Positions 1 to 64,000 of a DNA stretch of 64,000 nucleotides are shown here, in pieces. Position 1 is the first letter of the stretch; the number at the start of each line of letters is the position of its first letter. The notes beneath the pieces were generated by a model. It was not told the origin of the DNA. It saw only the letters and a program-made list of their open reading frames with translations, and searched no databases. Origin of the DNA: Deltaproteobacteria bacterium. Lineage in GTDB: Bacteria; Desulfobacterota_D; UBA1144; Nemesobacterales; UBA2774. The stretch spans positions 186,001 to 250,000 of the forward strand of contig JAJCZS010000029.1 in NCBI GenBank assembly GCA_029262275.1, in the 5' to 3' direction. A program made the position numbers and the translations under genes.

Positions 1-515
1 TAGTCCCCAAGGGTAACTCCGCTTTTTATTGTGTCAGGAGATGTTTTATATACAACAAAACCTGAGCCGCCGTGATTTATATATTGATCTGTGCTTATAA
101 CATCGAGTTTAGGTGGAACAAGATCAAGATTAACTTTTTGGTTTATTTTGGTCTTATTACCTGAGAAGATTTTAAGCCTGGATCTATCCTCAGCACTGAC
201 TTTAAGCTCAGCCGGACCGCCTTTTACACCAAGTTTTTTAGGATCTAGTTTTACAGTAATCTTGTCGCCTTTAATACCTTCAGGGTAATTTTTGTTCACC
301 AATATTGATTCCCCATGGGCACCGGATAAAACCACACTCACGTTCTTAAGCCCCTTCCCTTCATCCGACACTTCAATATCAAAGGGACGCGTTCCTATGT
401 TTTCTGATTCGAGCTTTATATCAATCTTTGGTGATGACCACTCGATCTCAGGATAAACATATATAAATCCACCTACTATCAAGACTAAAAGAACTATATA
501 GAAAAATTTTTTCAT
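1..515 (-). CDS. Envelope-anchored M23-type peptidase, N-terminal part (truncated by window edge)
   Basis: The frame is open from the ATG at 515 to the window edge, so only about 171 N-terminal residues are seen. It begins with MKKFFYIVLLVLIVGG, an uncleaved signal anchor, followed by a beta-rich region ending in YINHGGSGFVVYKTSPDT. From memory of the family, this HGGSGFVVY block precedes the LytM domain in M23 metallopeptidases of deltaproteobacteria-like genomes. The catalytic domain would lie outside the window, so its peptidoglycan endopeptidase role is inferred. It is followed on the same strand (upstream side) by a small gene ending 45 bases away. Confidence 0.6.
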   Translation of the reverse strand, partial: MKKFFYIVLLVLIVGGFIYVYPEIEWSSPKIDIKLESENIGTRPFDIEVSDEGKGLKNVSVVLSGAHGESILVNKNYPEGIKGDKITVKLDPKKLGVKGGPAELKVSAEDRSRLKIFSGNKTKINQKVNLDLVPPKLDVISTDQYINHGGSGFVVYKTSPDTIKSGVTLGD

Positions 516-559
516 AACTTATATCCCCTCTTATTGTTATATAGGATCTAAAACATTTA

Positions 560-844
560 CTAGAAATAATTTATAATTTCACTGCCGTATTCAGGGAAAT
601 AGCGGGAAATTATCGAAATATTAAAACTGCTTAAGATTGATTCTTTTGACTCTCTTTCAAGCAAGAATTCAAAAGAGCATTGTATGAACTCTTGCGGAGT
701 GATTTTGCCATCTGTGAGATTTTGATACTCATCGCGATTTAGTTCCACTTTATGCGTAGTTTGAGAATCCTCTTCAATCACATCGACTTTGAACTTAAAT
801 ATCTCATCATTTGACTGGGCAGCTTGAACTACAATATTAGCCAT
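560..844 (-). CDS. Conserved hypothetical protein, 94 aa
   Basis: A small soluble acidic protein of 94 residues with no signal or membrane segment. The central and C-terminal part (ELNRDEYQNLT, then QCSFEFLLERESKESIL and ISRYFPEY) looks like a compact conserved fold that I recall seeing in uncharacterised bacterial proteins, but I cannot name a family. An AGG lies about 8 bases before the ATG. It is transcribed divergently from the GNAT gene at 919 across a 74-base AT-rich spacer holding a TATAAT. Function unknown. Confidence 0.6.
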   Translation of the reverse strand: MANIVVQAAQSNDEIFKFKVDVIEEDSQTTHKVELNRDEYQNLTDGKITPQEFIQCSFEFLLERESKESILSSFNISIISRYFPEYGSEIINYF

Positions 845-918
845 TAGTTACCTGCTTTGATTGTTATTTGGAAATATTATAACCTAGACTAAAATGACCA
901 GAAACAAGTTTTTACACA

Positions 919-1533
919 ATGCCCATGGAAATTAGAAAATTCGACGTACAAACTCATGACCTAAATACTGTATCTGACCTTATTCTACAGGCATATAGTG
1001 AGTCTGGGCAAGAAATTTCATATGACGAAAATTCAAGACAAATAGTTAAAGATTTGGTTGAGATAGGGAACAATTTCCTAGGTCATGAAAATATCTACCT
1101 CTGTTTTAGTGATAACACAGTGTCAGGCCTTGTTATTGGCTACACAGGAAAATCATACAGCAAAGTACAAACGTTGTTTGGTCTCCTAATAAGACTGAAA
1201 CTCTCGCAAGTTATAAGCTACCTACTAATTGGCTCTCAATTATTTGATGCTATATACACACCGAACCTTAAAGAGGACGATTTTTATATAAGTGTGATAG
1301 TTGTGGATGAAGAATATAGGAACATGGGCATCGGGGCATTCATGCTCAAAGAGGCCGTTAGGATTGCAAAGGAAAAAGAGTGCAATAAAATTGTTCTTGA
1401 TGTTGATAGAGACAATACCGCAGCTCAATCACTATATAAGAAATTTGGTTTCATCAAGATTAACGAGAGTCTTAAATATAAATCACAAAATTCAGAGAGC
1501 AATTACTGTTCGATGGAATACACATTAAGTTAA
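919..1533 (+). CDS. GNAT family N-acetyltransferase
   Basis: A 204-residue acyl-CoA-dependent N-acetyltransferase. The acetyl-CoA-binding motif A is clear: VVDEEYRNMGIGAFML around residues 128-143, with the R-x-x-G-x-G/A signature, followed by DRDNTAAQSLYKKFGF, the typical motif B. The substrate cannot be read from the sequence. The middle (residues about 60-120) is more hydrophobic than usual and divergent. No good Shine-Dalgarno precedes the ATG; a possible promoter TTTGGA-17-TAAAAT lies about 26 bases upstream. The nuclease gene begins 12 bases after its stop, so the two are probably co-transcribed. Confidence 0.85.
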   Translation: MPMEIRKFDVQTHDLNTVSDLILQAYSESGQEISYDENSRQIVKDLVEIGNNFLGHENIYLCFSDNTVSGLVIGYTGKSYSKVQTLFGLLIRLKLSQVISYLLIGSQLFDAIYTPNLKEDDFYISVIVVDEEYRNMGIGAFMLKEAVRIAKEKECNKIVLDVDRDNTAAQSLYKKFGFIKINESLKYKSQNSESNYCSMEYTLS

Positions 1534-1545
1534 TGGTGCTTTACT

Positions 1546-2472
1546 ATGGCTGATTTTAAAAATGAATTTAGCTGGTCCTATTCAAGAGACGTGCTCTTTA
1601 AAGAGTGTAAAAGAGAGTATTACTACAATTATTACGGCTCATGGGGCGGCTGGGAAAAAAATAGAGCAGACTCTGTTACAAGAACTCTTTATGTACTAAA
1701 GAATCTGCAAAACCGTTGGCAGTGGAAGGGATCCGCTGTTCATGATGAGATTGAGAGAATATTAAAAGAGCTTGTTAGCACAGGAAAACTAACCCCTCTC
1801 GATAAATCAAAAGAGAGAGTAACAGAGATTATGAGAAGTGACTTTAGGTCTTCTCGTAATGGTTCTTACTGGAACAAAAGCGGCAGCCTGCGAAATGAAC
1901 CCGGGCTTTATGAGCACGAGTACAGACCAGAAATACCAGATCAGATCTGGAAGAGAAATTATGATGAGGTTATGCTGTGTTTAGATAATTTTTACGAGTC
2001 CTCAGTGATTGAAGAAGTATCTAGTCTTCCCAAAGAGGTTATCTGCTCCATAGAAAGTATGACTGGGTCATATTTTTCATTTAATACTGAGCTATATTAC
2101 GTTAAGCTGGATTTGGCTTATAGTATTGGAGATAGCATCAAGATTTACGATTGGAAAACTGGATCTGGGGATGCGAATGACCTGCAGTTCTTGATATATG
2201 CCTTGTATGCACTTGAAGAGCTCGACTTTGATTTGGACAAAATTAGCGTCACGGAGCTAAATCTTTTTGAGAACTATACAAGAATTCACACTTTTACCCA
2301 AGAACAAATAGATTATGCAAGAAACTACATTAACCAGAGCATAGATGGTATGAAGAGTTATCTGAGCAATCAGGAAGAAAATGAAGCAAATATGACCAAT
2401 TTCCCAAGAACAGAGGATAGAAAAACTTGTGAACTGTGCAAATTTCAGAAAATTTGCTTTGATTTAGACTAA
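1546..2472 (+). CDS. PD-(D/E)XK nuclease of the Cas4/AddB (RecB-like) type, probable 4Fe-4S
   Basis: A 308-residue stand-alone nuclease of the RecB/Cas4 superfamily. The N-terminus has the family box FSWSYSRDVLFKECKREYYYNYYG, with Cys21. The active site is visible as Asp189 in VKLDLAYS, then Asp202 and Lys204 in IYDWKTG, then Gln in DLQFLIYAL. The C-terminus carries CELCKFQKIC, giving Cys295, Cys298 and Cys304. C-Xn-CxxC-x5-C is the iron-sulfur pattern of Cas4, AddB and Dna2. No cas genes or helicase are nearby, so a general DNA repair or processing role is inferred rather than CRISPR adaptation. Likely co-transcribed with the GNAT gene just upstream. Confidence 0.85.
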   Translation: MADFKNEFSWSYSRDVLFKECKREYYYNYYGSWGGWEKNRADSVTRTLYVLKNLQNRWQWKGSAVHDEIERILKELVSTGKLTPLDKSKERVTEIMRSDFRSSRNGSYWNKSGSLRNEPGLYEHEYRPEIPDQIWKRNYDEVMLCLDNFYESSVIEEVSSLPKEVICSIESMTGSYFSFNTELYYVKLDLAYSIGDSIKIYDWKTGSGDANDLQFLIYALYALEELDFDLDKISVTELNLFENYTRIHTFTQEQIDYARNYINQSIDGMKSYLSNQEENEANMTNFPRTEDRKTCELCKFQKICFDLD

Positions 2473-2565
2473 AAATTAATAGCTATGAGCATTTGACTAT
2501 GAAATTCATCTTAATTAAAGTATGCAGGATAGCTATAAAGCAATACATTACATAGTGAACGTAAA

Positions 2566-3909
2566 ATGGCAGAACTAATAAAAAAAGTTCGTGACTTTCT
2601 AACAAAAGATATATGGCATCTGGATACCTCTACTCTAAATAGAACCCGATCCTCTCTAGTTTATCTTGTCAAACTCATCTATGCGACTATCAAGGGATAT
2701 ACAGAGAATGAACTAGCGTTAAGAGCCATGGGGCTCGTTTATACTACTTTACTTTCCATAGTTCCTCTTCTGGCATTTAGTGTCTCAATATTAAAAGCCT
2801 TTGGAGTGGTTGAAAACCAGTTGCAACCCTTTCTAGCTAACTTCTTAGAGCCGCTTGGGGATAAAGGATCGGAAATAACGAGTCAGATTATCGGATTTAT
2901 CGATAACATAAATTTTGGAGTTTTAGGTGTAGTAGGTCTCCTGCTTCTCATATATACCTCAGTCTCTCTTATTATGAAGATTGAAGACTCAATGAACCAT
3001 ATCTGGAACGTAAGAAGAGGTAGAAGCATTGTTAGAAGATTTAGCGACTATATAACTATATTGCTCCTAGGTCCGGTTCTTATGTTCGCAGCAATAGGTC
3101 TGACGGCTTCATTTGAAAGCAATGCTGTTGTTCAAAAAGTGCTTGAGATTGAGCCACTTGGAACATTGGTATTATTTGCAGGCAAATTCATACCTTACCT
3201 ATTTGTATTTATGGTTTTCACATTCATCTACATAATTATTCCAAATACGAAGGTCAACTTTAAGTCTGCTCTTATTGGTGGTGCAGTAGCCGGTATAGCA
3301 TGGCAGACAACAGGCTGGGTATTTGCATTCTCAGTAGCAAAATCTACTAAATATGCGGCTATTTATTCAAGCCTTGCGGTATTAATACTATTTATGCTCT
3401 GGTTATATGTAAACTGGTTGATACTCCTAGCTGGCGCCCAGATTACGTACTGCCATCAAAACCTAAAAACGCTTGATTTAGGCCGAACTATATTTCAGCT
3501 AAGCAGTAAGGTCAAAGAAAAACTAGCTTTCATGGTTATGTATCTAATAGGCTACAACTTCTATCACGATAAGGAAAAATGGACTCATGATAGTCTTATT
3601 AAGTATTTGGAGCTGCCAAGAGAATCTATTGAAGATACGATCAAAGAGCTTGAGGACAAGAATTTATTAATTGAAATTGGTGAGGATCAGCCCTACTATC
3701 TCCCAGCAAAAGATATTGAATCAATTAAGCTCTCTGAAATTTTAGACTCTGCAAGAGTAAATAGGGAAACTGAGGTCCTAGAAAGCAATCACTTATCTAA
3801 GCCCGAGGTAGACCGGATAACAGATAAAATAGAGGACGCAATACATACGTCACTTGGAGATTTGACCTTAAGAGATATAGTTGTTAAAAAAGCAGATGAA
3901 AGTTCTTAG
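2566..3909 (+). CDS. YihY/virulence factor BrkB family membrane protein with C-terminal extension
   Basis: A 447-residue inner-membrane protein. Residues about 35-300 are the YihY/BrkB core: a hydrophilic start, NELALRAMGLVYTTLLSIVPLLAF, and further helices including the IYSSLAVLILFMLWLYVNWLILLAGAQ end typical of the family (about six membrane segments). Residues about 310-447 form a soluble extension with a winged-helix look (YLELPRESIEDTIKELEDKNLLIE), as in longer family members. The family is often mislabelled RNase BN; its true function is unsettled. The gene stands alone and converges on the lectin gene at 3931. Confidence 0.88.
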   Translation: MAELIKKVRDFLTKDIWHLDTSTLNRTRSSLVYLVKLIYATIKGYTENELALRAMGLVYTTLLSIVPLLAFSVSILKAFGVVENQLQPFLANFLEPLGDKGSEITSQIIGFIDNINFGVLGVVGLLLLIYTSVSLIMKIEDSMNHIWNVRRGRSIVRRFSDYITILLLGPVLMFAAIGLTASFESNAVVQKVLEIEPLGTLVLFAGKFIPYLFVFMVFTFIYIIIPNTKVNFKSALIGGAVAGIAWQTTGWVFAFSVAKSTKYAAIYSSLAVLILFMLWLYVNWLILLAGAQITYCHQNLKTLDLGRTIFQLSSKVKEKLAFMVMYLIGYNFYHDKEKWTHDSLIKYLELPRESIEDTIKELEDKNLLIEIGEDQPYYLPAKDIESIKLSEILDSARVNRETEVLESNHLSKPEVDRITDKIEDAIHTSLGDLTLRDIVVKKADESS

Positions 3910-3913
3910 TTTG

Positions 3914-3938
3914 GTAATTAATATTAGCTATTAATTAC
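3914..3938. terminator. AT-rich hairpin between convergent genes
   Basis: GTAATTAATA, loop TTAGC, TATTAATTAC: a perfect 10-bp stem between the convergent yihY and lectin genes, overlapping the lectin stop codon. It lacks GC pairs and a clear U-tract, so a terminator role is only plausible. Confidence 0.35.
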
Positions 3939-4740
3939 ACCTTAGCCTTCCGTTATCATTCCAAATACCATTATTGCAGTTCTTATATTTAATGCTTGAG
4001 TGTTTCCATCTGCCATTATCATTCTTACAATCGGCTTCAAGCACTTTTCCTTCCATGTAGAGATTTTTACATGATTTCTTGTAACTGCCTTTAGGGTAAT
4101 TTGAATTGTTACCGCCACCGCAAACTAATTTTCCATTATTGTTTTTTATATCTTTATTACATCCTTTGTAATTCATTGATGTTTTATTCCAACCACCATT
4201 ATTCTTCTTACAGTTTGAATACAGAGTAGAGCCCTCGACATATGAATTTTTACAAGTGTCTCTGTAGCTGCCCTTAGGTATTTTCCCGCCCTGACCGCCA
4301 CAGCTAAGCTCGCCGTTGTTGTTGCTTATATCACTCTTACATTTTTTATAATTAATATTTGTCTTATTCCAAGAGCCGTTTCGCGTCTCGCACTTAGCCC
4401 TTAATTTATTGCCATCCACCTTTATGTCTTTGCATGAGTTTTGATAGCTGCCAGAAGGAGGCTTTGGCCCGGGTTTCTTTTTACAGTTAAGTTTCCCATT
4501 ATCATTTGAGATATCCCCTTCACACTCTTCGTATTTCAATGCTGATCTTATGTATCCTCCGTTCTTGTTCTTACACAAGGCCGACAACACGTTACTCATC
4601 ATTACATCTATATCTTTACAGCTATTTTTGTAACTACCATCCGGTGGTTCAGCACTTTGAGCACCCGTATGGGGGAAAATGGCAAACATAAGAACTAATA
4701 CAGGTATAGCAAAGAAATAATATGGGAATTTTACATTCAT
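3931..4740 (-). CDS. Secreted cyanovirin-N homology (CVNH) repeat lectin
   Basis: A 269-residue exported protein (signal segment in residues 1-30) consisting of four tandem units of about 51 residues at 35-86, 97-147, 157-207 and 217-268. Each unit follows GSY-x2-(S/T)CK ... C(K/E) ... NG-x-W ... YK-x-C ... NNG-x-L-x-C, with four Cys per unit. This is the repeat that, taken twice, builds one cyanovirin-N domain, so the protein equals about two CVNH domains joined by Gly/Pro linkers. CVNH proteins bind oligomannose-type glycans; the target here is unknown. GGAGG lies 7 bases before the ATG. It ends a minus-strand group with two lipoproteins. Confidence 0.85.
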   Translation of the reverse strand: MNVKFPYYFFAIPVLVLMFAIFPHTGAQSAEPPDGSYKNSCKDIDVMMSNVLSALCKNKNGGYIRSALKYEECEGDISNDNGKLNCKKKPGPKPPSGSYQNSCKDIKVDGNKLRAKCETRNGSWNKTNINYKKCKSDISNNNGELSCGGQGGKIPKGSYRDTCKNSYVEGSTLYSNCKKNNGGWNKTSMNYKGCNKDIKNNNGKLVCGGGNNSNYPKGSYKKSCKNLYMEGKVLEADCKNDNGRWKHSSIKYKNCNNGIWNDNGRLRCN

Positions 4741-4773
4741 TTAAGATCCTCCAGAATCCAACAACGATACAAT

Positions 4774-5019
4774 CTATTTGTCGTACAACCCACCTTCACT
4801 TTGCGGGTCTTCAGTTTTCCCCTTCATCTGTCTTACTGAATCATCATAGGAGTCTTTATACGCATCACACTTTAGCTGGTTATCAGGATAGTTCTCCAGA
4901 CACTCTTCGTATGCTGACTTGCTAGCTTGTTTTTCTTTTAACGGGCGCTTCCATTCCATACCGCCACCACATGAAGCAAGAAACAAAACAGGAACTATTA
5001 ACAATATCCATTTATACAT
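4774..5019 (-). CDS. Small lipoprotein, 81 aa
   Basis: Begins MYKWILLIVPVLFLASCGGG, a lipoprotein signal with lipobox LASC; the mature part is short, charged and has two more Cys (EECLENYPDNQLKCDAYKDSYD). I start at the ATG at 5019 because AAGGAG stands 6 bases before it; a TTG one codon earlier is less likely. The gene lies 33 bases upstream of the CVNH gene on the same strand and may be co-transcribed with it. No family recognised. Confidence 0.72.
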   Translation of the reverse strand: MYKWILLIVPVLFLASCGGGMEWKRPLKEKQASKSAYEECLENYPDNQLKCDAYKDSYDDSVRQMKGKTEDPQSEGGLYDK

Positions 5020-5154
5020 CAAAAACTCCTTTCCCCCTTAAGATAGTCTATTTCTATAGACCAAGACAATCAGAAAAGGCTCTACTTATTCAACAAAACC
5101 CGTTCTTCCATATTCTTAACAAAAAAACCTTGAAATCTTTCTTTTAAAAACCTG

Positions 5155-5538
5155 TTAGTTTAAAACGTTATAACCTCTGCCAACCATACAGTTACGATAG
5201 ATTTGTTCATAACCCTTCTCGCTATCGTAAACACCCTTAGCTCCGCCCGCAACACCACCAATTACGGCACCGTATGCAAGACCCTTCACTGCATTTCCCG
5301 CTATAGCTCCGATCAAGGCCCCTGTTCCTGTTCCAACAGCACCGCCTACTACGGTGTCTTTGGCCGTATCTTTCCACCCAGGTGCACCTTGCTTGGCAAT
5401 GGCTCTGCACTCTGCCTGGTCTCTATAATATCTATCGCTATTATTCACACTTCCAGGATCTATAACTGGTGAATATGTCTGACATCCTAGAACAGCAACT
5501 ACTGAAAATATAGGAATTAGTAATAATAGTTTTTTCAA
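5155..5538 (-). CDS. Glycine-zipper lipoprotein (SlyB/17 kDa antigen-like)
   Basis: About 127 residues. A TTG start at 5538 is chosen because GGAGG (5547-5551) sits 8 bases upstream and the product then opens with a proper lipoprotein signal, KKLLLLIPIFSVVAVLGCQ. The longer ATG start at 5589 would add 17 residues and bury the signal. The middle, about residues 55-105, is a Gly/Ala-rich double-glycine-zipper stretch (GGAVGTGTGALIGAIAGNAV, then YGAVIGGVAGGAKG) with EKGYEQIYRNCMVGRGY at the end, typical of outer-membrane glycine-zipper lipoproteins. Structural envelope role inferred. Confidence 0.8.
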   Translation of the reverse strand: MKKLLLLIPIFSVVAVLGCQTYSPVIDPGSVNNSDRYYRDQAECRAIAKQGAPGWKDTAKDTVVGGAVGTGTGALIGAIAGNAVKGLAYGAVIGGVAGGAKGVYDSEKGYEQIYRNCMVGRGYNVLN

Positions 5539-5600
5539 TTTAATAACCTCCGTATTTAAGTTAAGTTCATCTATTTGCCTAGAAAACATATAATAATAGT

Positions 5601-6272
5601 TTATGGTGCGACTTGTTCTTCTGCAACTATTACATGATCACTACCTATTGGATCACCAAGTGTAAAACCTTTCAAAGGCTTATACTCTCCAAGTTTATAG
5701 TCACGTATAGTCAACACGCATTTACTCTTACTGTTTTCGGGGTAACAAGAATATGAGATATTGGAGGCCGCCACTTGGTCATTGTCACCTTCAACATGAG
5801 TAGAAGGTATTAGACCAAAATTATATATATCGAATCCGCCTTTGTCATTCTTCGATGCTACAAATTGCCCAAGGAATTCTGAATCTCTTGTAGTTAGGGG
5901 TTCTGCGCCCGGACTTTCGACAGTCAGCATCCTTAATTCTTCAAAGATGAAGGCAGAATCACCAAGAGTATTTACTCTATCTAGCACTTGTAGTGTTTTT
6001 TTCTGAACCATCTCACCATTTTTGGTAGTTGTAATAACTACCGTTACAGGGATATCAAAATCGCCCTGAGCTAAATCTGTAGCCTGTCCATACTGCCTCT
6101 GGGTAGTAACAGTAACTCCGTCTTGCTCAGCTTGAGAGACCAGGGTTTTTCCAGCTAATAGGCTATCGTACATTTGCCTAAGTTCAGATGTTGACAACTG
6201 TTGGGCATGCAAATTTATTCCGCCCACGAATATAAACAAAATAAGGGCTAATGACATTATGATTTTACTCAT
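5601..6272 (-). CDS. Secreted hypothetical protein, 223 aa
   Basis: A signal peptide (residues 1-23, ending LHAQ) is followed by a soluble beta-rich region of about 200 residues with no membrane helix. Two Cys near the C-terminus (SYSCYPENSKSKCVLTI) probably form a disulfide. A full-strength ribosome site, AAGGAGGT, lies just before the ATG, so strong translation is likely. It is the first gene of the minus-strand envelope group 3931-6272, 62 bases before the glycine-zipper start. I recognise no family. Confidence 0.65.
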   Translation of the reverse strand: MSKIIMSLALILFIFVGGINLHAQQLSTSELRQMYDSLLAGKTLVSQAEQDGVTVTTQRQYGQATDLAQGDFDIPVTVVITTTKNGEMVQKKTLQVLDRVNTLGDSAFIFEELRMLTVESPGAEPLTTRDSEFLGQFVASKNDKGGFDIYNFGLIPSTHVEGDNDQVAASNISYSCYPENSKSKCVLTIRDYKLGEYKPLKGFTLGDPIGSDHVIVAEEQVAP

Positions 6273-6387
6273 AACTACCTCCTTGGTTGGTATTTTAAAA
6301 TCCGCCTTAACTAAAAACCATTCTAACTATAAAGGATAACCAATTCAAGAGGTTTATCGCTTAATTTAATTGCCGATACCGTTTATG

Positions 6388-6393
6388 TATAAT
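6388..6393 (+). promoter_or_regulatory. -10 box (TATAAT) 6 bases before the VIT-family ATG
   Basis: A consensus TATAAT ends 6 bases before the ATG at 6400. There is no Shine-Dalgarno and only a weak -35 (TTTAAT or TTAATT). If this -10 is used, transcription would start at or next to the ATG, giving a leaderless mRNA. Confidence 0.45.
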
Positions 6394-6399
6394 TAAATT

Positions 6400-6918
6400 A
6401 TGGACCATAACAAAACCCAGAGCAAAACTTCTAATTCTGAACCTGAGGATAAAAGAAAAAGGTTTATTCTTCAGATAGTACAGCCAGGGTTGGCCGGATT
6501 GATGGATGGAACAGTTTCATCATTAGCGCCTCTATTTGCAGCGGCTTTGGCAACTCAAGATAGCAAAACAGCTTTTCTTGTCGGATTGGCTACAGCGGTG
6601 GGAGCCGGGATAAGTATGGCATTCTCTGAAGCATTATCAGATGACGGGGTTATAAGTGGGCGTGGGAGCCCGTGGTTAAGAGGGGTAGTAGAGGGAGGGA
6701 TGACTTTCCTTGGAGCAATTGGTCATGCATTGCCGTTTCTAATCCCACATTTCTGGACAGCATTTATAGTGGCCTCTGTGGTAGTGGCAATAGAGTTGAT
6801 TGTTATTGCATATATTAGAAACAAGTATATGGATACTCCTTTCTTAAGGGCTGCTTTTCAGATAATTGTTGGAGGGGTCATTGTTCTTACGGCAGGGATT
6901 TTAATAGGAAAATCATAA
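6400..6918 (+). CDS. VIT1/CCC1-type membrane transporter (iron/manganese)
   Basis: A 172-residue integral membrane protein. Residues 1-25 are hydrophilic; about five membrane segments follow. FILQIVQPGLAGLMDGTVSSLAPLFAAAL matches the first helix of VIT/CCC1 transporters with its conserved Asp/Gly face, and AGISMAFSEALSDDG corresponds to the second helix with a conserved acidic residue. The family exports Fe2+/Mn2+ from the cytoplasm; a metal-detoxification role is inferred, the ion is not readable. It resembles the membrane half of MbfA-type exporters but lacks the ferritin-like N-domain. It may be leaderless. Confidence 0.8.
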   Translation: MDHNKTQSKTSNSEPEDKRKRFILQIVQPGLAGLMDGTVSSLAPLFAAALATQDSKTAFLVGLATAVGAGISMAFSEALSDDGVISGRGSPWLRGVVEGGMTFLGAIGHALPFLIPHFWTAFIVASVVVAIELIVIAYIRNKYMDTPFLRAAFQIIVGGVIVLTAGILIGKS

Positions 6919-6921
6919 GCA

Positions 6922-8967
6922 TCATGATATAGACTTAGCTTCATGATGTTCGTGGAATTTATCCAGTACAAAATTGATCATTTTATCCCTTCTGATATAA
7001 CCTTTAACATATAGGTTGCTAAGATTATCTACAACCGGAACCCATTTTAGATTATGGTCTCTCATTGTAGCAGCAACAATAGTGCAAGATTCACTCTCTG
7101 TCACAACAATCGGTGAGCTTGTCATAAACTCCGATACTTTGGTCAAAGGAGTTGCGCCAGATTCAACAGCTCTAAATATATCTGTCCGTGTTAATATTCC
7201 TTCAAGTTTATTTGAACTATCAATCACACAGCAGAAATCAAGCTCTTTTTCACTCAGTGTTTTCACCGCAGTCTCAAATGTATCATTAGGATCAACGCTA
7301 ATATCAACTGGTCTTATAAAAGTAGAAAGTGGCTGGTTTTTAAGAATCTCGAATACCACCGGCAATTTTTGCCACATGCTGCCGCTTCTTCTCTTCACAG
7401 CATCAGCCAGAAAATCTCTAAAGGGTCTTAGGGCTCCTGAGATTTGCTCAAAAACTTTCTTGCCCATAACTGTGACTTCAAGCTCTGTCTTTGCTCTTAC
7501 TGCAGAACTTCTTACTCTGTGATCAAGCAGAGCCATTTCTCCAAAGAAGTCGCCCTCACCCAATATGGCGAGTACACTTTCATCTTCCTTGCCCGCGTCT
7601 CTAACAATTTCAACTTCGCCTGATTCTATAATATAAAAATCGTTTGAAGGATCACCTTCGCTAAATACATAATCACCCGGCTGAAAATGTGATTTACACA
7701 CCCTTTCCGTTAGATCAGCTTTTGGATGAGCAAGATCTCTGGAATAGAAGATCTCCCAGGCCCAGTCAAACCCAACTTTTAACTTATGAGAGAAACTAGG
7801 AAGCTTAAAGAGGTATACAGATCTCCATAAGAACCAAGCCGTAAATCCTGAAATATGAAAGCCTAGAAATTCTGCAACAGCGTTGTGTCCCCCGATAGCA
7901 CACAGTTGACCCAGCGGTCTAAAATAAAAGGGTTTAGTCTCTTTGTCTCTAATAACTCGGACTATATTTTGTGCGGCTTGTCTCCCCTGACGCTCAGCAA
8001 ACTGACCTGTGGGAGGGCTTGGCGTATCATTGTAAGAATTATTTATTAGTGCACAATCACCTACTGCCCATACATTTTCATGCCCCTTAACACGCATATC
8101 AGCCTCTGTAACTAGTCTGCCCCTTTCCTTTGGAGCATCTAACTTCTGTATTACAGGTGAGGTAGCATTACCAACAGTGCAAACTATTGTTGCACCATCT
8201 ATTGTATCTCCTTCACCAAAACCGACTCCCTCATGCGTTACATGTGACACTCGTCTGTTCAATATCACATTTATGCCTGCCTGCTCCATCTTAACTTTGG
8301 TGAAATCCCTTAACTTGGAGCTAACCTCAGGCAGAAGTTGGTCTCTGGAATGAACCAGGGTAACTTTGATTTCTTCTTTTGGGATATTTCTAAAAAACTT
8401 TCTTGTATCACGCACAAGATCGTTAATTTCCCCTGCGACCTCAACTCCACTGAAACCTCCCCCAACTACTACAAAAGAGAGGTACCAACGTCTTCTCTCC
8501 GCATTTTCACTAATCTCAGCATTCTCCATCTGCTGCATCACGTGATACCTAAGAGCTACAGCATCACCAACGGTTTTAAGAGGAAATGCATGATCCGCCA
8601 TACCTGGGATTAATCCCAAGTTCACTGAGGAGCCGCAGGCAATAACCAAGTGATCATAGTTCATATGACCTTTTTTATTCTCATTTCCCAAATACTCAAC
8701 AGTGTTATTGCTTACATCAATATTGATTATATCCTCGGTTCTGCAATAAACTCCTGGAAGCATCTGCCTAAGTGGCACAGCCACAGGCTCAGGGCTGATT
8801 GAGGCTCCAACTACTTCGGCCAATAGAGGTTGGAAAACTAGATAGTTCTCACTGTTATATAAAATAATGTCAGCTTCATCTCTTTTTAGCTGTTTGCGCA
8901 AAGTGAGCGCGCACTTAACTCCGGCGAAGCCGCCCCCAATAATTTTTATCTTCTTTTTAACTGCCAT
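6922..8967 (-). CDS. Type II NADH dehydrogenase-like oxidoreductase fused to cNMP-binding and CBS domains
   Basis: 681 residues, about 250 longer than a usual NDH-2. Residues 1-410 are the FAD/NAD(P) oxidoreductase: IIGGGFAGVKCALTL at the N-terminus for FAD, VVVGGGFSGVEVAGEI mid-protein for NAD, and VWAVGDCA for the second FAD contact. Residues about 418-530 are a cyclic-nucleotide-binding fold (QPGDYVFSEGDPSNDFY, then GDFFGEMALLDHRVRSSAVRA). Residues about 553-665 hold a pair of CBS motifs (LEGILTRTDIFRAV, YVKGYIRRDKMI). The first part would oxidise NADH and reduce quinone; the tail suggests control by a nucleotide. DoxX lies upstream on the same strand. Confidence 0.88.
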   Translation of the reverse strand: MAVKKKIKIIGGGFAGVKCALTLRKQLKRDEADIILYNSENYLVFQPLLAEVVGASISPEPVAVPLRQMLPGVYCRTEDIINIDVSNNTVEYLGNENKKGHMNYDHLVIACGSSVNLGLIPGMADHAFPLKTVGDAVALRYHVMQQMENAEISENAERRRWYLSFVVVGGGFSGVEVAGEINDLVRDTRKFFRNIPKEEIKVTLVHSRDQLLPEVSSKLRDFTKVKMEQAGINVILNRRVSHVTHEGVGFGEGDTIDGATIVCTVGNATSPVIQKLDAPKERGRLVTEADMRVKGHENVWAVGDCALINNSYNDTPSPPTGQFAERQGRQAAQNIVRVIRDKETKPFYFRPLGQLCAIGGHNAVAEFLGFHISGFTAWFLWRSVYLFKLPSFSHKLKVGFDWAWEIFYSRDLAHPKADLTERVCKSHFQPGDYVFSEGDPSNDFYIIESGEVEIVRDAGKEDESVLAILGEGDFFGEMALLDHRVRSSAVRAKTELEVTVMGKKVFEQISGALRPFRDFLADAVKRRSGSMWQKLPVVFEILKNQPLSTFIRPVDISVDPNDTFETAVKTLSEKELDFCCVIDSSNKLEGILTRTDIFRAVESGATPLTKVSEFMTSSPIVVTESESCTIVAATMRDHNLKWVPVVDNLSNLYVKGYIRRDKMINFVLDKFHEHHEAKSIS

Positions 8968-9029
8968 CTCTATATAAACTCCGTGATTAGAAAACTACAC
9001 TTCTGTTAAGTTATAATGACGCACTAAAA

Positions 9030-9416
9030 TTATTCTCCGCCGAACAACTTTTGAATAGTCCAGTTTCCTGGGCCCACTAGTGCGATAAAAAGAAAAGCTA
9101 TCATATAAAGCACCGCAAGCTCAAATTTAGAGAATGGGTCGCTAAATATGAATAGATGTACAGCAAATGCGGCGACCAACATATTTATCCCAGCAATTAA
9201 TGCCGATATTCTGGTGAATAGTCCGAATATTATAAGTAGAGGGAATAAAGTTTCAGCTGATATGGCTAGATAAGCTGCGACATTTGGCATTGGAAGACCC
9301 ATTTTAACTAGATTTTCTATAAATGGATCAGGATTTAAGAGCTTCCCCAGACCATGGCCAAGAATCATAATAATGCTTACCGAAACACGAAATAGAAATA
9401 GACCTAAATTATTCAT
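9030..9416 (-). CDS. DoxX family membrane protein
   Basis: 128 residues with four predicted membrane helices. FRVSVSIIMILGHGLGKLLNPDPF and LAISAETLFPLLIIFGLFTRISALIAGINML are typical of DoxX/DoxD-like proteins, which often accompany respiratory or oxidoreductase genes. GGAGGG precedes the ATG. It is 62 bases upstream of, and co-oriented with, the NDH-2 fusion gene, so a link to respiration or redox balance is plausible, but the family's biochemical role is not settled. Confidence 0.85.
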   Translation of the reverse strand: MNNLGLFLFRVSVSIIMILGHGLGKLLNPDPFIENLVKMGLPMPNVAAYLAISAETLFPLLIIFGLFTRISALIAGINMLVAAFAVHLFIFSDPFSKFELAVLYMIAFLFIALVGPGNWTIQKLFGGE

Positions 9417-9476
9417 CGTAATATATAAACCCTCCCAAGAAATGTAGGTGTGTCCAGAATTTAAAGATCATAAAAA

Positions 9477-10340
9477 CTAATCTTCACTAAGGTCAAACTT
9501 CGCATCTATTCCTAAGCGATTCCCGTTTGTATCAGTATATACTATCAGACCATCTAATTCAGTATCGGATGAGTTAGCAGTTTCATCTGATATCACATCA
9601 AAACTAATTTTTATTACACTATCATCGGGCAACTTCTGATAATTGAGATTCTCTATTTGAAAACCCTCAATAGGATTTGGATAGTACTCAACAGCATTGA
9701 GATTATCTTGATTAGATTTCGATTTTAATTCAAGCTCAACCTTGTATATATCTTTAGCTGATTTTTTTGAGATCACCTCAATTTCAAAAGGATTATCATT
9801 ATGTTCCGCATCAATAGGCAGTAATTTATTCCACTTGGAGAATAAATCTGTGTTGTCATGCTTCGTCTTGTTACTGAGCTTTATATCATAGGAGAGATTG
9901 GCTTTACCTGGTATACAAATTTCTTTACAACTTATCCAGGATACTGAGGCTTCTATTCTTGGCACCGAATTTAATTTAGTGTCCTCTGGTACTTCTATAT
10001 TAGTCCATAGCAAAACAGAGCTCTCATATCCAAAATCAACGCCGCCCTGTGGGCTCTTAAAGGAATAAGGTATAGGCCAGTTTATATTTCTTTGATAAAA
10101 CACTTTGGGAATTTCAAACTCAATCTTGGTAGGAAGCCCACTATCACCCGGATTCTTCCAATATACGTGCCAGCCAGGATCAATTTCCATTAATACTCCT
10201 AAACTAAAAGTGTCTCCCGGTCTAACTGAAATCACATTGGAAACCAATTTGGCATTTACAGGGGTCGGCACCTCTTGGGCTATAGAGCTGGGAATAAGTC
10301 CGGTAATCAATAAAGCAGTTAACAAAAATTTAACAAGCAT
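9477..10340 (-). CDS. Stand-alone DsbD/ScsB N-terminal-domain protein (periplasmic thiol protein)
   Basis: 287 residues with a signal peptide ending IPSSIAQ. The mature region matches the DsbD N-terminal domain family: GDTFSLGVLMEIDPGWHVYWKNPGDSGLPT, PIPYSFKSPQGGVDFGYES and SWISCKEICIPG. The Cys pair has C-x3-C spacing, as in ScsB-type domains. The membrane transporter and C-terminal thioredoxin domains of DsbD are absent here and not encoded next door, so the electron donor is unknown. GGAG lies 7 bases before the ATG. Periplasmic disulfide shuffling is inferred. Confidence 0.8.
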   Translation of the reverse strand: MLVKFLLTALLITGLIPSSIAQEVPTPVNAKLVSNVISVRPGDTFSLGVLMEIDPGWHVYWKNPGDSGLPTKIEFEIPKVFYQRNINWPIPYSFKSPQGGVDFGYESSVLLWTNIEVPEDTKLNSVPRIEASVSWISCKEICIPGKANLSYDIKLSNKTKHDNTDLFSKWNKLLPIDAEHNDNPFEIEVISKKSAKDIYKVELELKSKSNQDNLNAVEYYPNPIEGFQIENLNYQKLPDDSVIKISFDVISDETANSSDTELDGLIVYTDTNGNRLGIDAKFDLSED

Positions 10341-10378
10341 ATTTAGCTCCAGGAACTAATCAAATGAAAGAGGAAGTA

Positions 10379-10846
10379 TTAGTCGAACCAATTCTCTGGT
10401 GGCACTTTTACTGCAAGTACCTCAGCACTTGCACATTTCTCTTCCCCTGAGAACAGTTTACAAACAACTAACAGTTTGCGCCCTTCTCTCATTGTTACTT
10501 TTGCTTTTAACTTCACTTCTTTATCTATAGGAGTTGGCTTGTGATAATCAATCTTTATCGAAGCCGTAACATACCAAATTATAGGTTGGCTATCGAGCTC
10601 TCTGTCCTCTTGTTTATACCCGTCGGCAATTGCAGTGCTGATTGAATGACAATCAATAATCGTAGCAATTACTCCGCCGTTTAAATACCCTGTGGGTCCG
10701 GCTTTGTGGTTTTGATTAGGCGTCCAGACACAAATTGATTTATCCTCTGACCAAAAACTTTTAATATTAAGCCCGTGCTCGTTGCTGCATCCGCAGCCCC
10801 AACACTCATTGTGATGCCAATTGTCTTGAAAAGCTTTCTCACTCAT
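10379..10846 (-). CDS. PaaI-type hotdog thioesterase
   Basis: 155 residues. HNECWGCGCSNEHGLNIKSFW is the N-terminal Cys-rich start found in a subgroup of PaaI/4HBT proteins, and GPTGYLNGGVIATIIDCHSIST is the hotdog catalytic helix region (GG-x-ATIID). Family members hydrolyse acyl-CoA or related thioesters; the substrate is not predictable. GGAG precedes the ATG. It sits between recF and the DsbD-like gene on the same strand. Confidence 0.85.
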   Translation of the reverse strand: MSEKAFQDNWHHNECWGCGCSNEHGLNIKSFWSEDKSICVWTPNQNHKAGPTGYLNGGVIATIIDCHSISTAIADGYKQEDRELDSQPIIWYVTASIKIDYHKPTPIDKEVKLKAKVTMREGRKLLVVCKLFSGEEKCASAEVLAVKVPPENWFD

Positions 10847-10917
10847 CTACATATCTCCAAATTTAGGACATTTATCCACTTCAATAAGGTATATAAATAT
10901 ACGGAGTTCGCAGGAAA

Positions 10918-12018
10918 TCAAATTTCTATATCCTTCTGTTTGACTGTTCTATCCTTTATACGAAAGACTCTGGCCTGCCCTTTATATAAGATTTCCTTAA
11001 TACTTGTTGTTGTGATAAAGATCTGCCCCTGAAACTTTTGAAGCAACTTAAACAAAAACTTCTTCCTATTACCATCAAGCTCACTTGTAACATCATCTAA
11101 GAGGAGAATGGGTACTTTCTGCAGCTCCTGTTCAATAATCTCGATCTCAGAGGCTTTTAGAGCTAAGGCTAGGTTCTTCGCCTCTCCTTGAGATGAGTAA
11201 ACAGAGGCGTCTTTGCCTGAAATAGAAAAGCTAATTTGATCTCTATGAGGCCCAGCCGTTGTATGGAAACGTCTTTTATCCTTCTCAAAGTTGAGTTTGA
11301 GCTTGTCCATAAACTCTTGCTCTAAATTCTTTGATATAGTAATAGAGCTTTTGTAATGTATGCCTATTTCGTGGTCAAGCCCTGAAGTTTCTCCGTATAT
11401 TCTTGTAAGCAAAGGCTCTATCTTTTTAATGTAATCAAGCCTTCTGGAAATCACTTTACATCCGATTTCTGCCAATTGCTGATCCCAAACCTCTATCTTA
11501 TCAAGAGTTAAAGAAGAAGATTTTGCTAAAACGGCATTTCTTTGGCTAAGAGCTCTTTGGTATAGCTTTAAATCTGCAAGGTGTGCTGGTTCAAGAGTGC
11601 TGATAACAGAATCAAGAAATCTCCTTCTACCCTGAGGGGAGCCTTTAACCAGCTCTATATCTGCGGGGAGGAATGTAACAATGTTATATCTTCCGTAAAC
11701 CTTGGAAGTTTTATATACGATTTTACCATTAATCTTAATTGTTTTATGATTCTCATTAAGAAGAATATGAACCTCATCAAAACCTGCCTGAGATTCAATC
11801 TCTCCTTTAAGCTTGAACTCATTTGTTCCGAATCTTATAATTTCTTCAGTTTTTAATTGTTTAAAGGGTTTGAAACTAAGCAAAAAGTGTATGGCTTCAA
11901 GTAGATTTGTTTTGCCCTGGGCATTCTCACCTATAATTAGGTTAAATCTGTTATGGAAACTAAAGGTTTCAGCTGGGTAGGATTTGAAGTTTTTTATTGT
12001 AAGGGATTTAAGTATCAC
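10918..12018 (-). CDS. recF: DNA replication/repair protein RecF
   Basis: 366 residues, the usual RecF length, with a GTG start. SMC-like ATPase: Walker A GENAQGKTNLLEA near residues 32-44, the QGRRRFLDSVIS region, the signature YSSQGEAKNLALALK, and Walker B VPILLLDDVTSELD. RecF with RecO and RecR loads RecA at gapped DNA. In many bacteria recF lies beside dnaN/gyrB; here it is orphaned between a thioesterase and, divergently, CDC48. recR is found at 38084. Confidence 0.93.
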   Translation of the reverse strand: MILKSLTIKNFKSYPAETFSFHNRFNLIIGENAQGKTNLLEAIHFLLSFKPFKQLKTEEIIRFGTNEFKLKGEIESQAGFDEVHILLNENHKTIKINGKIVYKTSKVYGRYNIVTFLPADIELVKGSPQGRRRFLDSVISTLEPAHLADLKLYQRALSQRNAVLAKSSSLTLDKIEVWDQQLAEIGCKVISRRLDYIKKIEPLLTRIYGETSGLDHEIGIHYKSSITISKNLEQEFMDKLKLNFEKDKRRFHTTAGPHRDQISFSISGKDASVYSSQGEAKNLALALKASEIEIIEQELQKVPILLLDDVTSELDGNRKKFLFKLLQKFQGQIFITTTSIKEILYKGQARVFRIKDRTVKQKDIEI

Positions 12019-12115
12019 AGGTACGCTGCATAATCTTTTCTTTTAAACAGTATAATAAATGTCAGATATTTATTCAATTCTTAAAATACCGTTTAGAGTT
12101 CTACCTAATTATTTC

Positions 12116-12143
12116 TTGACCCTAACCCTCTTGGCGGTATTAT
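12116..12143 (+). promoter_or_regulatory. Putative sigma70 promoter of the CDC48 gene
   Basis: TTGACC (12116-12121), 16-base spacer, TATTAT (12138-12143). Transcription would start near 12150, about 10 bases before the ATG at 12161, leaving almost no leader and only a weak AAGG. Confidence 0.4.
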
Positions 12144-12160
12144 TTTTTAAGGCTTAAACT

Positions 12161-14302
12161 ATGATTGCACTAAAAATATGTAAGATAGAAAAAAAGGACT
12201 CAGGCAAAGGTTTTGCCAGACTTAACTCCGGGGACATGCGTGAGATTGGCGTTGAAGCATGGGATCTTGTGGAGATAGGAGGCAAGAGAAAAACAATTGT
12301 CCGTGTAATGCCTCTTGAAAAATCAAAAACGAAAAAATCTATTATTGAACTTGATGACGTAACCAGAGAAAATGCTCGTGTAGATATTGATGAGCACGTC
12401 TTTGTTAAAAAAATCGATTCGAAGTCTGCAACCAAGGTAGTCCTTGCCCCAAGAAATAATGACATGCTTTACAACGGCAATGAAAGCAAATTCTTACTAG
12501 ATAGACTAGATGGTTTCCCAATAACTGTGGGTGACAGGCTAAGAGTAAACCTTCCGGGCAAAAAGAATGAGGAATTTCATGTAGTAGGAATAATGCCCTC
12601 CAACTCTGTAATCATAAGAGCTTCAACCAAGTTAGATGTTAAAAAACGCCCAAAAGAAAAATTCGACAGCTCAAAGGTCAGCTATGAAGATGTTGGTGGA
12701 GTCGAGGAGCAATTAAAGAAGATAAGAGAAATTGTAGAATTGCCACTTAAATACCCACAACTATTTAACAAAATGGGTATTGATCCTCCCAGAGGAATCC
12801 TTCTTGTAGGACCTCCAGGAAGCGGAAAAACTCTCTTAGCTAAAGCGGTTGCGCATGAAACCAATGCAAACTTTCAGGTTATTAACGGACCTGAGGTGAT
12901 GCACAAATTCTATGGAGAGAGCGAGGCTAGACTAAGAGACATCTTTGAGATAGCAACAAGAAATCAGCCGTCAATAATATTTCTCGATGAATTAGACGCC
13001 ATAGCCCCTAAAAGAGATAAAGTGTCTGGGGATGTAGAGAAAAGGATAGTAGCCCAGCTGCTTTCTCTAATGGATGGGCTTAAGGATCGAGGAAACATTG
13101 TAGTGATCGGAGCTACAAACCTGCCTTCTGCTCTGGATCCTGCACTTAGAAGACCAGGCAGATTCGATAGAGAAGTGAGTTTGGATGTTCCTAACAGAAA
13201 CGGAAGACTTCAGATCCTAAGAGTTCATTCACGCGGAATGCCGCTTGATGAAGATCTTGATTTAGAAAAGCTTGCTGATTTAACTCATGGTTTTGTGGGT
13301 GCGGATATTGAGAACCTGTGCAGAGAAGCAGCAATGAAAGCTCTAAGAAGAACCCTTCCTGAGTTTGATGAAGATGATGAAGGAACCAGTTCAAAAAATC
13401 TTGAAATACAGCCTATATCAGTAGACATGGGCGACTTTATGGATGCATTAAAAGAGGTCGAACCCTCAGCAATTAGAGAAATATTTGTAGAAATATCAAA
13501 AGTAACTTGGGATGACATAGGCGGCTTAAACGATATCAAAGAAAAGCTGGTAGAAGCAGCTATATGGCCATTTACGCACAAAGACCTATTTGAATTAACC
13601 GAGGCAAAGGCGCCAAAAGGGATTTTATTATGTGGTCCACCGGGAACAGGAAAAACACTGGCGGCAAAAGCCTTGGCAAATCAAAGTGGAGCAAACTTTA
13701 TATCTATCAAAGGTGCAGAATTGCTCTCTAAATATGTAGGTGAATCTGAGCACGCAGTAAGAGATGTATTTAAAAAAGCTAAGCAAGTTGCTCCTTGCAT
13801 AATATTCTTTGATGAAGTTGATGCCCTTGCTCCATCCAGAAGAGAGTCTGACGGAACACGCGTATCGGAGAGGGTTGTGAGTCAACTGCTTACAGAGATG
13901 GATGGGATAGAGGATTTAAGAGAAGTTCTAATTTTAGCTGCAACTAATAGAGCAGATATTATAGACCCGGCTCTTCTCAGAGCAGGAAGGTTTGATATTA
14001 TTTTAAACTTCCCATACCCTGGGGAATCAGAGTTGTTAGAGATATTAAAAATCCATACCCGAGGAAAACCAATAGCTAGGGATGCGAAGTTAAAAGAAAT
14101 AGCCTCTAAAGCCAAAGGCTTTTCAGGTGCAGATATAGAGCTTTTGTGCCAAAGAGCCTCAATGATTGCAATAAGAGAGCATATAAAAAATCGCAAAAAG
14201 AGTCTCAAAATCACATATACCCATTTCACTGAAGCCTTAGAAGAGATAAAACAAAAATTATCCGCCCATTCAGGATTAAACCCCAAAGGCCTAACGGACT
14301 GA
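12161..14302 (+). CDS. CDC48/VCP-like double AAA+ ATPase
   Basis: 713 residues arranged as in p97/VAT: a double-psi-barrel N-domain (residues 1-160), D1 with Walker A GPPGSGKT at 217-224 and Walker [17 protein letters not shown], and D2 with Walker A GPPGTGKT at 492-499 and Walker [17 protein letters not shown], plus arginine fingers in [10 protein letters not shown] and [10 protein letters not shown]. It should form a hexameric protein-unfolding machine. CDC48 is universal in archaea and eukaryotes and patchy in bacteria. No proteasome or ubiquitin-like gene is in the window, so the downstream protease is unknown. The next two genes follow closely on the same strand. Confidence 0.92.
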
Positions 14303-14306
14303 TCCC

Positions 14307-15140
14307 GTGCCGAGTGCAGAAATTTTTACATATGTTCTTTCTTTCATATTTGGCTCCATTATCGGCAGCTTCTTAAACGTCTGCATTTACAGACTTCCTA
14401 GAGAAGAATCAATTGCGTACCCAGGGTCACATTGCACTTCATGCGAAAAAAGCATCAGGTTTTACAATAATATCCCTATCCTCAGCTACTTAGTGCTTGG
14501 AGGAAGGTGCCCTAACTGCAATTCTAATATTTCTAAAAGATATCCTCTTGTTGAGATTCTTACTGGGCTCTTGTTTTTAGCTACGGTATGGAATTTTGGA
14601 CTTAGCATTGAAACCTTGTTTTATTTAGTACTCTTCTCAGGACTAATTACTATAACATTTATAGACCTTGGGCATATGATAATTCCAAATGTGATTACCT
14701 ACCCCGGAATTGTGGTAGGAATACTCTACAATGCACTAAAAACAGACTGGGAAAATAGTATTCAGTTAGTAAACAATTTCAGTTTCGGGTTTCAGAACTT
14801 CTTTGAACTCTTAGGCGAAGTACCAATCCTAAACTCTATTTTTGCAACCCTTTTGGGTGGTGGGATATTACTCCTAATAGCATATGTGTACGAAATAATA
14901 AAAAAACGCCAAGGGATGGGCATTGGTGATGTGAAACTGCTTGCAATGATAGGCGCTTTTTATGGCTGGGAAGGAGTTTTCTTTATAATCTTCCTAAGCT
15001 CAATCCTAGGATCAGTAATCGGGATTTCCATAATTATCTCTCAAAAGGGAGACTTGAAATACGCTATGCCTTTTGGCCCTTTTCTCTCAGTAGCAGCTGT
15101 TATTTATCCCTTTGTAGGCGGCTTCAAGCTCTTTTTATAG
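14307..15140 (+). CDS. pilD: Prepilin leader peptidase/N-methyltransferase (A24A)
   Basis: 277 residues, GTG start 4 bases after the CDC48 stop, consistent with translational coupling. N-terminal methyltransferase region has SFLNVCIYRLP and the four-Cys zinc motif CTSCEKS...CPNCNSN. The aspartyl protease residues are in TFIDLGHMIIPN and GMGIGDVKLLAMIG (the G-x-GD-x-K signature). Several membrane helices. It cleaves and methylates type IV pilin or type II secretion pseudopilin precursors at the inner membrane; no pilin genes occur in the window. Confidence 0.9.
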   Translation: MPSAEIFTYVLSFIFGSIIGSFLNVCIYRLPREESIAYPGSHCTSCEKSIRFYNNIPILSYLVLGGRCPNCNSNISKRYPLVEILTGLLFLATVWNFGLSIETLFYLVLFSGLITITFIDLGHMIIPNVITYPGIVVGILYNALKTDWENSIQLVNNFSFGFQNFFELLGEVPILNSIFATLLGGGILLLIAYVYEIIKKRQGMGIGDVKLLAMIGAFYGWEGVFFIIFLSSILGSVIGISIIISQKGDLKYAMPFGPFLSVAAVIYPFVGGFKLFL

Positions 15141-15153
15141 GTATTGTGGACAA

Positions 15154-16563
15154 ATGAATAAGATCATGCCAAAGAGAATTATAATAATTGGTGGAGGAAT
15201 TACAGGACTTAGCGCCGCTCACCGTCTATTGGAACTGCAAGAAGAAAGGGGTCTAGACCTCGAGGTTCTTTTGATTGAAAAGAGTGGCAAGCTTGGCGGG
15301 TCTATATCAACAGTTAAGAAAGATGGCTACTTAATTGAACTTGGGCCAGATATGTTCTTTACAAAAAGACCTTGGGCACTCGAATTATCAAAAAGGTTGG
15401 GTTTAGAGTCAGAGTTAATTGAAACCAATGAAAGCATGCGTGGCACAAGTGTTCTTTGGCAAAAGAAATTACTTAGCGTTCCAGAGGGTTTTTTAATGTT
15501 GGCCCCGTCAAAAATTATCCCTTTTCTAAAAACATCTCTTTTTTCCTGGAGAGGGAAGCTTAGGATGTTATTGGACCTTTTCATATCTAAGAAAGGGCCC
15601 GGTGATGAAAGTCTGGCCTCTTTTGTTAGAAGACGTTTTGGAGAGGAGGCGCTTGAGAGAGTTGCTCAGCCTATGATAGGGGGGATATATACAGCTGACC
15701 CAGAGAAACTAAGCATAAAAGCCACAATGCCACAGTTCGTTCAAATGGAAGAGAAATACGGAAGTGTAATTCGGGGAATGTTGCAGAACAAAGGCGAGAC
15801 ACCTGGTGACAGCGGAGCACGTTATAGCCAATTCTTATCATTTAAAAACGGCATGGAAACCCTCGTTAAAACGATTGAAGAAAGACTACCTAGCGGTACT
15901 GTATGTCTTAATGAAGCAGTTAATAAAATCACTCGGGACGAAGATAGTTGGAAAATACAAACTGACAAGAGAGCGATTGATGTATCAGGGTTAATAATAA
16001 CAACTCCCTCATACCATGCAGCCTTTTTGCTTCAGAGAATTGATCCATCATTATATGAAGATTTGTCATCAATTGAGTATGCATCTTCAGCAGTAATAGT
16101 TCTTTCATATAAAAGAAAAGAAATAGCACATGATTTAGATGGCTTTGGTTTTGTCGTACCTAATGTTGAGCATAGCAATTTGATAGCCTGCTCCTATAGC
16201 AGCAACAAATTTAACGGACGTGCACCAGATAGCCATGTTTTATTCCGAGTGTTTGTTGGAGGAGCCCTAAACCCGGATATTTGTGATCTGGACGATGAGA
16301 TAATTATCCAAAAAGTAGAGAAAGAATTATCCGATATTCTAGGGATTAAATCTGAGCCTGAATTCACGATGATACAGAGATACCCTGACGCCATGCCGCA
16401 ATACCATGTCGGCCATATTGCTAAAATAGAAGGAATTGTAGAGAAAGTTAGTAAACTCAAAGGGCTTGAGATTGCAGGTAACGCCTACAATGGGGTTGGA
16501 ATTCCAGACAGCGTTCATTCTGGAGAACAAGCAGCAGTATCTATTTTAAACGACCTCTTCTAA
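15154..16563 (+). CDS. hemG: Protoporphyrinogen/coproporphyrinogen oxidase (HemG/HemY type)
   Basis: 469 residues, FAD-dependent oxidase of haem synthesis. IIIIGGGITGLSAAHRLLE at the N-terminus is the dinucleotide-binding motif, followed by LIEKSGKLGGSISTVKKDGYLIELGPDMFF, typical of the HemY branch; the C-terminus has LEIAGNAYNGVGIPDSVHSGEQA. This oxygen-dependent type acts on protoporphyrinogen IX or, in some lineages, coproporphyrinogen III; which one cannot be told here. It follows the prepilin peptidase by 13 bases. Its stop overlaps the stop of the convergent DUF4126 gene by 4 bases. Confidence 0.9.
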   Translation: MNKIMPKRIIIIGGGITGLSAAHRLLELQEERGLDLEVLLIEKSGKLGGSISTVKKDGYLIELGPDMFFTKRPWALELSKRLGLESELIETNESMRGTSVLWQKKLLSVPEGFLMLAPSKIIPFLKTSLFSWRGKLRMLLDLFISKKGPGDESLASFVRRRFGEEALERVAQPMIGGIYTADPEKLSIKATMPQFVQMEEKYGSVIRGMLQNKGETPGDSGARYSQFLSFKNGMETLVKTIEERLPSGTVCLNEAVNKITRDEDSWKIQTDKRAIDVSGLIITTPSYHAAFLLQRIDPSLYEDLSSIEYASSAVIVLSYKRKEIAHDLDGFGFVVPNVEHSNLIACSYSSNKFNGRAPDSHVLFRVFVGGALNPDICDLDDEIIIQKVEKELSDILGIKSEPEFTMIQRYPDAMPQYHVGHIAKIEGIVEKVSKLKGLEIAGNAYNGVGIPDSVHSGEQAAVSILNDLF

Positions 16564-17153
16564 TTAGAATCGATAAAAGGTTCGGGTTCTAATTTATTTC
16601 TTCTAGACAACCATACGTAGATTTTTCTAAAAGCAAAAAAGATGATTACAACTACTGCAATAACAGCGACTATAGGCAGGGTTATGGCAAGTATGGACAT
16701 AACGATGGACCCGCCCGCCTCAGCGGTTGAGACAACCGGGTTACCCAACCCTCCAGTAGTAGCCGTAGAGGCAATTCTAGTTATGCTCGTAAAGCCTTGA
16801 ATTGTGCCTGCGACCCCTCCACCTACGATGACTGCAAGAGCCCATTTCATAAAAGGACTTACATCAGAAACAGCAGAGGCCATAACTATAGTGCCCGCAA
16901 TAGTAGCGGCTGGTATGGCTATAGCATCTAAGAGATTATCAATCCAGGGAATATAATATGCAGCTACTTCAAATATTGTAGCTATAGTAAATGCCGCTAG
17001 TGCCGGATATGTTGCAATCCACTCAAATTCAGGCGATAAAGCAAGCTGACCTGAAAGTGAGGCGATGCTCATAATTAAAAGAGGAATAAAAATTCTAAAT
17101 CCGCAAGCTGCGGCTAACCCTACTCCCAAGAAAACACTTAGCATAGTTTCCAT
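16560..17153 (-). CDS. DUF4126 domain membrane protein
   Basis: 197 residues with four to six hydrophobic segments rich in Gly/Ala/Ile. LSVFLGVGLAAACGFRIFIPLLIMSIAS and YIPWIDNLLDAIAIPAATIAGTI are characteristic of DUF4126 proteins. The C-terminal helix ends in a basic stretch on the cytoplasmic side. Function unknown. It shares its last four bases with the stop of hemG on the other strand. Confidence 0.85.
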   Translation of the reverse strand: METMLSVFLGVGLAAACGFRIFIPLLIMSIASLSGQLALSPEFEWIATYPALAAFTIATIFEVAAYYIPWIDNLLDAIAIPAATIAGTIVMASAVSDVSPFMKWALAVIVGGGVAGTIQGFTSITRIASTATTGGLGNPVVSTAEAGGSIVMSILAITLPIVAVIAVVVIIFFAFRKIYVWLSRRNKLEPEPFIDSN

Positions 17154-17244
17154 TTATTGTCTCCTAATAAAAGTATAGGAAGCACTAACTCAATTATCAA
17201 GGAGTATTTCTTCTATAAGCACCTTAGAAAATTCTATACTGATA

Positions 17245-17667
17245 TCACTTCTTTTGAACATTTATAATGTTTACAGAATACGATAGTTTGTTCCCTGCAA
17301 GTGGATGGTTGTAGCTGATTTCTACATTATTTCCTTCAATCTCAACCACATGGCAATTACCGTGTGATGTTTGAATTACCATACCAACCTCAGGGGTTAT
17401 ATCGTTCTGTTTTAAGAGATCAAGATCCACATCTTGTACTAAATCGAGGTTTATTTCCCCATAACCTTCCTCGGCAGATACTTCAAACTCTTTATCCTGC
17501 CCCTTCTCCATTCCAATAAGGCCATTCTCTAAACCTTTGACCAAATTACCATCCCCTATCTCAACAGCAACAGGACCATCATCGTGCAGATGAAAGGTAG
17601 ATCCGTCTTCAATTTTGCCCTCATATGTAAATGTAACGGTATCACCATTTGCAATAGCTTCACTCAT
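17245..17667 (-). CDS. FKBP-type peptidyl-prolyl isomerase, SlyD-like
   Basis: 140 residues from the ATG at 17667, chosen because GGAGG lies 7 bases before it; a TTG five codons earlier would overlap the ribosome site. GDTVTFTYEGKIEDGSTF and VEIGDGNLVKGLENGLIGMEKG are the FKBP beginning of SlyD, with a shortened insert-in-flap domain after it (VSAEEGYGEI, MVIQTSHGNCHVVEIE, NHPLAGNKL). Catalyses proline isomerisation as a cytoplasmic folding helper. The His-rich metal-binding tail of E. coli SlyD is absent. Confidence 0.9.
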   Translation of the reverse strand: MSEAIANGDTVTFTYEGKIEDGSTFHLHDDGPVAVEIGDGNLVKGLENGLIGMEKGQDKEFEVSAEEGYGEINLDLVQDVDLDLLKQNDITPEVGMVIQTSHGNCHVVEIEGNNVEISYNHPLAGNKLSYSVNIINVQKK

Positions 17668-17786
17668 TTGAGTTTCCTCCAAATTTCTCTAGTTATTCTA
17701 TATAAATTTAGACCAATTAAGATAACATGATTTCTCAGAATTTCTTAATAGCAACAAGGATTATAACAAAAAATTATAACAAGAAT

Positions 17787-17827
17787 AGGTGCACCTGCTT
17801 GAATAAGATATGTCCATACTTTATAAT
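17787..17827 (+). promoter_or_regulatory. Promoter of the SDR gene with adjacent palindrome
   Basis: TTGAAT (17799-17804), 17-base spacer, TATAAT (17822-17827). A perfect 10-bp palindrome AGGTGCACCT (17787-17796) ends 2 bases before the -35 box and could bind a regulator. An AAGGAG ribosome site follows about 10 bases before the ATG at 17863. Confidence 0.55.
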
Positions 17828-17862
17828 TTCATCCTAAGTATTACTCAAGGAGACAAACAAAT

Positions 17863-18624
17863 ATGAAACTCAAAGATAAAGTTGCACTAATAACTGGTGG
17901 AAGTGAAGGCTTAGGTAAAGCAACAGCTTTTCTCTTTGCTAAAGAGGGAGCCAAAGTAATCATCACTGGAAGAACAGAAAGTAAACTTCAGGACACTGTT
18001 GAAGAAGGAAAGAAACAGGGGCTAGAAGTTGATTATCTTGTCGGGGACGTCTCTGATGAAGAGAGAACAATTGAGACTGTTAACCACATAATAGATAAAT
18101 ACGGAAAAATAGATATTCTGTTCAACAATGCTGGAGTCCTTTATTTGGGTACTACACATGAAACTGATACTGAAATATGGGATAAAACATTCGCAATTAA
18201 TGTAAAAGGCACTTACCTAATGTCTAAACATGTAATCCCTCATATGTTGGAAGCTGGCTACGGATGTATCGTAAACAACTCTTCAATACTAGGGCTAAAA
18301 GCTGTTCCGGGAGTGGCTGCTTACAATGCTACTAAAGGAGCCGTAACTCAGCTTACCAGAAGCTCAGCACTTGAATATGCTGACAAGGGAATCCGCGTGA
18401 ATGCAATATGTCCTGGAACAATCGTCACACCAATGGTTGACGGGCTCTTGGATGCAATGCCAGACAGAGATGGGGCTGAAGAGCTATTTAAATCATTTCA
18501 TCCAATAGGGCGATTTGGAACCCCTGATGAGATTGCTCATGCCGTTCTATTTTTGTGTGATGATAATGTAGGATTTATGACAGGAACCATGCTATCCGTT
18601 GATGGTGGCTGGGTAGCAAGATAA
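17863..18624 (+). CDS. SDR family oxidoreductase
   Basis: 253 residues, classical short-chain dehydrogenase. TGGSEGLGKATAF (NAD(P) Rossmann motif), NNAG at about residues 88-91, catalytic Ser in NNSSILG, Tyr/Lys in YNATKGAVTQ, and CPGTIVTPM. The end, GFMTGTMLSVDGGWVAR, is typical of FabG/glucose dehydrogenase-like members. Substrate not predictable. Strong AAGGAG ribosome site and a good sigma70 promoter lie upstream; a small secreted protein gene follows after 29 bases and could share the transcript. Confidence 0.9.
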   Translation: MKLKDKVALITGGSEGLGKATAFLFAKEGAKVIITGRTESKLQDTVEEGKKQGLEVDYLVGDVSDEERTIETVNHIIDKYGKIDILFNNAGVLYLGTTHETDTEIWDKTFAINVKGTYLMSKHVIPHMLEAGYGCIVNNSSILGLKAVPGVAAYNATKGAVTQLTRSSALEYADKGIRVNAICPGTIVTPMVDGLLDAMPDRDGAEELFKSFHPIGRFGTPDEIAHAVLFLCDDNVGFMTGTMLSVDGGWVAR

Positions 18625-18653
18625 TTTGTACAAAATATAGGAGGATGAAGATT

Positions 18654-18977
18654 ATGAGATTTCTAGGGATTACACTATTAGCATTAGGTTTATCTTTCAG
18701 CTTGTTGACTTCAGATAGCTTAGCAAAGAATTACTATCCTATGACACCTTCACAAAAACATTTCACAGCTATTATTAAACAGCTGAGAAACTTCAGAACC
18801 GTTGAGTGGGTATCGCCTGTATCAATGTGGGTACAAATCCCAGCAAGTCAGAAATCAAGAGCGCCTGAGCTTGCAAACACCATTGAGGACCGTGCGCGTG
18901 ATGCAATGAAACAGCCCGTTTGCGTGCATATCTATGTAAAGAAAGGACAGTCTCTAGCCAGATCCTGCGTATATTAA
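18654..18977 (+). CDS. Small secreted protein, 107 aa
   Basis: Signal peptide MRFLGITLLALGLSFSLL, cleaved near SLAKN, then about 80 residues with a C-terminal Cys pair (PVCVHIYVKKG ... RSCVY). I choose the ATG at 18654 because AGGAGG (18639-18644) is 9 bases upstream; an ATG three codons earlier abuts the ribosome site. The DRARDAMKQPVCVHIYVKKGQ end suggests a small compact domain, but I recognise no family. Possibly co-transcribed with the SDR. Confidence 0.65.
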   Translation: MRFLGITLLALGLSFSLLTSDSLAKNYYPMTPSQKHFTAIIKQLRNFRTVEWVSPVSMWVQIPASQKSRAPELANTIEDRARDAMKQPVCVHIYVKKGQSLARSCVY

Positions 18978-19034
18978 AGCTAGACATCATTCTACAAGAC
19001 ATATCTACCACTATTTTTTGAATTCCGGCAGAAT

Positions 19035-19064
19035 TTGTTTATTCTAAATGGAAGTTCTTATACA
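19035..19064 (+). promoter_or_regulatory. Putative promoter of tRNA-Thr
   Basis: TTGTTT (19035-19040), 18-base spacer, TATACA (19059-19064), 17 bases before the mature tRNA 5' end. Confidence 0.45.
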
Positions 19065-19081
19065 TAACTCTTTACTAAACA

Positions 19082-19156
19082 GCCGACGTAGCTCAGCGGT
19101 AGAGCAGCTCTCTCGTAAAGAGCAGGTCGGAGGTTCAATTCCTCTCGTCGGCTCCA
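19082..19156 (+). tRNA. tRNA-Thr (CGT anticodon), CCA encoded
   Basis: Full cloverleaf: acceptor GCCGACG/CGTCGGC, D-stem GCTC/GAGC, anticodon stem GCTCT/AGAGC around loop CTCGTAA (anticodon CGT, reading ACG), five-base variable loop, T-stem GGAGG/CCTCT with TTCAATT loop, discriminator T and encoded CCA. The acceptor and U73 match common bacterial threonine tRNAs. Its last 13 bases are repeated with one change at 20801-20814. Confidence 0.95.
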
Positions 19157-19235
19157 TCTTTATATTGCTTTTCTTATAGCAATACTCCATATAAAAAATA
19201 TGTCATTAAGAACATAGTTTAAGAATTCAACAAAC

Positions 19236-19265
19236 TTGACAAAAGCTATACAAGAACTCTATAAT
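19236..19265 (+). promoter_or_regulatory. Strong sigma70 promoter of the IPTL-CTERM gene
   Basis: TTGACA (19236-19241), 18-base spacer, TATAAT (19260-19265): consensus hexamers. Predicted start near 19273 gives a leader of about 60 bases before the ATG at 19335. Confidence 0.65.
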
Positions 19266-19334
19266 TAATAATAAAAGTAGCATAGACAGTATTTAATATA
19301 TCGAAACAATAAAATATCATAAAGAGGGGATACG

Positions 19335-20744
19335 ATGAGTAAATCACGAAGTAGCATTGGATATTATGTTTTATTTTTTGCTTTTTTGTTTTTAATTAAT
19401 GTTTATCCTTTAAAGTCTGCACATTCTCAGTTTTCGTGCTTACCAACCTGTAGTGAGATAGACTCAAAGTTTTTTGTTTTCATAGGAGATAATCCTAACG
19501 GCGTTCAGAACCAAACAATGAATTTTGGTATTACATCTCCAGCTAGTGCAGATTCAGTCGAAATAGGCATATTTGATGGAGACAGCCCTAATTCGGACTG
19601 GGATTTTGTTGTAGCTGGGCCTGGTATTAATATGACCTTTACCTTATTTGCCGACCCCCAGGGAGACGGCACCGGGACCCTTCAAGTAGCTCAGTGGTCT
19701 ACAAACGGTATATTAGGCGATAATCCAGGTGATCCGATGCTTAACAACGCATGGTTTACAAGGGTGATACAGAATACACAACAGGCAATAGCTGAAAATG
19801 GTGATTACAAATATAACCTTTTTATAGAAATTGTAGGTGCCACAACACAAAGCGATCGAAATTCCTTTAAGGTAAGAACTGATGGATTCCTGCTGTTATT
19901 TCCACTCCAGATGTTTAATTTTAATTCTCTAGTTTCTCAAAATGCCGATTTAACTTTGGGTACAGGTGATTTTCATATTGTATTCCCTGATCTAGATTTA
20001 TTCGATCCGTCTTGTGCAGATCCTCTGGTACCGTTTCCAACATTCTGCAATGCTACTCTACCCTCTTGCTGTTTGTTTAATTCAACATACGACGGTATGT
20101 GGTCATTTTTCTTCAGGCTACCGCCAGACGTGGTGAGACTGCCTATATGGGACGGGGATTTTGACTTCGGCAGTTCTATTATTGATCCAAATGACCCTGA
20201 CAATCTCCTTTGCATAGTGGGCGGTCCTGATGTGGATACTGATGACCCAAACACCGGTCCAATTATACCGTTTTTCGCGTTAGACACGGAGTCTGTTATC
20301 CAAGGCATAAGCACCCCTACATTCCCTTTTGATAATGTATGTAATGGTTTTGCTCCAAGACTACCTAGTGCGCAATACAGTTTTGTAGATCCAAACGGCG
20401 TAGAGCATAACAATGTTAATCCATCAGGAAATGCGGAATGGGAGCTATTTAGTTTGACTAACGTTCCTCCATTGGATCCACTAGTAGATGATTTGCTTGT
20501 GGCTGATTTTCCAGAAGGTCTGTGGCAGGTAAAAACAGTTGGTCTCGATATGTTTAATGTAAACCTATTCTTTTTTGAGTATCCTATAATAGGTGTAAAT
20601 GAAGAGGGAGAACCTGTGGAACCTCCTGATGATCCTAGGTCTGTACCTACCTTATCACAATGGGGATTAATTGCCACTGCTGGATTATTAGGAATCATCG
20701 GTTTTATAGTAATTCGTAGAAGACAATTAACAACAAATAGCTAA
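19335..20744 (+). CDS. IPTL-CTERM sorting-domain surface protein
   Basis: 469 residues, exported (signal segment in residues 1-33). The C-terminus, residues 437-469, is a textbook IPTL-CTERM sorting signal: VPTLSQWGLI, a hydrophobic helix, then IRRRQ. The body is acidic and beta-rich with several Cys pairs (CLPTCSE, CADPLVPFPTFC, LPSCCLF) and many D/N/P-rich turns, as in secreted adhesin-like proteins. IPTL-CTERM proteins are believed to be processed by an exosortase-like enzyme and delivered to the surface; no such enzyme is in the window. The body matches no family I know. The gene lies between tRNA-Thr and a partial copy of its 3' end. Confidence 0.85.
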   Translation: MSKSRSSIGYYVLFFAFLFLINVYPLKSAHSQFSCLPTCSEIDSKFFVFIGDNPNGVQNQTMNFGITSPASADSVEIGIFDGDSPNSDWDFVVAGPGINMTFTLFADPQGDGTGTLQVAQWSTNGILGDNPGDPMLNNAWFTRVIQNTQQAIAENGDYKYNLFIEIVGATTQSDRNSFKVRTDGFLLLFPLQMFNFNSLVSQNADLTLGTGDFHIVFPDLDLFDPSCADPLVPFPTFCNATLPSCCLFNSTYDGMWSFFFRLPPDVVRLPIWDGDFDFGSSIIDPNDPDNLLCIVGGPDVDTDDPNTGPIIPFFALDTESVIQGISTPTFPFDNVCNGFAPRLPSAQYSFVDPNGVEHNNVNPSGNAEWELFSLTNVPPLDPLVDDLLVADFPEGLWQVKTVGLDMFNVNLFFFEYPIIGVNEEGEPVEPPDDPRSVPTLSQWGLIATAGLLGIIGFIVIRRRQLTTNS

Positions 20745-20762
20745 TCAAAGAGTAAACAATCG

Positions 20763-20790
20763 GGGGGCCTAATCATGGCTCCCTTTCTAT
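20763..20790 (+). terminator. Rho-independent terminator after the IPTL-CTERM gene
   Basis: GGGGGCC, loop TAATCAT, GGCTCCC (7-bp stem with one G-U), followed by TTTCTAT. It starts 18 bases after the stop codon. Confidence 0.6.
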
Positions 20791-20800
20791 ATCAAATCTC

Positions 20801-20814
20801 CTCGTCGGCCCCAT
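20801..20814 (+). repeat. Partial copy of the tRNA-Thr 3' end
   Basis: CTCGTCGGCCCCAT matches 19144-19157 (CTCGTCGGCTCCAT, last 13 bases of tRNA-Thr plus one) with one change. No other tRNA parts surround it. It could be an attachment-site remnant on the far side of an inserted islet, or the relic of a second tRNA. Confidence 0.5.
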
Positions 20815-21000
20815 TCAAACCTTTAATCTCCAGGAAATATTCATTTCATACAATCAAAACAAATAGAAAAGTCTTACAAAAGTCCCATATAGTCGCCTAA
20901 AATATTAGACATTGTTTGGACTTTACACGCCCTTCCCCATTTGATAAAAATTGTTTATAGGACAGTGTGACAGTACAAATCTGATTTAATGGAGGTAATT

Positions 21001-21441
21001 ATGAGTAAAAGCATAACAAAGGGTGGCATATTCACAATACAAACTGACACAAATGTAGCTGCATGGGAAGATTGTTATTTATCTGTTGATAAAAATGGAC
21101 TTACATTAACAGAATCCCCTATTAGAACAGGGGGGCATAAGTGGAAGTTAATAAAGAATGAAGGATGCTTTTATTTACAAACTCAAACTACCATTGCTGC
21201 TTACAAAAACTGTTATTTAGGTATTGACAAGAATACCGGTGCTGTACGTTTACTTGAAGACAATACAAACGAAACTCTATGGTTTATAACAAGTTTTGCG
21301 GGTGATTACAGGTTACAAAATCAGACTTATGTTGCTGAATATAGGGACGACTATTTAACACTAAATAAATATGGTCGTTTCATTCTGACAGAAGAGCCTA
21401 CAACGTTTAAATCGGACTGGGATTTTTCTTCAGTCAAATAA
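21001..21441 (+). CDS. Three-repeat beta-trefoil-like protein, 146 aa
   Basis: Starts at the ATG at 21001, with GGAGG five bases upstream. Three repeats of 46 residues (about 5-50, 51-96, 97-142) share the pattern F/Y-x-(I/L)Q(T/N)-x-T-x-(V/I)A-x-(W/Y) ... C/D-YL-x-(V/I/L)(D/N)K-x-G ... and a Trp at 48, 94 and 140. Three-fold repetition with this period and aromatic content is what a beta-trefoil (lectin, fascin-like) looks like, but I cannot assign a subfamily. No signal peptide, so probably cytoplasmic or released by another route. Ligand unknown. Confidence 0.7.
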   Translation: MSKSITKGGIFTIQTDTNVAAWEDCYLSVDKNGLTLTESPIRTGGHKWKLIKNEGCFYLQTQTTIAAYKNCYLGIDKNTGAVRLLEDNTNETLWFITSFAGDYRLQNQTYVAEYRDDYLTLNKYGRFILTEEPTTFKSDWDFSSVK

Positions 21442-21503
21442 TGCCAGACATTTTTGTTAATGTTGTCTTCAAATCTAATAGGGTTGCATATTATAGCTTG
21501 GGG

Positions 21504-22517
21504 CTAATTGAATAGTTCTTCTCTTTCTTTTTGCAGGATTTCTTGGGGTAAAGCAACAAGCCCAGCTTCGGTGATAGCTTCCTGGCCATTCTTGCTCAAG
21601 ATATATTCCACAAACTTCCTTGTTACATTTTTCATCCCTTCTGAAGGATTTTCCCTCAAATATAGATAAAGGTCTCTGGTTAAGGGGTATTGCTTAGATC
21701 TGGCATACCGAGTTTCTGGTGGGAAGCACTTATCTTCTGATTCGCCTATATTAATCGCTTTCACTCTGGACGGTAGCAATCCTGCGCCGGTGTATCCTAT
21801 CGAAGAAATGTCACGCGAAACAAAATCAACAATGTCTCTTGAGCTTGCCAGATCTGTAATGCTTTGTTTGTATGTCCCGTCGCATAGGGCTATCTTTCTA
21901 AAAACATCATATGTGCCAGATGTTGAGGTTCTCCCATATACTCGAATAGGAGTATTTAACCATTCGCCCACAAGGTTTAATCCTCCCCAAGTTGTGATAT
22001 CAGCTGACCCCTTACAGGAGTAACTATTTGAAAATACTCCGTCTAATTCATCTATTGTCATACAATTTATGGGGTTTTCTATATTCACCAGAACAGCAAT
22101 CATATTGATTGCGACCTTAATTTCCACCGGTTCATAACCGTATACATTCTTAAAATCCTGTTTTTCCTGATTTGACATAGGCTCTGACATAGCCCCTATA
22201 TCAACATTGCCTGTTTCTAGATCTTGTGGAGCCTTGCGGGAGCCGAAGTTTTCGACCATACAATTGGTATTATGATATATATCCGAGAAACCTTTACACC
22301 AAAGAGACAAAATATTGCTCATAGTTGATGAGCCTGAGATAGATATTGTGCCGTAAACTTTTGCTCTTTGAACCGAACTTGTATCTGAGCTGCAGCTGGT
22401 GGCGACCATAGACATGAACAACAAGCTCAACAATATGCAAACGTTCCTATGTCTGCCAATATTGTTTTGCACTTGTATGATATTAAAACATCCGGATGAT
22501 TCCAATATTATTCTCAT
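21504..22517 (-). CDS. PstS-like periplasmic binding lipoprotein, paired with an ion channel
   Basis: 337 residues. An unusually long n-region (about 24 residues) leads to a hydrophobic stretch and lipobox VATSC (Cys42). The mature part follows the PstS fold: GTISISGSSTMSNILSLW, a VDIGAMSEPM stretch, NPINCMTIDELDGVFS, and GRTSTSGTYDVFRKI, which matches the oxyanion-binding loops of phosphate-binding proteins. No pstCAB transporter genes are present. Its ATG overlaps the stop of the channel gene (ATGA), so the two are co-translated. A role as ligand-presenting partner of the channel is inferred. Confidence 0.85.
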   Translation of the reverse strand: MRIILESSGCFNIIQVQNNIGRHRNVCILLSLLFMSMVATSCSSDTSSVQRAKVYGTISISGSSTMSNILSLWCKGFSDIYHNTNCMVENFGSRKAPQDLETGNVDIGAMSEPMSNQEKQDFKNVYGYEPVEIKVAINMIAVLVNIENPINCMTIDELDGVFSNSYSCKGSADITTWGGLNLVGEWLNTPIRVYGRTSTSGTYDVFRKIALCDGTYKQSITDLASSRDIVDFVSRDISSIGYTGAGLLPSRVKAINIGESEDKCFPPETRYARSKQYPLTRDLYLYLRENPSEGMKNVTRKFVEYILSKNGQEAITEAGLVALPQEILQKEREELFN

Positions 22518-23590
22518 TTGATTAGATCCACTATTTGCAGCTCCTTGGTATCAAATATGTAATAAATCAAAAGCCATACAGATATCATAAATACCGGGAA
22601 AGCAAATCTGCAAATATTGTTACCAAGACTCCATACTCTCTCACGTCCTCTTTGCTTAAATAATTCAAAAATAATGATTGCTATAATTATCATCCCGCAC
22701 ATAAAATATCCGGAAGTTATTATAGCGTTTAACATTGTTTTATACGGAACACTTGGGAGATACTTTAGGACTAAAAAATTAAAGGCAACTGATGTAAGAG
22801 CAAAGGATACTACAATGCTAGTCCGGCCGCTTATAAAAGACGAGTTTATCCAGAACACGCAGGTCGCCATCAGTATGAAGAAGCAAAACGGTATTATAAT
22901 CCGTAATATGTAGAATGCAGACCTACGTTCTAGCTTCATTTCATAAAGTATGTACGCGCGGTCTTGGGTCTCAAATCCAAATGCCCTTTTAAATCCCGCA
23001 AATACAGATATAGGATAAGCAACCCAGTCATCACTCCTGAACAACTTGCTGATTCCTGTATATTGTTCAGACGCTATAAACACCAACTGGTCAGAATTAT
23101 AAGTGAATGATTGTAATTCTAGCTTTAACTCCTGATCATCAAAAGGAAATCTTGTGTAGTCAAATTCTGTGAGAATATCGGCTGAGAATATGTATCTGTA
23201 TACAATAGAGCCGTCAGGAAATATTGTGAGATTATTCTTCTGGATACTCGGTTTGCTGGCCTGATTGATAATCTCGGGGTCCGGATACCACATTGTAGCA
23301 AGCATCTTATCAGCCAGTGGTCCCGAATAGACCTTTGGAGCACCGTCCGGGCTTTGAAAAGATACTCTGTCATCCTTCCACAGCATAGTTATCTCAAAAA
23401 GACCGCTTAAAATTTGATTAGGCTGGTCAATCTTTACAATGTGCAATAAGTATAAGCCCATCTCAACTTCAAAAGGCTGTTCTGTTGATGTGGGTATGGG
23501 TTTAGAGATGGGAAGACTTTGTGCAGCAGAATATACAGCAGCACAATATAGCACAATAATTGATGCACCAATAAATAGAAAATGTCTCAT
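22514..23590 (-). CDS. Pentameric ligand-gated ion channel (prokaryotic Cys-loop family)
   Basis: 358 residues. Signal peptide 1-23, then the beta-sandwich ligand domain with GLYLLHIVKIDQPNQ near the start and the hallmark FPFDDQ at 148-153 (Cys-loop position, without the Cys pair, as in GLIC and ELIC). Four membrane helices follow: M1 about 226-248, M2 254-276 (RTSIVVSFALTSVAFNFLV), M3 286-312, M4 328-346. M2 aligns with GLIC at AFN-x-LV, giving Ser2', Ser6', Leu9'. Positions -2' and -1' are Ser and Gly with Arg at 0', so the acidic ring typical of cation channels is missing. Overlaps the binding-lipoprotein gene. No Shine-Dalgarno before the ATG. Confidence 0.92.
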   Translation of the reverse strand: MRHFLFIGASIIVLYCAAVYSAAQSLPISKPIPTSTEQPFEVEMGLYLLHIVKIDQPNQILSGLFEITMLWKDDRVSFQSPDGAPKVYSGPLADKMLATMWYPDPEIINQASKPSIQKNNLTIFPDGSIVYRYIFSADILTEFDYTRFPFDDQELKLELQSFTYNSDQLVFIASEQYTGISKLFRSDDWVAYPISVFAGFKRAFGFETQDRAYILYEMKLERRSAFYILRIIIPFCFFILMATCVFWINSSFISGRTSIVVSFALTSVAFNFLVLKYLPSVPYKTMLNAIITSGYFMCGMIIIAIIIFELFKQRGRERVWSLGNNICRFAFPVFMISVWLLIYYIFDTKELQIVDLIK

Positions 23591-23655
23591 GGTTGTATTT
23601 TTTTAATACCGCTTCCTAAACTATACTACAAACATTAAATTTAAGCCATAAACGT

Positions 23656-23826
23656 ATCAAAATTTGATTATTTCTCAATAGATATAGAGGTTTTCGAGAT
23701 ATGGATCAAAATATCAGTCGGGTGTTCAATTCTCTTAGCAAGCTCTGCCGAGAAGTTCAAGCTTGCTTTCTTAGACTGGGGGTTGGCAGCGGTATGCCTA
23801 CAAGGCAGGATTTCACATTGCCATAA
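23656..23826 (-). other. Intergenic block with a start-less open frame, higher GC
   Basis: Between the TPR and channel genes. On the minus strand a frame of about 54 codons ends in TAA near 23668 and reads CEILPCRHTAANPQSKKAS, then LNFSAELAKRIEHPTDILIH. It looks protein-like but has no usable ATG/GTG/TTG near its beginning. The block is visibly more GC-rich than its surroundings. It could be a gene remnant, a dispersed repeat or a structured RNA. Confidence 0.35.
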
Positions 23827-23835
23827 AAGTACAAG

Positions 23836-24459
23836 TTATTTACTGCAATACTTCTTTATGAAATCGGGCGCAAGAATGTAGCCCATATCACCAGCTTTTT
23901 TCATATCCTTGCAGCCGGCTTCTGTCTGGCCTAATTTAAATTCGGAGAGTGCCCTACCCTCATAGGCTGGTACGTTCTCGGGATCTAGCTCTAGAGTCTT
24001 ATCATAATCCTCAATTGCTCCATTGTAGTCCCCAAGCAACCTCTTTGCCTTGGCCCTAAATCCATAGGGAAAGGGAGAGTCAGGTTTATGCTTAATGTAG
24101 ATATTCAGATCTTTAATTGCAGCTTTGTAATTCTTAAGTTCAATTTCACAAATTGCTCTTGCGTAATAGGCTACGTACATATTTGGATCAAGCTCTGCTA
24201 CTTTGCTATAGTTTGAGACTGCTTGTTCATAATTAGCCAACTCTTGATATGTGAATGCTAAGTTATAGTAAGCTTTGGCATAATTGGGGTCGAGCTCGAT
24301 TGCTTTTTTATAATCTTCAACAGCGCCCTTGTTATTGCCCTTCATGCCCTTGTTATCACCCATAGTGTTATATTGCTCGGCAGTTTGGGCAAAAGCTAAA
24401 TTTATGGAGATAAAGCTAAGTAGAAATACAAATAGAAACAATCTTTTTAATGAAATCAT
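23836..24459 (-). CDS. Exported TPR-repeat protein
   Basis: About 207 residues. Signal peptide MISLKRLFLFVFLLSFISI...AFAQ, then four to five tetratricopeptide repeats (KGAVEDYKKAIELDPNYAKA, YEQAVSNYSKVAELDPNMY, KAAIKDLNIYIKHKPDSPF, NGAIEDYDKTLELDPEN), ending with a Cys-bearing cap (GCKDMKKAGDMGY). I start at the ATG at 24459; a TTG two codons earlier abuts the upstream stop. Paralogue of the gene directly upstream, sharing the same architecture and terminal cap. Probably a periplasmic scaffold; partner unknown. Confidence 0.85.
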   Translation of the reverse strand: MISLKRLFLFVFLLSFISINLAFAQTAEQYNTMGDNKGMKGNNKGAVEDYKKAIELDPNYAKAYYNLAFTYQELANYEQAVSNYSKVAELDPNMYVAYYARAICEIELKNYKAAIKDLNIYIKHKPDSPFPYGFRAKAKRLLGDYNGAIEDYDKTLELDPENVPAYEGRALSEFKLGQTEAGCKDMKKAGDMGYILAPDFIKKYCSK

Positions 24460-24465
24460 GGGCAA

Positions 24466-25098
24466 TTATTTGGTGCAATGTTCTTTTTTCAGCTGCCCTG
24501 CACCAGCAAATCCCATAGTCCCTGCTCTAGTTATATCTTTACACCCTGATTCTATTTGGTTTAGAGAAATTTTTGCAATACCCCTACCTGCATAAGCTGC
24601 AACATTATTAGGATCTATGCCGATAGCTTTATTAAAATCTTTTAAAGCTCCTTCGTTGTCACCTATTGCGCCTTTCGCATTTGCCCTAAACACATATAGC
24701 AAAGAGTCGTTAGGGGTTAGCTTAATAGCTTGGTTATAATCCTGTATCGCTCCCTCACCGTCTCTCAACGACAACTTAGCGTTTGCTCTAAAAGTGAAAT
24801 ACACTGCATTCTTCGGGTCCAGCTCTATAGCTTTATTAAAGTCCTGTATTGCTCCTGGAAAATCATTTAGTATTGCTTTTGGAAAGCCTCTGCCTGCGTA
24901 TAGAGCAGCATCATTAGGATCTAGCTTTATGGCCTGGTTGAAGTCTAGTATTGATCCCTTATAATCGCCTCTTTCAAATTTGGCCCTGCCTTGAGCAACA
25001 TACTGTTCTACAGTTTGGGCAAAACTAATATCTATAGATATTAGAACAGCAAGAATAACAAAGAGTATCGTCTTATTGGTTAGTTTATGTGTGATCAT
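24466..25098 (-). CDS. Exported TPR-repeat protein (paralogue)
   Basis: About 210 residues from the ATG at 25098. Signal peptide MITHKLTNKTILFVILAVLI...SFAQ, then repeats such as KGSILDFNQAIKLDPNDAAL and PGAIQDFNKAIELDPKNAVY, and the same C-terminal cap (GCKDITRAGTMGF) as its neighbour. The start is chosen because a full sigma70 promoter ends 7 bases before it; a TTG 12 codons upstream would lie inside the -35 box. This implies a leaderless message. The pair probably arose by tandem duplication; the downstream copy starts at the stop of this one. Confidence 0.85.
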   Translation of the reverse strand: MITHKLTNKTILFVILAVLISIDISFAQTVEQYVAQGRAKFERGDYKGSILDFNQAIKLDPNDAALYAGRGFPKAILNDFPGAIQDFNKAIELDPKNAVYFTFRANAKLSLRDGEGAIQDYNQAIKLTPNDSLLYVFRANAKGAIGDNEGALKDFNKAIGIDPNNVAAYAGRGIAKISLNQIESGCKDITRAGTMGFAGAGQLKKEHCTK

Positions 25099-25105
25099 AC
25101 GTGCA

Positions 25106-25134
25106 ATTATAGATGATGAAATATTGCATATCAA
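25106..25134 (-). promoter_or_regulatory. sigma70 promoter of the TPR pair, abutting the start codon
   Basis: On the minus strand TTGATA (25134-25129), 17-base spacer, TATAAT (25111-25106), then 7 bases to the ATG at 25098. The expected start site coincides with the A of the ATG. Confidence 0.65.
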
Positions 25135-25185
25135 GGAATAAGAATTATGTGCAATAAATTAGGAATTCGATTAAAATAATTAACC

Positions 25186-25530
25186 ATGGCGTATGACGAA
25201 AAAATAGCAAAGCGTTTGAGCAAAACATTTGCCGACAATAAAAACGTTGTCGAGAAAAAGATGTTCGGCGGAATTGCTTATATGTACCAAGATCATATGT
25301 GTGTTGGGATTATAGATGACATGCTAATGGTTAGGGTTGGCCCCGAGCAATACGAGGAAGCACTGTCCGAGAAATACGTAAAGCCTATGGACTTTACTGG
25401 AAGACCGATGAAGGGCTACATCTACGTCGAACCCGCAGGATTTAAGACTGAAAAGAATCTAGTTAAGTGGATTGAGAAAGGAATCGCTTTCGTTAAAACA
25501 CTTCCACCCAAAAAGCCTAAGAAGAAATAG
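25186..25530 (+). CDS. TfoX/Sxy N-terminal domain protein
   Basis: 114 residues. YDEKIAKRLSKTFADNKNVVEKKMFGGIAYMYQDHMCVGIIDD, LMVRVGPEQYEEAL and the GRPMKGYIYVEPAGF segment are characteristic of the TfoX N-terminal domain. Only this domain is present; the C-terminal half of competence regulator TfoX is lacking, so control of competence should not be assumed. TAAAAT lies 8 bases before the ATG and there is no ribosome site. The 3' end overlaps the convergent oxidoreductase gene by 14 bases. Confidence 0.88.
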   Translation: MAYDEKIAKRLSKTFADNKNVVEKKMFGGIAYMYQDHMCVGIIDDMLMVRVGPEQYEEALSEKYVKPMDFTGRPMKGYIYVEPAGFKTEKNLVKWIEKGIAFVKTLPPKKPKKK

Positions 25531-25999
25531 GTTTTAAAACAACAATTGGAATCCTGCGATCCCCTGCCCTGCTCTTATAAGTTTCGTAACCTGAATATGT
25601 TTCAAGCGCTTTCTGCCAGAGCCTGTCATATTCCTCTTCATCTGCATCTGATGTAATGTAGTTATTTTTGTTTCCGTCAAGAAAAACTTCTACTTCGGGA
25701 TTAGCTTTTAGGTTTAGATACCAAGCTGGGTGTTTGAGGTTTCCGCCCTTTGAGGCAATTAATGCAATATTGTCTCCATCTTTGATATAGACTAATGCGA
25801 CTGTGCGTTGAACTCCGCTTTTGGCACCTTTAGTTGTAAGAAGAAGACACGGCCATGCTAGAGTTGAATTGTAGCGTCCATCTGAAAACTTAATAAGCCA
25901 TCTGTCTACTCTTGTACCCAGATTGATTATAGTCCATGCACCAGCTCTTGTTGAACCAAACCAAGTCAAAAAGTCTTTAAATGGGTTGCTTTGCTGCAT
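25517..25999 (-). CDS. Nitroreductase/DDN-family flavin (F420-type) protein
   Basis: 160 residues. Matches the split-beta-barrel family of deazaflavin-dependent nitroreductases: RVDRWLIKFSDGRYNSTLAWPCLLLTTKGAKSGVQRTVALVYIKDGDNIALIASKGGNLKHPAWYLNLKANPEVEVFLDGN. Family members use F420 or FMN; the cofactor cannot be settled here. Twelve bases after the start of the protein at 26012 on the same strand, so probably co-transcribed with it. Confidence 0.87.
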   Translation of the reverse strand: MQQSNPFKDFLTWFGSTRAGAWTIINLGTRVDRWLIKFSDGRYNSTLAWPCLLLTTKGAKSGVQRTVALVYIKDGDNIALIASKGGNLKHPAWYLNLKANPEVEVFLDGNKNNYITSDADEEEYDRLWQKALETYSGYETYKSRAGDRRIPIVVLKPISS

Positions 26000-26011
26000 T
26001 ATAAATTTTGT

Positions 26012-26653
26012 TTACTTAATATTGTATCTTTCGTCATAACCAGTTGGCTTGCTGTAATCACCCTCCAGAAACATTTCTTTGGCAGGATCTCTTTTAATTG
26101 TACCTCTTTTATAATCCATATCATCCTCAAATCTATCTTCAAGGCCGGGTTTATATTTATATTGGATTTTAATACTATGATCTTTTTCATTCGTATGAAC
26201 AACTAGCATCACATCTTGCGTATGCCATGTTGCGGTGGTGAAGTGCAACATGCTGTCTCGTTCTACAGGCTCACCATATTGAGATATAAAATATTGATCA
26301 AATTCAGTCTCAAGTTGAGTTTTCTCGGCTTCGTCTGCGGATGCAAAAATTAAAGAGGTAGACAGCAACTTCTTATCGTAGAATTCAAGCTCTGTCATAA
26401 CATCCCTACCTGATATATCTACTGGAAGATCAACAATCACTCCCTGCATTAAGAGTACTTGCATCTCCTTATGATCTTTGTGATCTTTTACAATCCTCTT
26501 GCCCGTTGAATCTATAACTTTCTCAGCCTTTTTCTTATCTATACCAAACTCAAAGCCCAAAGGAGATAAATTGCTTTCCTGAGCAAAGGAACTCCAGGGC
26601 AAGCACAAAGCTACAGAAACCAATAGCAAAAAGGATATTTTTATATATTTCAT
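26012..26653 (-). CDS. Secreted hypothetical protein, 213 aa
   Basis: Signal peptide residues 1-24 (SVALCLPWSSFAQ), then a soluble charged protein. SPLGFEFGIDKKKAEKVIDSTGKRI at the mature N-terminus resembles proteins that start with a short G-x-x-(F/L)G beta-hairpin and act in the periplasm. No Cys in the mature part. GGAGG precedes the ATG. Followed after 12 bases by the DDN-like gene. Function unknown. Confidence 0.65.
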   Translation of the reverse strand: MKYIKISFLLLVSVALCLPWSSFAQESNLSPLGFEFGIDKKKAEKVIDSTGKRIVKDHKDHKEMQVLLMQGVIVDLPVDISGRDVMTELEFYDKKLLSTSLIFASADEAEKTQLETEFDQYFISQYGEPVERDSMLHFTTATWHTQDVMLVVHTNEKDHSIKIQYKYKPGLEDRFEDDMDYKRGTIKRDPAKEMFLEGDYSKPTGYDERYNIK

Positions 26654-26711
26654 AGTGATCCTCCAAAACTACTTATAATATATTGTAAAGCCTGGACAAG
26701 ATATCAAAAGT

Positions 26712-28298
26712 CTACCCAAGCCAGAATCTTTCCACTGCATAGCTTATTATAATAATCAAGAAAAAGTATACAATCAGAAAAATATATCTCCACTTCCATT
26801 TTCGATCCACACCGGGTCTATACAACAAAGAAGCGGGAACTGTTTTAATAGATGGAGAAAATGAGCTCCAAATAACGCCTATAATAATTGCAGAAAGACA
26901 ACCTGTAACGTTCCACCACAGCCACGAAATACTTGGAAAGCCAACCCAGAGAACAAAATTTACAACCACCCCTAGCAAAACCCCTAATTTAACAGCTGTT
27001 GCACTAGTTCTTTTAAAAAGTATCCCAAGCACAAATGCTGCTAAAATAGGTCCATAAAAAAGAGAGCCTACTTTATTTATAGCCTCTATAACCGTATCGG
27101 AGATACTACCAACCGTAAAAGCAAAACCTGTACAAACAACTCCCCAAAATATGGTTAAAGCCCTAGACATCATAAAGTTATGCTTATCACTCCCATCGGG
27201 CTTAATGTAGCGCTGGTATACATCTCTCATTGTGGCTGCGCTAAGGGAGTTAATTGCTGAGTCAAGGCTAGACATAAATGCTGCTATAAGAGCTACAACA
27301 ATGAACCCAATCAGTCCATGCGGCAAGTAATTAAGCACAAAGATAGGAACCATGGAGTCTAATTTGTCTTTGGGAATAAGACTCATGAACGATTCATTCT
27401 GAAGTGCAAAAGCGCCTATTAAAAGGCCCATGCTTAAATATGCCGCTACAACTAAAACACGAGCATAACCATTTAGCATTAGGGACTTCTTAGCCTCATC
27501 AAGTGTCTTAGCGCTCATTTCCCTTTGTATCTGGCTTTGATCACAGCCATAGTAAGCAACATATAAAAAGAATCCGCCCACTACAAGCGCCCAAAAACTG
27601 TAGTTATCTCCGTCTCCAAAACCGTGGGAGGACATATTGAGCATTTGGAGACGCTCACTCTCAAACCCCAAAAGCAAGTTCTCTGATCCGCCTATCAGAT
27701 AATAGGCTGTAAATCCTGTAATCAAGATGCCAAATGTTAGGAGAAACATCTGAATCACATCCGTATATATAACAGCCTTAATTCCACCTAGAACATCATA
27801 AACTATGGTTACAAAGCCTATTATCAAGATTGTAGGAGTCATGGGGACATTCAGTATTGCAGAAAGCACTATGCCAATTGCGTAGATTCCAACCCCAGTT
27901 GCTAGAGCCCTGCTAATTTGAAAAATAAAACTGACGATTAGCCTTGTAGATGCGTCAAAGCGTTTCTCAAGGTACGCATACAAGCTAACTACACCCGTTC
28001 CATAAATAACTGGAATCAAGACAATCATAATGAAGACCATTGCTATTGGAACTGCAAACTCGAAACCCACCCATTTGAGACCGCCGTCGGGCTTAAGGGC
28101 TACAAAAGCGGGGGCAGAGATAAAACTAATTGCACCAAGCTGCGTGGCCATGGTAGAGACTCCAATTGCCCACCAGGGTACTGTTCTTCCACCAAGATAA
28201 TAATCCTCTACACTTCTCTGTCCTCTGCTTAGATAAGCACTGAGACCTATTAGAAAACATATGTAGATAGCTATAACAATCCAATCTAGATAATTCAT
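26712..28298 (-). CDS. Sodium:solute symporter (SSS family)
   Basis: 528 residues, about 13-14 membrane helices. YYLGGRTVPWWAIGVSTMATQLGAISFI and the core ALIAAFMSSLDSAINSLSAATMRDVYQRYI carry the family Na+-binding Ser/Asp residues. It should import a sugar, polyol or carboxylate with Na+; the substrate is unknown. No ribosome site; TATAGT lies 8 bases before the ATG. Stands apart from the genes on both sides. A second, distinct SSS transporter is at 50493. Confidence 0.9.
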   Translation of the reverse strand: MNYLDWIVIAIYICFLIGLSAYLSRGQRSVEDYYLGGRTVPWWAIGVSTMATQLGAISFISAPAFVALKPDGGLKWVGFEFAVPIAMVFIMIVLIPVIYGTGVVSLYAYLEKRFDASTRLIVSFIFQISRALATGVGIYAIGIVLSAILNVPMTPTILIIGFVTIVYDVLGGIKAVIYTDVIQMFLLTFGILITGFTAYYLIGGSENLLLGFESERLQMLNMSSHGFGDGDNYSFWALVVGGFFLYVAYYGCDQSQIQREMSAKTLDEAKKSLMLNGYARVLVVAAYLSMGLLIGAFALQNESFMSLIPKDKLDSMVPIFVLNYLPHGLIGFIVVALIAAFMSSLDSAINSLSAATMRDVYQRYIKPDGSDKHNFMMSRALTIFWGVVCTGFAFTVGSISDTVIEAINKVGSLFYGPILAAFVLGILFKRTSATAVKLGVLLGVVVNFVLWVGFPSISWLWWNVTGCLSAIIIGVIWSSFSPSIKTVPASLLYRPGVDRKWKWRYIFLIVYFFLIIIISYAVERFWLG

Positions 28299-28391
28299 AT
28301 TTGCCTACTATAGTTATAATTGTTGATATAATCTTGTATTTAGAAACCGGCTAAACTAATATAAAACACTAACTAGGGATTCACAACGAGA

Positions 28392-28859
28392 ATGAACAAA
28401 CAAAAAATTATAGGAGTAATAGGAGCTGGGGACGCGGGAGAAGAAGACCTCAAATTGGCACAAGCCGTTGGAGAGGATATTGCTCTACGAGGATATACGC
28501 TGCTTTGCGGAGGCATGGGTGGCGTGATGGAAGCCGCATGTAGAGGCGCAAAATCACAACATGGCACAACAATCGGCATACTCCCAGGAAACTCTAAGGA
28601 AGACAGTAACCCATACATAGATTATCCTATTGTCACAGGTATGGGACACGGCAGAAATGTTATCGTAGCCGGATCATCCGATGCCATAATTGCAATAGGG
28701 GGAAGCTTCGGTACATTATCTGAAATAGCCTTCGCTTTAAGACTAGAAATACCAATAATAGGACTCAAAACTTGGGATGTATCATCAAACATTAAAAAAG
28801 CTCAAACTCCAGAACAGGCAGTTAAATTGGCTATTGGGCTTATTGGTTCTAATACTTAG
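28392..28859 (+). CDS. LOG-like Rossmann nucleotide-binding protein (TIGR00725 type)
   Basis: 155 residues. IGVIGAGDAGEEDLKLAQAVGEDIALRGYTLLCGGMGGVMEAACRGA is the N-terminal half and IAIGGSFGTLSEIAFALRLEIPIIGLKTW the LOG/MoCo-carrier motif, with the GG-x-GT-x-x-E site that binds a nucleotide phosphate. Cytokinin-type phosphoribohydrolase activity is known for related LOG proteins and is not assured here. First gene of a plus-strand run to trmB; the LysM-M23 gene overlaps its 3' end by 83 bases in another frame. Confidence 0.85.
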   Translation: MNKQKIIGVIGAGDAGEEDLKLAQAVGEDIALRGYTLLCGGMGGVMEAACRGAKSQHGTTIGILPGNSKEDSNPYIDYPIVTGMGHGRNVIVAGSSDAIIAIGGSFGTLSEIAFALRLEIPIIGLKTWDVSSNIKKAQTPEQAVKLAIGLIGSNT

Positions 28860-29493
28860 TGGAGCTTGCGCCAAAAGTCCTCCACCTGCTCCACCACCAC
28901 CTACGGACCCTCAGGTGCAAAAATGCTTACCTGCTGATTTCTCAGCTACAACAACATATACGTATCACACACTTGAACTGGGACAAACATTATATAGAGT
29001 ATCCAAAATGTATAATACCACCGTTAATGATCTAATAGAGCTAAACGGTATAGAAGATCATACGGATATTGATGTTGGAACAAGGCTCAGAATTCCAGGA
29101 ACAGTAGTAAGTGGATCGGGATTAATATGGCCAGTTTCCGGGAAAATATCCTCTCCCTACGGACCCAGATGGGGAAGAATGCATGATGGTATAGATATCC
29201 CAGCTCCAAGAGGCACACCCATACGGGCTGCTGCAAATGGCTTAATTATTGCCAGCTCACCAAATCTCAAAGGATATGGTGGATATGGAAAAGTAGTCAT
29301 AATTGATCATGGCAAAGGTATAAGAACACTATATGCACATAACAGCAAAAACAGAGTTAGATCAGGGAGTTGCATCAGATCGGGTGAAATAATAGGCGAA
29401 GTGGGTTCTACAGGAAAATCAACAGGAAATCATCTTCATTTTGAAGTTAGAAAAAACGGAAGACCTGTAAATCCGCTAAATTACTTGCCATAA
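28777..29493 (+). CDS. LysM-M23 murein hydrolase lipoprotein (NlpD/EnvC-like)
   Basis: 238 residues from the ATG at 28777, which lies 83 bases inside the previous gene; the resulting lipoprotein signal (QLNWLLGLLVLILSGAC) is convincing. A proline-rich linker follows, then LysM (YHTLELGQTLYRVSKMYNTTVNDLIELNGI ... RLRIPG), then M23 (SPYGPRWGRMHDGIDIPAPRGTPI, TLYAH, GNHLHFEV). His/Asp and HxH zinc ligands are all present, so it is likely an active endopeptidase and not an NlpD-type activator. Start could be a later TTG if the overlap is not tolerated. Confidence 0.88.
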   Translation: MYHQTLKKLKLQNRQLNWLLGLLVLILSGACAKSPPPAPPPPTDPQVQKCLPADFSATTTYTYHTLELGQTLYRVSKMYNTTVNDLIELNGIEDHTDIDVGTRLRIPGTVVSGSGLIWPVSGKISSPYGPRWGRMHDGIDIPAPRGTPIRAAANGLIIASSPNLKGYGGYGKVVIIDHGKGIRTLYAHNSKNRVRSGSCIRSGEIIGEVGSTGKSTGNHLHFEVRKNGRPVNPLNYLP

Positions 29494-29514
29494 ATACAAA
29501 AAGGAGAATACAGA

Positions 29515-30036
29515 ATGGAAGATATTAAACAGCATATCAGAGACATCCCGGGATTCCCGAAAGAGGGGATTGTTTTTCATGACATAACCCCACTATTACA
29601 AAATGCAAAAGCTTTTGAAGCTGCCGTAGATCAAATGGCTGATCTTTTGAAAGGGAAGGAAATAGACTACTTAGTTGGCATAGAAGCCAGAGGTTTTATA
29701 TTCGCCTCAGCCCTTGCTATGAAGCTTGGGTGCGGGCTTGTAGTGGTAAGAAAACCAGGAAAGCTGCCATATGTAACAATAAATGCATCTTATGACTTGG
29801 AATACGGCTCTGACACTCTTGAAGTGCACAGAGACGCGATCCACGAGGGCAGTAAGGTTGTAATTATTGATGATCTACTTGCAACAGGTGGCACTGCAGC
29901 AGCCACTGGTGATCTTATAGAACAGCTAGGTGGAGAAGTACTTGGTTACTGTTTTCTAGTAGAGCTTACCGCACTTGGAGGAGACAAAAAACTGGAGCCA
30001 CATCCGGTTTGGTCAGTTGTAAAATACTCAGAATGA
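29515..30036 (+). CDS. apt: Adenine phosphoribosyltransferase
   Basis: 173 residues, standard length. IPGFPKEGIVFHDITPLL, YLVGIEARGFIFASALA and the PRPP loop VVIIDDLLATGGTAAAT are diagnostic. It converts adenine and PRPP to AMP in purine salvage. AAGGAG stands before the ATG. Its TGA overlaps the start of the next gene (ATGA). Confidence 0.95.
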   Translation: MEDIKQHIRDIPGFPKEGIVFHDITPLLQNAKAFEAAVDQMADLLKGKEIDYLVGIEARGFIFASALAMKLGCGLVVVRKPGKLPYVTINASYDLEYGSDTLEVHRDAIHEGSKVVIIDDLLATGGTAAATGDLIEQLGGEVLGYCFLVELTALGGDKKLEPHPVWSVVKYSE

Positions 30037-31007
30037 CATCAATTGGAATCATTCTAAATCCTCTAGCTAGGATTAATAAGAAAAAAACCGCCGATATCAC
30101 CCGTGAGTTAAAAGATATCTTCGGCTCTAAGGCACTGCTATGTCCAACCACTGATAAAGAAGAAATTCCTCAGGTAATTAAAGACTTTCACAAAGAAGGG
30201 ATTAAATACCTACTCATCAGTGGTGGAGATGGAACTATCTGTAGTGTGCTTAGCTGGTATATAAACCTATTTGGAGAGGAGAAGCTACCTGTAATAGTTC
30301 CTCTTATGGGTGGGACTATAAACATGATAGGATCTGACGTAGGTCTTAGGAAAAGCCAGCTTTCGGTGTGCAAAGACTTAAATGAATTGATTAGTAACAA
30401 CAAAAAAATCCCTGTAACTGAAAGAGGACTCCTAAGAGTTGAAGACACACATTTGGGACAGCCTACTTTTGGATTTACATGGATTGACGGGCTTCTATAT
30501 AAATTCATGCTCGACTACTACACCAAAGGAGCGGGAGTACAGGTTGCATCAATGCTGGCAATCAAAACTGTCTTGATGTCAATCGCTGATTCTGAAAATG
30601 GAATATTTAAACAAGTGGACTCAGTTGTGGATATTGACGGAAAAGAACTGCCGAGTAAAGATCATATCTTTTTAGTTTCATCCTACCTAAAAAGGTTTGT
30701 ATTTGGATTTAATATTTTTCATGATAAGCCTGAGCCCGGAGTCTCATTCAGTACAGTATTAATGAGAGAGCCTTATTTGAGAAAGTCAAAACATAAAATC
30801 CCACTTGGCCTATATAAAGGACTTGAGTCAGATGACTCGGGAGATTTTATAAATCAATCAGTAAAAAACTTGCGCATACAAAGAAATAAAGGCTATATAA
30901 TTGATGGTGAGATATATGAGCATGATAAGGAGACAGAGATCACTATCAGCTCGGGACCCAAAATAAATATATACTCTCCCCATGGGGAAAAAGAACTATT
31001 AATATAG
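30033..31007 (+). CDS. Diacylglycerol kinase-catalytic (DAGKc) family lipid kinase
   Basis: 324 residues from the ATG at 30033, which overlaps the apt stop (ATGA) and begins directly with TSIGIILNPLAR; a start eight codons earlier gives an unlikely prefix. LLISGGDGTICSVLSWY has the GGDGT nucleotide motif and VPLMGGTINMIGSDVG corresponds to the GT(G/A)ND segment, here with Thr-Ile-Asn-Met, a divergent form. The C-terminal half (GYIIDGEIYE) matches the lid domain. Substrate lipid or sphingoid base unknown. Confidence 0.85.
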   Translation: MTSIGIILNPLARINKKKTADITRELKDIFGSKALLCPTTDKEEIPQVIKDFHKEGIKYLLISGGDGTICSVLSWYINLFGEEKLPVIVPLMGGTINMIGSDVGLRKSQLSVCKDLNELISNNKKIPVTERGLLRVEDTHLGQPTFGFTWIDGLLYKFMLDYYTKGAGVQVASMLAIKTVLMSIADSENGIFKQVDSVVDIDGKELPSKDHIFLVSSYLKRFVFGFNIFHDKPEPGVSFSTVLMREPYLRKSKHKIPLGLYKGLESDDSGDFINQSVKNLRIQRNKGYIIDGEIYEHDKETEITISSGPKINIYSPHGEKELLI

Positions 31008-31016
31008 GAAATTTAA

Positions 31017-32111
31017 ATGGCAGAGATAAGAGTAAATCTAAAGAAAACAGAAGATAAGTCCTACAATATAATCATTGAAGAGGGAGTATTAAAAAAAATT
31101 CCAGAGAAGTTAAAAGAAGCTGGACTTGGTCATAAATTTGCCATCATCACAGATTCAACAGTAAAAACCCTATATGCTGAGGATTTATCAGAAGCAATTA
31201 CAAAAACAGATATAGACAATAAGATAATCTCCTTTCCTGCGGGTGAAGAAAATAAGAGTAGAGAGGTAAAGGCCTGGATAGAAGATCAAATGCTCGAGGA
31301 TAAATTTGGTCGGGACTCCGCAGTAATCGCTCTTGGTGGAGGAGTCGTGGGTGACATAGCAGGTTATGTAGCTGCAAGCTACACGCGTGGGCTTCCTTAT
31401 GTGCAGATACCAACAACATTGGTCGCATGTGTTGACAGCTCTATAGGCGGAAAAACTGCTGTTGATACCCCTCATGGAAAGAACTTAATAGGAGCGTTTT
31501 ATCAACCCTGGGCTGTTTTTATAGATGTAAACACACTTTTAACACTTAACAAGAAGGAAATACAAGAAGGGCTAGCTGAGGTAATAAAGTATGGTGTTAT
31601 AAAAGATGCTGAACTTTTCTCGTTTTTAGAAGAAAAAATGGACCTTGTTTTTTCCTACGACAAAGCGGCTCTCACTTATATTATCAAAACCGGATGTGAG
31701 ATAAAGGGTCATGTTGTAGAGAATGATGAGAGGGAATCAAACCTCAGAAAAATTTTAAATTTTGGACATACTGTCGGACACGCAGTTGAGAACCTATCTA
31801 ACTATAAGATTTCTCATGGGCAAGCTATATCAATAGGAATGGTTGCAGAGGGAAAGCTGGCTGTAGAGATGGGGATATGGAATGAAACTGAGCTCATACA
31901 AATGACCAAACTAATAGAGAAGGCTGGACTTCCAACTGATATACCCGATTATATGAAAGTAGATCAGATCATAGACGCCATGGTACTGGACAAAAAATCC
32001 AGAGGAGGTCATATTGAGATGGTACTACCAAATAGAATTGGCGATATGGCCACTATAGATAGAGGCTACGGAATTAAAATAGAAGAAGCAGTGATAAAAA
32101 AAGTAATTTAA
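31017..32111 (+). CDS. aroB: 3-dehydroquinate synthase
   Basis: 364 residues. KIISFPAGEENKSREV, VIALGGGVVGDIAGYVAASYTRGLPYVQIPTTLVACVDSSIGGKTAVD, GLAEVIKYGVIKD and NFGHTVGHAVE contain the NAD, substrate and zinc-binding residues. It makes 3-dehydroquinate from DAHP, the second step of the shikimate pathway. Nine bases separate it from the DAGKc gene and 18 from trmB. Confidence 0.95.
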   Translation: MAEIRVNLKKTEDKSYNIIIEEGVLKKIPEKLKEAGLGHKFAIITDSTVKTLYAEDLSEAITKTDIDNKIISFPAGEENKSREVKAWIEDQMLEDKFGRDSAVIALGGGVVGDIAGYVAASYTRGLPYVQIPTTLVACVDSSIGGKTAVDTPHGKNLIGAFYQPWAVFIDVNTLLTLNKKEIQEGLAEVIKYGVIKDAELFSFLEEKMDLVFSYDKAALTYIIKTGCEIKGHVVENDERESNLRKILNFGHTVGHAVENLSNYKISHGQAISIGMVAEGKLAVEMGIWNETELIQMTKLIEKAGLPTDIPDYMKVDQIIDAMVLDKKSRGGHIEMVLPNRIGDMATIDRGYGIKIEEAVIKKVI

Positions 32112-32129
32112 TCCCCCTAAATATTTAAA

Positions 32130-32759
32130 ATGCAACAAAAGATGATTAGAGAAAACTCGAGCAAAACTGGGCTTGATATTTCAGAGGGTCACATACCCCT
32201 TGATCTACCCCAAATTTTTGGAAACCACAGTGACTTTGTGCTGGAAATTGGTTTTGGAGATGGCGACTTCCTAATTGAAATGACTGAGCGTCATACGGAG
32301 AAGAATTTTCTAGGCATAGAGATTAAGACTAAAAGATTCAACATAGCTGTAAAAAAATCCAAAAATACTCAGAGTGAAAATATTAAATTTCTTCATATGA
32401 ATGCAAATATTGCTGTTGAAGAGATATTTCCTGAAGATGTTTTCTCGTTAGTATATATTAATTTTCCAGACCCCTGGCCCAAGGACAAACACCACAAACA
32501 TAGAATTATAAATACAGACTTCTTGGCAAAACTCTCAAAAATCATGAAGAAAGACGGAGTGTTAGAGCTCGCAAGCGATCACAAGGATTATATAGAACAC
32601 TCATTTGATGTTTTTAATAAAGTCTCTTTTTTCAAATCCCAATATCCGGCCCCCGGATACTTACAGAATATTCCAAACCGCCCCTACACTAAATACGAAA
32701 AAGAATTTAGAGCAGAAGGAAAAGAAATATTCTATTTAATGTTTGCAAACAACAAATGA
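32130..32759 (+). CDS. trmB: tRNA (guanine-N7)-methyltransferase
   Basis: 209 residues. LEIGFGDGDFLIEM is the SAM motif and VYINFPDPWPKDKHHKHRIIN the TrmB signature for substrate and SAM contacts. The enzyme methylates G46 in the variable loop of tRNAs. Last gene of the 28.4-32.8 kb run. Confidence 0.94.
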   Translation: MQQKMIRENSSKTGLDISEGHIPLDLPQIFGNHSDFVLEIGFGDGDFLIEMTERHTEKNFLGIEIKTKRFNIAVKKSKNTQSENIKFLHMNANIAVEEIFPEDVFSLVYINFPDPWPKDKHHKHRIINTDFLAKLSKIMKKDGVLELASDHKDYIEHSFDVFNKVSFFKSQYPAPGYLQNIPNRPYTKYEKEFRAEGKEIFYLMFANNK

Positions 32760-32827
32760 ATATTGTCAGGTAAAATAAATGCTTATAGTCAGTTAGGATG
32801 TAGAATTACTAATTAAAGGAGGAAATA

Positions 32828-33112
32828 ATGAGAAACGCAATTCTAGCTATAGCAATAATTTTAATAGGTTTCAATGTAACCAGCTGTGCAGGTGGTAGCG
32901 GCGGCGGACCAGGTTATTTATTTCAGCTTATATTCATTGTTGTTCCTTTAGTTGGTTTAGGCATACTGCTCTTAAAGAGAACAGAAAGCGCTAATGATTC
33001 TCTTTATATTCTTGAAGGACAAATCAAGAGACTATCTGCAAAAATTGACGCTATTGAGGAAAAGCTGTCAGACTCAAAACCTAAAACGACAAAGAGGACA
33101 CCTAAAAAGTAG
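32828..33112 (+). CDS. Small membrane lipoprotein-like protein with coiled coil, 94 aa
   Basis: GGAGG precedes the ATG. Residues 1-19 form a signal with lipobox VTSC, a Gly-rich patch follows (AGGSGGGPGY), then a second hydrophobic helix (FQLIFIVVPLVGLGILLL) and a charged coiled coil (LEGQIKRLSAKIDAIEEKLS) with a Lys-rich tail. It could be a bitopic membrane protein with the coil in the cytoplasm. No family recognised. A strong terminator follows. Confidence 0.65.
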   Translation: MRNAILAIAIILIGFNVTSCAGGSGGGPGYLFQLIFIVVPLVGLGILLLKRTESANDSLYILEGQIKRLSAKIDAIEEKLSDSKPKTTKRTPKK

Positions 33113-33134
33113 CTTTTTTTTAATAAAATTTAAT

Positions 33135-33180
33135 GAGCATACGGGGTCCATATTACCAATAAACCTCGTATGCTCTTATT
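33135..33180. terminator. Bidirectional terminator
   Basis: GAGCATACGGGG (33135-33146) pairs with CCTCGTATGCTC (33164-33175), 12 bp with one G-U, followed by TTATTTTT on plus and flanked by a T-rich run on minus. It lies between convergent genes; its right arm codes the last residues of the 33153 gene. Confidence 0.75.
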
Positions 33181-33587
33181 TTTACTGTTTTTTCATTATC
33201 GCTAATTACGATATTTATCACCTCAGACTCATCACTATTCAATGCTGAGTATTCTCCTTCAACAATTTGTTTTTCTTGGATAACAAACCCCTGTTTGTTG
33301 AGTTCATTTGATAGAGTTGTATGAACTGCATCATAGTCCAAACGTGTTTCATAAGTCACACCGTTGTAACCAGGATGAACATCAATTGGAATACTGTAAT
33401 ATTTTGGATCCGAGACAGAATCAATAATTGGGAAGTCTCTTATCGTTTTAGGAATATAAATGTAATAGCTTAAAGAGCCTTTCTTAATATCATACTGGGT
33501 TTCAAATAACGTTGAGCAAGTGTAAAAAGTTACACCAGTCATTACTATCACAAAAAGAATTAATACTATAGTGACCAGTTTTCTCAT
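33153..33587 (-). CDS. Membrane-anchored hypothetical protein, 144 aa
   Basis: An N-terminal membrane segment (LVTIVLILFVIVMTGVTFY) and about 115 extracytoplasmic residues, hydrophilic, with one Cys just after the membrane. No recognisable domain. It lies 16 bases after the NUDIX stop and probably ends a three-gene unit (enoyl-CoA hydratase, NUDIX, this gene). No ribosome site is visible at its ATG. Confidence 0.6.
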   Translation of the reverse strand: MRKLVTIVLILFVIVMTGVTFYTCSTLFETQYDIKKGSLSYYIYIPKTIRDFPIIDSVSDPKYYSIPIDVHPGYNGVTYETRLDYDAVHTTLSNELNKQGFVIQEKQIVEGEYSALNSDESEVINIVISDNEKTVKIRAYEVYW

Positions 33588-33603
33588 AAGAACAAAGTGA
33601 TTA

Positions 33604-34146
33604 CTATTTATTTTCGTACAGGCTGTGGTAGTAAAATGCAGCTACAACAAGGCTGTGTGTGATTTTTCCTTCAGTTACTAAAGCAGGTATATCAGATAGT
33701 AGTTTGGTATAAGTTTCAATATATTCAGTAGTGTCAAAATTGGTATCTCCAACCTTCTTACAGTTTGTTACTAAAAACATGTGGCATTTATTATTTTGCA
33801 TAGCTGGATTTGGATAAACCTCTCCTATTTTAACCCAGTTCTCTCCTGCATAACCGGTCTCCTCTAAAAGCTCTCTTTTGGCAGTCTCCATTGGTTCTTC
33901 TCCCGGATCTACCATCCCCCCCGGGATCTCGACAGTAACCGACTCGCTTCCGTGTCTATATTGTTCTATAAGTACAACTTCATCATTCTCCGTAATTGCC
34001 ACCACATTGATCCAATCTGGAGCCTCAACAATATAGAAGTCATATTCGCTGGCATTTATTGGAGATACACAGGTGTCAGTTCTCACAGAAAAAATCTTAT
34101 TTGATAGAATATCTTCAGATTTAACTATATCCCATTTTTTAATCAT
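33604..34146 (-). CDS. NUDIX hydrolase (ADP-ribose pyrophosphatase-like)
   Basis: 180 residues. The Nudix box is complete: GGMVDPGEEPMETAKREL then LEETGY, with the RE-x2-EE-x-G metal-binding core. VVAITENDEVVLIEQYRHGSESVTVEIPGG upstream is typical of ADP-sugar pyrophosphatases. It likely clears ADP-ribose or a similar nucleoside diphosphate. AGAGGA before the ATG. It lies 28 bases after the enoyl-CoA hydratase start-to-stop unit. Confidence 0.9.
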   Translation of the reverse strand: MIKKWDIVKSEDILSNKIFSVRTDTCVSPINASEYDFYIVEAPDWINVVAITENDEVVLIEQYRHGSESVTVEIPGGMVDPGEEPMETAKRELLEETGYAGENWVKIGEVYPNPAMQNNKCHMFLVTNCKKVGDTNFDTTEYIETYTKLLSDIPALVTEGKITHSLVVAAFYYHSLYENK

Positions 34147-34174
34147 ATTAGTCCTCTTTAGTAAGTTGAATTTT

Positions 34175-34927
34175 TCAGCCTCTTATTTCAATCTTTGCCA
34201 GCTGTTCACGTGTAGAGTCAGAGTACCAGATATCTACAAACTCTGAAATCGATCTACTCTCATCACTCTCTATTTTTGCTAATGTATCTAATTTAAAAAG
34301 CCTCTTAATACTAGCAAAAGCAGCAAGGTCCTTTTTGGCAAAATCCTCGGCTACTTCTGCTATGGCTTTGTGAAATTGATCTTCGCTGGCAACTCTGTCG
34401 ATCATACCTAGGGAATGCGCTTGCTCTGCAGAATGCATTTTGCCCGAGTAGATTATTTGCTCAGTCTTTTTGGTTCCTACGGCATATTTTAGAGTCTCTG
34501 TAACACAAGAGAACAAGCTTGAACCAAAGGTCATTTCATTTAATGCAATTTTAGGCTTTCCAGAAATCATAACTCTGTAGTCGCAGGCCATTGCTAGAAC
34601 GCATCCTCCGGCCACAGTGTGTCCGTTCAAAGCAGCTATAACAGGCTTTGGGAACATAAATATAGTTTTAACTAACTCTGAGTATCTGAGAACATAACGT
34701 TGAAAGGAATCCCTCGGATATGACATAAACCCCGGCACGTCAAAGCCAAAAGAGAAGAAGCTCTCCTGCCCTGTTAAGACAACAGCACTGACATTATCAG
34801 CATCTCGGACATCCTCGAAAGTTTCTTGTAATTTATCCACTACTGCGTCATTTAGAGCGTTTACTTTTGGTCTATTTAATGTAATAGTAGCTATTTTTTG
34901 ATTAATTTTAAGCTTAACAAGGCACAT
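34175..34927 (-). CDS. Enoyl-CoA hydratase/isomerase family protein
   Basis: 250 residues. ATITLNRPKVNALNDAVVDKL, ESFFSFGFDVPGF and FPKPVIAALNGHTVAGGCVLAMACDYRVM form the crotonase fold and oxyanion hole. The catalytic Glu pair of true hydratases is not clearly conserved (NEMTFGSSLFSC, then GTKKTEQIIYSG), so isomerase or other crotonase activity is possible. GGAGGGAGG directly precedes the ATG. Confidence 0.88.
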   Translation of the reverse strand: MCLVKLKINQKIATITLNRPKVNALNDAVVDKLQETFEDVRDADNVSAVVLTGQESFFSFGFDVPGFMSYPRDSFQRYVLRYSELVKTIFMFPKPVIAALNGHTVAGGCVLAMACDYRVMISGKPKIALNEMTFGSSLFSCVTETLKYAVGTKKTEQIIYSGKMHSAEQAHSLGMIDRVASEDQFHKAIAEVAEDFAKKDLAAFASIKRLFKLDTLAKIESDESRSISEFVDIWYSDSTREQLAKIEIRG

Positions 34928-35059
34928 TCCTCCCTCCCTAAAAACATTTTAAATCATTATCACATCCACTATAGAATTCTGCAAGAAATATCACTATACA
35001 AAACCAATAATACAGTTAGAATATGACTATTAAATCACCTTAGTATTGGAGGCTCTCAA

Positions 35060-35446
35060 ATGAACAAACTCTTAACAACCACTTTACTATTAGCTTTAAC
35101 AATAGGGGCTACGGCATCTATTAGCTTTGCGGAGAATAAGGGTAATGCAGCAGAGGGTAAGACACAGTATGAGAATATATGCGCTGCTTGTCACGGACCA
35201 GGAGGTAAAGGCGATGGTGTAGCATCTGCAGCACTTGACCCAAAACCAAGAGATCTAAGTGACGCCTCATACGTCTCCACACTAAGCAATGAACATCTCT
35301 ATAAAGTCATTAACGAAGGCGGGGCTGCCGTAGGACTATCCCCAATGATGGCCGCATGGGGCGGAGTTCTCTCTGAACAGCAAACATGGGACGTAATAGC
35401 ATATATTCATGAGGATCTATGCAAGTGCGAATATAAGGGTGAATAA
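35060..35446 (+). CDS. Periplasmic monohaem cytochrome c
   Basis: 128 residues. Signal peptide ending ISFAEN, one CAACH haem site within YENICAACHGPGGKGDG, and distal Met in LSPMMAAWGG. This is class I cytochrome c, a small periplasmic electron carrier. A C-terminal Cys pair (EDLCKCEYKGE) is an unusual addition. A lipoprotein gene follows after 6 bases. GGAGG 8 bases before the ATG. Confidence 0.92.
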   Translation: MNKLLTTTLLLALTIGATASISFAENKGNAAEGKTQYENICAACHGPGGKGDGVASAALDPKPRDLSDASYVSTLSNEHLYKVINEGGAAVGLSPMMAAWGGVLSEQQTWDVIAYIHEDLCKCEYKGE

Positions 35447-35452
35447 GAAATT

Positions 35453-35650
35453 ATGATAAAAAACACAAGAAACTATATTAAAATTTTTAGCTTGATGATT
35501 ATACTGGTAGCAGTATTCTCAACCGGCTGCTCTTGGCTAAGTCCGGGATCAGTTGAAGATCCTGGAGAAGCTGTTGGTGCACCTACAATGCCTGAGAATA
35601 TAAGAGAAGGATATGAAGAAGGTGCTCAGTACCCAGAAGAAAGCTTTTAA
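35453..35650 (+). CDS. Small lipoprotein, 65 aa
   Basis: Signal with lipobox STGC (LMIILVAVFSTGCSW), then about 38 residues, acidic and rich in Pro and Glu. Six bases after the cytochrome c gene, likely in one operon, so it may help anchor or accompany the cytochrome. No family recognised. Confidence 0.68.
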   Translation: MIKNTRNYIKIFSLMIILVAVFSTGCSWLSPGSVEDPGEAVGAPTMPENIREGYEEGAQYPEESF

Positions 35651-35755
35651 ACTTGTAAACTTCTAATAAGTACTTTTAATAAGAGTTGTTGTCTTTATTT
35701 TTGAACAATTCCATCTAAATGTTACAATCTTTGTCTCATTTTTGAAGGTTTTGCT

Positions 35756-35847
35756 GGAGAGGTGACCGAGTGGCCGAAGGTGCTCGCCTGGAAAGCGTGT
35801 AGGGGGTTCACGCTCCCTCGAGGGTTCGAATCCCTCCCTCTCCGCCA
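35756..35847 (+). tRNA. tRNA-Ser (GGA anticodon), CCA encoded
   Basis: Class II tRNA with acceptor GGAGAGG/CCTCTCC, loop CTGGAAA (anticodon GGA), long variable arm (GGGGTTCACGCTCCC region) and T-arm GAGGG-TTCGAAT-CCCTC, discriminator G and CCA. One U-U mismatch in the anticodon stem. The CCA starts a 20-bp tandem duplication. Confidence 0.95.
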
Positions 35848-35884
35848 GATTTAAGCGTTAATTTCCAGATTTAAGTGTTAATTT
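35845..35884 (+). repeat. 20-bp tandem duplication at the tRNA-Ser 3' end
   Basis: CCAGATTTAAGCGTTAATTT (35845-35864) is followed at once by CCAGATTTAAGTGTTAATTT (35865-35884), one mismatch. The first copy begins with the tRNA CCA. Confidence 0.85.
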
Positions 35885-35947
35885 ATAGAGTAAATGCTCG
35901 CATATTGTATAATATGTTTTTGAAATCATATTATAGGAAATAAACTT

Positions 35948-36055
35948 CTGGTTAGCCAGGCCCGTACGGCAAGAGATTGTGAAATCCGCCAGGCCTGGAA
36001 GGGAGCAACGGTAGCAAACCCTCGCGCGCGTTGCGGGTACCTGGCTAACTGGTTT
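35948..36055 (+). ncRNA. ffs: Signal recognition particle RNA, small bacterial type
   Basis: GTTAGCCAGG (35951-35960) closes with CCTGGCTAAC (36040-36049). The apical part carries the SRP domain IV core: CAGGCCTGGAAGGGAGCAAC, with GGAA tetraloop and AGCA / GGTAGC internal loop that bind Ffh. About 105 bases, no Alu domain. Its place directly before dnaX is seen in many bacteria. It guides membrane and exported proteins to the translocon. Confidence 0.93.
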
Positions 36056-36066
36056 TAAGGTGAGAA

Positions 36067-37746
36067 ATGTCCTACGTAGTTCTGGCTAGAAAGTGGAGAC
36101 CCAAGACTTTTGATGACCTAATAGGTCAGGACTATATAACCCAAACCCTTAAAAACGCAATATCTACCGGCAGAATAGCCCACGCATTCATATTATCAGG
36201 ACCTAGAGGAGTTGGAAAAACCTCTACAGCTAGAATAGTAGCCAAAGCTGTAAACTGTATAAATGGTCCCACTCCTGATCCATGCTCGACTTGCTCGTTC
36301 TGCACTGAAATATCCGAGGGAAAATCTCTTGATGTAATGGAAATAGACGCTGCTTCCCACACCGGAGTAAACGATGTAAGAGAGATTATAGAGAATATCA
36401 AATACCTTCCCGCATCGGGGAAAAACAAGATATACATTATTGATGAAGCTCATATGCTATCTCAATCAGCATTCAACGCTCTTTTGAAAACTCTAGAAGA
36501 GCCCCCTCCTAATGTATTGTTTATTCTGGCTACAACAGAAGTGCACAAGATACCTGTAACAATTCTATCTAGGTGTCAAAGATATGACTTTAAAAAAGTA
36601 TCTGTTGATAAAATCAAGGAGCAGCTTGCCTTTATTACAGCAAAAGAAGAAATAGAAATAGATGATGAAACACTATATGTTATAGCTCAGGAAGCTGACG
36701 GAAGCCTGCGTGATTCGCTGAGCTTAATGGATCAGCTAATCGCAACCTTCGGCAGTAATATCAAGCACGAAGATGCTCTAAATATTCTTGGAATATTAGA
36801 TCGGCATCTAATCAAAACCGCCCTTGAAGGCATTGTAAACAAAGATCCCAGATTTTGTATAAATGTATTGAACCAAGCTATAGAAAAGGGAATAAGCCCT
36901 AAACGGTTTGCAGAAGACCTGCTTAGGACGCTGCGGTATGCACTTCTCATTAAAACTTGCGGAAAAGATTTAATAACCGAGCTCTCTGAAGAAGATAAAA
37001 CATCTATCGACAACTTATTAAAGGACGTAAGCACCGAGACACTAGAGTCTTTATTTAATCTTATGCTAGAAGGAACTGAGAATATACAGAGATCCTTTTA
37101 CCCTCAGATGGCTCTCGAATTAATACTAATAAAGCTCTCAACTCTAGAAAATATTGTTCCGCTTGAAGACATAATTAAAAAGCTAGACAACTTAAGTAAA
37201 AGAGCAGGAACTACTGAGAAATCAAGTGGTCGTTTTGATGAACCTACTCACTCTTATAAATCTGCCCCCACTCCTAAACAAGCACCCAAAAAGCTAGAGA
37301 CCGAAACGACAACAAAGATTGAGACAAAAGAAGCTGAGGCTCCGCAAGTCAAGACAAGCCCACCCGGCAGCAAATCAATGGAAGACTTTATTCAATTTGT
37401 AAAATCTACAAAGCCCGTTATTGGGAGAAGGCTAGAGCAGGTTAACAACCTAACTATTGATAGTTCAGTCATACAAATTGTCTGTGAAGCTGATTCAGCA
37501 CCTCTTGATTACCTAAAAAGAAAGGAGACACAAATCACACTGAACACTCTAATTAAAGAGTTCTTCAGTGAAGATATGAGATTGCAAATTGAAGAGGTCA
37601 AGGGTAAGGCTCCTGGGAACAATAAAACCAAAGTAGAACAAAAAGCTGAGAAGAAAGAAAAGATAAAAAATGACCCTGTTTTAAAAGAAGCTTTAGATAT
37701 TTTCGGTGGCAGGGTTATAAGTATAAAACCTAATAACAAGGAGTAG
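36067..37746 (+). CDS. dnaX: DNA polymerase III subunit gamma/tau
   Basis: 559 residues. AAA+ clamp-loader ATPase: Walker A GPRGVGKTSTARIVAKAVNC, four-Cys zinc module (NC...PDPCSTCSFC), Walker B IYIIDEAHMLSQSAFNALLKTLEEPP and sensor ILSRCQRYDF. Residues about 390-450 form a Lys/Glu/Pro-rich linker before a C-terminal tau-like domain. No convincing -1 frameshift site is seen in the linker. AAGGTGAG serves as ribosome site. First of the dnaX-ybaB-recR operon. Confidence 0.95.
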   Translation: MSYVVLARKWRPKTFDDLIGQDYITQTLKNAISTGRIAHAFILSGPRGVGKTSTARIVAKAVNCINGPTPDPCSTCSFCTEISEGKSLDVMEIDAASHTGVNDVREIIENIKYLPASGKNKIYIIDEAHMLSQSAFNALLKTLEEPPPNVLFILATTEVHKIPVTILSRCQRYDFKKVSVDKIKEQLAFITAKEEIEIDDETLYVIAQEADGSLRDSLSLMDQLIATFGSNIKHEDALNILGILDRHLIKTALEGIVNKDPRFCINVLNQAIEKGISPKRFAEDLLRTLRYALLIKTCGKDLITELSEEDKTSIDNLLKDVSTETLESLFNLMLEGTENIQRSFYPQMALELILIKLSTLENIVPLEDIIKKLDNLSKRAGTTEKSSGRFDEPTHSYKSAPTPKQAPKKLETETTTKIETKEAEAPQVKTSPPGSKSMEDFIQFVKSTKPVIGRRLEQVNNLTIDSSVIQIVCEADSAPLDYLKRKETQITLNTLIKEFFSEDMRLQIEEVKGKAPGNNKTKVEQKAEKKEKIKNDPVLKEALDIFGGRVISIKPNNKE

Positions 37747-37750
37747 CGAT

Positions 37751-38080
37751 ATGAAATTTGGCGGCGGTGGTAATATGAAGAATTTAATGAAGCAGGCCAA
37801 CCAGATGAAGGAGAAAATGGATAAACTTCAGGCAGAGGCTGGAGAAAAAGTCGTTGAGGCAACCTCCGGTGGTGGAATGGTAACGGTTGAGGCTAAGGCT
37901 AAGGGAGAGGTAATATCCATTAAAATTGAGCCTGAGATAGTCCAGGACAGTGATATTGATATGCTTCAAGACTTAATCACTGCAGCTGTTAACGAAGCAC
38001 TTAAGCGTGGTCAAGATATCATGCAGGATGAGGTATCAAAGGCTGCAGGCGGTATGGGTATTCCTCCCGGGCTGCTTTAA
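37751..38080 (+). CDS. YbaB/EbfC nucleoid-associated protein
   Basis: 109 residues. NMKNLMKQANQMKEKMDKLQAEAGEKVVEATSGGGMVTVEAKAKGEVISIKIEP is the diagnostic core. Forms DNA-binding dimers. Four bases after dnaX and three before recR, the conserved order dnaX-ybaB-recR. Confidence 0.95.
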   Translation: MKFGGGGNMKNLMKQANQMKEKMDKLQAEAGEKVVEATSGGGMVTVEAKAKGEVISIKIEPEIVQDSDIDMLQDLITAAVNEALKRGQDIMQDEVSKAAGGMGIPPGLL

Positions 38081-38083
38081 AAT

Positions 38084-38689
38084 ATGAGAAGATCAGGACT
38101 TCCAGAATCAATCTCTAGACTTATTGGTGAATTAGCCAAACTGCCTGGTATTGGAGAGAAAAACGCCACTAGGCTTGCTTTTCACATTTTTAGGTCACCT
38201 AAGATATATTCCGAGAACCTGGCTCAAGCAATTCTTGAGACTAAAACCAAAGTCATACTATGTGACACTTGTTTTAACTTTGCCTCAGAATCCCCATGCT
38301 ATATATGCTCTAATACGGACAGAGGCAATTCCTCAATTTGTGTTGTTGAAGAGCCACTGGACCAGTTGGCAATAGAAAAAAGCAAGGAATTTAGTGGGAG
38401 ATATCACATTTTGCACGGTGTAATTTCTCCAATGGATGGTGTAGGGCCTGAGGATTTAAGGATTAAGGAGCTCATTACAAGACTGGAGCAAGAAAATATA
38501 AAAGAGGTGATAGTTGCCACAAACCCCAGCGTTGAGGGAGAAGCAACGTCACTTTATCTATCAAAATTAATAAAACCGCTAGGAATTGAAGTTAGTCGAA
38601 TTGCATATGGTGTACCTATGGGTGGGGACATTGAATATATAGATGAAATCACACTTGGCAAAGCAATTCGTGATAGGAAATTCATTTAG
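38084..38689 (+). CDS. recR: Recombination mediator protein RecR
   Basis: 201 residues. ISRLIGELAKLPGIGEKNATRLAFHI (HhH motif), zinc finger CDTCFNFASESPCYIC, Toprim ICVVEEPLDQLAIE with YHILHGVISPMDGVGPEDL, and C-terminal ISRIAYGVPMGGDIEYIDEITLGKA. With RecF (10918) and RecO it loads RecA on single-stranded DNA. Confidence 0.96.
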   Translation: MRRSGLPESISRLIGELAKLPGIGEKNATRLAFHIFRSPKIYSENLAQAILETKTKVILCDTCFNFASESPCYICSNTDRGNSSICVVEEPLDQLAIEKSKEFSGRYHILHGVISPMDGVGPEDLRIKELITRLEQENIKEVIVATNPSVEGEATSLYLSKLIKPLGIEVSRIAYGVPMGGDIEYIDEITLGKAIRDRKFI

Positions 38690-38715
38690 AATGAAAAATT
38701 GTTATGGAGAATAGC

Positions 38716-39162
38716 ATGGTAAGGATTGGAAGAGCATTTAACGAGCTTAATTTAGGTGACATTTTATCTGAGAAAATGACTATAACAGAGACACATGTTG
38801 TTAGAGCAGCAGGTCTCTTCAATGATTACAACGCACTTCATACAAATGAGCTCGACATGAAGAACTCTAGGTTTGGCAAGAGAATAGTCCACGGGGCACT
38901 TATGTTCAGCTTAATAGTTGGAGTCTACAGTAAGGCTTTCCATGATACTGACATTTCAACGGTTGAAGCATCTATAAAATTTACAGCTCCAGTTTATATA
39001 GACGACACAGTCACTATGGAATGGACAGTGACAGAGCTTGATGAAAAACCAAAACTAAACGGTGGGCTTGTTACTCTTTCAGGAGAGATAAGAAATACTG
39101 AAGGTACTGTGCAGGCTACACTGGCAGCTAAAATCCTAGTAGGAAATGAAGTTGTTTTTTAG
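38716..39162 (+). CDS. MaoC-like hotdog dehydratase
   Basis: 148 residues from the ATG at 38716, preferred because GGAG lies 6 bases upstream; an ATG four codons earlier overlaps that site. FNDYNALHTNEL...RIVHGALMFSLIVGVYSK is the (R)-specific enoyl-CoA hydratase motif with catalytic Asp/His. It likely hydrates enoyl-CoA in fatty-acid metabolism. Follows the recR gene by a short gap. Confidence 0.87.
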   Translation: MVRIGRAFNELNLGDILSEKMTITETHVVRAAGLFNDYNALHTNELDMKNSRFGKRIVHGALMFSLIVGVYSKAFHDTDISTVEASIKFTAPVYIDDTVTMEWTVTELDEKPKLNGGLVTLSGEIRNTEGTVQATLAAKILVGNEVVF

Positions 39163-39205
39163 TTTATGGATTATATGATTCTAATTAGTACTATGGGAGG
39201 CATAA

Positions 39206-39589
39206 ATGCGCTTTTTACATACAATGATAAGAGTTGGAGACCTGGATAAATCAATTAAATTCTACACTGAAGTGCTTGGACTTAAATTCCACAGACAAAC
39301 AGAATACCCTGAGGGAAAATTCACGCTGGCATTCCTAGGATATGGGGATGACACCGAGCCATTTTTAGAACTAACTCACAATTGGGAAACAGATAGTTAT
39401 GACCTAGGAAACGCATATGGTCATATGGCATTTGGTGTTGAAGATATTTATGCCACATGTGAGAAAATTGAGGCACTTGGTGGTAAGATAATCCGCCCTC
39501 CTGGGCCAATGAAACATGGCACTACAGTAATTGCATTTATTGAGGATCCAGATAACTATAAAGTTGAATTGATTGAAAGAAAGGATTAG
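39206..39589 (+). CDS. gloA: Glyoxalase I-type VOC metalloenzyme
   Basis: 127 residues. [46 protein letters not shown] matches lactoylglutathione lyase; metal ligands His5, Glu about 57 (FLELTHNWE), His in [10 protein letters not shown] and Glu near the end (YKVELIERK). It isomerises the methylglyoxal-glutathione adduct. Ends 4 bases from the convergent rarA gene. Confidence 0.9.
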
Positions 39590-39593
39590 ATGA

Positions 39594-40904
39594 CTAGTCT
39601 TTTTTCTGACGCTTTTTCCATTTACGGTCTAAGTATTTTTTAAGTGCAGCTTCCCTGCCGATTTCTGTAGGCTCATAGAAAATACTGTTTTTAATTTCCT
39701 CAGGTAAAAAATCCTGCTCTATGAAATGCTCATCGTAGTCATGAGAATATTTGTAGTGCTTCCCATACCCAATGTCTTTCATAAGCTGAGTAGGTGCAGG
39801 CCGCAAATGAAAGGGTATCTTCAAATTTGGCTGATTTCTTACTTCTGCCGTTGCTATTCCAATTGCTTTATATGAGGCGTTACTCTTGGGGCAGCTTGCT
39901 AAATATGTAGCTGCTTGTGCAAGAATTATGCTGGCTTCAGGCATACCTACATAATCTACCGCAGTGAATGTGGCTGTAGCCAAACTAAGTGAATAAGGCT
40001 CAGCATTTCCTATATCCTCTGACGCTAAAACTATTAACCTTCTGGCGATAAATTTTGGGTCTTCACCTGCTTCGAGCATGCGGGCTAGGTAATAGACCGC
40101 GGCATCAGGGTCACTACCCCGTACACTTTTAATAAAAGCTGAGATGGTGTTGTAGTGCTCCTCCCCTGCCCTATCATATCTGTAATTATGTGTTTGGTAT
40201 GCCTCACGAATGGTATCTCTTGTGATAATAGATTCTCTTAAATCACTGATATCGACCGCGACCTCAAGGGCATTTAACATTATGCGGGCATCCCCACCGC
40301 TTTGTCTGACAAGCTCTTCTTTAGCATCCGGATCAATTGCTACCTCACCAATTAAATCATCTTCGCTAAGCGCTTTATCCAATATTTTCTCAAGATCATC
40401 TTCAGTGAGGGCTTCTAACACATACACCCGGCATCTGGATAAGAGAGGTGAGATGACTTCAAAAGATGGGTTCTCTGTAGTGGCGCCAATAAGAACTAGA
40501 GTTCCATTCTCAACGCTTTTAAGAAGTGCTGCCTGCTGAGATTTATTAAAACGGTGAATCTCGTCAATAAAAAGTACAGTCCTCTTTCCCATACTAAGAG
40601 TATTCTCAGCTTCTGAGATAATTTCCCTTAGCTCTTTTACCCCAGAGGAGATCGCATTTATCTGTACAAACTCAGCATCTATTTTTGTAGCAAGCAGTCT
40701 TGCAAGTGTAGTTTTGCCGGTTCCTGGAGGTCCCCAATAGATCATTGAGCGGATATTCTTCCCGCTCAGCATTTTGCGGATTACTCCCTCTTCACCAAGT
40801 AGATGATCCTGTCCTACAAAATCATCGAACACTTTAGGGCGCATCCTCTCTGCTAGAGGTGCTGCACCTTCTGGAGGCTTAAAAAGTGAAGGCTCTTTTT
40901 CCAT
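39594..40904 (-). CDS. rarA: Replication-associated recombination protein RarA (MgsA)
   Basis: 436 residues. MRPKVFDDFVGQDHLLG, Walker [16 protein letters not shown], Walker B TVLFIDEIHRFNKSQQ, sensor GATTENPSFEV, and the C-terminal tetramerisation region IGIATAEVRNQPNLKIPFHLRPAPTQLM. An AAA+ ATPase related to clamp loaders that acts at stalled forks. Expressed alone on the minus strand. Confidence 0.95.
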   Translation of the reverse strand: MEKEPSLFKPPEGAAPLAERMRPKVFDDFVGQDHLLGEEGVIRKMLSGKNIRSMIYWGPPGTGKTTLARLLATKIDAEFVQINAISSGVKELREIISEAENTLSMGKRTVLFIDEIHRFNKSQQAALLKSVENGTLVLIGATTENPSFEVISPLLSRCRVYVLEALTEDDLEKILDKALSEDDLIGEVAIDPDAKEELVRQSGGDARIMLNALEVAVDISDLRESIITRDTIREAYQTHNYRYDRAGEEHYNTISAFIKSVRGSDPDAAVYYLARMLEAGEDPKFIARRLIVLASEDIGNAEPYSLSLATATFTAVDYVGMPEASIILAQAATYLASCPKSNASYKAIGIATAEVRNQPNLKIPFHLRPAPTQLMKDIGYGKHYKYSHDYDEHFIEQDFLPEEIKNSIFYEPTEIGREAALKKYLDRKWKKRQKKD

Positions 40905-40985
40905 AGATATAGAGATTAGAGGGTTAGATCAAATAAATCAATACGTATCATCCATGGTGCAATAGCGGTATTAACAAATTATAGC

Positions 40986-41531
40986 CTACTGCTGGTCTTT
41001 TAGGGCGAAGGAGAACATTATGAGTCCGAACCCATTGATAAGGAAGTAAATTCCAAACAGAAGGCCTATTATGAAGGCGCTGCTTTGGGGAAATTCGGCC
41101 CAGATCATTGCTCCTAAAATTACTGAGGCGATACCGCTTATAAGTAACCATATCCAGTTCTGTGCCGGTTTAACTTGAAAAGCGTTGATGATTTTGAAAA
41201 ATCCCTCAACAAATAGAAAAGCTGCTATAAGGAGAGTAAGTGCAATAATTCCTTCCTTGAGGTTTGTAACTAGGAGAAAGCCTACAATTAAATACAAAAT
41301 ACCGCTTAATAGTATTAGGACAAGATTTTTCCAATTCCCAGAGAAGAAAGCTCCAACTATAGAAACTATTCCAGCCACTACTAAGATATAGCCAATCAAT
41401 AGCTCAACAGCTACAGTGGCTGCCATGGGATAGCCAATAGCGACCCATCCAAAAATCACATATGCAATTCCTAATACAAGCAACCATCCCCTGTGTGCGC
41501 TCAAACGTCCTGCAATCGAAGTTCCACTCAT
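40986..41531 (-). CDS. HdeD/DUF308 family membrane protein
   Basis: 181 residues with six hydrophobic helices arranged as three similar hairpins. RGWLLVLGIAYVIFGWVAIGYP and LLISGIASVILGAMIWAEFP repeat the G(I/L)-x-x-(I/V)-x-G pattern of HdeD. Implicated in acid resistance in enterics; the role here is inferred only. GGAG before the ATG. Upstream is the K+/H+ antiporter gene. Confidence 0.87.
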   Translation of the reverse strand: MSGTSIAGRLSAHRGWLLVLGIAYVIFGWVAIGYPMAATVAVELLIGYILVVAGIVSIVGAFFSGNWKNLVLILLSGILYLIVGFLLVTNLKEGIIALTLLIAAFLFVEGFFKIINAFQVKPAQNWIWLLISGIASVILGAMIWAEFPQSSAFIIGLLFGIYFLINGFGLIMFSFALKDQQ

Positions 41532-41624
41532 TTAAAATTTCTCCTCTATATAATCTAGAATTGTTGATTTCTTATTTACCCTACTGCCGTCGCTACATAG
41601 TATATCATTATTTTCCTTATGTAA

Positions 41625-43091
41625 TTAAGCGACCTGTAGACCCATTATGGATTTTATTTTAGGGATATCATTATTCTCAGCAAGGAAAAGCAGCTTGTCA
41701 CCAGGCTCAATTACGGTTCCACCACTTGGGACAATCGAGCTACTCTCTCTTTTAATTAAAATAATTATTGCACTACTTGGAAGTCCAAGCTCCACTACTT
41801 GTTTACCAATAGCCAAAGAATCAACTGGTATTACAAGCTCTATCTTTTGACTATTACCATCGTAGCTAAATTCAAACTCCACATGCTCAGTTTTAGTCTT
41901 AGTATCCGGAGCATCAACTCCTAACCATTTGGCCACAAGAGGAATAGTTGTTCCTTGAATGATTACCGATGTGATTACGATAAAGAATACTAAGTTAAAT
42001 AGGATGTCCGCATTAGGAACCCCTGCAAGAAGTGGAAAAGTGGCAAGGATAATAGGAACTGCACCTCTGAGGCCTACCCATGAGATAAAAGTTTTCTCCT
42101 TCATATTTGTTTTTCCAAATGACAATGACGCAAATACACCGATTGGGCGTGCAACAAAAATTAGGAATAGGGAAATCAAGATTCCGACCATCATCACCGG
42201 CAGAAGCTGTGAAGGAAAAACCAGAAGACCCAATATTAGAAACATTGTGATCTGCATGAGCCAAGCAAGACCATCATGAAAGCGAGTTAGGCTCTGTTTG
42301 TTAATAAAATCACTTCCGCCCATTATTAGCCCCGCTATGTATACAGCCAAGAAACCGCTTCCACCAACAGTTGCTGTTAGTCCGTAGGTAAAAATGACTA
42401 GTGAGAGTGTTAGTACAGGATATAAGCCCTCATAATCTAGCCTCAGCTTATTTACTTTAAACACAATTGCTTTACCCATAACAAAGCCTATTACGATACC
42501 AAGCACCATCTGTTGAAGAAGCAAAAAGACCATACTCCAGACAGATGCCTCAGGATTTGTAATTAGATGAATGAACCCCAGGGTCAAAATAACAGCCATA
42601 GGATCGTTACTTGCAGATTCAAACTCAAGAAGGTTCTTGAGGCTGCTTTTTAATTGTGTGCCGCTTGAACTCATCACTGAAAACACTGCAGCTGCATCAG
42701 TGGAAGAGACAATTGCTCCAAGTAAGAGTGCTGTTAGGATTGAGAAATCAAAGAAATAATGGACAAAGAGCCCGACAAGAATGGCGGTAAGAAAAACCCC
42801 GATAGTAGACAAAGAAACACCTGTCCACAAAACCGGCCTAACCTGCCTCCAGCTTGAATGGAGACCACCTGAGAAAATAATGAATGCAAGAGCTATTACT
42901 CCTAATAACTGAGCCGCCCAAGCATCATCAAACTCAATCCCTCCAGGCCCTTCAGAGCCTGCAATAATACCTACTAATATGAATATTATTAGTGCAGGAA
43001 CACGCACTTTGGAGGCTACTTTGCTTGCAATAATGCTTAAAAGTAACAGTAAAGAGGCGCCAAAAAGTATATATTCAACAGGATAGTTCAA
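41625..43091 (-). CDS. CPA1-type K+/Na+:H+ antiporter (CvrA/NhaP2-like)
   Basis: 488 residues. About 12-13 membrane helices with ALLLGAIVSSTDAAAVFSVM and FESASNDPMAVILTLGFI, the latter the ND motif of electrogenic/neutral CPA antiporters. The C-terminus is a TrkA-C-like RCK domain (LAIGKQVVELGLPSSAIIILIKRE ... GDKLLFLAEN). Exchanges K+ or Na+ for protons. The start is TTG at 43091, a weak AGAG upstream; the TTG overlaps a TATAAT, so the true start is uncertain. Confidence 0.88.
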   Translation of the reverse strand: MNYPVEYILFGASLLLLLSIIASKVASKVRVPALIIFILVGIIAGSEGPGGIEFDDAWAAQLLGVIALAFIIFSGGLHSSWRQVRPVLWTGVSLSTIGVFLTAILVGLFVHYFFDFSILTALLLGAIVSSTDAAAVFSVMSSSGTQLKSSLKNLLEFESASNDPMAVILTLGFIHLITNPEASVWSMVFLLLQQMVLGIVIGFVMGKAIVFKVNKLRLDYEGLYPVLTLSLVIFTYGLTATVGGSGFLAVYIAGLIMGGSDFINKQSLTRFHDGLAWLMQITMFLILGLLVFPSQLLPVMMVGILISLFLIFVARPIGVFASLSFGKTNMKEKTFISWVGLRGAVPIILATFPLLAGVPNADILFNLVFFIVITSVIIQGTTIPLVAKWLGVDAPDTKTKTEHVEFEFSYDGNSQKIELVIPVDSLAIGKQVVELGLPSSAIIILIKRESSSIVPSGGTVIEPGDKLLFLAENNDIPKIKSIMGLQVA

Positions 43092-43225
43092 TTATAGATC
43101 TCTTCTTCCCCGTTTCTCCTTATAGTTATTAATACTGGGAAACTGATATGGCCAATATAATTATAACCAATTACAATAGCCCGGAAATGAAAAGATCTAG
43201 GAATGTCTAATTTATGAATGATCCT

Positions 43226-43777
43226 TTATTGAACTCTGGTAAATGTCATTGTGGTTGCTCCTTCCATGGCTTTACCATCTTGGTATGGAGTCCAGGTCTG
43301 TTTCATATTATTATCATCTACGAATGTGAAAACAGCTGAGTGCATATGCATATCTTTTGATTCATCCATATTTGTACCACCAGCGTAATCAAATTCAATT
43401 GTATCTTCAGTAGAGTTGATGAGTTTCATCTCAGGCTGATTTTTCAACATACAGAAATGCTTCATTACTAGTTTGCCGTCTTCCTCATAGTAAATAGAAA
43501 CCATTTCCATGGGAGTCCCTGGGAATGCTGTCTCCACTACGGCACTGCCTCCAGCTGTTGTCTTATATTCATAAGTGACTTGCTGCTCTTCACCATGCAT
43601 CATGCCTGTACCTGTCCATGTACCTGATAGAGACTTAATCTTCTCAAGCTCAGCAGATCCGGTGTAGGGCTTCATATAATCCATTTTGTGCTCTTTACTA
43701 GGATCAGCGTCAGCAAAACTAAATGCAGTAAACATTAAACAAAGTGTTAAAATTGAGAAACTAAATAATCTATACAT
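43226..43777 (-). CDS. Exported DUF1579-like protein
   Basis: 183 residues. Signal peptide MYRLFSFSILTLCLMFTAFSFA, then SLSGTWTGTGMMHGEEQQVTYEYKTTAGGSAVVETAFPG and MVSIYYEEDGKLVMKHFC, a lipocalin-like beta-barrel found in DUF1579 proteins. AGGAGGTG ribosome site. It lies 48 bases after the SRPBCC gene and may belong to the arsR operon. Confidence 0.75.
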   Translation of the reverse strand: MYRLFSFSILTLCLMFTAFSFADADPSKEHKMDYMKPYTGSAELEKIKSLSGTWTGTGMMHGEEQQVTYEYKTTAGGSAVVETAFPGTPMEMVSIYYEEDGKLVMKHFCMLKNQPEMKLINSTEDTIEFDYAGGTNMDESKDMHMHSAVFTFVDDNNMKQTWTPYQDGKAMEGATTMTFTRVQ

Positions 43778-43825
43778 ATTACACCTCCTAAATATAGTGT
43801 TATATCGAGATTTTAAACTATTTTT

Positions 43826-44248
43826 TTAACTTACCATAGTACTTTCTAATCTATTCAAACAACCGCCCCAACCCTTGCGGTGGTTCTCGGTCATCTCTCC
43901 TGTAGGCAGAAGATCATGAGAAATTGTTACTTCAGTACCTGAATCAACACCGCTGAAAGTTACTGTGACCACTGTGTTCTGAACAAAATCAGAGTTCCAG
44001 GTAAAAACCAGCTTCTCTGGAGGGGCTATTTCCATATATTCTCCAACATGGGTGTATATCTCCCCATTTTTACAATGCATTTTGATTACATATCCTCCCC
44101 CTACATTGAAGGTGTTGGTAACTTCGGCGGACATATCTTCTTCTGGATAAAACCACTTGCTCATAATGTTTGGATTAGTAAAAGCTTCAAATAACTCTTC
44201 TCTTGATGTGTTTATTACTTTGCTTACAACAACTGGATTGTCACTCAT
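43826..44248 (-). CDS. SRPBCC/AHSA1 family protein
   Basis: 140 residues. VVSKVINTSREELFEAFTNPNIMSKWFYPEE, GGGYVIKMHCKNGEIYTHVGEYMEIAPPEKLVFTW and the C-terminal ENHRKGWGGCLNRLE are the START-like AHSA1 fold, with a ligand cavity. Two bases after arsR; its GGAGG lies within the end of arsR. ArsR-AHSA1 pairs are common in bacteria, and the ArsR often controls the pair. Confidence 0.9.
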   Translation of the reverse strand: MSDNPVVVSKVINTSREELFEAFTNPNIMSKWFYPEEDMSAEVTNTFNVGGGYVIKMHCKNGEIYTHVGEYMEIAPPEKLVFTWNSDFVQNTVVTVTFSGVDSGTEVTISHDLLPTGEMTENHRKGWGGCLNRLESTMVS

Positions 44249-44250
44249 AA

Positions 44251-44595
44251 TTAATCCTCCTCCTTCTTCTTACGTTTTTCAATAAACTTTTCTAATGCAT
44301 CCAGCCTTTTCTCCCAAAAAGCTCTATACTTTTCAAGAAGTTCAGTAACTTTGCTTAGATGCTGATAATTGAATTTGCAGTATTTCGTTCTACCCTGCTT
44401 CTCCTGAGAAACTAGACCTGATTTGATCAACACATGTATGTGCTTTGATACTCCTTGGAGAGTCATATCGTATTTATCTGCAAGCTCGTTGACGGTTAAA
44501 TCTTTTTTAGTAAGCTCCAAAATAATCTCTCTACGTGTTGTATTTGATAAAGCATAAAAAACTCTGTCCATAAACTCTGCATTATTTTCAACCAT
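44251..44595 (-). CDS. ArsR-family winged-helix repressor
   Basis: About 114 residues from the ATG at 44595. DRVFYALSNTTRREIILELTKKDLTVNELADKYDMTLQGVSKHIHVLIKSGLVSQEKQGRTKYCKFN is a complete ArsR helix-turn-helix; no metal-binding Cys pair is seen in the DNA helix, so the effector is not evidently a metal. The start is fixed by a consensus promoter that ends 7 bases upstream. An inverted repeat spans the ATG. Autoregulation and control of the SRPBCC gene are inferred. Confidence 0.9.
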   Translation of the reverse strand: MVENNAEFMDRVFYALSNTTRREIILELTKKDLTVNELADKYDMTLQGVSKHIHVLIKSGLVSQEKQGRTKYCKFNYQHLSKVTELLEKYRAFWEKRLDALEKFIEKRKKKEED

Positions 44596-44603
44596 GTGGT
44601 TGA
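44588..44603 (-). promoter_or_regulatory. Probable ArsR operator
   Basis: TCAACC-ACAT-GGTTGA (minus strand), 6-bp perfect arms, covering the predicted transcription start and the arsR ATG. The half-site ATGGTTGA recurs over the -35 box, at 44628-44635. Confidence 0.55.
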
Positions 44604-44631
44604 TTATAAACAAAGCAAGCATTATTGTCAA
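44603..44631 (-). promoter_or_regulatory. Consensus sigma70 promoter of the arsR operon
   Basis: TTGACA (44631-44626), 17-base spacer, TATAAT (44608-44603): both hexamers perfect. Seven bases then separate the -10 from the ATG at 44595, and there is no ribosome site, predicting a leaderless message. Confidence 0.8.
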
Positions 44632-44663
44632 CCATTTAGTTTAATATTTTCTGATACTTGGTC

Positions 44664-44691
44664 TTGGATTCAAGGCTGAGGGTGATAATAT
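44664..44691 (+). promoter_or_regulatory. Putative promoter of mepA
   Basis: TTGGAT (44664-44669), 16-base spacer, TAATAT (44686-44691); 11 bases to the ATG at 44703 and no Shine-Dalgarno. It diverges from the arsR promoter, 30 bases away. Confidence 0.4.
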
Positions 44692-44702
44692 ATTCAACAA
44701 CT

Positions 44703-45515
44703 ATGAGGCTACTATTTCTTCTCTCTGTATTACTATTAACATTCGCCACAGACTCCGATGCAAAAGACATAAATTCGGAATCAATTGGCTCTTACACTGC
44801 AGGCTGCATAAGGAACTCCTCCGCACTTAATTTAGATGGTGAAGGGTATCAAGTGATACGGCCAAGCAGAGGACGTTACTACGGTCATCCCGAGACAATA
44901 GAATTTATAGAATATCTAAGTGAAATAGCAAAGAAGGACCACAGTGCAACTCTCTTAATAGCAGATATATCCCAACAAACAGGAGGTCCTATGCCAGATG
45001 ACCACAGCAGCCATCAAATAGGACTTGATGCAGATATTTTGCTATGGCAGCATCCAATTGCGACGAATTATATCCTTACAACTACACAACGTGAACACAT
45101 ACACCCCCAGTCAGTTCTCAATAGTAACAAAACCGGAGTTGATGATTTTAAATGGGCTTCAGTTAACGAAGATATCGTAAGAATTACAGCATCAGATAGT
45201 AGAGTGGACAGAATTTTCTTGAACCCTGTGATAAAGAAAAAATTATGTTCGGAATACTCCGGAGAATCATGGCTTGGTAAAGTAAGACCATGGTATGGTC
45301 ACGATGGTCATTTCCACGTACGACTAAAGTGCCCTGATGGAAATTCTTTATGCCAATCTCAAAAACCAATTGAAGTAAACGGGGATGGATGCGGGGCTGA
45401 TCTTGCGTCCTGGTTTAAACCTGACGGAACGATCAAAACTAGAAAGAAAAGCGGACCAAGCATTCAAAAGAAGCTTCCGGATGAATGTATTTCAATAATG
45501 AATGGGCAAGAATAA
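44703..45515 (+). CDS. mepA: Penicillin-insensitive murein endopeptidase (M74)
   Basis: 270 residues from the ATG at 44703, which gives a clean signal peptide MRLLFLLSVLLLTFATDSDA; a start 15 codons earlier would spoil it. Motifs: NLDGEGYQVIRPSRGRYYGHPETI, DDHSSHQIGLDADILLW and GHDGHFHVRLKCP, the Asp and His ligands of the LAS-fold zinc site. It cuts D-Ala-mDAP cross-links in peptidoglycan. Several Cys pairs (KKLC, RLKCP...LCQSQ, GDGCG) suggest disulfides. Confidence 0.92.
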   Translation: MRLLFLLSVLLLTFATDSDAKDINSESIGSYTAGCIRNSSALNLDGEGYQVIRPSRGRYYGHPETIEFIEYLSEIAKKDHSATLLIADISQQTGGPMPDDHSSHQIGLDADILLWQHPIATNYILTTTQREHIHPQSVLNSNKTGVDDFKWASVNEDIVRITASDSRVDRIFLNPVIKKKLCSEYSGESWLGKVRPWYGHDGHFHVRLKCPDGNSLCQSQKPIEVNGDGCGADLASWFKPDGTIKTRKKSGPSIQKKLPDECISIMNGQE

Positions 45516-45523
45516 ATTCAGAC

Positions 45524-46933
45524 TTAGCTCAATTCATACTTCTGGCCTAATTCTGGAATTTCGACACTTACAAATCCATCATTCTTTAAACCCTTCTTAA
45601 AATTTTCCTGGCGCTCAATATCGCCATGTACAAGAAATATATTCTTAAGCTTTTCTCTATCCAGATTAGAAAGGTAGTTAAGCATCTCGTCTTGATCCCC
45701 GTGCGCACTGTAGGAATCCATAACCTCAACTTTAGCTCTAACTCTTCTTTCAACGCCAAAGATTCTAACTTTTTTATCACCACGTCTTATCTTTGCACCC
45801 AAAGTATGAGGAGCACAATATCCTACAACCAAAATAGTATTATTAGGATTCTCTATATGATTTATAAGATGATGTACAATCCTGCCCCCTGTCATCATCC
45901 CTGAGGCGCTAATTATAATTGCTGGTCCTTTCAAATAGTTTAGCTTTTTAGAATCCTCTGTTTTCCTAATATATTTTAGATCATTAAATCTAAAGGGATT
46001 AGGATCATCAATCATGTACTCCAAGATCTCCGAATCAAAACACTCAGGATGAAGTCTGAATACTTCAGTTGCGTTTACTGCCATAGGGCTGTCTACAAAA
46101 ACTGGGAGGCTAGGCAGGCGACCTTCTGTTTCTAATTTATCTAGAGTGTGAACAAGCTCCTGTGTTCTACCTACGCTAAATGCGGGAATAATGAGTTTCC
46201 CTTTATTTTGAACACATGTCTCTTCAATTATCTTGAGCAAATCTTCTACGTCTTGAGGCAGCTGGTTATGTTTCCTTCCCCCATAGGTAGATTCACAAAT
46301 AAGATAGTCCAAATTTTCCATCGGTTTTGGGTCTTTTAAAATAGGCCTATCAGGTCTTCCTATATCACCACTGAATCCAAAATAGGTTGGGGATTTCCCT
46401 TTTTGCTCTATTTTAAGAGTAACACTAGCACTCCCAAAAATATGACCACTGTCTCTAAACTCTACATGGACTCCGGGTTTGATTTGGAACCATTTATCAT
46501 AACTAATCCCAATAAATCCCTCGAGTGCATCATAGGCGTCTTCGTGGGTGTAGAGAGGTTTGGCATCAGGAGGAAGTCCTCTCTTTTTTAGTCTTTTATT
46601 TGTATAATACGCATCATTTTCTTGAATCTTTGCGCTGTCTATTAACATAACGGCTGAGAGGTCTCTGGTTGCACTAGTGCATATAATATCACCCCTGTAG
46701 CCATCCTTAACCAATTTTGGAATGCGCCCGCTATGGTCTATATGAGCGTGGGAAAGTATCATGCAATCAACACTAGAAGGATCAAATATCCACTCTGAGT
46801 TAAAATCCTCAAATTCCTCATCCCTACCCTGATATAGTCCACAGTCCAGAAGAATTTTATATCCATCATCAAGAGTAAGAAGATGACAGCTTCCTGTTAC
46901 AGTTTGTGCGGCTCCGCAAAATTGAATCTCCAT
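45524..46933 (-). CDS. MBL-fold beta-CASP ribonuclease
   Basis: 470 residues less one, starting at the ATG at 46933 (a TTG one codon before is less likely). ILSHAHIDHSGRIPKLV is the metallo-beta-lactamase motif 2, FGFSGDIGRPDRPIL motif 4, and CAPHTLGAKIRRGDKKVRIFG plus SYSAHGDQDEML and FLVHGDIERQENFK the beta-CASP and RMMBL parts. Family enzymes process RNA (e.g. CPSF-73-like, TTHA0252). Minus strand, converging on mepA 8 bases away. Confidence 0.92.
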   Translation of the reverse strand: MEIQFCGAAQTVTGSCHLLTLDDGYKILLDCGLYQGRDEEFEDFNSEWIFDPSSVDCMILSHAHIDHSGRIPKLVKDGYRGDIICTSATRDLSAVMLIDSAKIQENDAYYTNKRLKKRGLPPDAKPLYTHEDAYDALEGFIGISYDKWFQIKPGVHVEFRDSGHIFGSASVTLKIEQKGKSPTYFGFSGDIGRPDRPILKDPKPMENLDYLICESTYGGRKHNQLPQDVEDLLKIIEETCVQNKGKLIIPAFSVGRTQELVHTLDKLETEGRLPSLPVFVDSPMAVNATEVFRLHPECFDSEILEYMIDDPNPFRFNDLKYIRKTEDSKKLNYLKGPAIIISASGMMTGGRIVHHLINHIENPNNTILVVGYCAPHTLGAKIRRGDKKVRIFGVERRVRAKVEVMDSYSAHGDQDEMLNYLSNLDREKLKNIFLVHGDIERQENFKKGLKNDGFVSVEIPELGQKYELS

Positions 46934-47032
46934 CAAAACCCCCAGCTAGAATAAGATTATCGGACAATTATACACAATCGGGTCAAGAAATATTGATTTT
47001 TACTCCAGTATCTTTATTATGATATAAAATAA

Positions 47033-47047
47033 CTCAATTAAATTGAG
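47033..47047 (+). promoter_or_regulatory. 15-bp palindrome upstream of the polytopic protein gene
   Basis: CTCAATT-A-AATTGAG, perfect 7-bp arms, 29 bases before the ATG at 47076. Could be an operator; AT-rich, so chance is not excluded. Confidence 0.35.
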
Positions 47048-47075
47048 CAAACCAAAATATGTTAATTTATAATCA

Positions 47076-48089
47076 ATGAGCACAATAGCCCAACCCAAAA
47101 ACATCTGGATCAAGGACCCAACATTTGACCTTGGATATTTGAGCTTTGGATGGATACCCATCTACCTTGCGTTCATTCTGTTTGAGAATTACTTTGCCAC
47201 CATTCTAATTATAGTGGCAGCAACAAGCTTCGTTCATAGACACTACACATTTGCCCTTGTGTATGGACAGAGGGAAGAGTTTGATAAGCGAAAATGGGCA
47301 TACATTTTACTTCCTGTCGCTTTTTTAATAATCGCGGTCACATTTTATAAGCTCAATATATTTTCCATTCTACTTGCTGCCTCAATAATATGGCTTATGT
47401 TCCACACCATAGCCCAAAAGTATGGGCTTACCAGAATATACTCAAGGAAAGCAGGATACGGGATAGCTTGGCTGGATAAGGGAATAATATATTCATGGTT
47501 TGCTTATCTGTTCTTTGCACTAGGGGAAAGAAACCAGGGTCTAATGAGTGAGTATCATGAAGGCCGGACATTAATTAAGTATCTGGGAGAGTATTTACCC
47601 ATATTTACATTGATATCCTATGTTGCACTTGCAGTAGCTATCGCTTTCACTGTCGCATACATATATGTGGAGCTTAAGAACTGGGACAAAATCAGTCTGC
47701 CAAAAAATATTTTTGTATTCTCGATATTACTGCTGTACGCAATATTCTTTCAAAACCTGGTTATAGGGTTTTTAGTATTCGGGTTCTCACACGCAATCGA
47801 ATATATAGCATTTGTGAATGTCTTCGTTAACTCAAAGTACAAGAAGAGGCCAGACAGTAGAAGTTTCTTCTCACGAATAACCAAAAAGCAGTGGCTGTAT
47901 GCAGGTATATTCACGGTTGTTCTTGCCGGAATCAGCGTTGCAGGTAACAACTATAACCAATACATACTCGGGCTTTATATAACTGGCTCATCTTTCCTCC
48001 ACTTCATTTACGACGGCTGGATATGGAAAGTGAGTAAGCCTGAGGTTGGAAAACCGCTGGACATAAAATACTCTCCTACATCAAATTAG
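47076..48089 (+). CDS. Polytopic membrane protein with conserved-looking His motifs, 337 aa
   Basis: About nine membrane helices. His-containing motifs sit at helix ends: SFVHRHYTFALVYGQREEF (residues about 49-67), LMFHTIAQKYGLTRIYSRKAGYG, FGFSHAIEYIAFVNVF, and SSFLHFIYDGWIWKVSKPEVG. Spaced His/Asp/Tyr in membrane helices recall metal-dependent membrane oxygenases or desaturases, but I recognise no family and this is inference. The TATAAT two bases before the ATG cannot serve this start. TetR gene follows 101 bases later. Confidence 0.65.
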   Translation: MSTIAQPKNIWIKDPTFDLGYLSFGWIPIYLAFILFENYFATILIIVAATSFVHRHYTFALVYGQREEFDKRKWAYILLPVAFLIIAVTFYKLNIFSILLAASIIWLMFHTIAQKYGLTRIYSRKAGYGIAWLDKGIIYSWFAYLFFALGERNQGLMSEYHEGRTLIKYLGEYLPIFTLISYVALAVAIAFTVAYIYVELKNWDKISLPKNIFVFSILLLYAIFFQNLVIGFLVFGFSHAIEYIAFVNVFVNSKYKKRPDSRSFFSRITKKQWLYAGIFTVVLAGISVAGNNYNQYILGLYITGSSFLHFIYDGWIWKVSKPEVGKPLDIKYSPTSN

Positions 48090-48151
48090 CCTTGTTTTAT
48101 AGGAGATTCAGACTATGTTATTAGTGGTACTAAATTAGAGAAAAATAGTTG

Positions 48152-48180
48152 TTGATTGATCGTTCAACATAGGATATATT
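48152..48180 (+). promoter_or_regulatory. tetR promoter with embedded operator
   Basis: TTGATT (48152-48157), 17-base spacer, TATATT (48175-48180). The 16-base near-palindrome TTGATTGATCGTTCAA (48152-48167) covers the -35 box. It matches 14 of 16 bases of the inverted site at 48794-48809. Ten bases from the -10 to the ATG: almost leaderless. Confidence 0.7.
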
Positions 48181-48190
48181 GTAAATAGAT

Positions 48191-48769
48191 ATGGGTAGAC
48201 CGTACGAATTTGACAGAGAAGAGACACTTTCAAAAGCCATGGATGTTTTTTGGGAAAAGGGATATAAGGCAACTAGCATTCAAGACCTTGTTGACCACAT
48301 GGGCATAAAAAGAGGGAGTATTTACAATACTTTCGGCGATAAACATTCTTTATTTATTGCAGCTATTAAATATTACGGCGAAGAAGTTACATCTAGAACC
48401 ATTAAAGTGCTTGAATCTGAAGGCTCACCAGTTGGAAATATACGATTATTTTTTGAAACCATAGTAAACACACCATCGGACAGAAAAACCAGAGGCTGCC
48501 TAATAAGCAATACCGTGGTTGAGCTTGCTCCACATGATGAGCAGGTAGCTGAGACTGTCAGACAGATCCTAGAGAAAATACAAACTGCCTTTCTAAACTG
48601 CCTAAATAGAGCTGTTGAGTTTGGTGAACTGCCAAAAGATACTAATACTAAAGTGCTTTCACATTTTCTTGCTACAAGCACCCATGGGCTGATTGTTACT
48701 GGAAAATCGACGTTAAATCCTAAAGAAGTAAAAGATGTAGTAGATATAATTTTATCGACATTGCATTAG
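48191..48769 (+). CDS. TetR/AcrR family repressor
   Basis: 192 residues. MGRPYEFDREETLSKAMDVFWEKGYKATSIQDLVDHMGIKRGSIYNTFGDKHSLF is a full TetR DNA-binding domain; the C-terminal half (residues 70-192, with RGCLISNTVVELAPHD) is the ligand domain of a YxaF/ComR-like subgroup. A good candidate to repress itself and the AhpD-like gene directly downstream through matching operators. Ligand unknown; an electrophile or peroxide is a reasonable guess given the target. Confidence 0.92.
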   Translation: MGRPYEFDREETLSKAMDVFWEKGYKATSIQDLVDHMGIKRGSIYNTFGDKHSLFIAAIKYYGEEVTSRTIKVLESEGSPVGNIRLFFETIVNTPSDRKTRGCLISNTVVELAPHDEQVAETVRQILEKIQTAFLNCLNRAVEFGELPKDTNTKVLSHFLATSTHGLIVTGKSTLNPKEVKDVVDIILSTLH

Positions 48770-48793
48770 AGAGAAAAAAAATTTTGGTCGTTA

Positions 48794-48809
48794 TTGAACG
48801 TTCATTCAA
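48794..48809 (+). promoter_or_regulatory. Second TetR operator, upstream of the AhpD-like gene
   Basis: TTGAACGTTCATTCAA; read on the minus strand (TTGAATGAACGTTCAA) it matches 14 of 16 positions of the tetR promoter site. It contains the perfect palindrome TGAACGTTCA and lies 30 bases before the ATG at 48839. Confidence 0.65.
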
Positions 48810-48838
48810 ATAAAACACTTTATAGGAGGTATTACCGT

Positions 48839-49360
48839 ATGGCCAGAATAGGATATGTAGAAAAGGAGAATGCTCCTGAGAATGTTAAAGCTGTTTATGA
48901 GCAGCTTGAGAAAACTTTTGGAATAGTCCCAAATGTACTAAAAGGCATGGCAAATAGTACCGAGTTATTTATGGGCTTTATGCCGTTTCTAGGAGCTGCA
49001 TTAGGACCAAGCAAGGTTGATAATGCTACAAAAGAGCTTGCGATTCTTACAACATCCAAGCTCAACGGATGTACCTATTGTGCCGCCCATCACACTGCAG
49101 CGGGAAAGCGTGCCGGGCTCACTGATGAAAAAATTGATGCTACACCTGATGAAAACAGCCCCGCATTAGATGATAGGGAAAAAGCTGTAGTCAGATTTTC
49201 TAAGGAATTAGCTCAGAATGTTGCAGCAAGCCAGGAATCACTAGATGAGTTGGCTAAGCACTTTGATGAGGGGCAAATTGCAGAGCTAAATATGGTAAAT
49301 GGTGTCTTTCATGTCTTGACAAGATTTGCTGATACATTTAAAGTAGAACTTGAAAGGTAG
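48839..49360 (+). CDS. Carboxymuconolactone decarboxylase/AhpD-like alkylhydroperoxidase
   Basis: 173 residues from the ATG at 48839, with AGGAGG nine bases before it. Motif LTTSKLNGCTYCAAHHTAAGKRAG has the CxxC redox pair and the following His typical of AhpD-like proteins; KELAILTTSKLNG and AELNMVNGVFHVLTRFADTF complete the all-helical CMD fold. Likely a peroxide-reducing or related thiol enzyme under TetR control. Transcribed with or next to tetR. Confidence 0.92.
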   Translation: MARIGYVEKENAPENVKAVYEQLEKTFGIVPNVLKGMANSTELFMGFMPFLGAALGPSKVDNATKELAILTTSKLNGCTYCAAHHTAAGKRAGLTDEKIDATPDENSPALDDREKAVVRFSKELAQNVAASQESLDELAKHFDEGQIAELNMVNGVFHVLTRFADTFKVELER

Positions 49361-49395
49361 TCCGTATAAGACTGCTATCATTAAAATAAATGGGG

Positions 49396-49455
49396 AGGCT
49401 TGGTTTGAACCAACTATTATTAACTTCCAACCCGACTTAAATTCAAACCAAGCCT
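49396..49455. terminator. 14-bp perfect inverted repeat between convergent genes
   Basis: AGGCTTGGTTTGAA (49396-49409) and TTCAAACCAAGCCT (49442-49455), 32-base loop. Lies between the AhpD-like gene and the small lipoprotein gene. Only short T runs flank it, so it may be a bidirectional terminator or part of a structured RNA. Confidence 0.5.
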
Positions 49456-49517
49456 TGTATTGATTAGTTTCGAGCAATACTTTATCTATGTGTTCTTTAG
49501 GAAAGTCACAAGCAAGT

Positions 49518-49694
49518 CTATTTACCGCACATTTTATCACATATTTCCGAATCAGCAGTCTTCAGAACACACTCTCTGATACAGGATGCTGTAAGCTTTT
49601 CCTTGGTATCATCTGAACCGCCTTCTTGACTACAAGAAAAAGCAAATACAAATAGTACTAAAACCAGCATACAACATAATATGTTCTTAACCAA
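49518..49694 (-). CDS. Small Cys-rich lipoprotein, 58 aa
   Basis: A TTG start at 49694 (AGG six bases upstream) gives MVKNILCCMLVLVLFVFAFSC, a lipoprotein signal, and avoids overlap with the preceding gene. The mature part (SQEGGSDDTKEKL...) ends with four Cys in TASCIRECVLKTADSEICDKMC, spaced C-x3-C-x10-C-x3-C as in helical-hairpin miniproteins (CHCH-like). Function unknown. Confidence 0.6.
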   Translation of the reverse strand: MVKNILCCMLVLVLFVFAFSCSQEGGSDDTKEKLTASCIRECVLKTADSEICDKMCGK

Positions 49695-49707
49695 ATGTTG
49701 CCTAAAG

Positions 49708-50316
49708 TTAGTCAAGGCTGATAACCTCGGACTTCTTACGGTACTGAGATTCACCAAGGATTAATTTGTCATTTTTTAGTTCAATTGTTCCTAGATCTCT
49801 ATCACCCCTGACTATCTGCCCAACGCTTTTCAATATAAGTCTTTTTTCAATTTTTAATTTTCCTTGCTCATCAAAAAATCTATATTTCTCTATCCCGAAC
49901 CTTGTCAAAAAAACTGTCTTTGCCACCATGGTTCCACCACCGCTCCACCTAGTATCTAGTATGTGGAGTCCACCCTTTGCTTTGCCTATATATTTATACC
50001 CAAAATAGTTCTTTTCCCCAGAGTCTTCATACTCATACCCTATGTAGCCATCATCTGACATCTGATATTCCACAGAAAAGAATTCGTTACTAGATACACA
50101 AGCTGCAACGTCAATAGCCCTTACAATAGGAGGGCCTGAATCGGCCATATTCACACTAAACTCATTCACGCAACCAGGATGTATGGGGGTTGCATTGAAA
50201 GTAAAGTTTTTATTTGCCTCATTTAATGCTGATTTTGGTCCGTGTGATTTATCCTCATCACAAACCCCCTGTGCAACAAAACTAAGCAGTAATATTAATG
50301 TCCAAAGCACCTTCAT
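49708..50316 (-). CDS. Secreted hypothetical protein, 202 aa
   Basis: Signal peptide MKVLWTLILLLSFVAQGVC, then a beta-rich protein with the repeated G-Y-x-Y pattern (YIGYEYEDSGEKNYFGYKYIG) and one Cys pair (HPGCVNEF ... AACVSSNE). Not recognised. Fourteen bases before the Cys-rich lipoprotein start, probably one operon. Confidence 0.65.
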   Translation of the reverse strand: MKVLWTLILLLSFVAQGVCDEDKSHGPKSALNEANKNFTFNATPIHPGCVNEFSVNMADSGPPIVRAIDVAACVSSNEFFSVEYQMSDDGYIGYEYEDSGEKNYFGYKYIGKAKGGLHILDTRWSGGGTMVAKTVFLTRFGIEKYRFFDEQGKLKIEKRLILKSVGQIVRGDRDLGTIELKNDKLILGESQYRKKSEVISLD

Positions 50317-50492
50317 CTTTATTCTCCTTTCTAAAGAAACTCATACAACCATACCTCACAGGCAAGTTGGCTACAATCACAATATTTCTGAGCTCATATT
50401 TATATACCCACTCTATTTCTAACTTGTAGATAATGGTTAAAATTTAAATATTAATTCATACCACAAACCATCTTGGTAAAACATAAAGAAAA

Positions 50493-52049
50493 ATGATTAT
50501 TGATTTAGCAATTATAGTTACATACTTTGTTGTAATAATGATTATTGGCATCTGGAGTAGAGCAAAATCAGATGTCGGAGTGGAAGAATACTTTCTAAGC
50601 TCAAGATCGCTTAAGTGGCCATATATTGCCGTCTCTACAATCGCAACCAATGTTCAAGCTAATCATTTTATTGCTATGGCAGGCTCTGCTTATATCTTCG
50701 GTCTGGCTCAGGCAAACCTAGAGATAAACGCTATTTTTGGAATACTGATCGCAGCATTTGTTTTCGTGCCTATTTATCTAAGAATGAAGGTGATAACGAT
50801 CACACAGTTCTTTGAGGCTCGTCTGGGAGCTAAGGTAGCCCTCACCTATTCCGTATTCATGATCATACTCTACTCATTTATGTATCTGGGAACAGCTCTT
50901 TTCTGGGCTGCTTATGCTGCTAACGCTGTTTTTGGGGAGCTGCTTAATTCCACAAACCTAAGTGTTCCAACAAGACTAGGAATTCTAATAATTTTCACAG
51001 GTGCCTTTTCAGCCATCTACACTTATATGGGTGGCTTAAGAGCCGTTGTAAGAACTGATGTAGTGCAGTTCATCCTCTTAGTCTTAGGCGGATTCGTCAT
51101 ATTATTTGTAGCAATTCACCACCTAGGCGGCTGGGGTGAGCTCTGGAACACTACAGGGGACTTAATGCACTTGCATCTTCCAAGTGATCACGACACCCTA
51201 CCCTGGATTGGAATATTTGGCATGCTCCTTTTGAATTTAAATTACTGGGGCGCAAATCAGGTTATTCTCCAAAGAGCACTTGCTGCAAAGGATTTAAAAC
51301 AGGCACAAATTGGGCTCCTCGTAGGAGGTGTCTTAAAATATGTGATGGCTCTAATCATAATAGTTCCTGGAATTGCTCTTGCTGGAATACTAAAGGATGA
51401 TCCCCTTAGAGACCCGGATCTCACTTATCTCACTTTGGTAAATGATTTTCTTCCTGCAGGTGTAAGTGGGATAATCCTAACTGGACTATTTGCCTCTCTT
51501 ATGAGCACACTGGACTCGATCTACAACTCCGTATCAACCCTTTGGTCTATTGATATATACAAGAGGTATCTAAACCCTTCGGCTACAGAAAGACAAGTTG
51601 TACGTATGGGAAGGTATTCAATAATAGCTTCATTTATAACTGGGGCTCTATTTTCTTTCATAGTTGTATACGTAAAATTCGGGAATCCTGAATTCCCACT
51701 CACTCACTGGTTTAATGCAATGTCATACTATATCAAAATTGGGTTTGTAATAATCATAATGTCAGCAATGTTCCTCTATTCTCCTTCAAAGAGACTTGTT
51801 CTAGCAACTATGATTGGGAGCGTTCTTATTGCATTGATATTCCAGACCAGCCTGCCTGAACTTAATTATTTTGTAAGAACGGCTTGGGTAATTGTTATAG
51901 GCTTTGGAATAATAGCCGTGCCTACAATATTACAAAATGGGCTCAGGTTGCCTGAAGGGCTATTTTTTGAAGTCTCACACAAAAGCGTGCTGCACTTTGG
52001 GATCATATTAGCTCTATCTCTTATAGCAGCTCATATAATCTTTCATTAG
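50493..52049 (+). CDS. Sodium:solute symporter (SSS family, sugar-transporter-like)
   Basis: 518 residues, about 14 membrane helices. VEEYFLSSRSLKWPYIAVSTIATNVQANHFIAM, IYTYMGGLRAVVRTDVVQFILL and GLFASLMSTLDSIYNSVSTLWSIDIYKRYL are SSS hallmarks with the Na+ site. Only distant to the symporter at 26712. Its stop overlaps that of the convergent gene at 52046 by 4 bases. Substrate unknown. Confidence 0.9.
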   Translation: MIIDLAIIVTYFVVIMIIGIWSRAKSDVGVEEYFLSSRSLKWPYIAVSTIATNVQANHFIAMAGSAYIFGLAQANLEINAIFGILIAAFVFVPIYLRMKVITITQFFEARLGAKVALTYSVFMIILYSFMYLGTALFWAAYAANAVFGELLNSTNLSVPTRLGILIIFTGAFSAIYTYMGGLRAVVRTDVVQFILLVLGGFVILFVAIHHLGGWGELWNTTGDLMHLHLPSDHDTLPWIGIFGMLLLNLNYWGANQVILQRALAAKDLKQAQIGLLVGGVLKYVMALIIIVPGIALAGILKDDPLRDPDLTYLTLVNDFLPAGVSGIILTGLFASLMSTLDSIYNSVSTLWSIDIYKRYLNPSATERQVVRMGRYSIIASFITGALFSFIVVYVKFGNPEFPLTHWFNAMSYYIKIGFVIIIMSAMFLYSPSKRLVLATMIGSVLIALIFQTSLPELNYFVRTAWVIVIGFGIIAVPTILQNGLRLPEGLFFEVSHKSVLHFGIILALSLIAAHIIFH

Positions 52050-52627
52050 GAATCACTCTTTTTCATGACAATCGGGAACACACATTTAGGTGCTCCATAG
52101 CCCTGGGTTTGATAGCGAGATTTATCAAAAGTAAAACCGTGCTTTTTCGGATCAACCATCTCAAACCAAATTGAGTCCAGTTGGCAGAGTATAGGAGTCA
52201 GGAATGCTACATTATTAGATGAGAAGAAATTAAAATAAAAGCACCCATCAATTTCTATTGAAAAACTATCTTCTTGCTCCGTCTCTCTATGAAGAGCTGT
52301 CCAATTAAAGGTGGCTCCATACTGCGTCATGAGCCAGCTAAAGATATCTTTTAATCTATCAGGGTTATTTTTACAGGAACTGAGGATTAAAGATAAAGAC
52401 GTTCTCATGCTTAAATTATTCACCCCAGTCATCATTGCTTTTGAAATAAACTCGAGGGTCTTTTCTTTTTCACCCAATATAGGGAGCAAGTTATTATAGG
52501 CTGATATTACAGCGGAGCATAACTCTATATGACCGTGTGAGGGAGCATCCACAACTGAGGAAGCATTCGCCTCCTCAATCTCTTTAGCTTCTTTCCGGAT
52601 AGCCTCAATCGTGGAGTTAGTATCCAC
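52046..52627 (-). CDS. Hypothetical soluble protein, 193 aa, start uncertain
   Basis: From a GTG at 52627 the frame gives 193 residues: an acidic helical start, then a mixed domain. No family seen. The same frame stays open upstream for about 40 more codons and reads like protein (SKVSDFIKHYLFGHQAPSQF, IAGLKSEINDSLEV), but no ATG, GTG or TTG occurs there, although GGAGGG sits at the head. The true start may be a non-standard codon. It lies downstream of the VWA gene. Confidence 0.55.
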   Translation of the reverse strand: MDTNSTIEAIRKEAKEIEEANASSVVDAPSHGHIELCSAVISAYNNLLPILGEKEKTLEFISKAMMTGVNNLSMRTSLSLILSSCKNNPDRLKDIFSWLMTQYGATFNWTALHRETEQEDSFSIEIDGCFYFNFFSSNNVAFLTPILCQLDSIWFEMVDPKKHGFTFDKSRYQTQGYGAPKCVFPIVMKKSDS

Positions 52628-52751
52628 TTCTAGTGAATCATTAATCTCTGATTTGAGCCCCGCTATGAACTGAGATGGGGCCTGATGGCCAAATAAATAA
52701 TGTTTTATAAAATCGCTGACTTTGCTTATAAACCCTCCATCAACAATTATT

Positions 52752-55007
52752 TTAAAAATCTGCCTTTAAATCCAAATCGCCTTGGCTTTCTAGATCAATA
52801 TTAAATACTTTCTCTGGCTTGCCATCTATTCCAGAAGCTTCAACCACTATATCATATTTCCCGGGAGGAAGGATAAACTCTATTGGGTTTTTATTAGTTT
52901 TGATACCTGTATAGCCAGTCGTAAGCTGTTCACCGGTTTTAGAGTCTTTGACCCTTATGGTGGACTTTATATTTTGCTCAGACTGTGTAGCAAACACTTT
53001 TATGACTCCTCTTGGAAACTGTACAATTTCTTCGATTGTATCTCCAGCTTTTAGTTCAATACTCTTAAACTCTTTAGATGGCGCAGTATTCATCTTAAGA
53101 GCATTCACTGACACATCATATACACCCGGAGACAATACAATCTCTTTGGGATTAGACTTAGCTTGTGGATAGGTACGAGCGCTTGTAACGTTTTCTCCAG
53201 TTGTTGAGTTTGTAATCGTTATCATAGTATCAACTAGTCTCTCGCCATCTTTAGCACCTATTTTAAAAGTACCACTCTCAAACTGTGCTTCTTTAACCAG
53301 AGTCTCTGCAGGCGTAATTTCGATTCCTTTAAACTCCTGTATCGGATTGTTTGTTATACCAAGAGCCTTTACATTTACATCATAGACACCCGGAGAAAGC
53401 TCAAATGTTTTGGGATTTGTTTTAGAGCTTTTATATGTACGTCCTTGGGCAACCTGCTCTCCCGTTTCAAGATTTTTAATATGTACTACAGCATCGAGAA
53501 ATCTTTCTCCCTCAAAAGCACCCACTTTTAATGTACCGCCTGAGAACTGAGCGGTTTCCTCGACTATCTCACCTGCTTTTACTTCTATATTGTCAAAAGA
53601 CAGGGGAGAGACACCTTTTATTCCTAATGGCTCAACAACAATACTGTATACACCCGGAGGAAGCTCAAATGTTTTGGGATTTGATTTAGGCCCTGTATAA
53701 GTGCGACCCTGGGCCACTTGTTCCTCGGTTGATGTATCTATAATCCTTACAACAGAATCATGGAGTTTCTCTCCTTTTAGAGAGCCTATTTTTATTGTAC
53801 CGCTTGAATAATCAACAACTTTTTCTACCATTTCACCACTTACAATCTCAACACCTTCCAACACCTGTTTAGGGCTAGTCTTAATCTCAAGCGCAGTGAC
53901 TTCTATGTTATATATTCCTGGCTCAAGCTTCATTACTTTAGGATTAGAGGTGGGTTTTGTGTAAGTACGTCCTTGAGCAATCCCCTCTTCTGTCTCAGAG
54001 TTAAGCACATGAACAGTAGCATCCGTTAATTTTTCGTTTCGGACGACTTTAATAGACAGCTCACCGAAGCCAAAATTGATTTCTTTCTCAACCACTTCCC
54101 CTTCCTTAATCTCAATGCCACTAAGAGTCTTGTTTTGTACCCCTTTCATACCTTGGGGTCTGATCTCTAGATCGTAAACTCCATCGGGAAGTGAAATTAT
54201 TCTCGGGTTTGTCGTAGGCTTTGTATAGGTTCTCTGTGCTTTTAATTCTTCGCCTGTTGATGTATTAGTCAGTACCAAATATGCATCCTGCAGCTTGCCC
54301 TCACCTGTAACTTTTACAGATAGCTTGCCCATTGGGAGCTCGGCAGGAATCTCTACCGCTGTCTCAAGAGCTTCTGTTAGCTCACTTGCATTCTGAGCGC
54401 TAAGATATAGACCACCTCCTGCCTGTGCAGCGCATTCGAGTTCTGAGACATCCACATCACCAACATCAAACCCCACAACATGCATTATAAAATTAATGCC
54501 AGCATCCTTGGCTTCTTTAACGGCCTGACATGGGTCACCACCACAAGTCTCTATACCATCACTAACGAGTATTACGGTTGTAGCATTCTCATTCGCTTTA
54601 ACAAGATCAAATGCCATTAAAACAGAATCTGTAATTGGTGTTTTCCCTTTGGGATTGAGAGCATCTATTTTTTGATTGATTGCGGCTTTATCCAGAGGAC
54701 CTGGCTGAACAATAGTCTCAATATCATTACAATCGCCTTTCTTATTGTGACCATAAGCTATTAGACCAACTTCACTATTGTCCGGTAGCTCACCAATAAG
54801 ATTTTTGAGTACAGACTTCGCAATAGAAATTTTGTTTTCGCCCTCAATTTGTCCCCACATAGAACCAGAGGCATCTAAGATAAGCAGCAACTCAGATGCA
54901 GAAGTTGCATTATCCTCTTGGGCATAGGAATTAATAGATATATGACCAATGAGTAGGAATCCAGCAAGAAGAATTAAAAATAGTCTTTGTGAACAGTAAG
55001 ATCTCAT
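52752..55007 (-). CDS. Secreted VWA-domain protein with six tandem beta-repeats
   Basis: 751 residues. Signal peptide to about residue 30, VWA domain about 38-215 with MIDAS Asp-x-Ser-x-Ser in LLILDASGSMWG and TTVILVSDGIETCGGDPC, then six repeats of about 87 residues from 230 to the C-terminus. Each starts G-x-(L/I/F)K(V/I), has TGEE..AQ.RTY..PK(S/T)NP, then PPGVYD(V/I)-x-V-x-ALGI, and ends GE-x-V-E. The repeats look like PEGA-like or carboxypeptidase-regulatory beta-sandwiches, suited to binding a wall or matrix. GGGAG before the ATG. Confidence 0.85.
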   Translation of the reverse strand: MRSYCSQRLFLILLAGFLLIGHISINSYAQEDNATSASELLLILDASGSMWGQIEGENKISIAKSVLKNLIGELPDNSEVGLIAYGHNKKGDCNDIETIVQPGPLDKAAINQKIDALNPKGKTPITDSVLMAFDLVKANENATTVILVSDGIETCGGDPCQAVKEAKDAGINFIMHVVGFDVGDVDVSELECAAQAGGGLYLSAQNASELTEALETAVEIPAELPMGKLSVKVTGEGKLQDAYLVLTNTSTGEELKAQRTYTKPTTNPRIISLPDGVYDLEIRPQGMKGVQNKTLSGIEIKEGEVVEKEINFGFGELSIKVVRNEKLTDATVHVLNSETEEGIAQGRTYTKPTSNPKVMKLEPGIYNIEVTALEIKTSPKQVLEGVEIVSGEMVEKVVDYSSGTIKIGSLKGEKLHDSVVRIIDTSTEEQVAQGRTYTGPKSNPKTFELPPGVYSIVVEPLGIKGVSPLSFDNIEVKAGEIVEETAQFSGGTLKVGAFEGERFLDAVVHIKNLETGEQVAQGRTYKSSKTNPKTFELSPGVYDVNVKALGITNNPIQEFKGIEITPAETLVKEAQFESGTFKIGAKDGERLVDTMITITNSTTGENVTSARTYPQAKSNPKEIVLSPGVYDVSVNALKMNTAPSKEFKSIELKAGDTIEEIVQFPRGVIKVFATQSEQNIKSTIRVKDSKTGEQLTTGYTGIKTNKNPIEFILPPGKYDIVVEASGIDGKPEKVFNIDLESQGDLDLKADF

Positions 55008-55115
55008 AAAACGCTCCCTTGTTTTGCGATAATATAAAGCATAGTGCTATTGAGAAATCTTACACAATTTGAGGTGAGAGTTACAACTAGAAATTAGAGA
55101 GAAAATTCATACTAA

Positions 55116-58100
55116 TCATTCTGCTAGACTTTGAGTCTCACTCGTTAAATAGAGCTTCCAGTCTTTTAGTACCTGATTGCCATCTTCGTCTACTACGTCA
55201 TCTACATTTAAATGACTGGTTAAGTAAAAAAGTCTCTCAATTTCATCCTTTTTAGCTGGGCCACGATTAGCATCACGAAACCTTTCCTGAAGATAATAAG
55301 GCGGAATGGACTGGTTATAGAGAGTTACCTTGATATCATGAACTTGGCTCAACATATCTTCATCAAGCGATATGAGATATTCAATTACATCAGCCCCTGT
55401 TAGAGACGGGTCAGTGTAATAAGGATCAAATTTAGCCTGACCATGGGTTTCTCCAAGCGCTTGAATAAAAGGTGACTCAGGAAACAGATCGACAAAAAGC
55501 TGAGGGTCGTATCCACTAGGCCTTAATCTATTGTCTTTAAGATCTTCTATTCGTCTTAAAAAGCTCGTAGTAAGATTGCCATCGGAATCCTTTAGTAGCT
55601 CCTGATAAATCTGAACTTGGTCATCTTGTGTTATAACCTGGTAATGAGGCTGAAACGGGTTGTCAGAGTATTTAATTGGCTCTTCACTCCGCAGCACTTC
55701 ATTTGTAGTACCTTTTAAAATAGCACCCAACTCATTAGTACGTCCTGAGGCCCATAGCACATTCCCATCAATATCTCTTACCAAAAACTCTATAAATACA
55801 CGTCTAAAACTAACACCTGATGGGAGATAATGCCCAACTAAGTTTACAACCTTCACCACTGCTCGAACTTCTCCCTCTGGTGTAATTTCTAAATTTTGTA
55901 TTTCAATTTCTGCTGTCTCTCTTTGTGCCATATAGATCATAGACTTCTCACCAGTAACTAGCGAGGGAACTATAGAAGTTCCAGTCATATAATCAATCTG
56001 ACGATAACCGAGCATCACAGGGAATTGCTGAAATATTTGGTTAAGAAAGATATTGAGGCCATGAAGAGAATGACGAGCAAATTCATCTCTTTTGGTCAAC
56101 TGAACATCCTCATCGGGCAATCGGTGTGTGGTAGGGGCAAAATCACTAGATTGTATATTTGCAATTTTAAAGGAAAGATCTTCATCTTTAAATTTCTGAG
56201 GCATATGACAATCGGCACATGACAGGAAATTATTTCCAGTAGGGGCAAAATCACTATTTACCCATTCAAGATGTGTGGTTTGCTCGTAGCTGTGACCTAC
56301 AATTTCTCCATCATTAGTTATTTTTGGTAAAAGAATATTATGGCAATTAGCGCATAAATCTGAACTTAAAGCATCCCGACCAATAAAATTACGCCTAAAC
56401 TTAGGTGTAATACCTAGTGCATGCTCCATAGATTTGGGAACAATTGTTTCATCAGGATAAGGACCATAAATCTCATCGGGTGGTCCTGTAACGAAATTAC
56501 CTGTGTAACCAGCCTCTTCACCTAAATCATCGCCTGTCATTCGATGGCAAACAGTGCATGAAATACCATCTCTTGCTAGTCCACCATACTTTTGATACTC
56601 ATTGTTTGCAGCATTTGGCCACTGCCCGACCATATCGAGACTAAACGGCTTTCCAAATGGAACTTCAGGAGGTGGAGGTATCCCAAACAGCTCCTCACAA
56701 CCTTCCGTGTCCTGTCCTAACGTATCTATAGCCAATTGGCGCTGTCCCATTACACCGTGGCAGTGAAGACATGTAGTTTCAATACAAGTAGCAAGATCTG
56801 GAAGATTATTAGTTTCACTTTGAAGCTGTGAGAAGAATATTGGATCACGTCCAGCAAGACCCATAGGAGATGCGCTCCATTCTCCATATGGAGAGAGGTT
56901 TATTAATTCACTTGACTCTTGATCTTTAAATACCATATTCGGAAGTGAGGCATTTGAATAAGTGGCATCATGACATCCTATACACTGATTAGATGTGAGA
57001 AACAGATCAGGACCTTCTGCGGCCGACACATGATGATCGTAGGTTTGTGCAGGCAGGCGATTAGGCCAGACGTCACTGTATCCTATTTCATCTAATTGAT
57101 CATAAAACTCTAGAAAATTGTTACTTGGTCCGGGCAAAGGGTGAGTGAATGGAGAATCATATCCGTCAACACCACCTTGTTCTCGTGTTGAAATGGTTTC
57201 TAGCAACCCAAGAGGGTCCTGAGTAATTAAACCAATTAACCCCGGTTGGTGTCCTTCTAGAAATTCCTCCGGAATAATCTCTTGAGGCTGATTAGATCTG
57301 TATTGTTTATATCCAATCCCTGGGCTTAATATATTTTCTAATGAAGAGAATGTTGACTCGTTTATTGCAGAAGCATGACAATTTACACAGTAGTTTCCAT
57401 ATTCATTATAGGGAAATACAATGTTTGGTATCTTGTTGGTACTAGAGAATACATAGCCTGTAGGAAACCATAGCGGATCTGGCATATTAGGAGTAAATCC
57501 GTTTTGAAAGAATTCATTTGAAGTAATACCTGATGCATTAAATATTGGTGGATTCCCTACTTGCCAGGCAAAAGTTATTGGATTCTCCTCTTCTGAAAAA
57601 CCGACCCAATACCATCCGTCATAAGACTCATCGTTTTGCTTAACCATTATTGCCCAGGAATCAGGTTCAACACCAGCTCTTACCTCCATACAGCTTTGGC
57701 TATTTAGCTTGATATTGAGATCATCATCGATTCCATGCATCTCTTTGATAATCATTGCGCCATCAGGAATTTCACCAAACCTGTCATTACAAAGCCAATC
57801 CACTATTTCAGGAGAATAATAAATCCTTACTGCTGGATGCACTCCAAAACTATCCCCACTACCAATCTCTCCAACATAGGGACCTGTCATTCGCCAAGTC
57901 ATGTCACCTATCCAACCTAACTCAGCTACATAGGTACGATTTCTAATAAAGCTTTGAAATGCTTGGTCATATTGATTTTTAGCATTGAGATCGGAAAGTG
58001 GCGGTGGATTTTGAAGATTTATTGGAGCCGGGTCTCCAAAACCTAAGGCGTTCTCACAAAAAAGTTCTATTTCTTCTTCACTAACAGTATCTATGGAATC

Positions 58101-58232
58101 CTGGCAAACCCATTCATTTGGGTCTTCAGGTAGTGGTCCATTAATGGGTTGATTAGTATTATTTTCGTCACAAGCGGCAAGAACAATTACAAGAACACAG
58201 ATATAAAATATGGCTCTATAGCCCAACTTCAT
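55116..58232 (-). CDS. Large hexahaem c-type cytochrome lipoprotein
   Basis: 1038 residues. Lipoprotein signal VIVLAACDENN. Six CxxCH haem sites: CVNCH, CIGCH, CLHCH, CTVCH, CANCH and CADCH, spread over the middle third, with no haem site in the last 330 residues, which form a beta-rich domain. Resembles multihaem cytochromes of unknown substrate in metal- or nitrogen-respiring bacteria. Probably a surface- or periplasm-facing electron carrier or oxidoreductase. Strong ribosome site AGGAG. No partner genes for maturation adjacent. Confidence 0.85.
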   Translation of the reverse strand: MKLGYRAIFYICVLVIVLAACDENNTNQPINGPLPEDPNEWVCQDSIDTVSEEEIELFCENALGFGDPAPINLQNPPPLSDLNAKNQYDQAFQSFIRNRTYVAELGWIGDMTWRMTGPYVGEIGSGDSFGVHPAVRIYYSPEIVDWLCNDRFGEIPDGAMIIKEMHGIDDDLNIKLNSQSCMEVRAGVEPDSWAIMVKQNDESYDGWYWVGFSEEENPITFAWQVGNPPIFNASGITSNEFFQNGFTPNMPDPLWFPTGYVFSSTNKIPNIVFPYNEYGNYCVNCHASAINESTFSSLENILSPGIGYKQYRSNQPQEIIPEEFLEGHQPGLIGLITQDPLGLLETISTREQGGVDGYDSPFTHPLPGPSNNFLEFYDQLDEIGYSDVWPNRLPAQTYDHHVSAAEGPDLFLTSNQCIGCHDATYSNASLPNMVFKDQESSELINLSPYGEWSASPMGLAGRDPIFFSQLQSETNNLPDLATCIETTCLHCHGVMGQRQLAIDTLGQDTEGCEELFGIPPPPEVPFGKPFSLDMVGQWPNAANNEYQKYGGLARDGISCTVCHRMTGDDLGEEAGYTGNFVTGPPDEIYGPYPDETIVPKSMEHALGITPKFRRNFIGRDALSSDLCANCHNILLPKITNDGEIVGHSYEQTTHLEWVNSDFAPTGNNFLSCADCHMPQKFKDEDLSFKIANIQSSDFAPTTHRLPDEDVQLTKRDEFARHSLHGLNIFLNQIFQQFPVMLGYRQIDYMTGTSIVPSLVTGEKSMIYMAQRETAEIEIQNLEITPEGEVRAVVKVVNLVGHYLPSGVSFRRVFIEFLVRDIDGNVLWASGRTNELGAILKGTTNEVLRSEEPIKYSDNPFQPHYQVITQDDQVQIYQELLKDSDGNLTTSFLRRIEDLKDNRLRPSGYDPQLFVDLFPESPFIQALGETHGQAKFDPYYTDPSLTGADVIEYLISLDEDMLSQVHDIKVTLYNQSIPPYYLQERFRDANRGPAKKDEIERLFYLTSHLNVDDVVDEDGNQVLKDWKLYLTSETQSLAE

Positions 58233-58329
58233 CCATCCTTCTCCTAAAAATGCTAAGACTCACCATCTAATAGAAAATTATTCAGGATCAGACCTTACTA
58301 TGTCAAGCTAGGGGATTAAAACGCTTGTT

Positions 58330-59319
58330 CTAATTAGAAGGAAGTTTGGAATATGTTCTGATATTCGAAATTAACTCTGAGCGAGAGAGTTCAAGGTATC
58401 CCGTTTCACAAAATAGATCGAGCAGTGCACGGAACTGAAGTTTGGGTGCAGCGCAGATATAAACTGGTCTCCACTCAGGATTAAATTTGTCCTTGAAATC
58501 AAAGAGCCCATTGTAGTTAAAAGCGTATCTCAAGAAACGTCCTATTTTAAATGTTAGTTGTTCCTGAGCTGATTGCTTAATTTTAGTTCCTAAATCAGCT
58601 CTAATCATTCCTTGAGGTGACACAAAAGGCACTTCTCCAAGGCTGAAGTACTTATAACCTTCATCTCTATAGGTAATCATAACTGAGTGCAATAATAGTT
58701 CCATAACACCAACAGGCGCATTGCTATTTCTGAGAATCATCTCTGTATGGCAAGAATTTTCACCAGACACAGATACTGTAAGAACCCCAAACCATTTGTC
58801 TTCTGGCGAGCTCACTACAAAACATCTAGTATTGGAATCAAAGGTGTTATTAAATAGATAATTCAAGTTTGGCTTGGACCCATATGGAGTAAGCTTAATA
58901 AACTCTGAGACACGTATGTGATTTGCTTGGTTAAGAGGTATCTCTTTTACAATGCCCCATCTATTTCCCCTAGCTACAAGCTCGTATACTGATTTTGAGA
59001 CTTTATCTAAATTATCCAAATCAACTACTGCTTCTGCACCAGATCTAATTATTTCATGTCCCATCTTATTGAAGTAGTTGGCTATCTGAGTACTGCACCC
59101 GCGCAGTAAAAAGCCATTTGGGAATTTCCCCTCCAGCTGATTATACAATTGTTCTACCTTGTACTTAGCCGGCACATCTGCACTATACACCCATGGGAGT
59201 CCGGACAAAGGGAGTTTTATCCAATTGAAAGTGGGGGTTTCTATATCTTTGCGAGACCAGCTTAGGGGTATATTTTCTTTCACAATCTGAACCAAGAGTA
59301 AGATCTTGGAGGAAATCAT
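58330..59319 (-). CDS. DUF2156/phosphatidylglycerol lysyltransferase-like protein
   Basis: 329 residues. A GNAT-like fold with the signature CHTEMILRNSNAPVGVMELLLHSVMITYRDEGYKYFSLGEVPFV, matching the C-terminal domain of LPG synthases (MprF) and related DUF2156 enzymes. No membrane domain is attached. It could transfer an aminoacyl or acyl group, but this is inference. A short N-terminal leader is hydrophobic. Confidence 0.8.
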   Translation of the reverse strand: MISSKILLLVQIVKENIPLSWSRKDIETPTFNWIKLPLSGLPWVYSADVPAKYKVEQLYNQLEGKFPNGFLLRGCSTQIANYFNKMGHEIIRSGAEAVVDLDNLDKVSKSVYELVARGNRWGIVKEIPLNQANHIRVSEFIKLTPYGSKPNLNYLFNNTFDSNTRCFVVSSPEDKWFGVLTVSVSGENSCHTEMILRNSNAPVGVMELLLHSVMITYRDEGYKYFSLGEVPFVSPQGMIRADLGTKIKQSAQEQLTFKIGRFLRYAFNYNGLFDFKDKFNPEWRPVYICAAPKLQFRALLDLFCETGYLELSRSELISNIRTYSKLPSN

Positions 59320-59417
59320 ACATTAACTAAGATAGCTTGCAAACCTGGAAATCTGTTGGGAATCCTGTCTATCTCCTTTATACTTTATTCAATATAAAAA
59401 CTCTATTGGAGGGAAAA

Positions 59418-59960
59418 TTGAATATCAGAACGATAAACCCAACATTACCAGTCTTATTTATTGCATTAATTCTAGTAGCATGCAGCTCAGGTGAGAATAC
59501 AGATAACGAAAGCGCCCAAAGCTCATATGACAACCCCTTTGAATACTGCAAAGCTGTGGGAACGGTGGATATACCCGGGACTGAATATACCGGCACAAAA
59601 GTTCCAGAAGAGATATCTCAGAAGCTAAGAAACGATATGGGAGTTTCCGATACTATGCCCAAGGATATGTTTGATGATGGAACATCATGGCGCTGTATGG
59701 ACGGGAGTGTTTATGCATGTAACGTTGGCAATAATCTTCCATGTCAGGATAGAGCAAATGCAAGTAAAATCCCAAACGATGGAATGCTAAATTACTGTGG
59801 CGAGAACCCGGATGCGGACCTTATCCCTATGTATGCAAGTGGACGTACAACTGTATATGAATGGAAATGTGATAACGGCACACCGGAGATAACAAAACAG
59901 ATTGCAGAGACGGATAAAGCGGGCTATATAAAAGACATTTGGTACGAGATTAAGCCTTGA
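59418..59960 (+). CDS. Lipoprotein, 180 aa
   Basis: I start at the TTG at 59418, because GGAGGG lies six bases upstream and the product begins with a clean lipoprotein signal (MNIRTINPTLPVLFIALILVAC). The mature part has three Cys pairs spread over DNPFEYCKAVGTV, SWRCMDGSVYACNVGNNLPCQ and NYCGENPDADL...WKCDNG, so a disulfide-stabilised small domain. Family not recognised. Confidence 0.68.
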   Translation: MNIRTINPTLPVLFIALILVACSSGENTDNESAQSSYDNPFEYCKAVGTVDIPGTEYTGTKVPEEISQKLRNDMGVSDTMPKDMFDDGTSWRCMDGSVYACNVGNNLPCQDRANASKIPNDGMLNYCGENPDADLIPMYASGRTTVYEWKCDNGTPEITKQIAETDKAGYIKDIWYEIKP

Positions 59961-59973
59961 GTATATGAGGAAG

Positions 59974-60963
59974 CTACTTACGTTTTAGAACATTTTTAAC
60001 TGCTTTGATGATTCCCTTTGAATCAAGTCCGAATTTGTGCATGAGTTCATTTGGCTCACCGGACTCTCCAAATCTATCCATCATTGCAACATACTCCATT
60101 GGAACGGGGCTATATTTTGCTACAACCTCTGCAACCGCACTACCAAGCCCGCCGTGAACCTGATGTTCCTCTGCAGTAACAATTGCCCCTGTTTCGTTGG
60201 CTGCCTTAATAATTGCTTTCTCATCAATAGGCTTAATTGTATGAGAATTTATGACTCTTGCATCTATGCCATCGTCACTAAGTTTTTGTGCTGCAATTAG
60301 CGCTTCATAAACCAAAGACCCGCATGAGATAATAGTTACGTCCTTTCCATCCCTATATGTATCAGCTCTACCAATTTGAAATGGAGTTTTCTCGGTTGTA
60401 ATAACCGGAATCTTCTCTCTTCCAAATCTCATATAAACCGGGCTTTTAATACCAGCAATTGCTACTGCAGCTTTCTTAGTCTCCCAATAATCAGATGGAA
60501 CAATAACAGTTAAATTAGGGAGACATCTGGTTATGGCAACATCTTCCATAGCCTGATGAGTCGCACCGTCAGGTCCAACCGAAATTCCTGCATGGGCACC
60601 CATGATCTTAACATTTGCCATACTGTAACAAATGCTAACTCGTATCTGATCCCAGTTTCTTCCGGGACTAAATGTTGCATAGGAAGAGATGTAGGGAATC
60701 TTGCCAGAAAACGCCATTCCGGCTGCAATACCTGCCATATTCTGCTCAGCTATCCCTATCTCAACGAACCTGTTTGGAAATGTTTCTTTAAACTTAGCGT
60801 TGCGAGTAGATTCCGTTAGATCACAGCATAAAACCACAACATTTTCATCGGCCTCCCCTGCCTCCACAACGCCTTCGCCGTAACCATTTCTAGCAGGCAC
60901 CTGATCTGGGGTGTCAAAAATATTGTCAGCCAAATGAAATTTTTTATTTAGACCTTTACTCAT
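59974..60963 (-). CDS. Transketolase, C-terminal subunit
   Basis: 329 residues: the pyrimidine (Pyr) domain and C-terminal domain of transketolase. VVLCCDLTESTRNAKFKETFPNRFVEIGIAEQNMAGIAAGMAFSGKIPYISSYATF, GISVGPDGATHQAMEDVAI and RVINSHTIKPIDEKAI are diagnostic. Works with the N-terminal subunit encoded just upstream (8-base overlap). Split transketolase of this kind is common in archaea and in some bacteria. Confidence 0.93.
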   Translation of the reverse strand: MSKGLNKKFHLADNIFDTPDQVPARNGYGEGVVEAGEADENVVVLCCDLTESTRNAKFKETFPNRFVEIGIAEQNMAGIAAGMAFSGKIPYISSYATFSPGRNWDQIRVSICYSMANVKIMGAHAGISVGPDGATHQAMEDVAITRCLPNLTVIVPSDYWETKKAAVAIAGIKSPVYMRFGREKIPVITTEKTPFQIGRADTYRDGKDVTIISCGSLVYEALIAAQKLSDDGIDARVINSHTIKPIDEKAIIKAANETGAIVTAEEHQVHGGLGSAVAEVVAKYSPVPMEYVAMMDRFGESGEPNELMHKFGLDSKGIIKAVKNVLKRK

Positions 60964-61816
60964 GCTCGCACGTTATCTTCCCACCTAAGGATCTTAGCTC
61001 CTCAAGCTCTGATATTGCTTTTTCTGCTTCTTCTTTATTTGGTGGCTTACCATGCCACTCGGGTTTAAATTCCATAAAGTCCACGCCTTTACCAGGAATT
61101 GTGTGTGCTAAAAGAACTTTAGGTTTCTCAAAAATTGTCTCTTCAAAGGCTTCAATTAGTCTTCTGATATTATGGCCATCCACTTCAATCACATGGAAGC
61201 CAAAAGACGAAAGCTTATCCTTTAATGGCTCAAGAGGCATAACATCCTCCGTGAACCCATCAATTTGAATATTATTTCTATCCACAATAAGAGTGAAGTT
61301 ATGAAGACGGTTTTTACCTATAAACATCAGGGCTTCCCAAATCTGCCCCTCGTTCATTTCACCATCTCCAACCATACAATACACTTTGGTTCGCTTTTTA
61401 TTTATATTAGCGGCGATCGCCATCCCTGCTGCAATTGATATGCCCTGTGCTAAGGGGCCGCCTGAGGCTTCTAACCCTGGGAGCGCTCCACGATGTGGGT
61501 GCCCTTGAAGTCTAGAGCCTAGTTTTCTAAGTGTAGTAATTTCTTTCTTAGGATAGTAGCCCGCCTCTGCAAGTGTGGCATAGAGAACGGGACATATGTG
61601 AGCATTACTTAATACGAACTTATCCCTCTCATCCCAGTCAGGATTTTTAGGGTCATGCTTCATTATATGGAAATATAGTGTTGAGAAAATATCTGCAGTA
61701 CCAAGTGAGCCCGCAGAATGACCGGAGCCTGCTTTCTCAAGCATGATGATAATGTCCTCACGTATGTGAGTCGCCATATCTTCAAGGTATTCTATTTGAG
61801 TATCTGTAACCGCCAA
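60956..61816 (-). CDS. Transketolase, N-terminal (thiamine-diphosphate-binding) subunit
   Basis: 286 residues, TTG start (GAGGGG eight bases before). GSGHSAGSLGTADIFSTLYF, ISIAAGMAIAANI, KVYCMVGDGEMNEGQIWEALMF (the GDG...N thiamine-diphosphate motif) and LAHTIPGKGVDFME. It binds the PP part of the cofactor and forms a heterotetramer with the following subunit to shuttle two-carbon units in the pentose phosphate pathway. Confidence 0.93.
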   Translation of the reverse strand: MAVTDTQIEYLEDMATHIREDIIIMLEKAGSGHSAGSLGTADIFSTLYFHIMKHDPKNPDWDERDKFVLSNAHICPVLYATLAEAGYYPKKEITTLRKLGSRLQGHPHRGALPGLEASGGPLAQGISIAAGMAIAANINKKRTKVYCMVGDGEMNEGQIWEALMFIGKNRLHNFTLIVDRNNIQIDGFTEDVMPLEPLKDKLSSFGFHVIEVDGHNIRRLIEAFEETIFEKPKVLLAHTIPGKGVDFMEFKPEWHGKPPNKEEAEKAISELEELRSLGGKITCEHE

Positions 61817-61917
61817 TATGCAATCCCCTCAAATCTATTATGTCTTTCCTAATATAATCAATACTTTATTAGAATTCCATACTTAGAAAAAGATGCACTG
61901 AAATGTAAAATAGGGGA

Positions 61918-62244
61918 TTATTCCAATTCGCTGGCGCAGCTAAAACAGCGGTTGGTATAAGGGAGTGCTTCAAGGCGTTCAGATCTTATGGGACCATCGC
62001 ATATCTCGCAGATGCCATATTGATTCTTTTCTGCTCGGGACAGTGCTTCGTGTATTTGGTTTAATTCGACACGTATACTTTGATCTAGTTGTTCAACTAC
62101 TTCTTCATTTTCACGTTCCTGGGCCTGCTCACTCCAATCCTTAGCGTGAGTTTTTCTGAGCGAACCCTCAACCCTGTCTAGACGTTCCTCTAGCTCTTGT
62201 TTCTTCAAGTTCAGTTTTTCTATTATAGCGCCGTATTCACTCAT
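61918..62244 (-). CDS. DksA/TraR family transcription factor
   Basis: 108 residues. An N-terminal coiled coil (ERLDRVEGSLRKTHAKDWSEQAQERENEE; the tip motif resembles D-x-x-D-x-A) followed by a four-Cys zinc finger: GICEICDGPIRSERLEALPYTNRCFSCASELE. Members bind RNA polymerase in the secondary channel and tune rRNA and stress promoters. Shorter than E. coli DksA. AGGAG before the ATG. Confidence 0.9.
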   Translation of the reverse strand: MSEYGAIIEKLNLKKQELEERLDRVEGSLRKTHAKDWSEQAQERENEEVVEQLDQSIRVELNQIHEALSRAEKNQYGICEICDGPIRSERLEALPYTNRCFSCASELE

Positions 62245-62291
62245 AATTAGCTCCTATGTAGAATAGTAACACATTTCTTAGCGAAGAAAAT

Positions 62292-62351
62292 AAAAAAGCC
62301 GGAATCAATACTAAAATCTGAGGACAGAAATAATAATATTGAATCCGGCTT
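62292..62351 (-). terminator. Terminator after the 62379 gene
   Basis: On the minus strand AAGCCGGATTCAAT and ATTGATTCCGGCTT (8 bp, one mismatch, 5 bp), 28-base loop, then TTTTATTTTC. Confidence 0.7.
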
Positions 62352-62378
62352 AACTAGTTAAATTGAATCTACGCTTTG

Positions 62379-62663
62379 TTAAAGTACTTCTAGTATAGTT
62401 TGTTTGAAAATCGGGTTTAGCTTATCCATATCGGCACCTCTGATCATCCAGCAGTCTACCTTTCCTGTATCTTTTGTGAGAACCAGATTAAACCCATTTT
62501 CTTTGCCCCAAAACATTTGCTCCTGAAGAGATGTATAATCCTGCCTCTCGCTTTCATCGAGATCTTCTACCGGTTTGTTAAGAGTGGTTCTCTTAAGCTC
62601 ACCGATGTAGATATGTCTTGAGTTTTTAGCTCTATAGTTTTCTAAGTTTTCTGTGTTAAGCAT
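62379..62663 (-). CDS. Small hypothetical protein, 94 aa
   Basis: Soluble protein without signal, with IYIGELKRTTLNKPVEDLD, FWGKENGFNLVLTKDTGKVDCWMIRGADMDKLNP. The ATG at 62663 is chosen; a TTG 11 codons earlier contains the possible ribosome site GGGGAG, leaving a 12-base gap that is rather long. Family not recognised. A terminator follows. Confidence 0.6.
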   Translation of the reverse strand: MLNTENLENYRAKNSRHIYIGELKRTTLNKPVEDLDESERQDYTSLQEQMFWGKENGFNLVLTKDTGKVDCWMIRGADMDKLNPIFKQTILEVL

Positions 62664-62852
62664 GATTTCTTTACTCTCCCCTTTTGTGTTTAACAAACAA
62701 TGCTTGTTAACCCATCTTTTCTAACGCACTGATATGATAAGCACAAAATTCCCCATTTCAAGAGGTTTTTTCAAAATTATGGAAAATTCACCTAGATTTA
62801 AGCAAGAATTAACTAAAATTTAACCCGGTTGGACAAATACTGTCGTAAGTAA

Positions 62853-63155
62853 CTAACAAGGATCGCCTTTTTTACAGGATGAAACACAGTTGTTATCAAC
62901 GTCATCCCTGCAGCATTGTGCTCCTGTATCAGTGTTCAAGCAGCAGCACTGGCTGTCAGTACAAGTCTCGCTACCGCAAGTGTTTTGTGCTATTTCAATC
63001 CCTGTGTCAGGAAAAACATTGAAATCCGCATCAACAAAAGTGATTAGTTGTGGTTCGGGTGATTCCGCCTGTACATTATTGATAAATAGGAAACCACCTG
63101 CCAAGATTACTACCAATACTGCATTTAATATTAGCGCTTTAGATAAATTTGTCAT
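62853..63155 (-). CDS. Exported Cys-rich miniprotein, 100 aa
   Basis: Signal peptide (residues 1-31, ending NVQAE), a linker of about 26 residues, then 43 residues with ten Cys in TCGSETCTDSQCCCLNTD, QCCRDDVDNNC and SSCKKGDPC. Triple and double Cys runs suggest a metal-binding or disulfide-rich peptide. GGAGG before the ATG. Not recognised; neighbours give no clue except the ABC transporter that starts divergently at 63338. Confidence 0.7.
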   Translation of the reverse strand: MTNLSKALILNAVLVVILAGGFLFINNVQAESPEPQLITFVDADFNVFPDTGIEIAQNTCGSETCTDSQCCCLNTDTGAQCCRDDVDNNCVSSCKKGDPC

Positions 63156-63337
63156 ATTATTTCCTCCTATTAGGAGTATAAGTATTAAAAATTAGGAGTC
63201 AACGATAATTTTATTCAATTCATTTACACTCAACTTTAAGAAAATACTTTGAAGCAATCTAGCAATTATTACAATCTAACAAGTTAAAAGCTGCATACAT
63301 GATATACTTTAAAGCTTTTAGAACCTAAGGAGCATTC

Positions 63338-64000
63338 TTGAAGAACATTATTTCCGTCCAGAACTTAGATAAAACCTATGCTTCGGGGCTTAAGGCGTTA
63401 AGCAATATAAATCTTGATATCCACGAGGGAGAGATATTTGCACTCCTGGGTCCAAACGGGGCTGGCAAGACAACGCTTATTAATATAATTTGCGGAATAG
63501 TTAACCCAAGTGGGGGAACAGTTTTTGCTGACGGTCATAATATTATTACAGATTACAGAGCAGCAAGATCCAAGATTGGACTTGTTCCTCAGGAGTTAAC
63601 CACTGATGTTTTCGAAGCTGTTATGTCCACAATGAATTTCAGCCGAGGTCTATTTGGAAAACCTCCAAACCCTGATCACATAGAAAAGGTTCTCAGAGAC
63701 CTATCGCTGTGGGACAAGAGGGATTCAAAAATCATCACCCTCTCTGGAGGGATGAAACGACGCGTGTTGATAGCAAAAGCTCTATCACATGAACCTAGGA
63801 TATTGTTTCTTGATGAACCCACCGCAGGGGTGGATGTAGAGCTAAGGCGCGATATGTGGGAGATGGTCCGCAAATTAAGAGAAAGTGGTGTAACTATAAT
63901 TCTTACAACACATTATATAGAAGAGGCCGAGGAGATGGCCGATAGAATTGGAATTATAAATAAGGGTGAGATAATTTTAGTTGAGGAAAAAGCCCATTTG
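63338..64000 (+). CDS. ABC-2 type exporter ATP-binding protein (3' end outside window)
   Basis: Opens with a TTG start at 63338 (AAGGAG five bases upstream) and runs open to the window edge for 221 codons. Motifs complete: Walker [12 protein letters not shown]-loop GLVPQEL, signature LSGGMKRRV, Walker [14 protein letters not shown]-loop [14 protein letters not shown]. The GGMKRR signature is typical of DrrA/NodI/CcmA-like exporters. The permease presumably follows outside. Cargo could be a lipid or drug. Confidence 0.92.

Follow-up and report, generated by a model that had tools for sequence, protein, structure and literature searches.

The window, a stretch of 64,000 nucleotides from a genome of the phylum Ca. 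Dadabacteria, encodes on its reverse strand a protein in which an NDH-2 dehydrogenase is followed by a cyclic-nucleotide (cNMP) domain and a pair of CBS repeats (Table 1). The initial annotation had read these parts, in this order, in one chain of 681 residues, and the Pfam assignments agree. The cNMP domain is placed directly after the amphipathic membrane helices, and a helical linker then leads to the CBS pair, which is recognised by Pfam as two tandem PF00571 stretches (6.3e-17) and also gives CBS matches in the sequence search of the PDB.

Table 1. The fusion gene, its parts and its upstream neighbour in the window.
Feature	Residues	Position	Strand	Basis
NDH-2 / cNMP / CBS-CBS fusion protein	681 aa	6922..8967	-	Complete ORF including stop, ATG start; Pfam, orthologues
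FAD/NAD(P) two-dinucleotide-fold domain	6–328	7984..8952	-	Pyr_redox_2, E 3.7e-47
His206, at the NADH-discriminating acidic position of NDH-2	206	8350..8352	-	Column counts; alignment to C. thermarum Glu
NDH2_C with amphipathic membrane-anchor helices	353–411	7735..7911	-	PF22366, 3e-11
cNMP-binding domain	427–509	7441..7689	-	PF00027, 1.6e-23
Phosphate-binding cassette FFGEMALLDHRVRSSA (E477, R486)	474–489	7501..7548	-	Motif alignment
CBS repeat 1 (best PF00571 stretch)	556–602	7162..7302	-	PF00571
CBS repeat 2 (limits approximate, by eye)	~611–664	6976..7137	-	Second PF00571 stretch and secondary structure of the model
DoxX family protein (upstream neighbour, not an obligate part)		9030..9416	-	PF07681, 4.5e-20

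The fusion is real. Six orthologue records from another collection hold the three parts in one frame at 68–88% identity, and the same in-frame arrangement is found in 15 of 57 genomes of the phylum, counting the one from which the window comes (to judge by identical match figures, six of these carriers seem to duplicate the six records), which rules out a frame-shift or assembly artefact. The G029 frame is without about its first 40 residues and the match in G036 reaches only residue 661. The match in G003 has one TAA flagged inside, yet its extracted frame runs for 678 aa with no inner stop. Three-part fusions also occur in Planctomycetota and in Gemmatirosa (the coverage of Gemmatimonadota is one plasmid), and NDH-2 joined to a cNMP domain without CBS is found in further phyla. 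A homologue is also encoded in Rhodobacter strain CZR27 (WP_096787383.1). A fusion confined to Dadabacteria is ruled out by the finds in other phyla, and as a claim of novelty the initial annotation is weakened, since the architecture survey places NDH-2–cNMP fusions in several other phyla. In the large surveys (E ≤ 1e-50 and E ≤ 1e-60) some candidates per genome, usually 3–7, were scored, so that their counts are lower bounds.

In a tree of the NDH-2 domain with 65 rows, all 38 fused rows fall into one clade together with a single nested branch of 12 unfused rows. The label changes between fused and unfused twice, and a second tree of 63 rows gives the same picture. This arrangement would fit one old gain of the cNMP domain followed by one later loss. 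The first tree had 64 rows and was made without the duplicates L001, L005–L010 and L114 and without hits spanning fewer than 330 query positions; in it the unfused rows within the fused clade do not form a single branch, the forks being weak. For the second tree 23 more loci were dropped, mostly distant unfused ones and also L154, and the third, with 65 rows, is the second with L154 and L194 added. L154 is an unfused row on a long branch, which the first tree had placed within the fused clade. L194 was suspected to be an independent fusion; once added it groups with the fused clade, although its branch is the longest in the tree and its placement is therefore unsure. In L011, 430 additional N-terminal residues were at first read as a domain and then rejected, since they look like spurious upstream read-through, and L011 is treated as unfused. 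Because similarity to the window protein decided which rows were used, fused and unfused relatives are unevenly sampled. The column counts given below for 37 fused rows include 6 of 8 and 6 of 10 fusions from two surveys, with G1637 and L194 outside, and count L127 and L128, near-copies, as two rows.

Purifying selection acts on all domains. In five pairs with finite dS (0.26–1.75), dN/dS is 0.034–0.077 for the NDH-2 core, 0.036–0.093 for cNMP and 0.052–0.156 for CBS; 13 further comparisons of the window protein with relatives were left out, mostly for saturated dS. The low values in cNMP and CBS rule out decay of the C-terminal tail.

The catalytic part carries several of the residues expected of an NDH-2. 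Its GxGxxG-like motifs for FAD and NAD(P)H are GGGFAG (residues 11–16) and GGGFSG (169–174, in GGGFSGVE, 169–176). The equivalent of the catalytic Glu (E172 of S. aureus) is E176 and the Asp of the GD motif is D304; each is kept in 37/37 fused rows, as are Q322 and A324 of the quinone-site motif, which reads GQFAER (residues 321–326). The main NDH-2 forms of this motif are AQxAxQ, AQxAxR and APxAxQ (PMC5299459). Compared with AQxAxR, the Q, A and R of the window protein agree and Gly replaces the first Ala; the resulting GQxAxR lies outside the three main published forms. The AF2 model, over residues 2–413, superposes on solved NDH-2s with Z-scores of 41.8 (5kmq), 41.7 (5na1) and 41.5 (4nwz), 384–388 residues being aligned at an rmsd of 2.6–2.7. 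The match to NDH-2 chains reaches residue 397–413, and within NDH2_C the model has helices at residues 375–388 and 392–407. The best-scoring fold match listed, 9a63 (Z 43.7), is an integrative model and not a crystal structure. Among the 50 matches listed only residues 2–413 are covered; for the cNMP and CBS parts the fold is assigned from sequence. The pTM of 0.56, together with low confidence at the cassette (476–485) and the linker (508–535), makes domain contacts unreadable from the model.

The protein is very likely an NAD(P)H dehydrogenase that reduces quinone. It shares two dinucleotide folds, the catalytic Glu, the GD Asp, the C-terminal amphipathic membrane helices and the overall fold with the NDH-2s of C. 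thermarum (4nwz/5kmr) and S. aureus (5na1), from which it differs by His206, Cys263, GQxAxR and 270 additional residues of cNMP and CBS. The altered quinone motif and the missing Trp of the WxxG motif could instead be taken to indicate a different two-dinucleotide-fold flavoprotein, for instance an FSP1-like enzyme or a sulfide:quinone oxidoreductase (SQR), chains of which likewise match the model (Z ~33 and ~31, respectively). Nevertheless, the Pfam match to NDH2_C is present and NDH-2 chains outrank both by Z and by sequence E-value; such an identity is highly improbable.

The acidic residue that is held to make NDH-2 prefer NADH (PMC11670749) is a Glu in the C. thermarum enzyme, and His206 aligns with it. 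In the first alignment His occupies this position in 17/17 rows of the window's branch, with His-Ser-Arg in 13 of the 17. The WxxG motif near the NADH adenine has Trp in 99% of 1762 NDH-2s in a study that, although the motif is conserved, did not use it to select its NDH-2s (PMC5299459). In the window protein this Trp is Cys263 (C263xxG266), and it is found in 0/37 fused rows versus 15/26 unfused rows. The same genome encodes two further NDH-2s, tail-less, which both keep Asp or Glu as well as the WxxG Trp. Since His replaces the acid and Cys replaces the Trp, use of NADPH, or of both NADH and NADPH, is plausible for the window enzyme. Of the respiratory NADH oxidation proposed initially, the respiratory-type FAD dehydrogenase stands and the specificity for NADH is weakened.

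It may further be that the electrons vented by the enzyme to the quinone pool come mainly from NADPH rather than NADH, and that its tail senses biosynthetic or adenylate status. The branch-wide His with its frequent His-Ser-Arg, the Trp absent from every fused row and the ordinary residues of the two other NDH-2s in the genome all favour this possibility, which is compatible with the explanation preferred below and which we hold to be open to serious consideration, if short of probable. However, the discriminating residue is a poor sole predictor, as an Ogataea NDH-2 with Gln at the acidic position used NADH only in assay (PMC11670749); moreover, the unfused relative L167 has His-Ser-Arg too, and Glu is retained in 5/37 fused rows. 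Plant NDB1, an EF-hand NDH-2, likewise has a built-in regulatory domain, there Ca2+-gated, and uses NADPH (PMC4587368, PMC5299459). By analogy, the window enzyme could conceivably be a bacterial functional counterpart of NDB1, a nucleotide tail replacing the EF-hand, again at somewhat under even chances. In EF-hand NDH-2s the Ca2+-sensing EF-hand is inserted behind the GD motif, whereas the cNMP and CBS tail of the window protein follows the membrane anchor.

The initial annotation left the state of the phosphate-binding Arg and Glu to be checked. E477 and R486, 9 residues apart, are both present in the window protein, so the pocket has not lost them. Across the fused rows, from several phyla, the cassette Glu is kept in 34/37 and the Arg in 31/37. 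L127, L128 and L170 lack the Glu; the Arg is replaced by His in 3/16 Dadabacteria sequences compared (window included) and in L176 and L181, and by Val in L170. Sequence matches of the domain in the PDB are PKA/PKG regulatory domains and Bd1971, a cAMP-gated c-di-GMP phosphodiesterase of Bdellovibrio whose cassette, FGEMALIDNQNRSA, closely resembles that of the window protein. Bd1971 was shown to bind cAMP and cGMP and to be stimulated by both (PMC6717892). There the cNMP domain is the allosteric switch of an enzyme (PMC6717892), as is proposed for the window protein, and Bd1971 differs in being an EAL enzyme with an N-terminal cNMP domain and no CBS. Control of the window enzyme by some nucleotide ligand is probable.

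That this ligand is cAMP seems unlikely. Neither the window's genome nor 11/17 carrier genomes have a class III cyclase match at E ≤ 1e-5. Relaxing the threshold to E ≤ 10 adds one weak match (E 0.36) for the window's genome, to a protein that has Lys for the first metal Asp in its cyclase-like stretch. The search covered class III of the adenylate cyclases. The lack of a canonical class III cyclase in the genome and in 11/17 carriers makes endogenous cAMP doubtful. The cAMP-like ligand of the initial annotation thus keeps an intact cassette in its favour, while cAMP itself is weakened by the missing cyclase and by the Arg-to-His change in 3/16. The cNMP folds of CRP/FNR relatives bind heme, 2-oxoglutarate or halogenated aromatics, and a ligand other than a cyclic mononucleotide would agree with the carriers that lack a canonical class III cyclase. 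Against this, the cassette is of the cAMP/cGMP type (PMC6717892) and is not degenerate like that of the only other cNMP protein in the same genome (E ≤ 1e-5), which has lost the motif; we rate such a ligand as unlikely.

In the CBS pair one of the two repeats keeps the expected motif. The ribose/phosphate motif of CBS domains is G-h-x-T/S-x-x-D, of which repeat 1 retains T-x-x-D (GILTRTD, with T593 and D596) and repeat 2 has a degenerate form (GYIRRDK). The T and D of repeat 1 are kept in 15/15 three-part Dadabacteria rows, and the Thr is Arg in Gemmatirosa. For the adenylate ligands suggested initially, then, the pair is present with its motif intact in repeat 1 only. In L099 of G004 the pair is missing, with no CBS match in 1.5 kb downstream, and 18 other fused rows are without it; the CBS pair is therefore dispensable for the core design. 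The signalling proteins of DUF294/COG2905 have a cNMP domain and then a CBS pair, the same order as in the window protein, with a different, nucleotidyltransferase-like output domain.

We favour, with modest confidence, an NAD(P)H:quinone oxidoreductase that belongs to an NDH-2 subfamily, is anchored monotopically in the membrane and is gated by putative nucleotide ligands through an allosteric C-terminal tail. A cyclic-nucleotide-like ligand would occupy the cNMP pocket, and an adenylate (AMP, ADP or ATP) the one CBS site whose motif is intact. Binding would shift the linker helices and alter the activity of the enzyme, its seating in the membrane or the contacts of its dimer. The entry of electrons into the quinone pool would then follow the nucleotide signal, alongside the two tail-less NDH-2s of the genome. 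The sequence data show the architecture, its conservation, selection on every domain, the intact cassette and the altered residues of the NAD(P)H site; from these we infer quinone reduction, use of NADPH or of both dinucleotides, ligand binding, allostery and the direction of the latter.

Alternatively, the cNMP fold and the CBS pair may serve mainly in dimerisation or docking, with no nucleotide sensing, on a constitutive NDH-2. Such a role would agree with the carriers lacking a canonical class III cyclase, the phosphate Arg lost in 6/37 fused rows, the degenerate motif of CBS repeat 2, the loss of the pair in G004 and the 12 unfused relatives nested within the fused clade. Yet a purely structural role would need neither the Glu nor the Arg of the cassette, which are widely kept across several phyla, and the T and D of CBS repeat 1 persist in every three-part Dadabacteria row; we consider it improbable. 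Beyond the nucleotide-gated enzyme favoured here, the whole old, multi-phylum NDH-2 subfamily might be a receptor of a second messenger and an adenylate, a nucleotide-gated redox valve that in the window's clade uses NADPH or both dinucleotides. This wider proposal is doubtful at present; in genomes without a canonical cyclase the ligand would be imported, be another nucleotide or be the product of an enzyme not recognised as a cyclase.

NDH-2 is usually regarded as an unregulated, non-pumping valve, and Neurospora NDE1 is a Ca2+-gated NDH-2 with an EF-hand. The built-in control described in print is the EF-hand by which plant and fungal enzymes sense Ca2+, and CxxC insertions are mentioned as well (PMC5299459). 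NDH-2s with "possible other domains fused" were left out by the same authors (PMC5299459), so fused NDH-2s were perhaps already known to them. Among titles and abstract beginnings of the open-access literature, no description of an NDH-2 fused to cNMP or CBS was recognised. ATII-TrxR shares a cNMP domain on a two-dinucleotide-fold flavoenzyme; it differs in the N-terminal position of that domain and in being a thioredoxin reductase with redox cysteines, an NDH-2 membrane domain and CBS going unmentioned in the available part of the report (PMC6544261). The conservation of the fused design in several bacterial phyla suggests that in some bacteria respiration may be throttled at the enzyme itself. 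If true, a conserved bacterial NDH-2 subfamily with nucleotide-sensing tails would allow post-translational throttling of respiration at the dehydrogenase.

The initial annotation also suggested that DoxX may be part of the system. The upstream DoxX gene is real, and a stable pairing is not seen. DoxX lies upstream in 7/13 same-family loci and is absent in the other 6, where neighbouring matches are 87–234 bases apart; 4 loci of other families show no DoxX match in flanking DNA of 1.5 kb or less. Since it is missing beside 6/13 close orthologues, DoxX is ruled out as an obligate functional partner. On contig C45 a tail-less NDH-2 adjoins COX1 and cytochrome b, and the contig also carries NuoF; this too favours the explanation preferred above.

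The fusion protein is a real, conserved NDH-2 variant with a regulatory look. Pfam agrees with the order read in the initial annotation, namely an FAD/NAD oxidoreductase, a cNMP fold and a CBS pair in one chain of 681 residues. For residues 4–397 the top PDB sequence matches are two bacterial NDH-2s, that of Caldalkalibacillus thermarum (E 1.2e-44) and that of S. aureus; the cNMP part matches PKA/PKG regulatory domains, and the C-terminal end matches CBS proteins. In an AlphaFold2 model made from nine sequences (mean pLDDT 75.6, pTM 0.56), residues 2–413 superpose on solved NDH-2s with Z of about 41–42 against bacterial crystal structures. Model confidence is low at the cassette and in the linker, and domain contacts are not readable from it. 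Its fold, its membrane domain and its catalytic residues identify the protein as an NDH-2 of a divergent subfamily, in which the quinone motif takes a variant form and the WxxG Trp is missing. It is predicted to act as an NAD(P)H:quinone oxidoreductase with allosteric gating. Searches of an open-access library turned up no description of such an NDH-2 fusion.

Features of the fusion protein, its convergent neighbour and the cyclase-like protein
Feature	Position	Strand	Remark
NDH-2/cNMP/CBS-CBS fusion ORF	6922-8967	-	681 residues
Pyr_redox_2	residues 6-328 of fusion protein		Pfam
NDH2_C	residues 353-411 of fusion protein		Pfam
cNMP_binding	residues 427-509 of fusion protein		Pfam
CBS, two stretches after cNMP_binding	best = residues 556-602		Pfam
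VIT-type protein	6400-6918	+	172 aa; convergent with fusion gene
Cyclase-like protein, copy of the window's genome	L166:3640-4884		contig C29, outside the window

NADH oxidation had been proposed as the reaction. With His206 in place of an acidic residue and Cys263 in place of the WxxG Trp, the dinucleotide site appears altered and may accept NADPH. E272 of Ndi1 is described as an acidic residue proposed to keep out the NADPH phosphate (PMC11670749); the window protein has His206 followed by Ser-Arg, and C. thermarum NDH-2 has Glu at the aligned position. In the first alignment this His is present throughout the Dadabacteria/Gemmatirosa branch (17/17 rows), and a larger set of 37 fused rows (those with a cNMP tail) has His in 28, Gln in 4 and Glu in 5. 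The WxxG Trp, given as present in 99% of 1762 NDH-2s (PMC5299459), occurs in 0/37 fused and 15/26 unfused rows. The two other NDH-2s of the same genome retain Asp or Glu together with the Trp, and one unfused relative (L167) likewise has His-Ser-Arg. The discriminating residue alone is no proof of NADPH use, since an Ogataea NDH-2 with Gln at this position is described as using NADH as its sole substrate (PMC11670749).

The cNMP-binding residues, whose integrity was to be checked, are in place: E477 and R486 are found in the cassette FFGEMALLDHRVRSSA. The Glu is kept in 34 of 37 fused proteins (otherwise Ser in 2, Asp in 1) and the Arg in 31 (otherwise His in 5, Val in 1); among 16 Dadabacteria sequences (15 three-part proteins and L099), His replaces the Arg in 3. 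The pattern is near that of the Bd1971 cassette, FGEMALIDNQNRSA, in which cAMP is reported to be held at its ribose by Glu58 and at its phosphate by Arg67/Ser68; cAMP and cGMP raise the activity of Bd1971 (PMC6717892). A single further cNMP protein was found in the genome at E<=1e-5, a 162-aa standalone frame (C45:48638-49123) that has lost the phosphate cassette motif. In CBS repeat 1, T and D are retained in 15/15 three-part Dadabacteria rows, the Thr position being Arg in Gemmatirosa; repeat 2 of the window protein has a degenerate motif. Adenylate binding to the CBS pair, if any, would more likely involve one site than two.

The main weakness of the claimed cAMP-like switch is its ligand. 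No class III cyclase (PF00211, E<=1e-5) was found in 11 of the 17 carrier genomes, including the window's own, which is 97.5% complete; such cyclases do occur in G003, G004, G009, G028, G030 and G036. When the search was relaxed to E<=10 in the 11 negative carriers and G036, six of the 11 gave weak matches only (E 0.04–0.36) and five gave none. One conserved, apparently membrane-bound protein of about 400–415 aa underlies five of the six weak matches (G000, the window's genome, G031, G035, G040 and G041). Its cyclase-like stretch has Lys for the first metal Asp in 5/5 copies, as compared with two aligned class III cyclases. HAMP and Guanylate_cyc matched weakly in two of three copies scanned with Pfam, and neither matched the G000 copy. 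This protein is possibly a pseudo-cyclase. With no class III cyclase at E<=1e-5 and a single weak, Lys-bearing match, endogenous cAMP in G000 is therefore doubtful. By eye, the copy at L159 lies directly upstream of an mnmA-looking ORF.

The closest records to the fusion protein are from Ca. Dadabacteria, where the three-part protein is encoded in 15 of 57 genomes: 12/16 of family f1, 1/7 of f2 and 2/2 of f4. In an additional f1 genome (G041) the NDH-2 part is seen at the edge of a contig, and an additional f2 genome (G004) has NDH-2+cNMP alone, its 540-aa frame ending at a stop and the next 1.5 kb giving no match to CBS. The gene was found in 0/32 genomes of the other families. Outside the phylum, a whole three-part protein with 49% identity is on a 1.1-Mb plasmid of Gemmatirosa kalamazoonensis. 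The further genome samples have taxon labels inferred from the titles of their seed loci (for Myxococcota from a tree label), and all counts are lower bounds: NDH-2+cNMP without CBS occurs in at least 4/289 Alphaproteobacteria, 1/282 Myxococcota, 1/274 Gammaproteobacteria and, by match range, 1/149 genomes of one further phylum; fusions with or without CBS occur, by match range, in at least 8/294 Planctomycetota (two genomes with three-part proteins, L174 and L176) and 10/301 Chloroflexota. NDH-2+cNMP without the CBS pair is also seen in Rhodobacter sp. CZR27 (WP_096787383.1) and in one Verrucomicrobia record (L012). In the Chloroflexota sample, L182 (1051-3102) has FHA, a further regulatory domain, in front of NDH-2 and cNMP, and two NDH-2s without a cNMP match (L190, L193) have a long hydrophobic N-terminal region, apparently membrane-spanning by eye.

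In the first NDH-2-domain tree, the unfused rows of the fused clade were unresolved. In a tree of 63 rows, all 37 fused rows fall in one clade of 48 (support 100/97), within which 11 unfused rows nest as one branch (100/89). When L154 (unfused) and L194 (fused) are added, the clade grows to 50 rows (99/97) and takes in 38/38 fused rows; the 12 unfused rows in it again form a single nested branch (99/89), and two changes suffice for the fused label. This fits one gain and one loss of the cNMP domain, other histories being possible. The CBS pair is more changeable, with five changes on the 63-row tree. The window's branch, supported at 100/100 by the 63-row tree and by its extended version, has 20 rows: Dadabacteria, Gemmatirosa and three proteins from the Planctomycetota sample that have NDH-2+cNMP. 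Core, cNMP domain and CBS pair are all maintained by selection: across the five pairs of orthologues whose dS is finite (0.26–1.75), dN/dS is 0.034–0.077 for the core (residues 1–345), 0.036–0.093 for the cNMP domain and 0.052–0.156 for the CBS pair, the highest of the three in four pairs.

DoxX had been suggested as a partner, but of 13 f1 loci only 7, among them that of the window, have it upstream; the other six lack it, and their neighbouring matches are just 87–234 bases apart. A DsbD_N-type protein is upstream in 13/13; neither was matched in the flanks examined of four f2/f4 loci. The VIT-type protein matches only the C-terminal half (149–318) of MbfA, an iron exporter (277.5 bits, cut-off 450). 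Such a match lies beside the fusion gene in 9/13 f1 loci, counting that of the window; a contig edge cuts two of the remaining four. Elsewhere the genome encodes two tail-less NDH-2s, one of them adjoining cytochrome b and COX1, and contig C45 carries a NuoF gene.

Other genes of the window encode a 269-aa protein with three stretches of the CVNH domain, a cyanovirin-like lectin (3931-4740, -; 3.6e-32), and a CDC48-family double AAA ATPase (12161-14302, +; 857.9 bits, above the curated cut-off of 802.65) divergent from a RecF/SMC-type gene (10918-12018). The gene at 55116-58232 (-), next to a VWA protein gene (52752-55007), encodes 1038 aa, which match cytochrome c families weakly.

What the first reader, a model, noticed from the sequence alone, without database searches (positions are those of the whole stretch)
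21504..23590. Ligand-gated ion channel co-translated with a PstS-type binding lipoprotein
A prokaryotic pentameric ligand-gated channel (FPFDDQ at 148-153, GLIC-like M1-M4) overlaps by ATGA with a phosphate-binding-type lipoprotein, and no pstCAB genes are near. The overlap implies one message and matched amounts. Known from family surveys: bacterial pLGIC genes sometimes neighbour periplasmic binding proteins, and some carry extra N-terminal domains. Inferred: the lipoprotein, tethered in the periplasm, captures an oxyanion and presents it to, or gates, the channel, making a two-part chemosensory channel. The two TPR exported proteins upstream could belong to the same unit.
Basis: partly seen in the sequence, partly recalled or inferred. 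Interest (0 to 1): 0.8.

Follow-up and report, generated by a model that had tools for sequence, protein, structure and literature searches.

The report
Ion channel with orphan PstS partner
A marine Dadabacteria genome carries a bacterial relative of nerve-receptor ion channels joined head-to-tail to a highly diverged, transporter-less phosphate-type binding lipoprotein; the pair is conserved as a unit in three genomes, which suggests a two-part sensor, but the idea is 20 years old and a physical contact is not shown.

Summary
On the minus strand, 22514-23590 is a GLIC-like pentameric ligand-gated channel and 21504-22517 a PstS-class lipoprotein, overlapping by ATGA. All three available genomes with this channel subfamily carry the pair; one has different flanking genes and no TPR gene, so the pair is the unit and the TPR genes are not. 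Neither the next-nearest channel (G007, 40%) nor any of 53 other channel loci sampled has a PstS-like neighbour. The genome's ordinary pstS lies elsewhere in a complete pst operon. The paired SBP is strongly diverged from it (40% identity; ordinary PstS is nearer P. aeruginosa PstS, 60%) yet keeps core anion-contact residues.

Corrections: the ATGA start is uncertain (absent in one relative). Phosphate is not established as ligand. 'Chemosensory' cannot mean classical chemotaxis: no MCP signalling domain in the three genomes. By the E. coli +2 rule the lipoprotein would go to the outer membrane, away from the channel. SBP-channel gene neighbourhoods, and the same functional proposal, were published in 2004. 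A second, different SBP-channel pair (PBP type I + probable Cache-channel) lies 13 kb beyond the window.

Verdict: real, conserved, a new member of a known kind; gating is inference.

The parts
22514..23590 (-). Pentameric ligand-gated ion channel, 358 aa, GLIC-like, with N-terminal signal (about residues 4-22), no extra N-terminal domain
   Evidence: Pfam PF02931 2.9e-19; TIGR00860 3.5e-31 (below its cut-off); GLIC PDB chains 1.6e-29; dN/dS about 0.1 against G002 and G013
23132..23149 (-). Pro-loop F-P-F-D-D-Q, residues 148-153
   Evidence: Sequence; F148, P149, F150, D151, Q153 invariant in four homologues
22550..22909 (-). Four transmembrane helices M1-M4 (peaks at residues 228-246, 257-275, 290-308, 329-347); M2 with R256 at 0' and L265 at 9'; -2' is Ser here, Asp in the two paired relatives
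   Evidence: Hydropathy; alignment to GLIC and relatives
22514..22517 (-). ATGA overlap: stop of the channel gene and first ATG of the SBP frame
   Evidence: present in G002, absent in G013
22470..22472 (-). Alternative GTG start of the SBP (codon 16), near the start used in G002/G013; would give a standard-length lipoprotein signal
   Evidence: Junction DNA of three genomes; inference
21504..22517 (-). Diverged PstS-class solute-binding lipoprotein, 337 aa; lipobox ATSC, Cys42
   Evidence: PF12849 6.5e-28; P. aeruginosa PstS 4omb/4pqj 4e-62; divergence from housekeeping PstS
23836..24465 (-). Exported TPR protein upstream; considered and NOT counted as part of the unit
   Evidence: TPR; G002 has one TPR gene here, G013 none
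24466..25134 (-). Second exported TPR protein; NOT counted as part of the unit
   Evidence: TPR; no second copy beside the pair in G002, none in G013

Best explanation
The two genes are a conserved, co-transcribed functional unit: a homopentameric GLIC-type channel in the inner membrane plus a PstS paralogue that has left the Pst transporter and serves the channel. Most likely the lipoprotein binds a small anion in the periplasm and, loaded or empty, docks on (or hands ligand to) the channel's extracellular domain and shifts its gating, turning solute supply into an ion flux. Shown: both proteins' families, adjacency and close spacing in three genomes, conservation across different flanking genes, purifying selection on both, absence of a nearby transporter, presence of a separate complete pst operon, strong divergence of the SBP with core anion-contact residues kept. 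Inferred: one mRNA, the ligand, physical contact, direction of the effect, the cellular response.
For: Close channel relatives in G002 (73%) and G013 (76%) both carry the SBP immediately downstream (63-68%). In G013 the flanks are unrelated (SIMPL protein, sigma-70 factor) and there is no TPR gene, so the pair holds together while the surroundings change. The extra SBP occurs only in the genomes that have this channel clade: every other PstS found in the family-level genomes is the ~40% housekeeping type. Housekeeping pstS is in pstS-pstC-pstA-pstB-x-phoU at G000:C36. Paired SBPs form their own 100/100 clade on a very long stem; 125 of 157 columns conserved in housekeeping PstS are kept in P. 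aeruginosa PstS but only about 81 in the paired SBPs. Loop residues S63-S64-T65, S93, S111, R196 (K in G013), S200-G201-T202 match phosphate contacts described for SAR11 and X. citri binding proteins (PMC12421899, PMC5439949). dN/dS about 0.1-0.2 for both genes. A second SBP-channel pair in the same genome, with another SBP fold, is conserved in G002. PBP-I-channel fusions and PBP-II neighbours are reported in PMC549065.
Against: Only three genomes; G002 and G013 are MAG contigs and G013 (7.5 kb contig, 80% complete, 4% contaminated) could be mis-binned. The sister channel G007 (40%) has no SBP neighbour. None of 53 other pLGIC loci sampled has a PstS-like neighbour and none of 28 other close same-strand neighbours is any SBP. 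The Cys +2 residue (Ser, Lys, Lys) predicts outer-membrane sorting by the E. coli rule, whether or not Dadabacteria follow it. No interface could be modelled.
Confidence: 0.45

Rival explanations
1. Co-regulated but not touching: channel and SBP are made together under the same condition (for example oxyanion or phosphate stress). The SBP scavenges or buffers its ligand, or acts as an outer-membrane lipoprotein, while the channel responds to its own stimulus such as pH, Ca2+ or a small acid, as characterised bacterial pLGICs do.
For: Characterised bacterial pLGICs gate without an SBP (GLIC by protons; DeCLIC by Ca2+ depletion, PMC9897478). Channel G007 stands alone. +2 residue of the SBP points to the outer membrane by the E. 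coli rule. The channel has a normal ECD of its own.
Against: The pair survives a change of neighbours and is the only common element of the three loci; SBP-channel association recurs with another SBP fold.
Confidence: 0.3
2. The SBP is an alternative substrate-binding subunit for the Pst ABC transporter and sits beside the channel for regulatory or historical reasons.
For: Same superfamily and 41% identity to the housekeeping PstS; core anion-contact residues retained.
Against: It has lost about half of the columns that housekeeping PstS keeps, most of which are kept even in P. aeruginosa, which argues against continued docking on the same PstCA; it is on another contig from the pst operon.
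Confidence: 0.12
3. Hitch-hiking: the two genes are neighbours by descent or shared transfer, without common function.
For: Only one clade of three genomes; channel and SBP identities (G013 > G002) run against the CDC48 order (G002 89%, G013 81%), as expected if a segment moved horizontally.
Against: Same order, strand and near-zero spacing kept at 63-76% identity while everything around changed in G013; both genes under purifying selection.
Confidence: 0.08

Closest known systems
Prokaryotic ART-LGIC genes in predicted operons with stand-alone PBP-II proteins (Tasneem et al. 2004, PMC549065)
   Same: Same gene arrangement (channel beside a type II periplasmic binding protein) and the same proposal that the binding protein concentrates or senses ligand for the channel
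   Different: The text held does not say which PBP-II family was found; here it is a PstS-class lipoprotein, shown as a conserved pair in Dadabacteria together with the genome's separate pst operon; no MCP chemoreceptors in these genomes
GLIC (Gloeobacter violaceus proton-gated channel)
   Same: Full-length homology, simple ECD+TMD architecture, Pro-loop, M1-M4
   Different: Distant by sequence; no acid at M2 -2' in the window channel (Ser); linked SBP gene
PstS of P. aeruginosa (4omb/4pqj) and the housekeeping Dadabacteria PstS
   Same: Fold family, length, core anion-contact residues
   Different: Paired SBP lacks the conserved GSDT, GSSTAP, MSR and RNSASGT-G signatures (GS[ST]T, GS[RD][KN]AP, MSE, [RK]TxxSGT-D), is a lipoprotein, and has no transporter beside it
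Bacterial pLGICs with fused PBP-I or Cache domains (PMC549065) and DeCLIC (N-terminal jelly-roll domains)
   Same: Ligand-binding or modulatory module attached to a pLGIC
   Different: Here the module is a separate polypeptide of another fold class

Membership tests
Pentameric ligand-gated ion channel (pLGIC, Pro-loop) | Neurotransmitter-type ligand-binding domain | tested here: met
   PF02931 69.8 bits vs cut-off 26
Pentameric ligand-gated ion channel (pLGIC, Pro-loop) | Pro-loop with FPFD-type motif | tested here: met
   FPFDDQ 148-153, invariant core in homologues
Pentameric ligand-gated ion channel (pLGIC, Pro-loop) | Four-helix TM domain with basic 0' and Leu 9' in M2 | tested here: met
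   Hydropathy, alignment to GLIC; R256 and L265; frequencies from PMC4795631. Pfam TM model alone below cut-off
Pentameric ligand-gated ion channel (pLGIC, Pro-loop) | Forms a pentamer and gates ions | not testable with these tools
   Single-chain model of low confidence (pLDDT 46)
PstS phosphate-binding protein | PBP_like_2 / PstS fold family by sequence | tested here: met
   PF12849 98.7 bits vs 27; 4omb 4e-62. TIGR02136 183.5 bits, below its cut-off 206.6
PstS phosphate-binding protein | Phosphate-contact residues | tested here: inconclusive
   Core Ser/Thr, Arg and SGT positions kept; neighbouring conserved residues D64, S94-T95, R112, N197 all changed
PstS phosphate-binding protein | Encoded with or serving pstCAB | tested here: not met
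   Encoded with: no pstC/pstA in the window; the pst operon with its own pstS is at C36. Whether it can serve that transporter in trans was not testable
SBP-pLGIC conserved neighbourhood (Tasneem 2004) | Channel adjacent to stand-alone PBP-II, conserved in more than one genome | tested here: met
   Three genomes, two contexts
SBP-pLGIC conserved neighbourhood (Tasneem 2004) | Functional cooperation / chemoreceptor role | not testable with these tools
   No co-folding offered; MCPsignal absent in the three genomes with positive controls, which speaks against MCP-based chemotaxis only

The most novel reading that the evidence does not exclude
A detachable PstS-class lipoprotein is the ligand-recognition subunit of a pLGIC: the loaded SBP docks on the pentamer and gates it, making a two-component ligand-gated channel in which specificity is exchanged by swapping SBPs (PstS-type here, PBP type I at the second locus of the same genome).
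Probability: 0.3. Interest if true: 0.8.

Novelty: new member of a known kind. Interest (0 to 1): 0.45.

Why it matters
A 2016 survey states that no biological role is known for any pLGIC of unicellular organisms (PMC4795631). A minimal two-gene unit with a separable, soluble candidate ligand-binding partner, and a housekeeping paralogue as control, makes the ligand and role of one such channel directly testable. If the SBP gates the channel, it would be a route by which binding proteins control ion channels in trans, parallel to the fused binding domains of animal glutamate receptors.

Tried and rejected
TPR genes as part of the unit: rejected because G013 has the pair without them. Simple ATGA translational coupling as a conserved feature: rejected, absent in G013. 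MCP-based chemotaxis as the output: no MCPsignal domain in G000, G002, G013, while the same search found it in 7 of 14 control genomes. More pairs in viral contigs: none. On plasmids: one unrelated 28% channel in Legionella adelaidensis, neighbours not examined. AlphaFold models of both proteins from three-sequence alignments: too poor to use, so no fold search was run. General association of pLGICs with PstS-like genes: not seen in 53 other loci from Dadabacteria and a few other groups. Profile-profile test of the Cache-channel against the paired channel: only the Pro-loop region aligned, probability 5%, so that protein is only a probable pLGIC. Promoter and terminator scans gave about as many sites as shuffled sequence.

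Full report
WHAT IS THERE. The window is bases 186001-250000 of contig C29 of a 2.48-Mb, 97% complete genome. The nearest named relatives of the channel are in 'Candidatus Dadabacteria bacterium SZUA-126' and 'Thermodesulfobacteriota bacterium DHS20C13', so this is a Dadabacteria-type organism. On the minus strand a 358-aa channel gene (22514-23590) is followed by a 337-aa solute-binding lipoprotein gene (21504-22517), sharing ATGA. The channel matches Neur_chan_LBD (2.9e-19) and GLIC over nearly its whole length (1.6e-29). The second protein is PBP_like_2 / PstS (6.5e-28; P. aeruginosa PstS 4e-62), with one N-terminal hydrophobic stretch and Cys42 in ATSC.

THE START OF THE BINDING PROTEIN IS NOT SETTLED. 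The ATGA overlap is present in the window and in relative G002. In relative G013 the channel ends with TAA and the SBP frame has no ATG at that place; its first ATG is 44 nt downstream of the channel. G002 and G013 share an in-frame ATG there, preceded by GTGGA; the window has ATC at that codon and a GTG three codons later. So close spacing is conserved, the overlap itself is not, and the inference 'matched amounts' from ATGA should be dropped.

CONSERVATION. Of 44 genomes of the order, 13 have a pLGIC at E <= 1e-10. Three have this channel subfamily: the window, G002 (73% identity) and G013 (76%); all three have the SBP directly downstream. G007 has a 40% channel without an SBP beside it. G002 is syntenic with the window (a TPR gene, the small gene at 25186, the gene at 25517, the SSF transporter and others). 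G013 has different flanks: a SIMPL protein and a sigma-70 factor. The pair is thus the conserved unit; the TPR genes are not. In a maximum-likelihood tree of 57 pLGICs the three paired channels form a 100/99 clade on a stem of 0.94 changes per site, sister to G007 at 100/100. The pair is patchy: five other genomes of the same genus lack it. Channel and SBP identities rank G013 above G002, whereas a conserved AAA protein ranks G002 (89%) above G013 (81%); horizontal exchange or uneven rates may explain this, and G013 is a 7.5-kb MAG contig, so caution is due. Both genes are under purifying selection (dN/dS about 0.1-0.2; dS is near saturation).

CONTROLS ON PAIRING. A local PstS profile found no PstS-like gene in 53 other pLGIC loci (Dadabacteria plus an order sampled around G248 and one further genome; loci show 1.5-9 kb of flank, some cut by contig ends). 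Pfam on 28 other close same-strand neighbours of pLGICs found no SBP of any class. So the PstS pairing is a property of this clade, not of pLGICs at large.

THE BINDING PROTEIN IS NOT THE TRANSPORTER'S. The genome's other PstS lies in a complete operon pstS-pstC-pstA-pstB-x-phoU on C36. Most order members have exactly that housekeeping PstS. It is on average 59.5% identical to P. aeruginosa PstS; the paired SBPs are 33-36% identical to that protein and 40.5% to the housekeeping ones; they form a separate clade on a very long stem. Of 157 columns conserved in housekeeping PstS, P. aeruginosa PstS keeps 125, paired SBPs about 81. Core contact positions as described for phosphate-binding proteins (PMC12421899: Ser32, Ser33, Thr34, Thr61, Ser83, Gly174, Thr175; PMC5439949: Ser34, Ser62, Asp80, Arg159, Gly164, Thr165, Asn201), mapped through the alignments, are retained as S63-S64-T65, S93, S111, R196, S200-G201-T202. 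Residues next to them change in all three paired SBPs: D64 to S/T, S94-T95 to R/D-K/N, R112 to E, N197 to T, G204 to D. An anion ligand is plausible; orthophosphate is not established. The mapping is by sequence alignment only.

A SECOND PAIR. On the same contig, 13 kb past the window (L032 3234-6649), a Peripla_BP_6 protein (8.9e-45) overlaps by TAATG a 681-aa protein with an MCP-like PDC domain and, C-terminally, a YPFSNEN Pro-loop-like motif and four TM segments. Its pLGIC assignment is weak by sequence (GLIC chimera 0.0086; local profile i-E 0.0023; hhalign probability 5%). Both genes are adjacent and 80% identical in G002. This agrees with architectures in PMC549065. A third pattern: the C7-type pLGIC has a conserved downstream lipoprotein (Cys-Asp at +2) 37-58 nt away in five genomes.

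HOW IT MAY WORK. Inference: the SBP captures an anion in the periplasm and acts on the channel's extracellular domain, by docking or by raising local ligand. The output would be an ion flux; in the window channel M2 -2' is Ser where GLIC has Glu and the two paired relatives have Asp, so ion selectivity cannot be assigned. MCP-based chemotaxis is unlikely: no MCPsignal domain in the three genomes. A difficulty: the residue after the lipid-bearing Cys is Ser, Lys, Lys, not Asp; in Gram-negative bacteria Asp at +2 keeps lipoproteins from being moved to the outer membrane (rule as stated in the abstract of PMC5727369). Whether Dadabacteria follow it is unknown.

PRIOR KNOWLEDGE. PMC549065 reported in 2004 bacterial ART-LGICs in conserved neighbourhoods with stand-alone PBP-II proteins, fusions to PBP-I and Cache domains, and proposed that these concentrate or sense ligands for the channel. 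A text search for ligand-gated ion channel with PstS and solute-binding protein found no paper in the library. The finding is therefore a well-supported new instance, with a defined SBP class, of a known but untested kind of arrangement.

VERDICT. Observation confirmed; interpretation partly supported; novelty 'new member of a known kind'; interest 0.45, mainly because the unit is compact, has built-in controls and addresses the open question of what bacterial pLGICs do.

Noticed in passing
L032 3234-6649 (same contig, about 13 kb beyond the window end): Peripla_BP_6 protein overlapping by TAATG a 681-aa PDC/Cache plus probable pLGIC fusion: a second SBP-channel pair in this genome, conserved at 80% in G002.
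   Followed up: partly
L031 8539-10508; also L038, L041, L017, L015: Another Dadabacteria pLGIC subfamily has a conserved downstream lipoprotein (about 277 aa, Cys-Asp, weak CarboxypepD_reg match) 37-58 nt away in five genomes; a third channel-lipoprotein pairing.
   Followed up: partly
L030 7695-10166 and L036 13200-15673: A third pLGIC subfamily keeps a 455-aa gene (unassigned here) 67-69 nt upstream in two genomes.
   Followed up: no
L159 2480-3457 with 550-2478; L160 498-1475 with 1477-3402: In two other genomes of the order a secreted binding-protein-like gene directly precedes a protein related to the Cache half of the Cache-channel but with another C-terminal part: the same layout with another output.
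   Followed up: no
window 19335-20744: Secreted protein with an IPTL-CTERM sorting motif, pointing to an exosortase-type system in this genome.
   Followed up: no
window 20989-21441 (+), tail-to-tail with the SBP: 150-aa protein with three internal repeats resembling a beta-trefoil by eye; no Pfam or NCBIfam match.
   Followed up: no
L033 8490-10805: The PstC of the housekeeping operon is 771 aa with an insertion that matches WD40/beta-propeller models weakly (8.9e-8), unusual for a permease.
   Followed up: no
G000, G002, G013: No MCPsignal domain in any of the three pair-bearing genomes although G000 and G002 carry a Cache/PDC sensor protein.
   Followed up: yes
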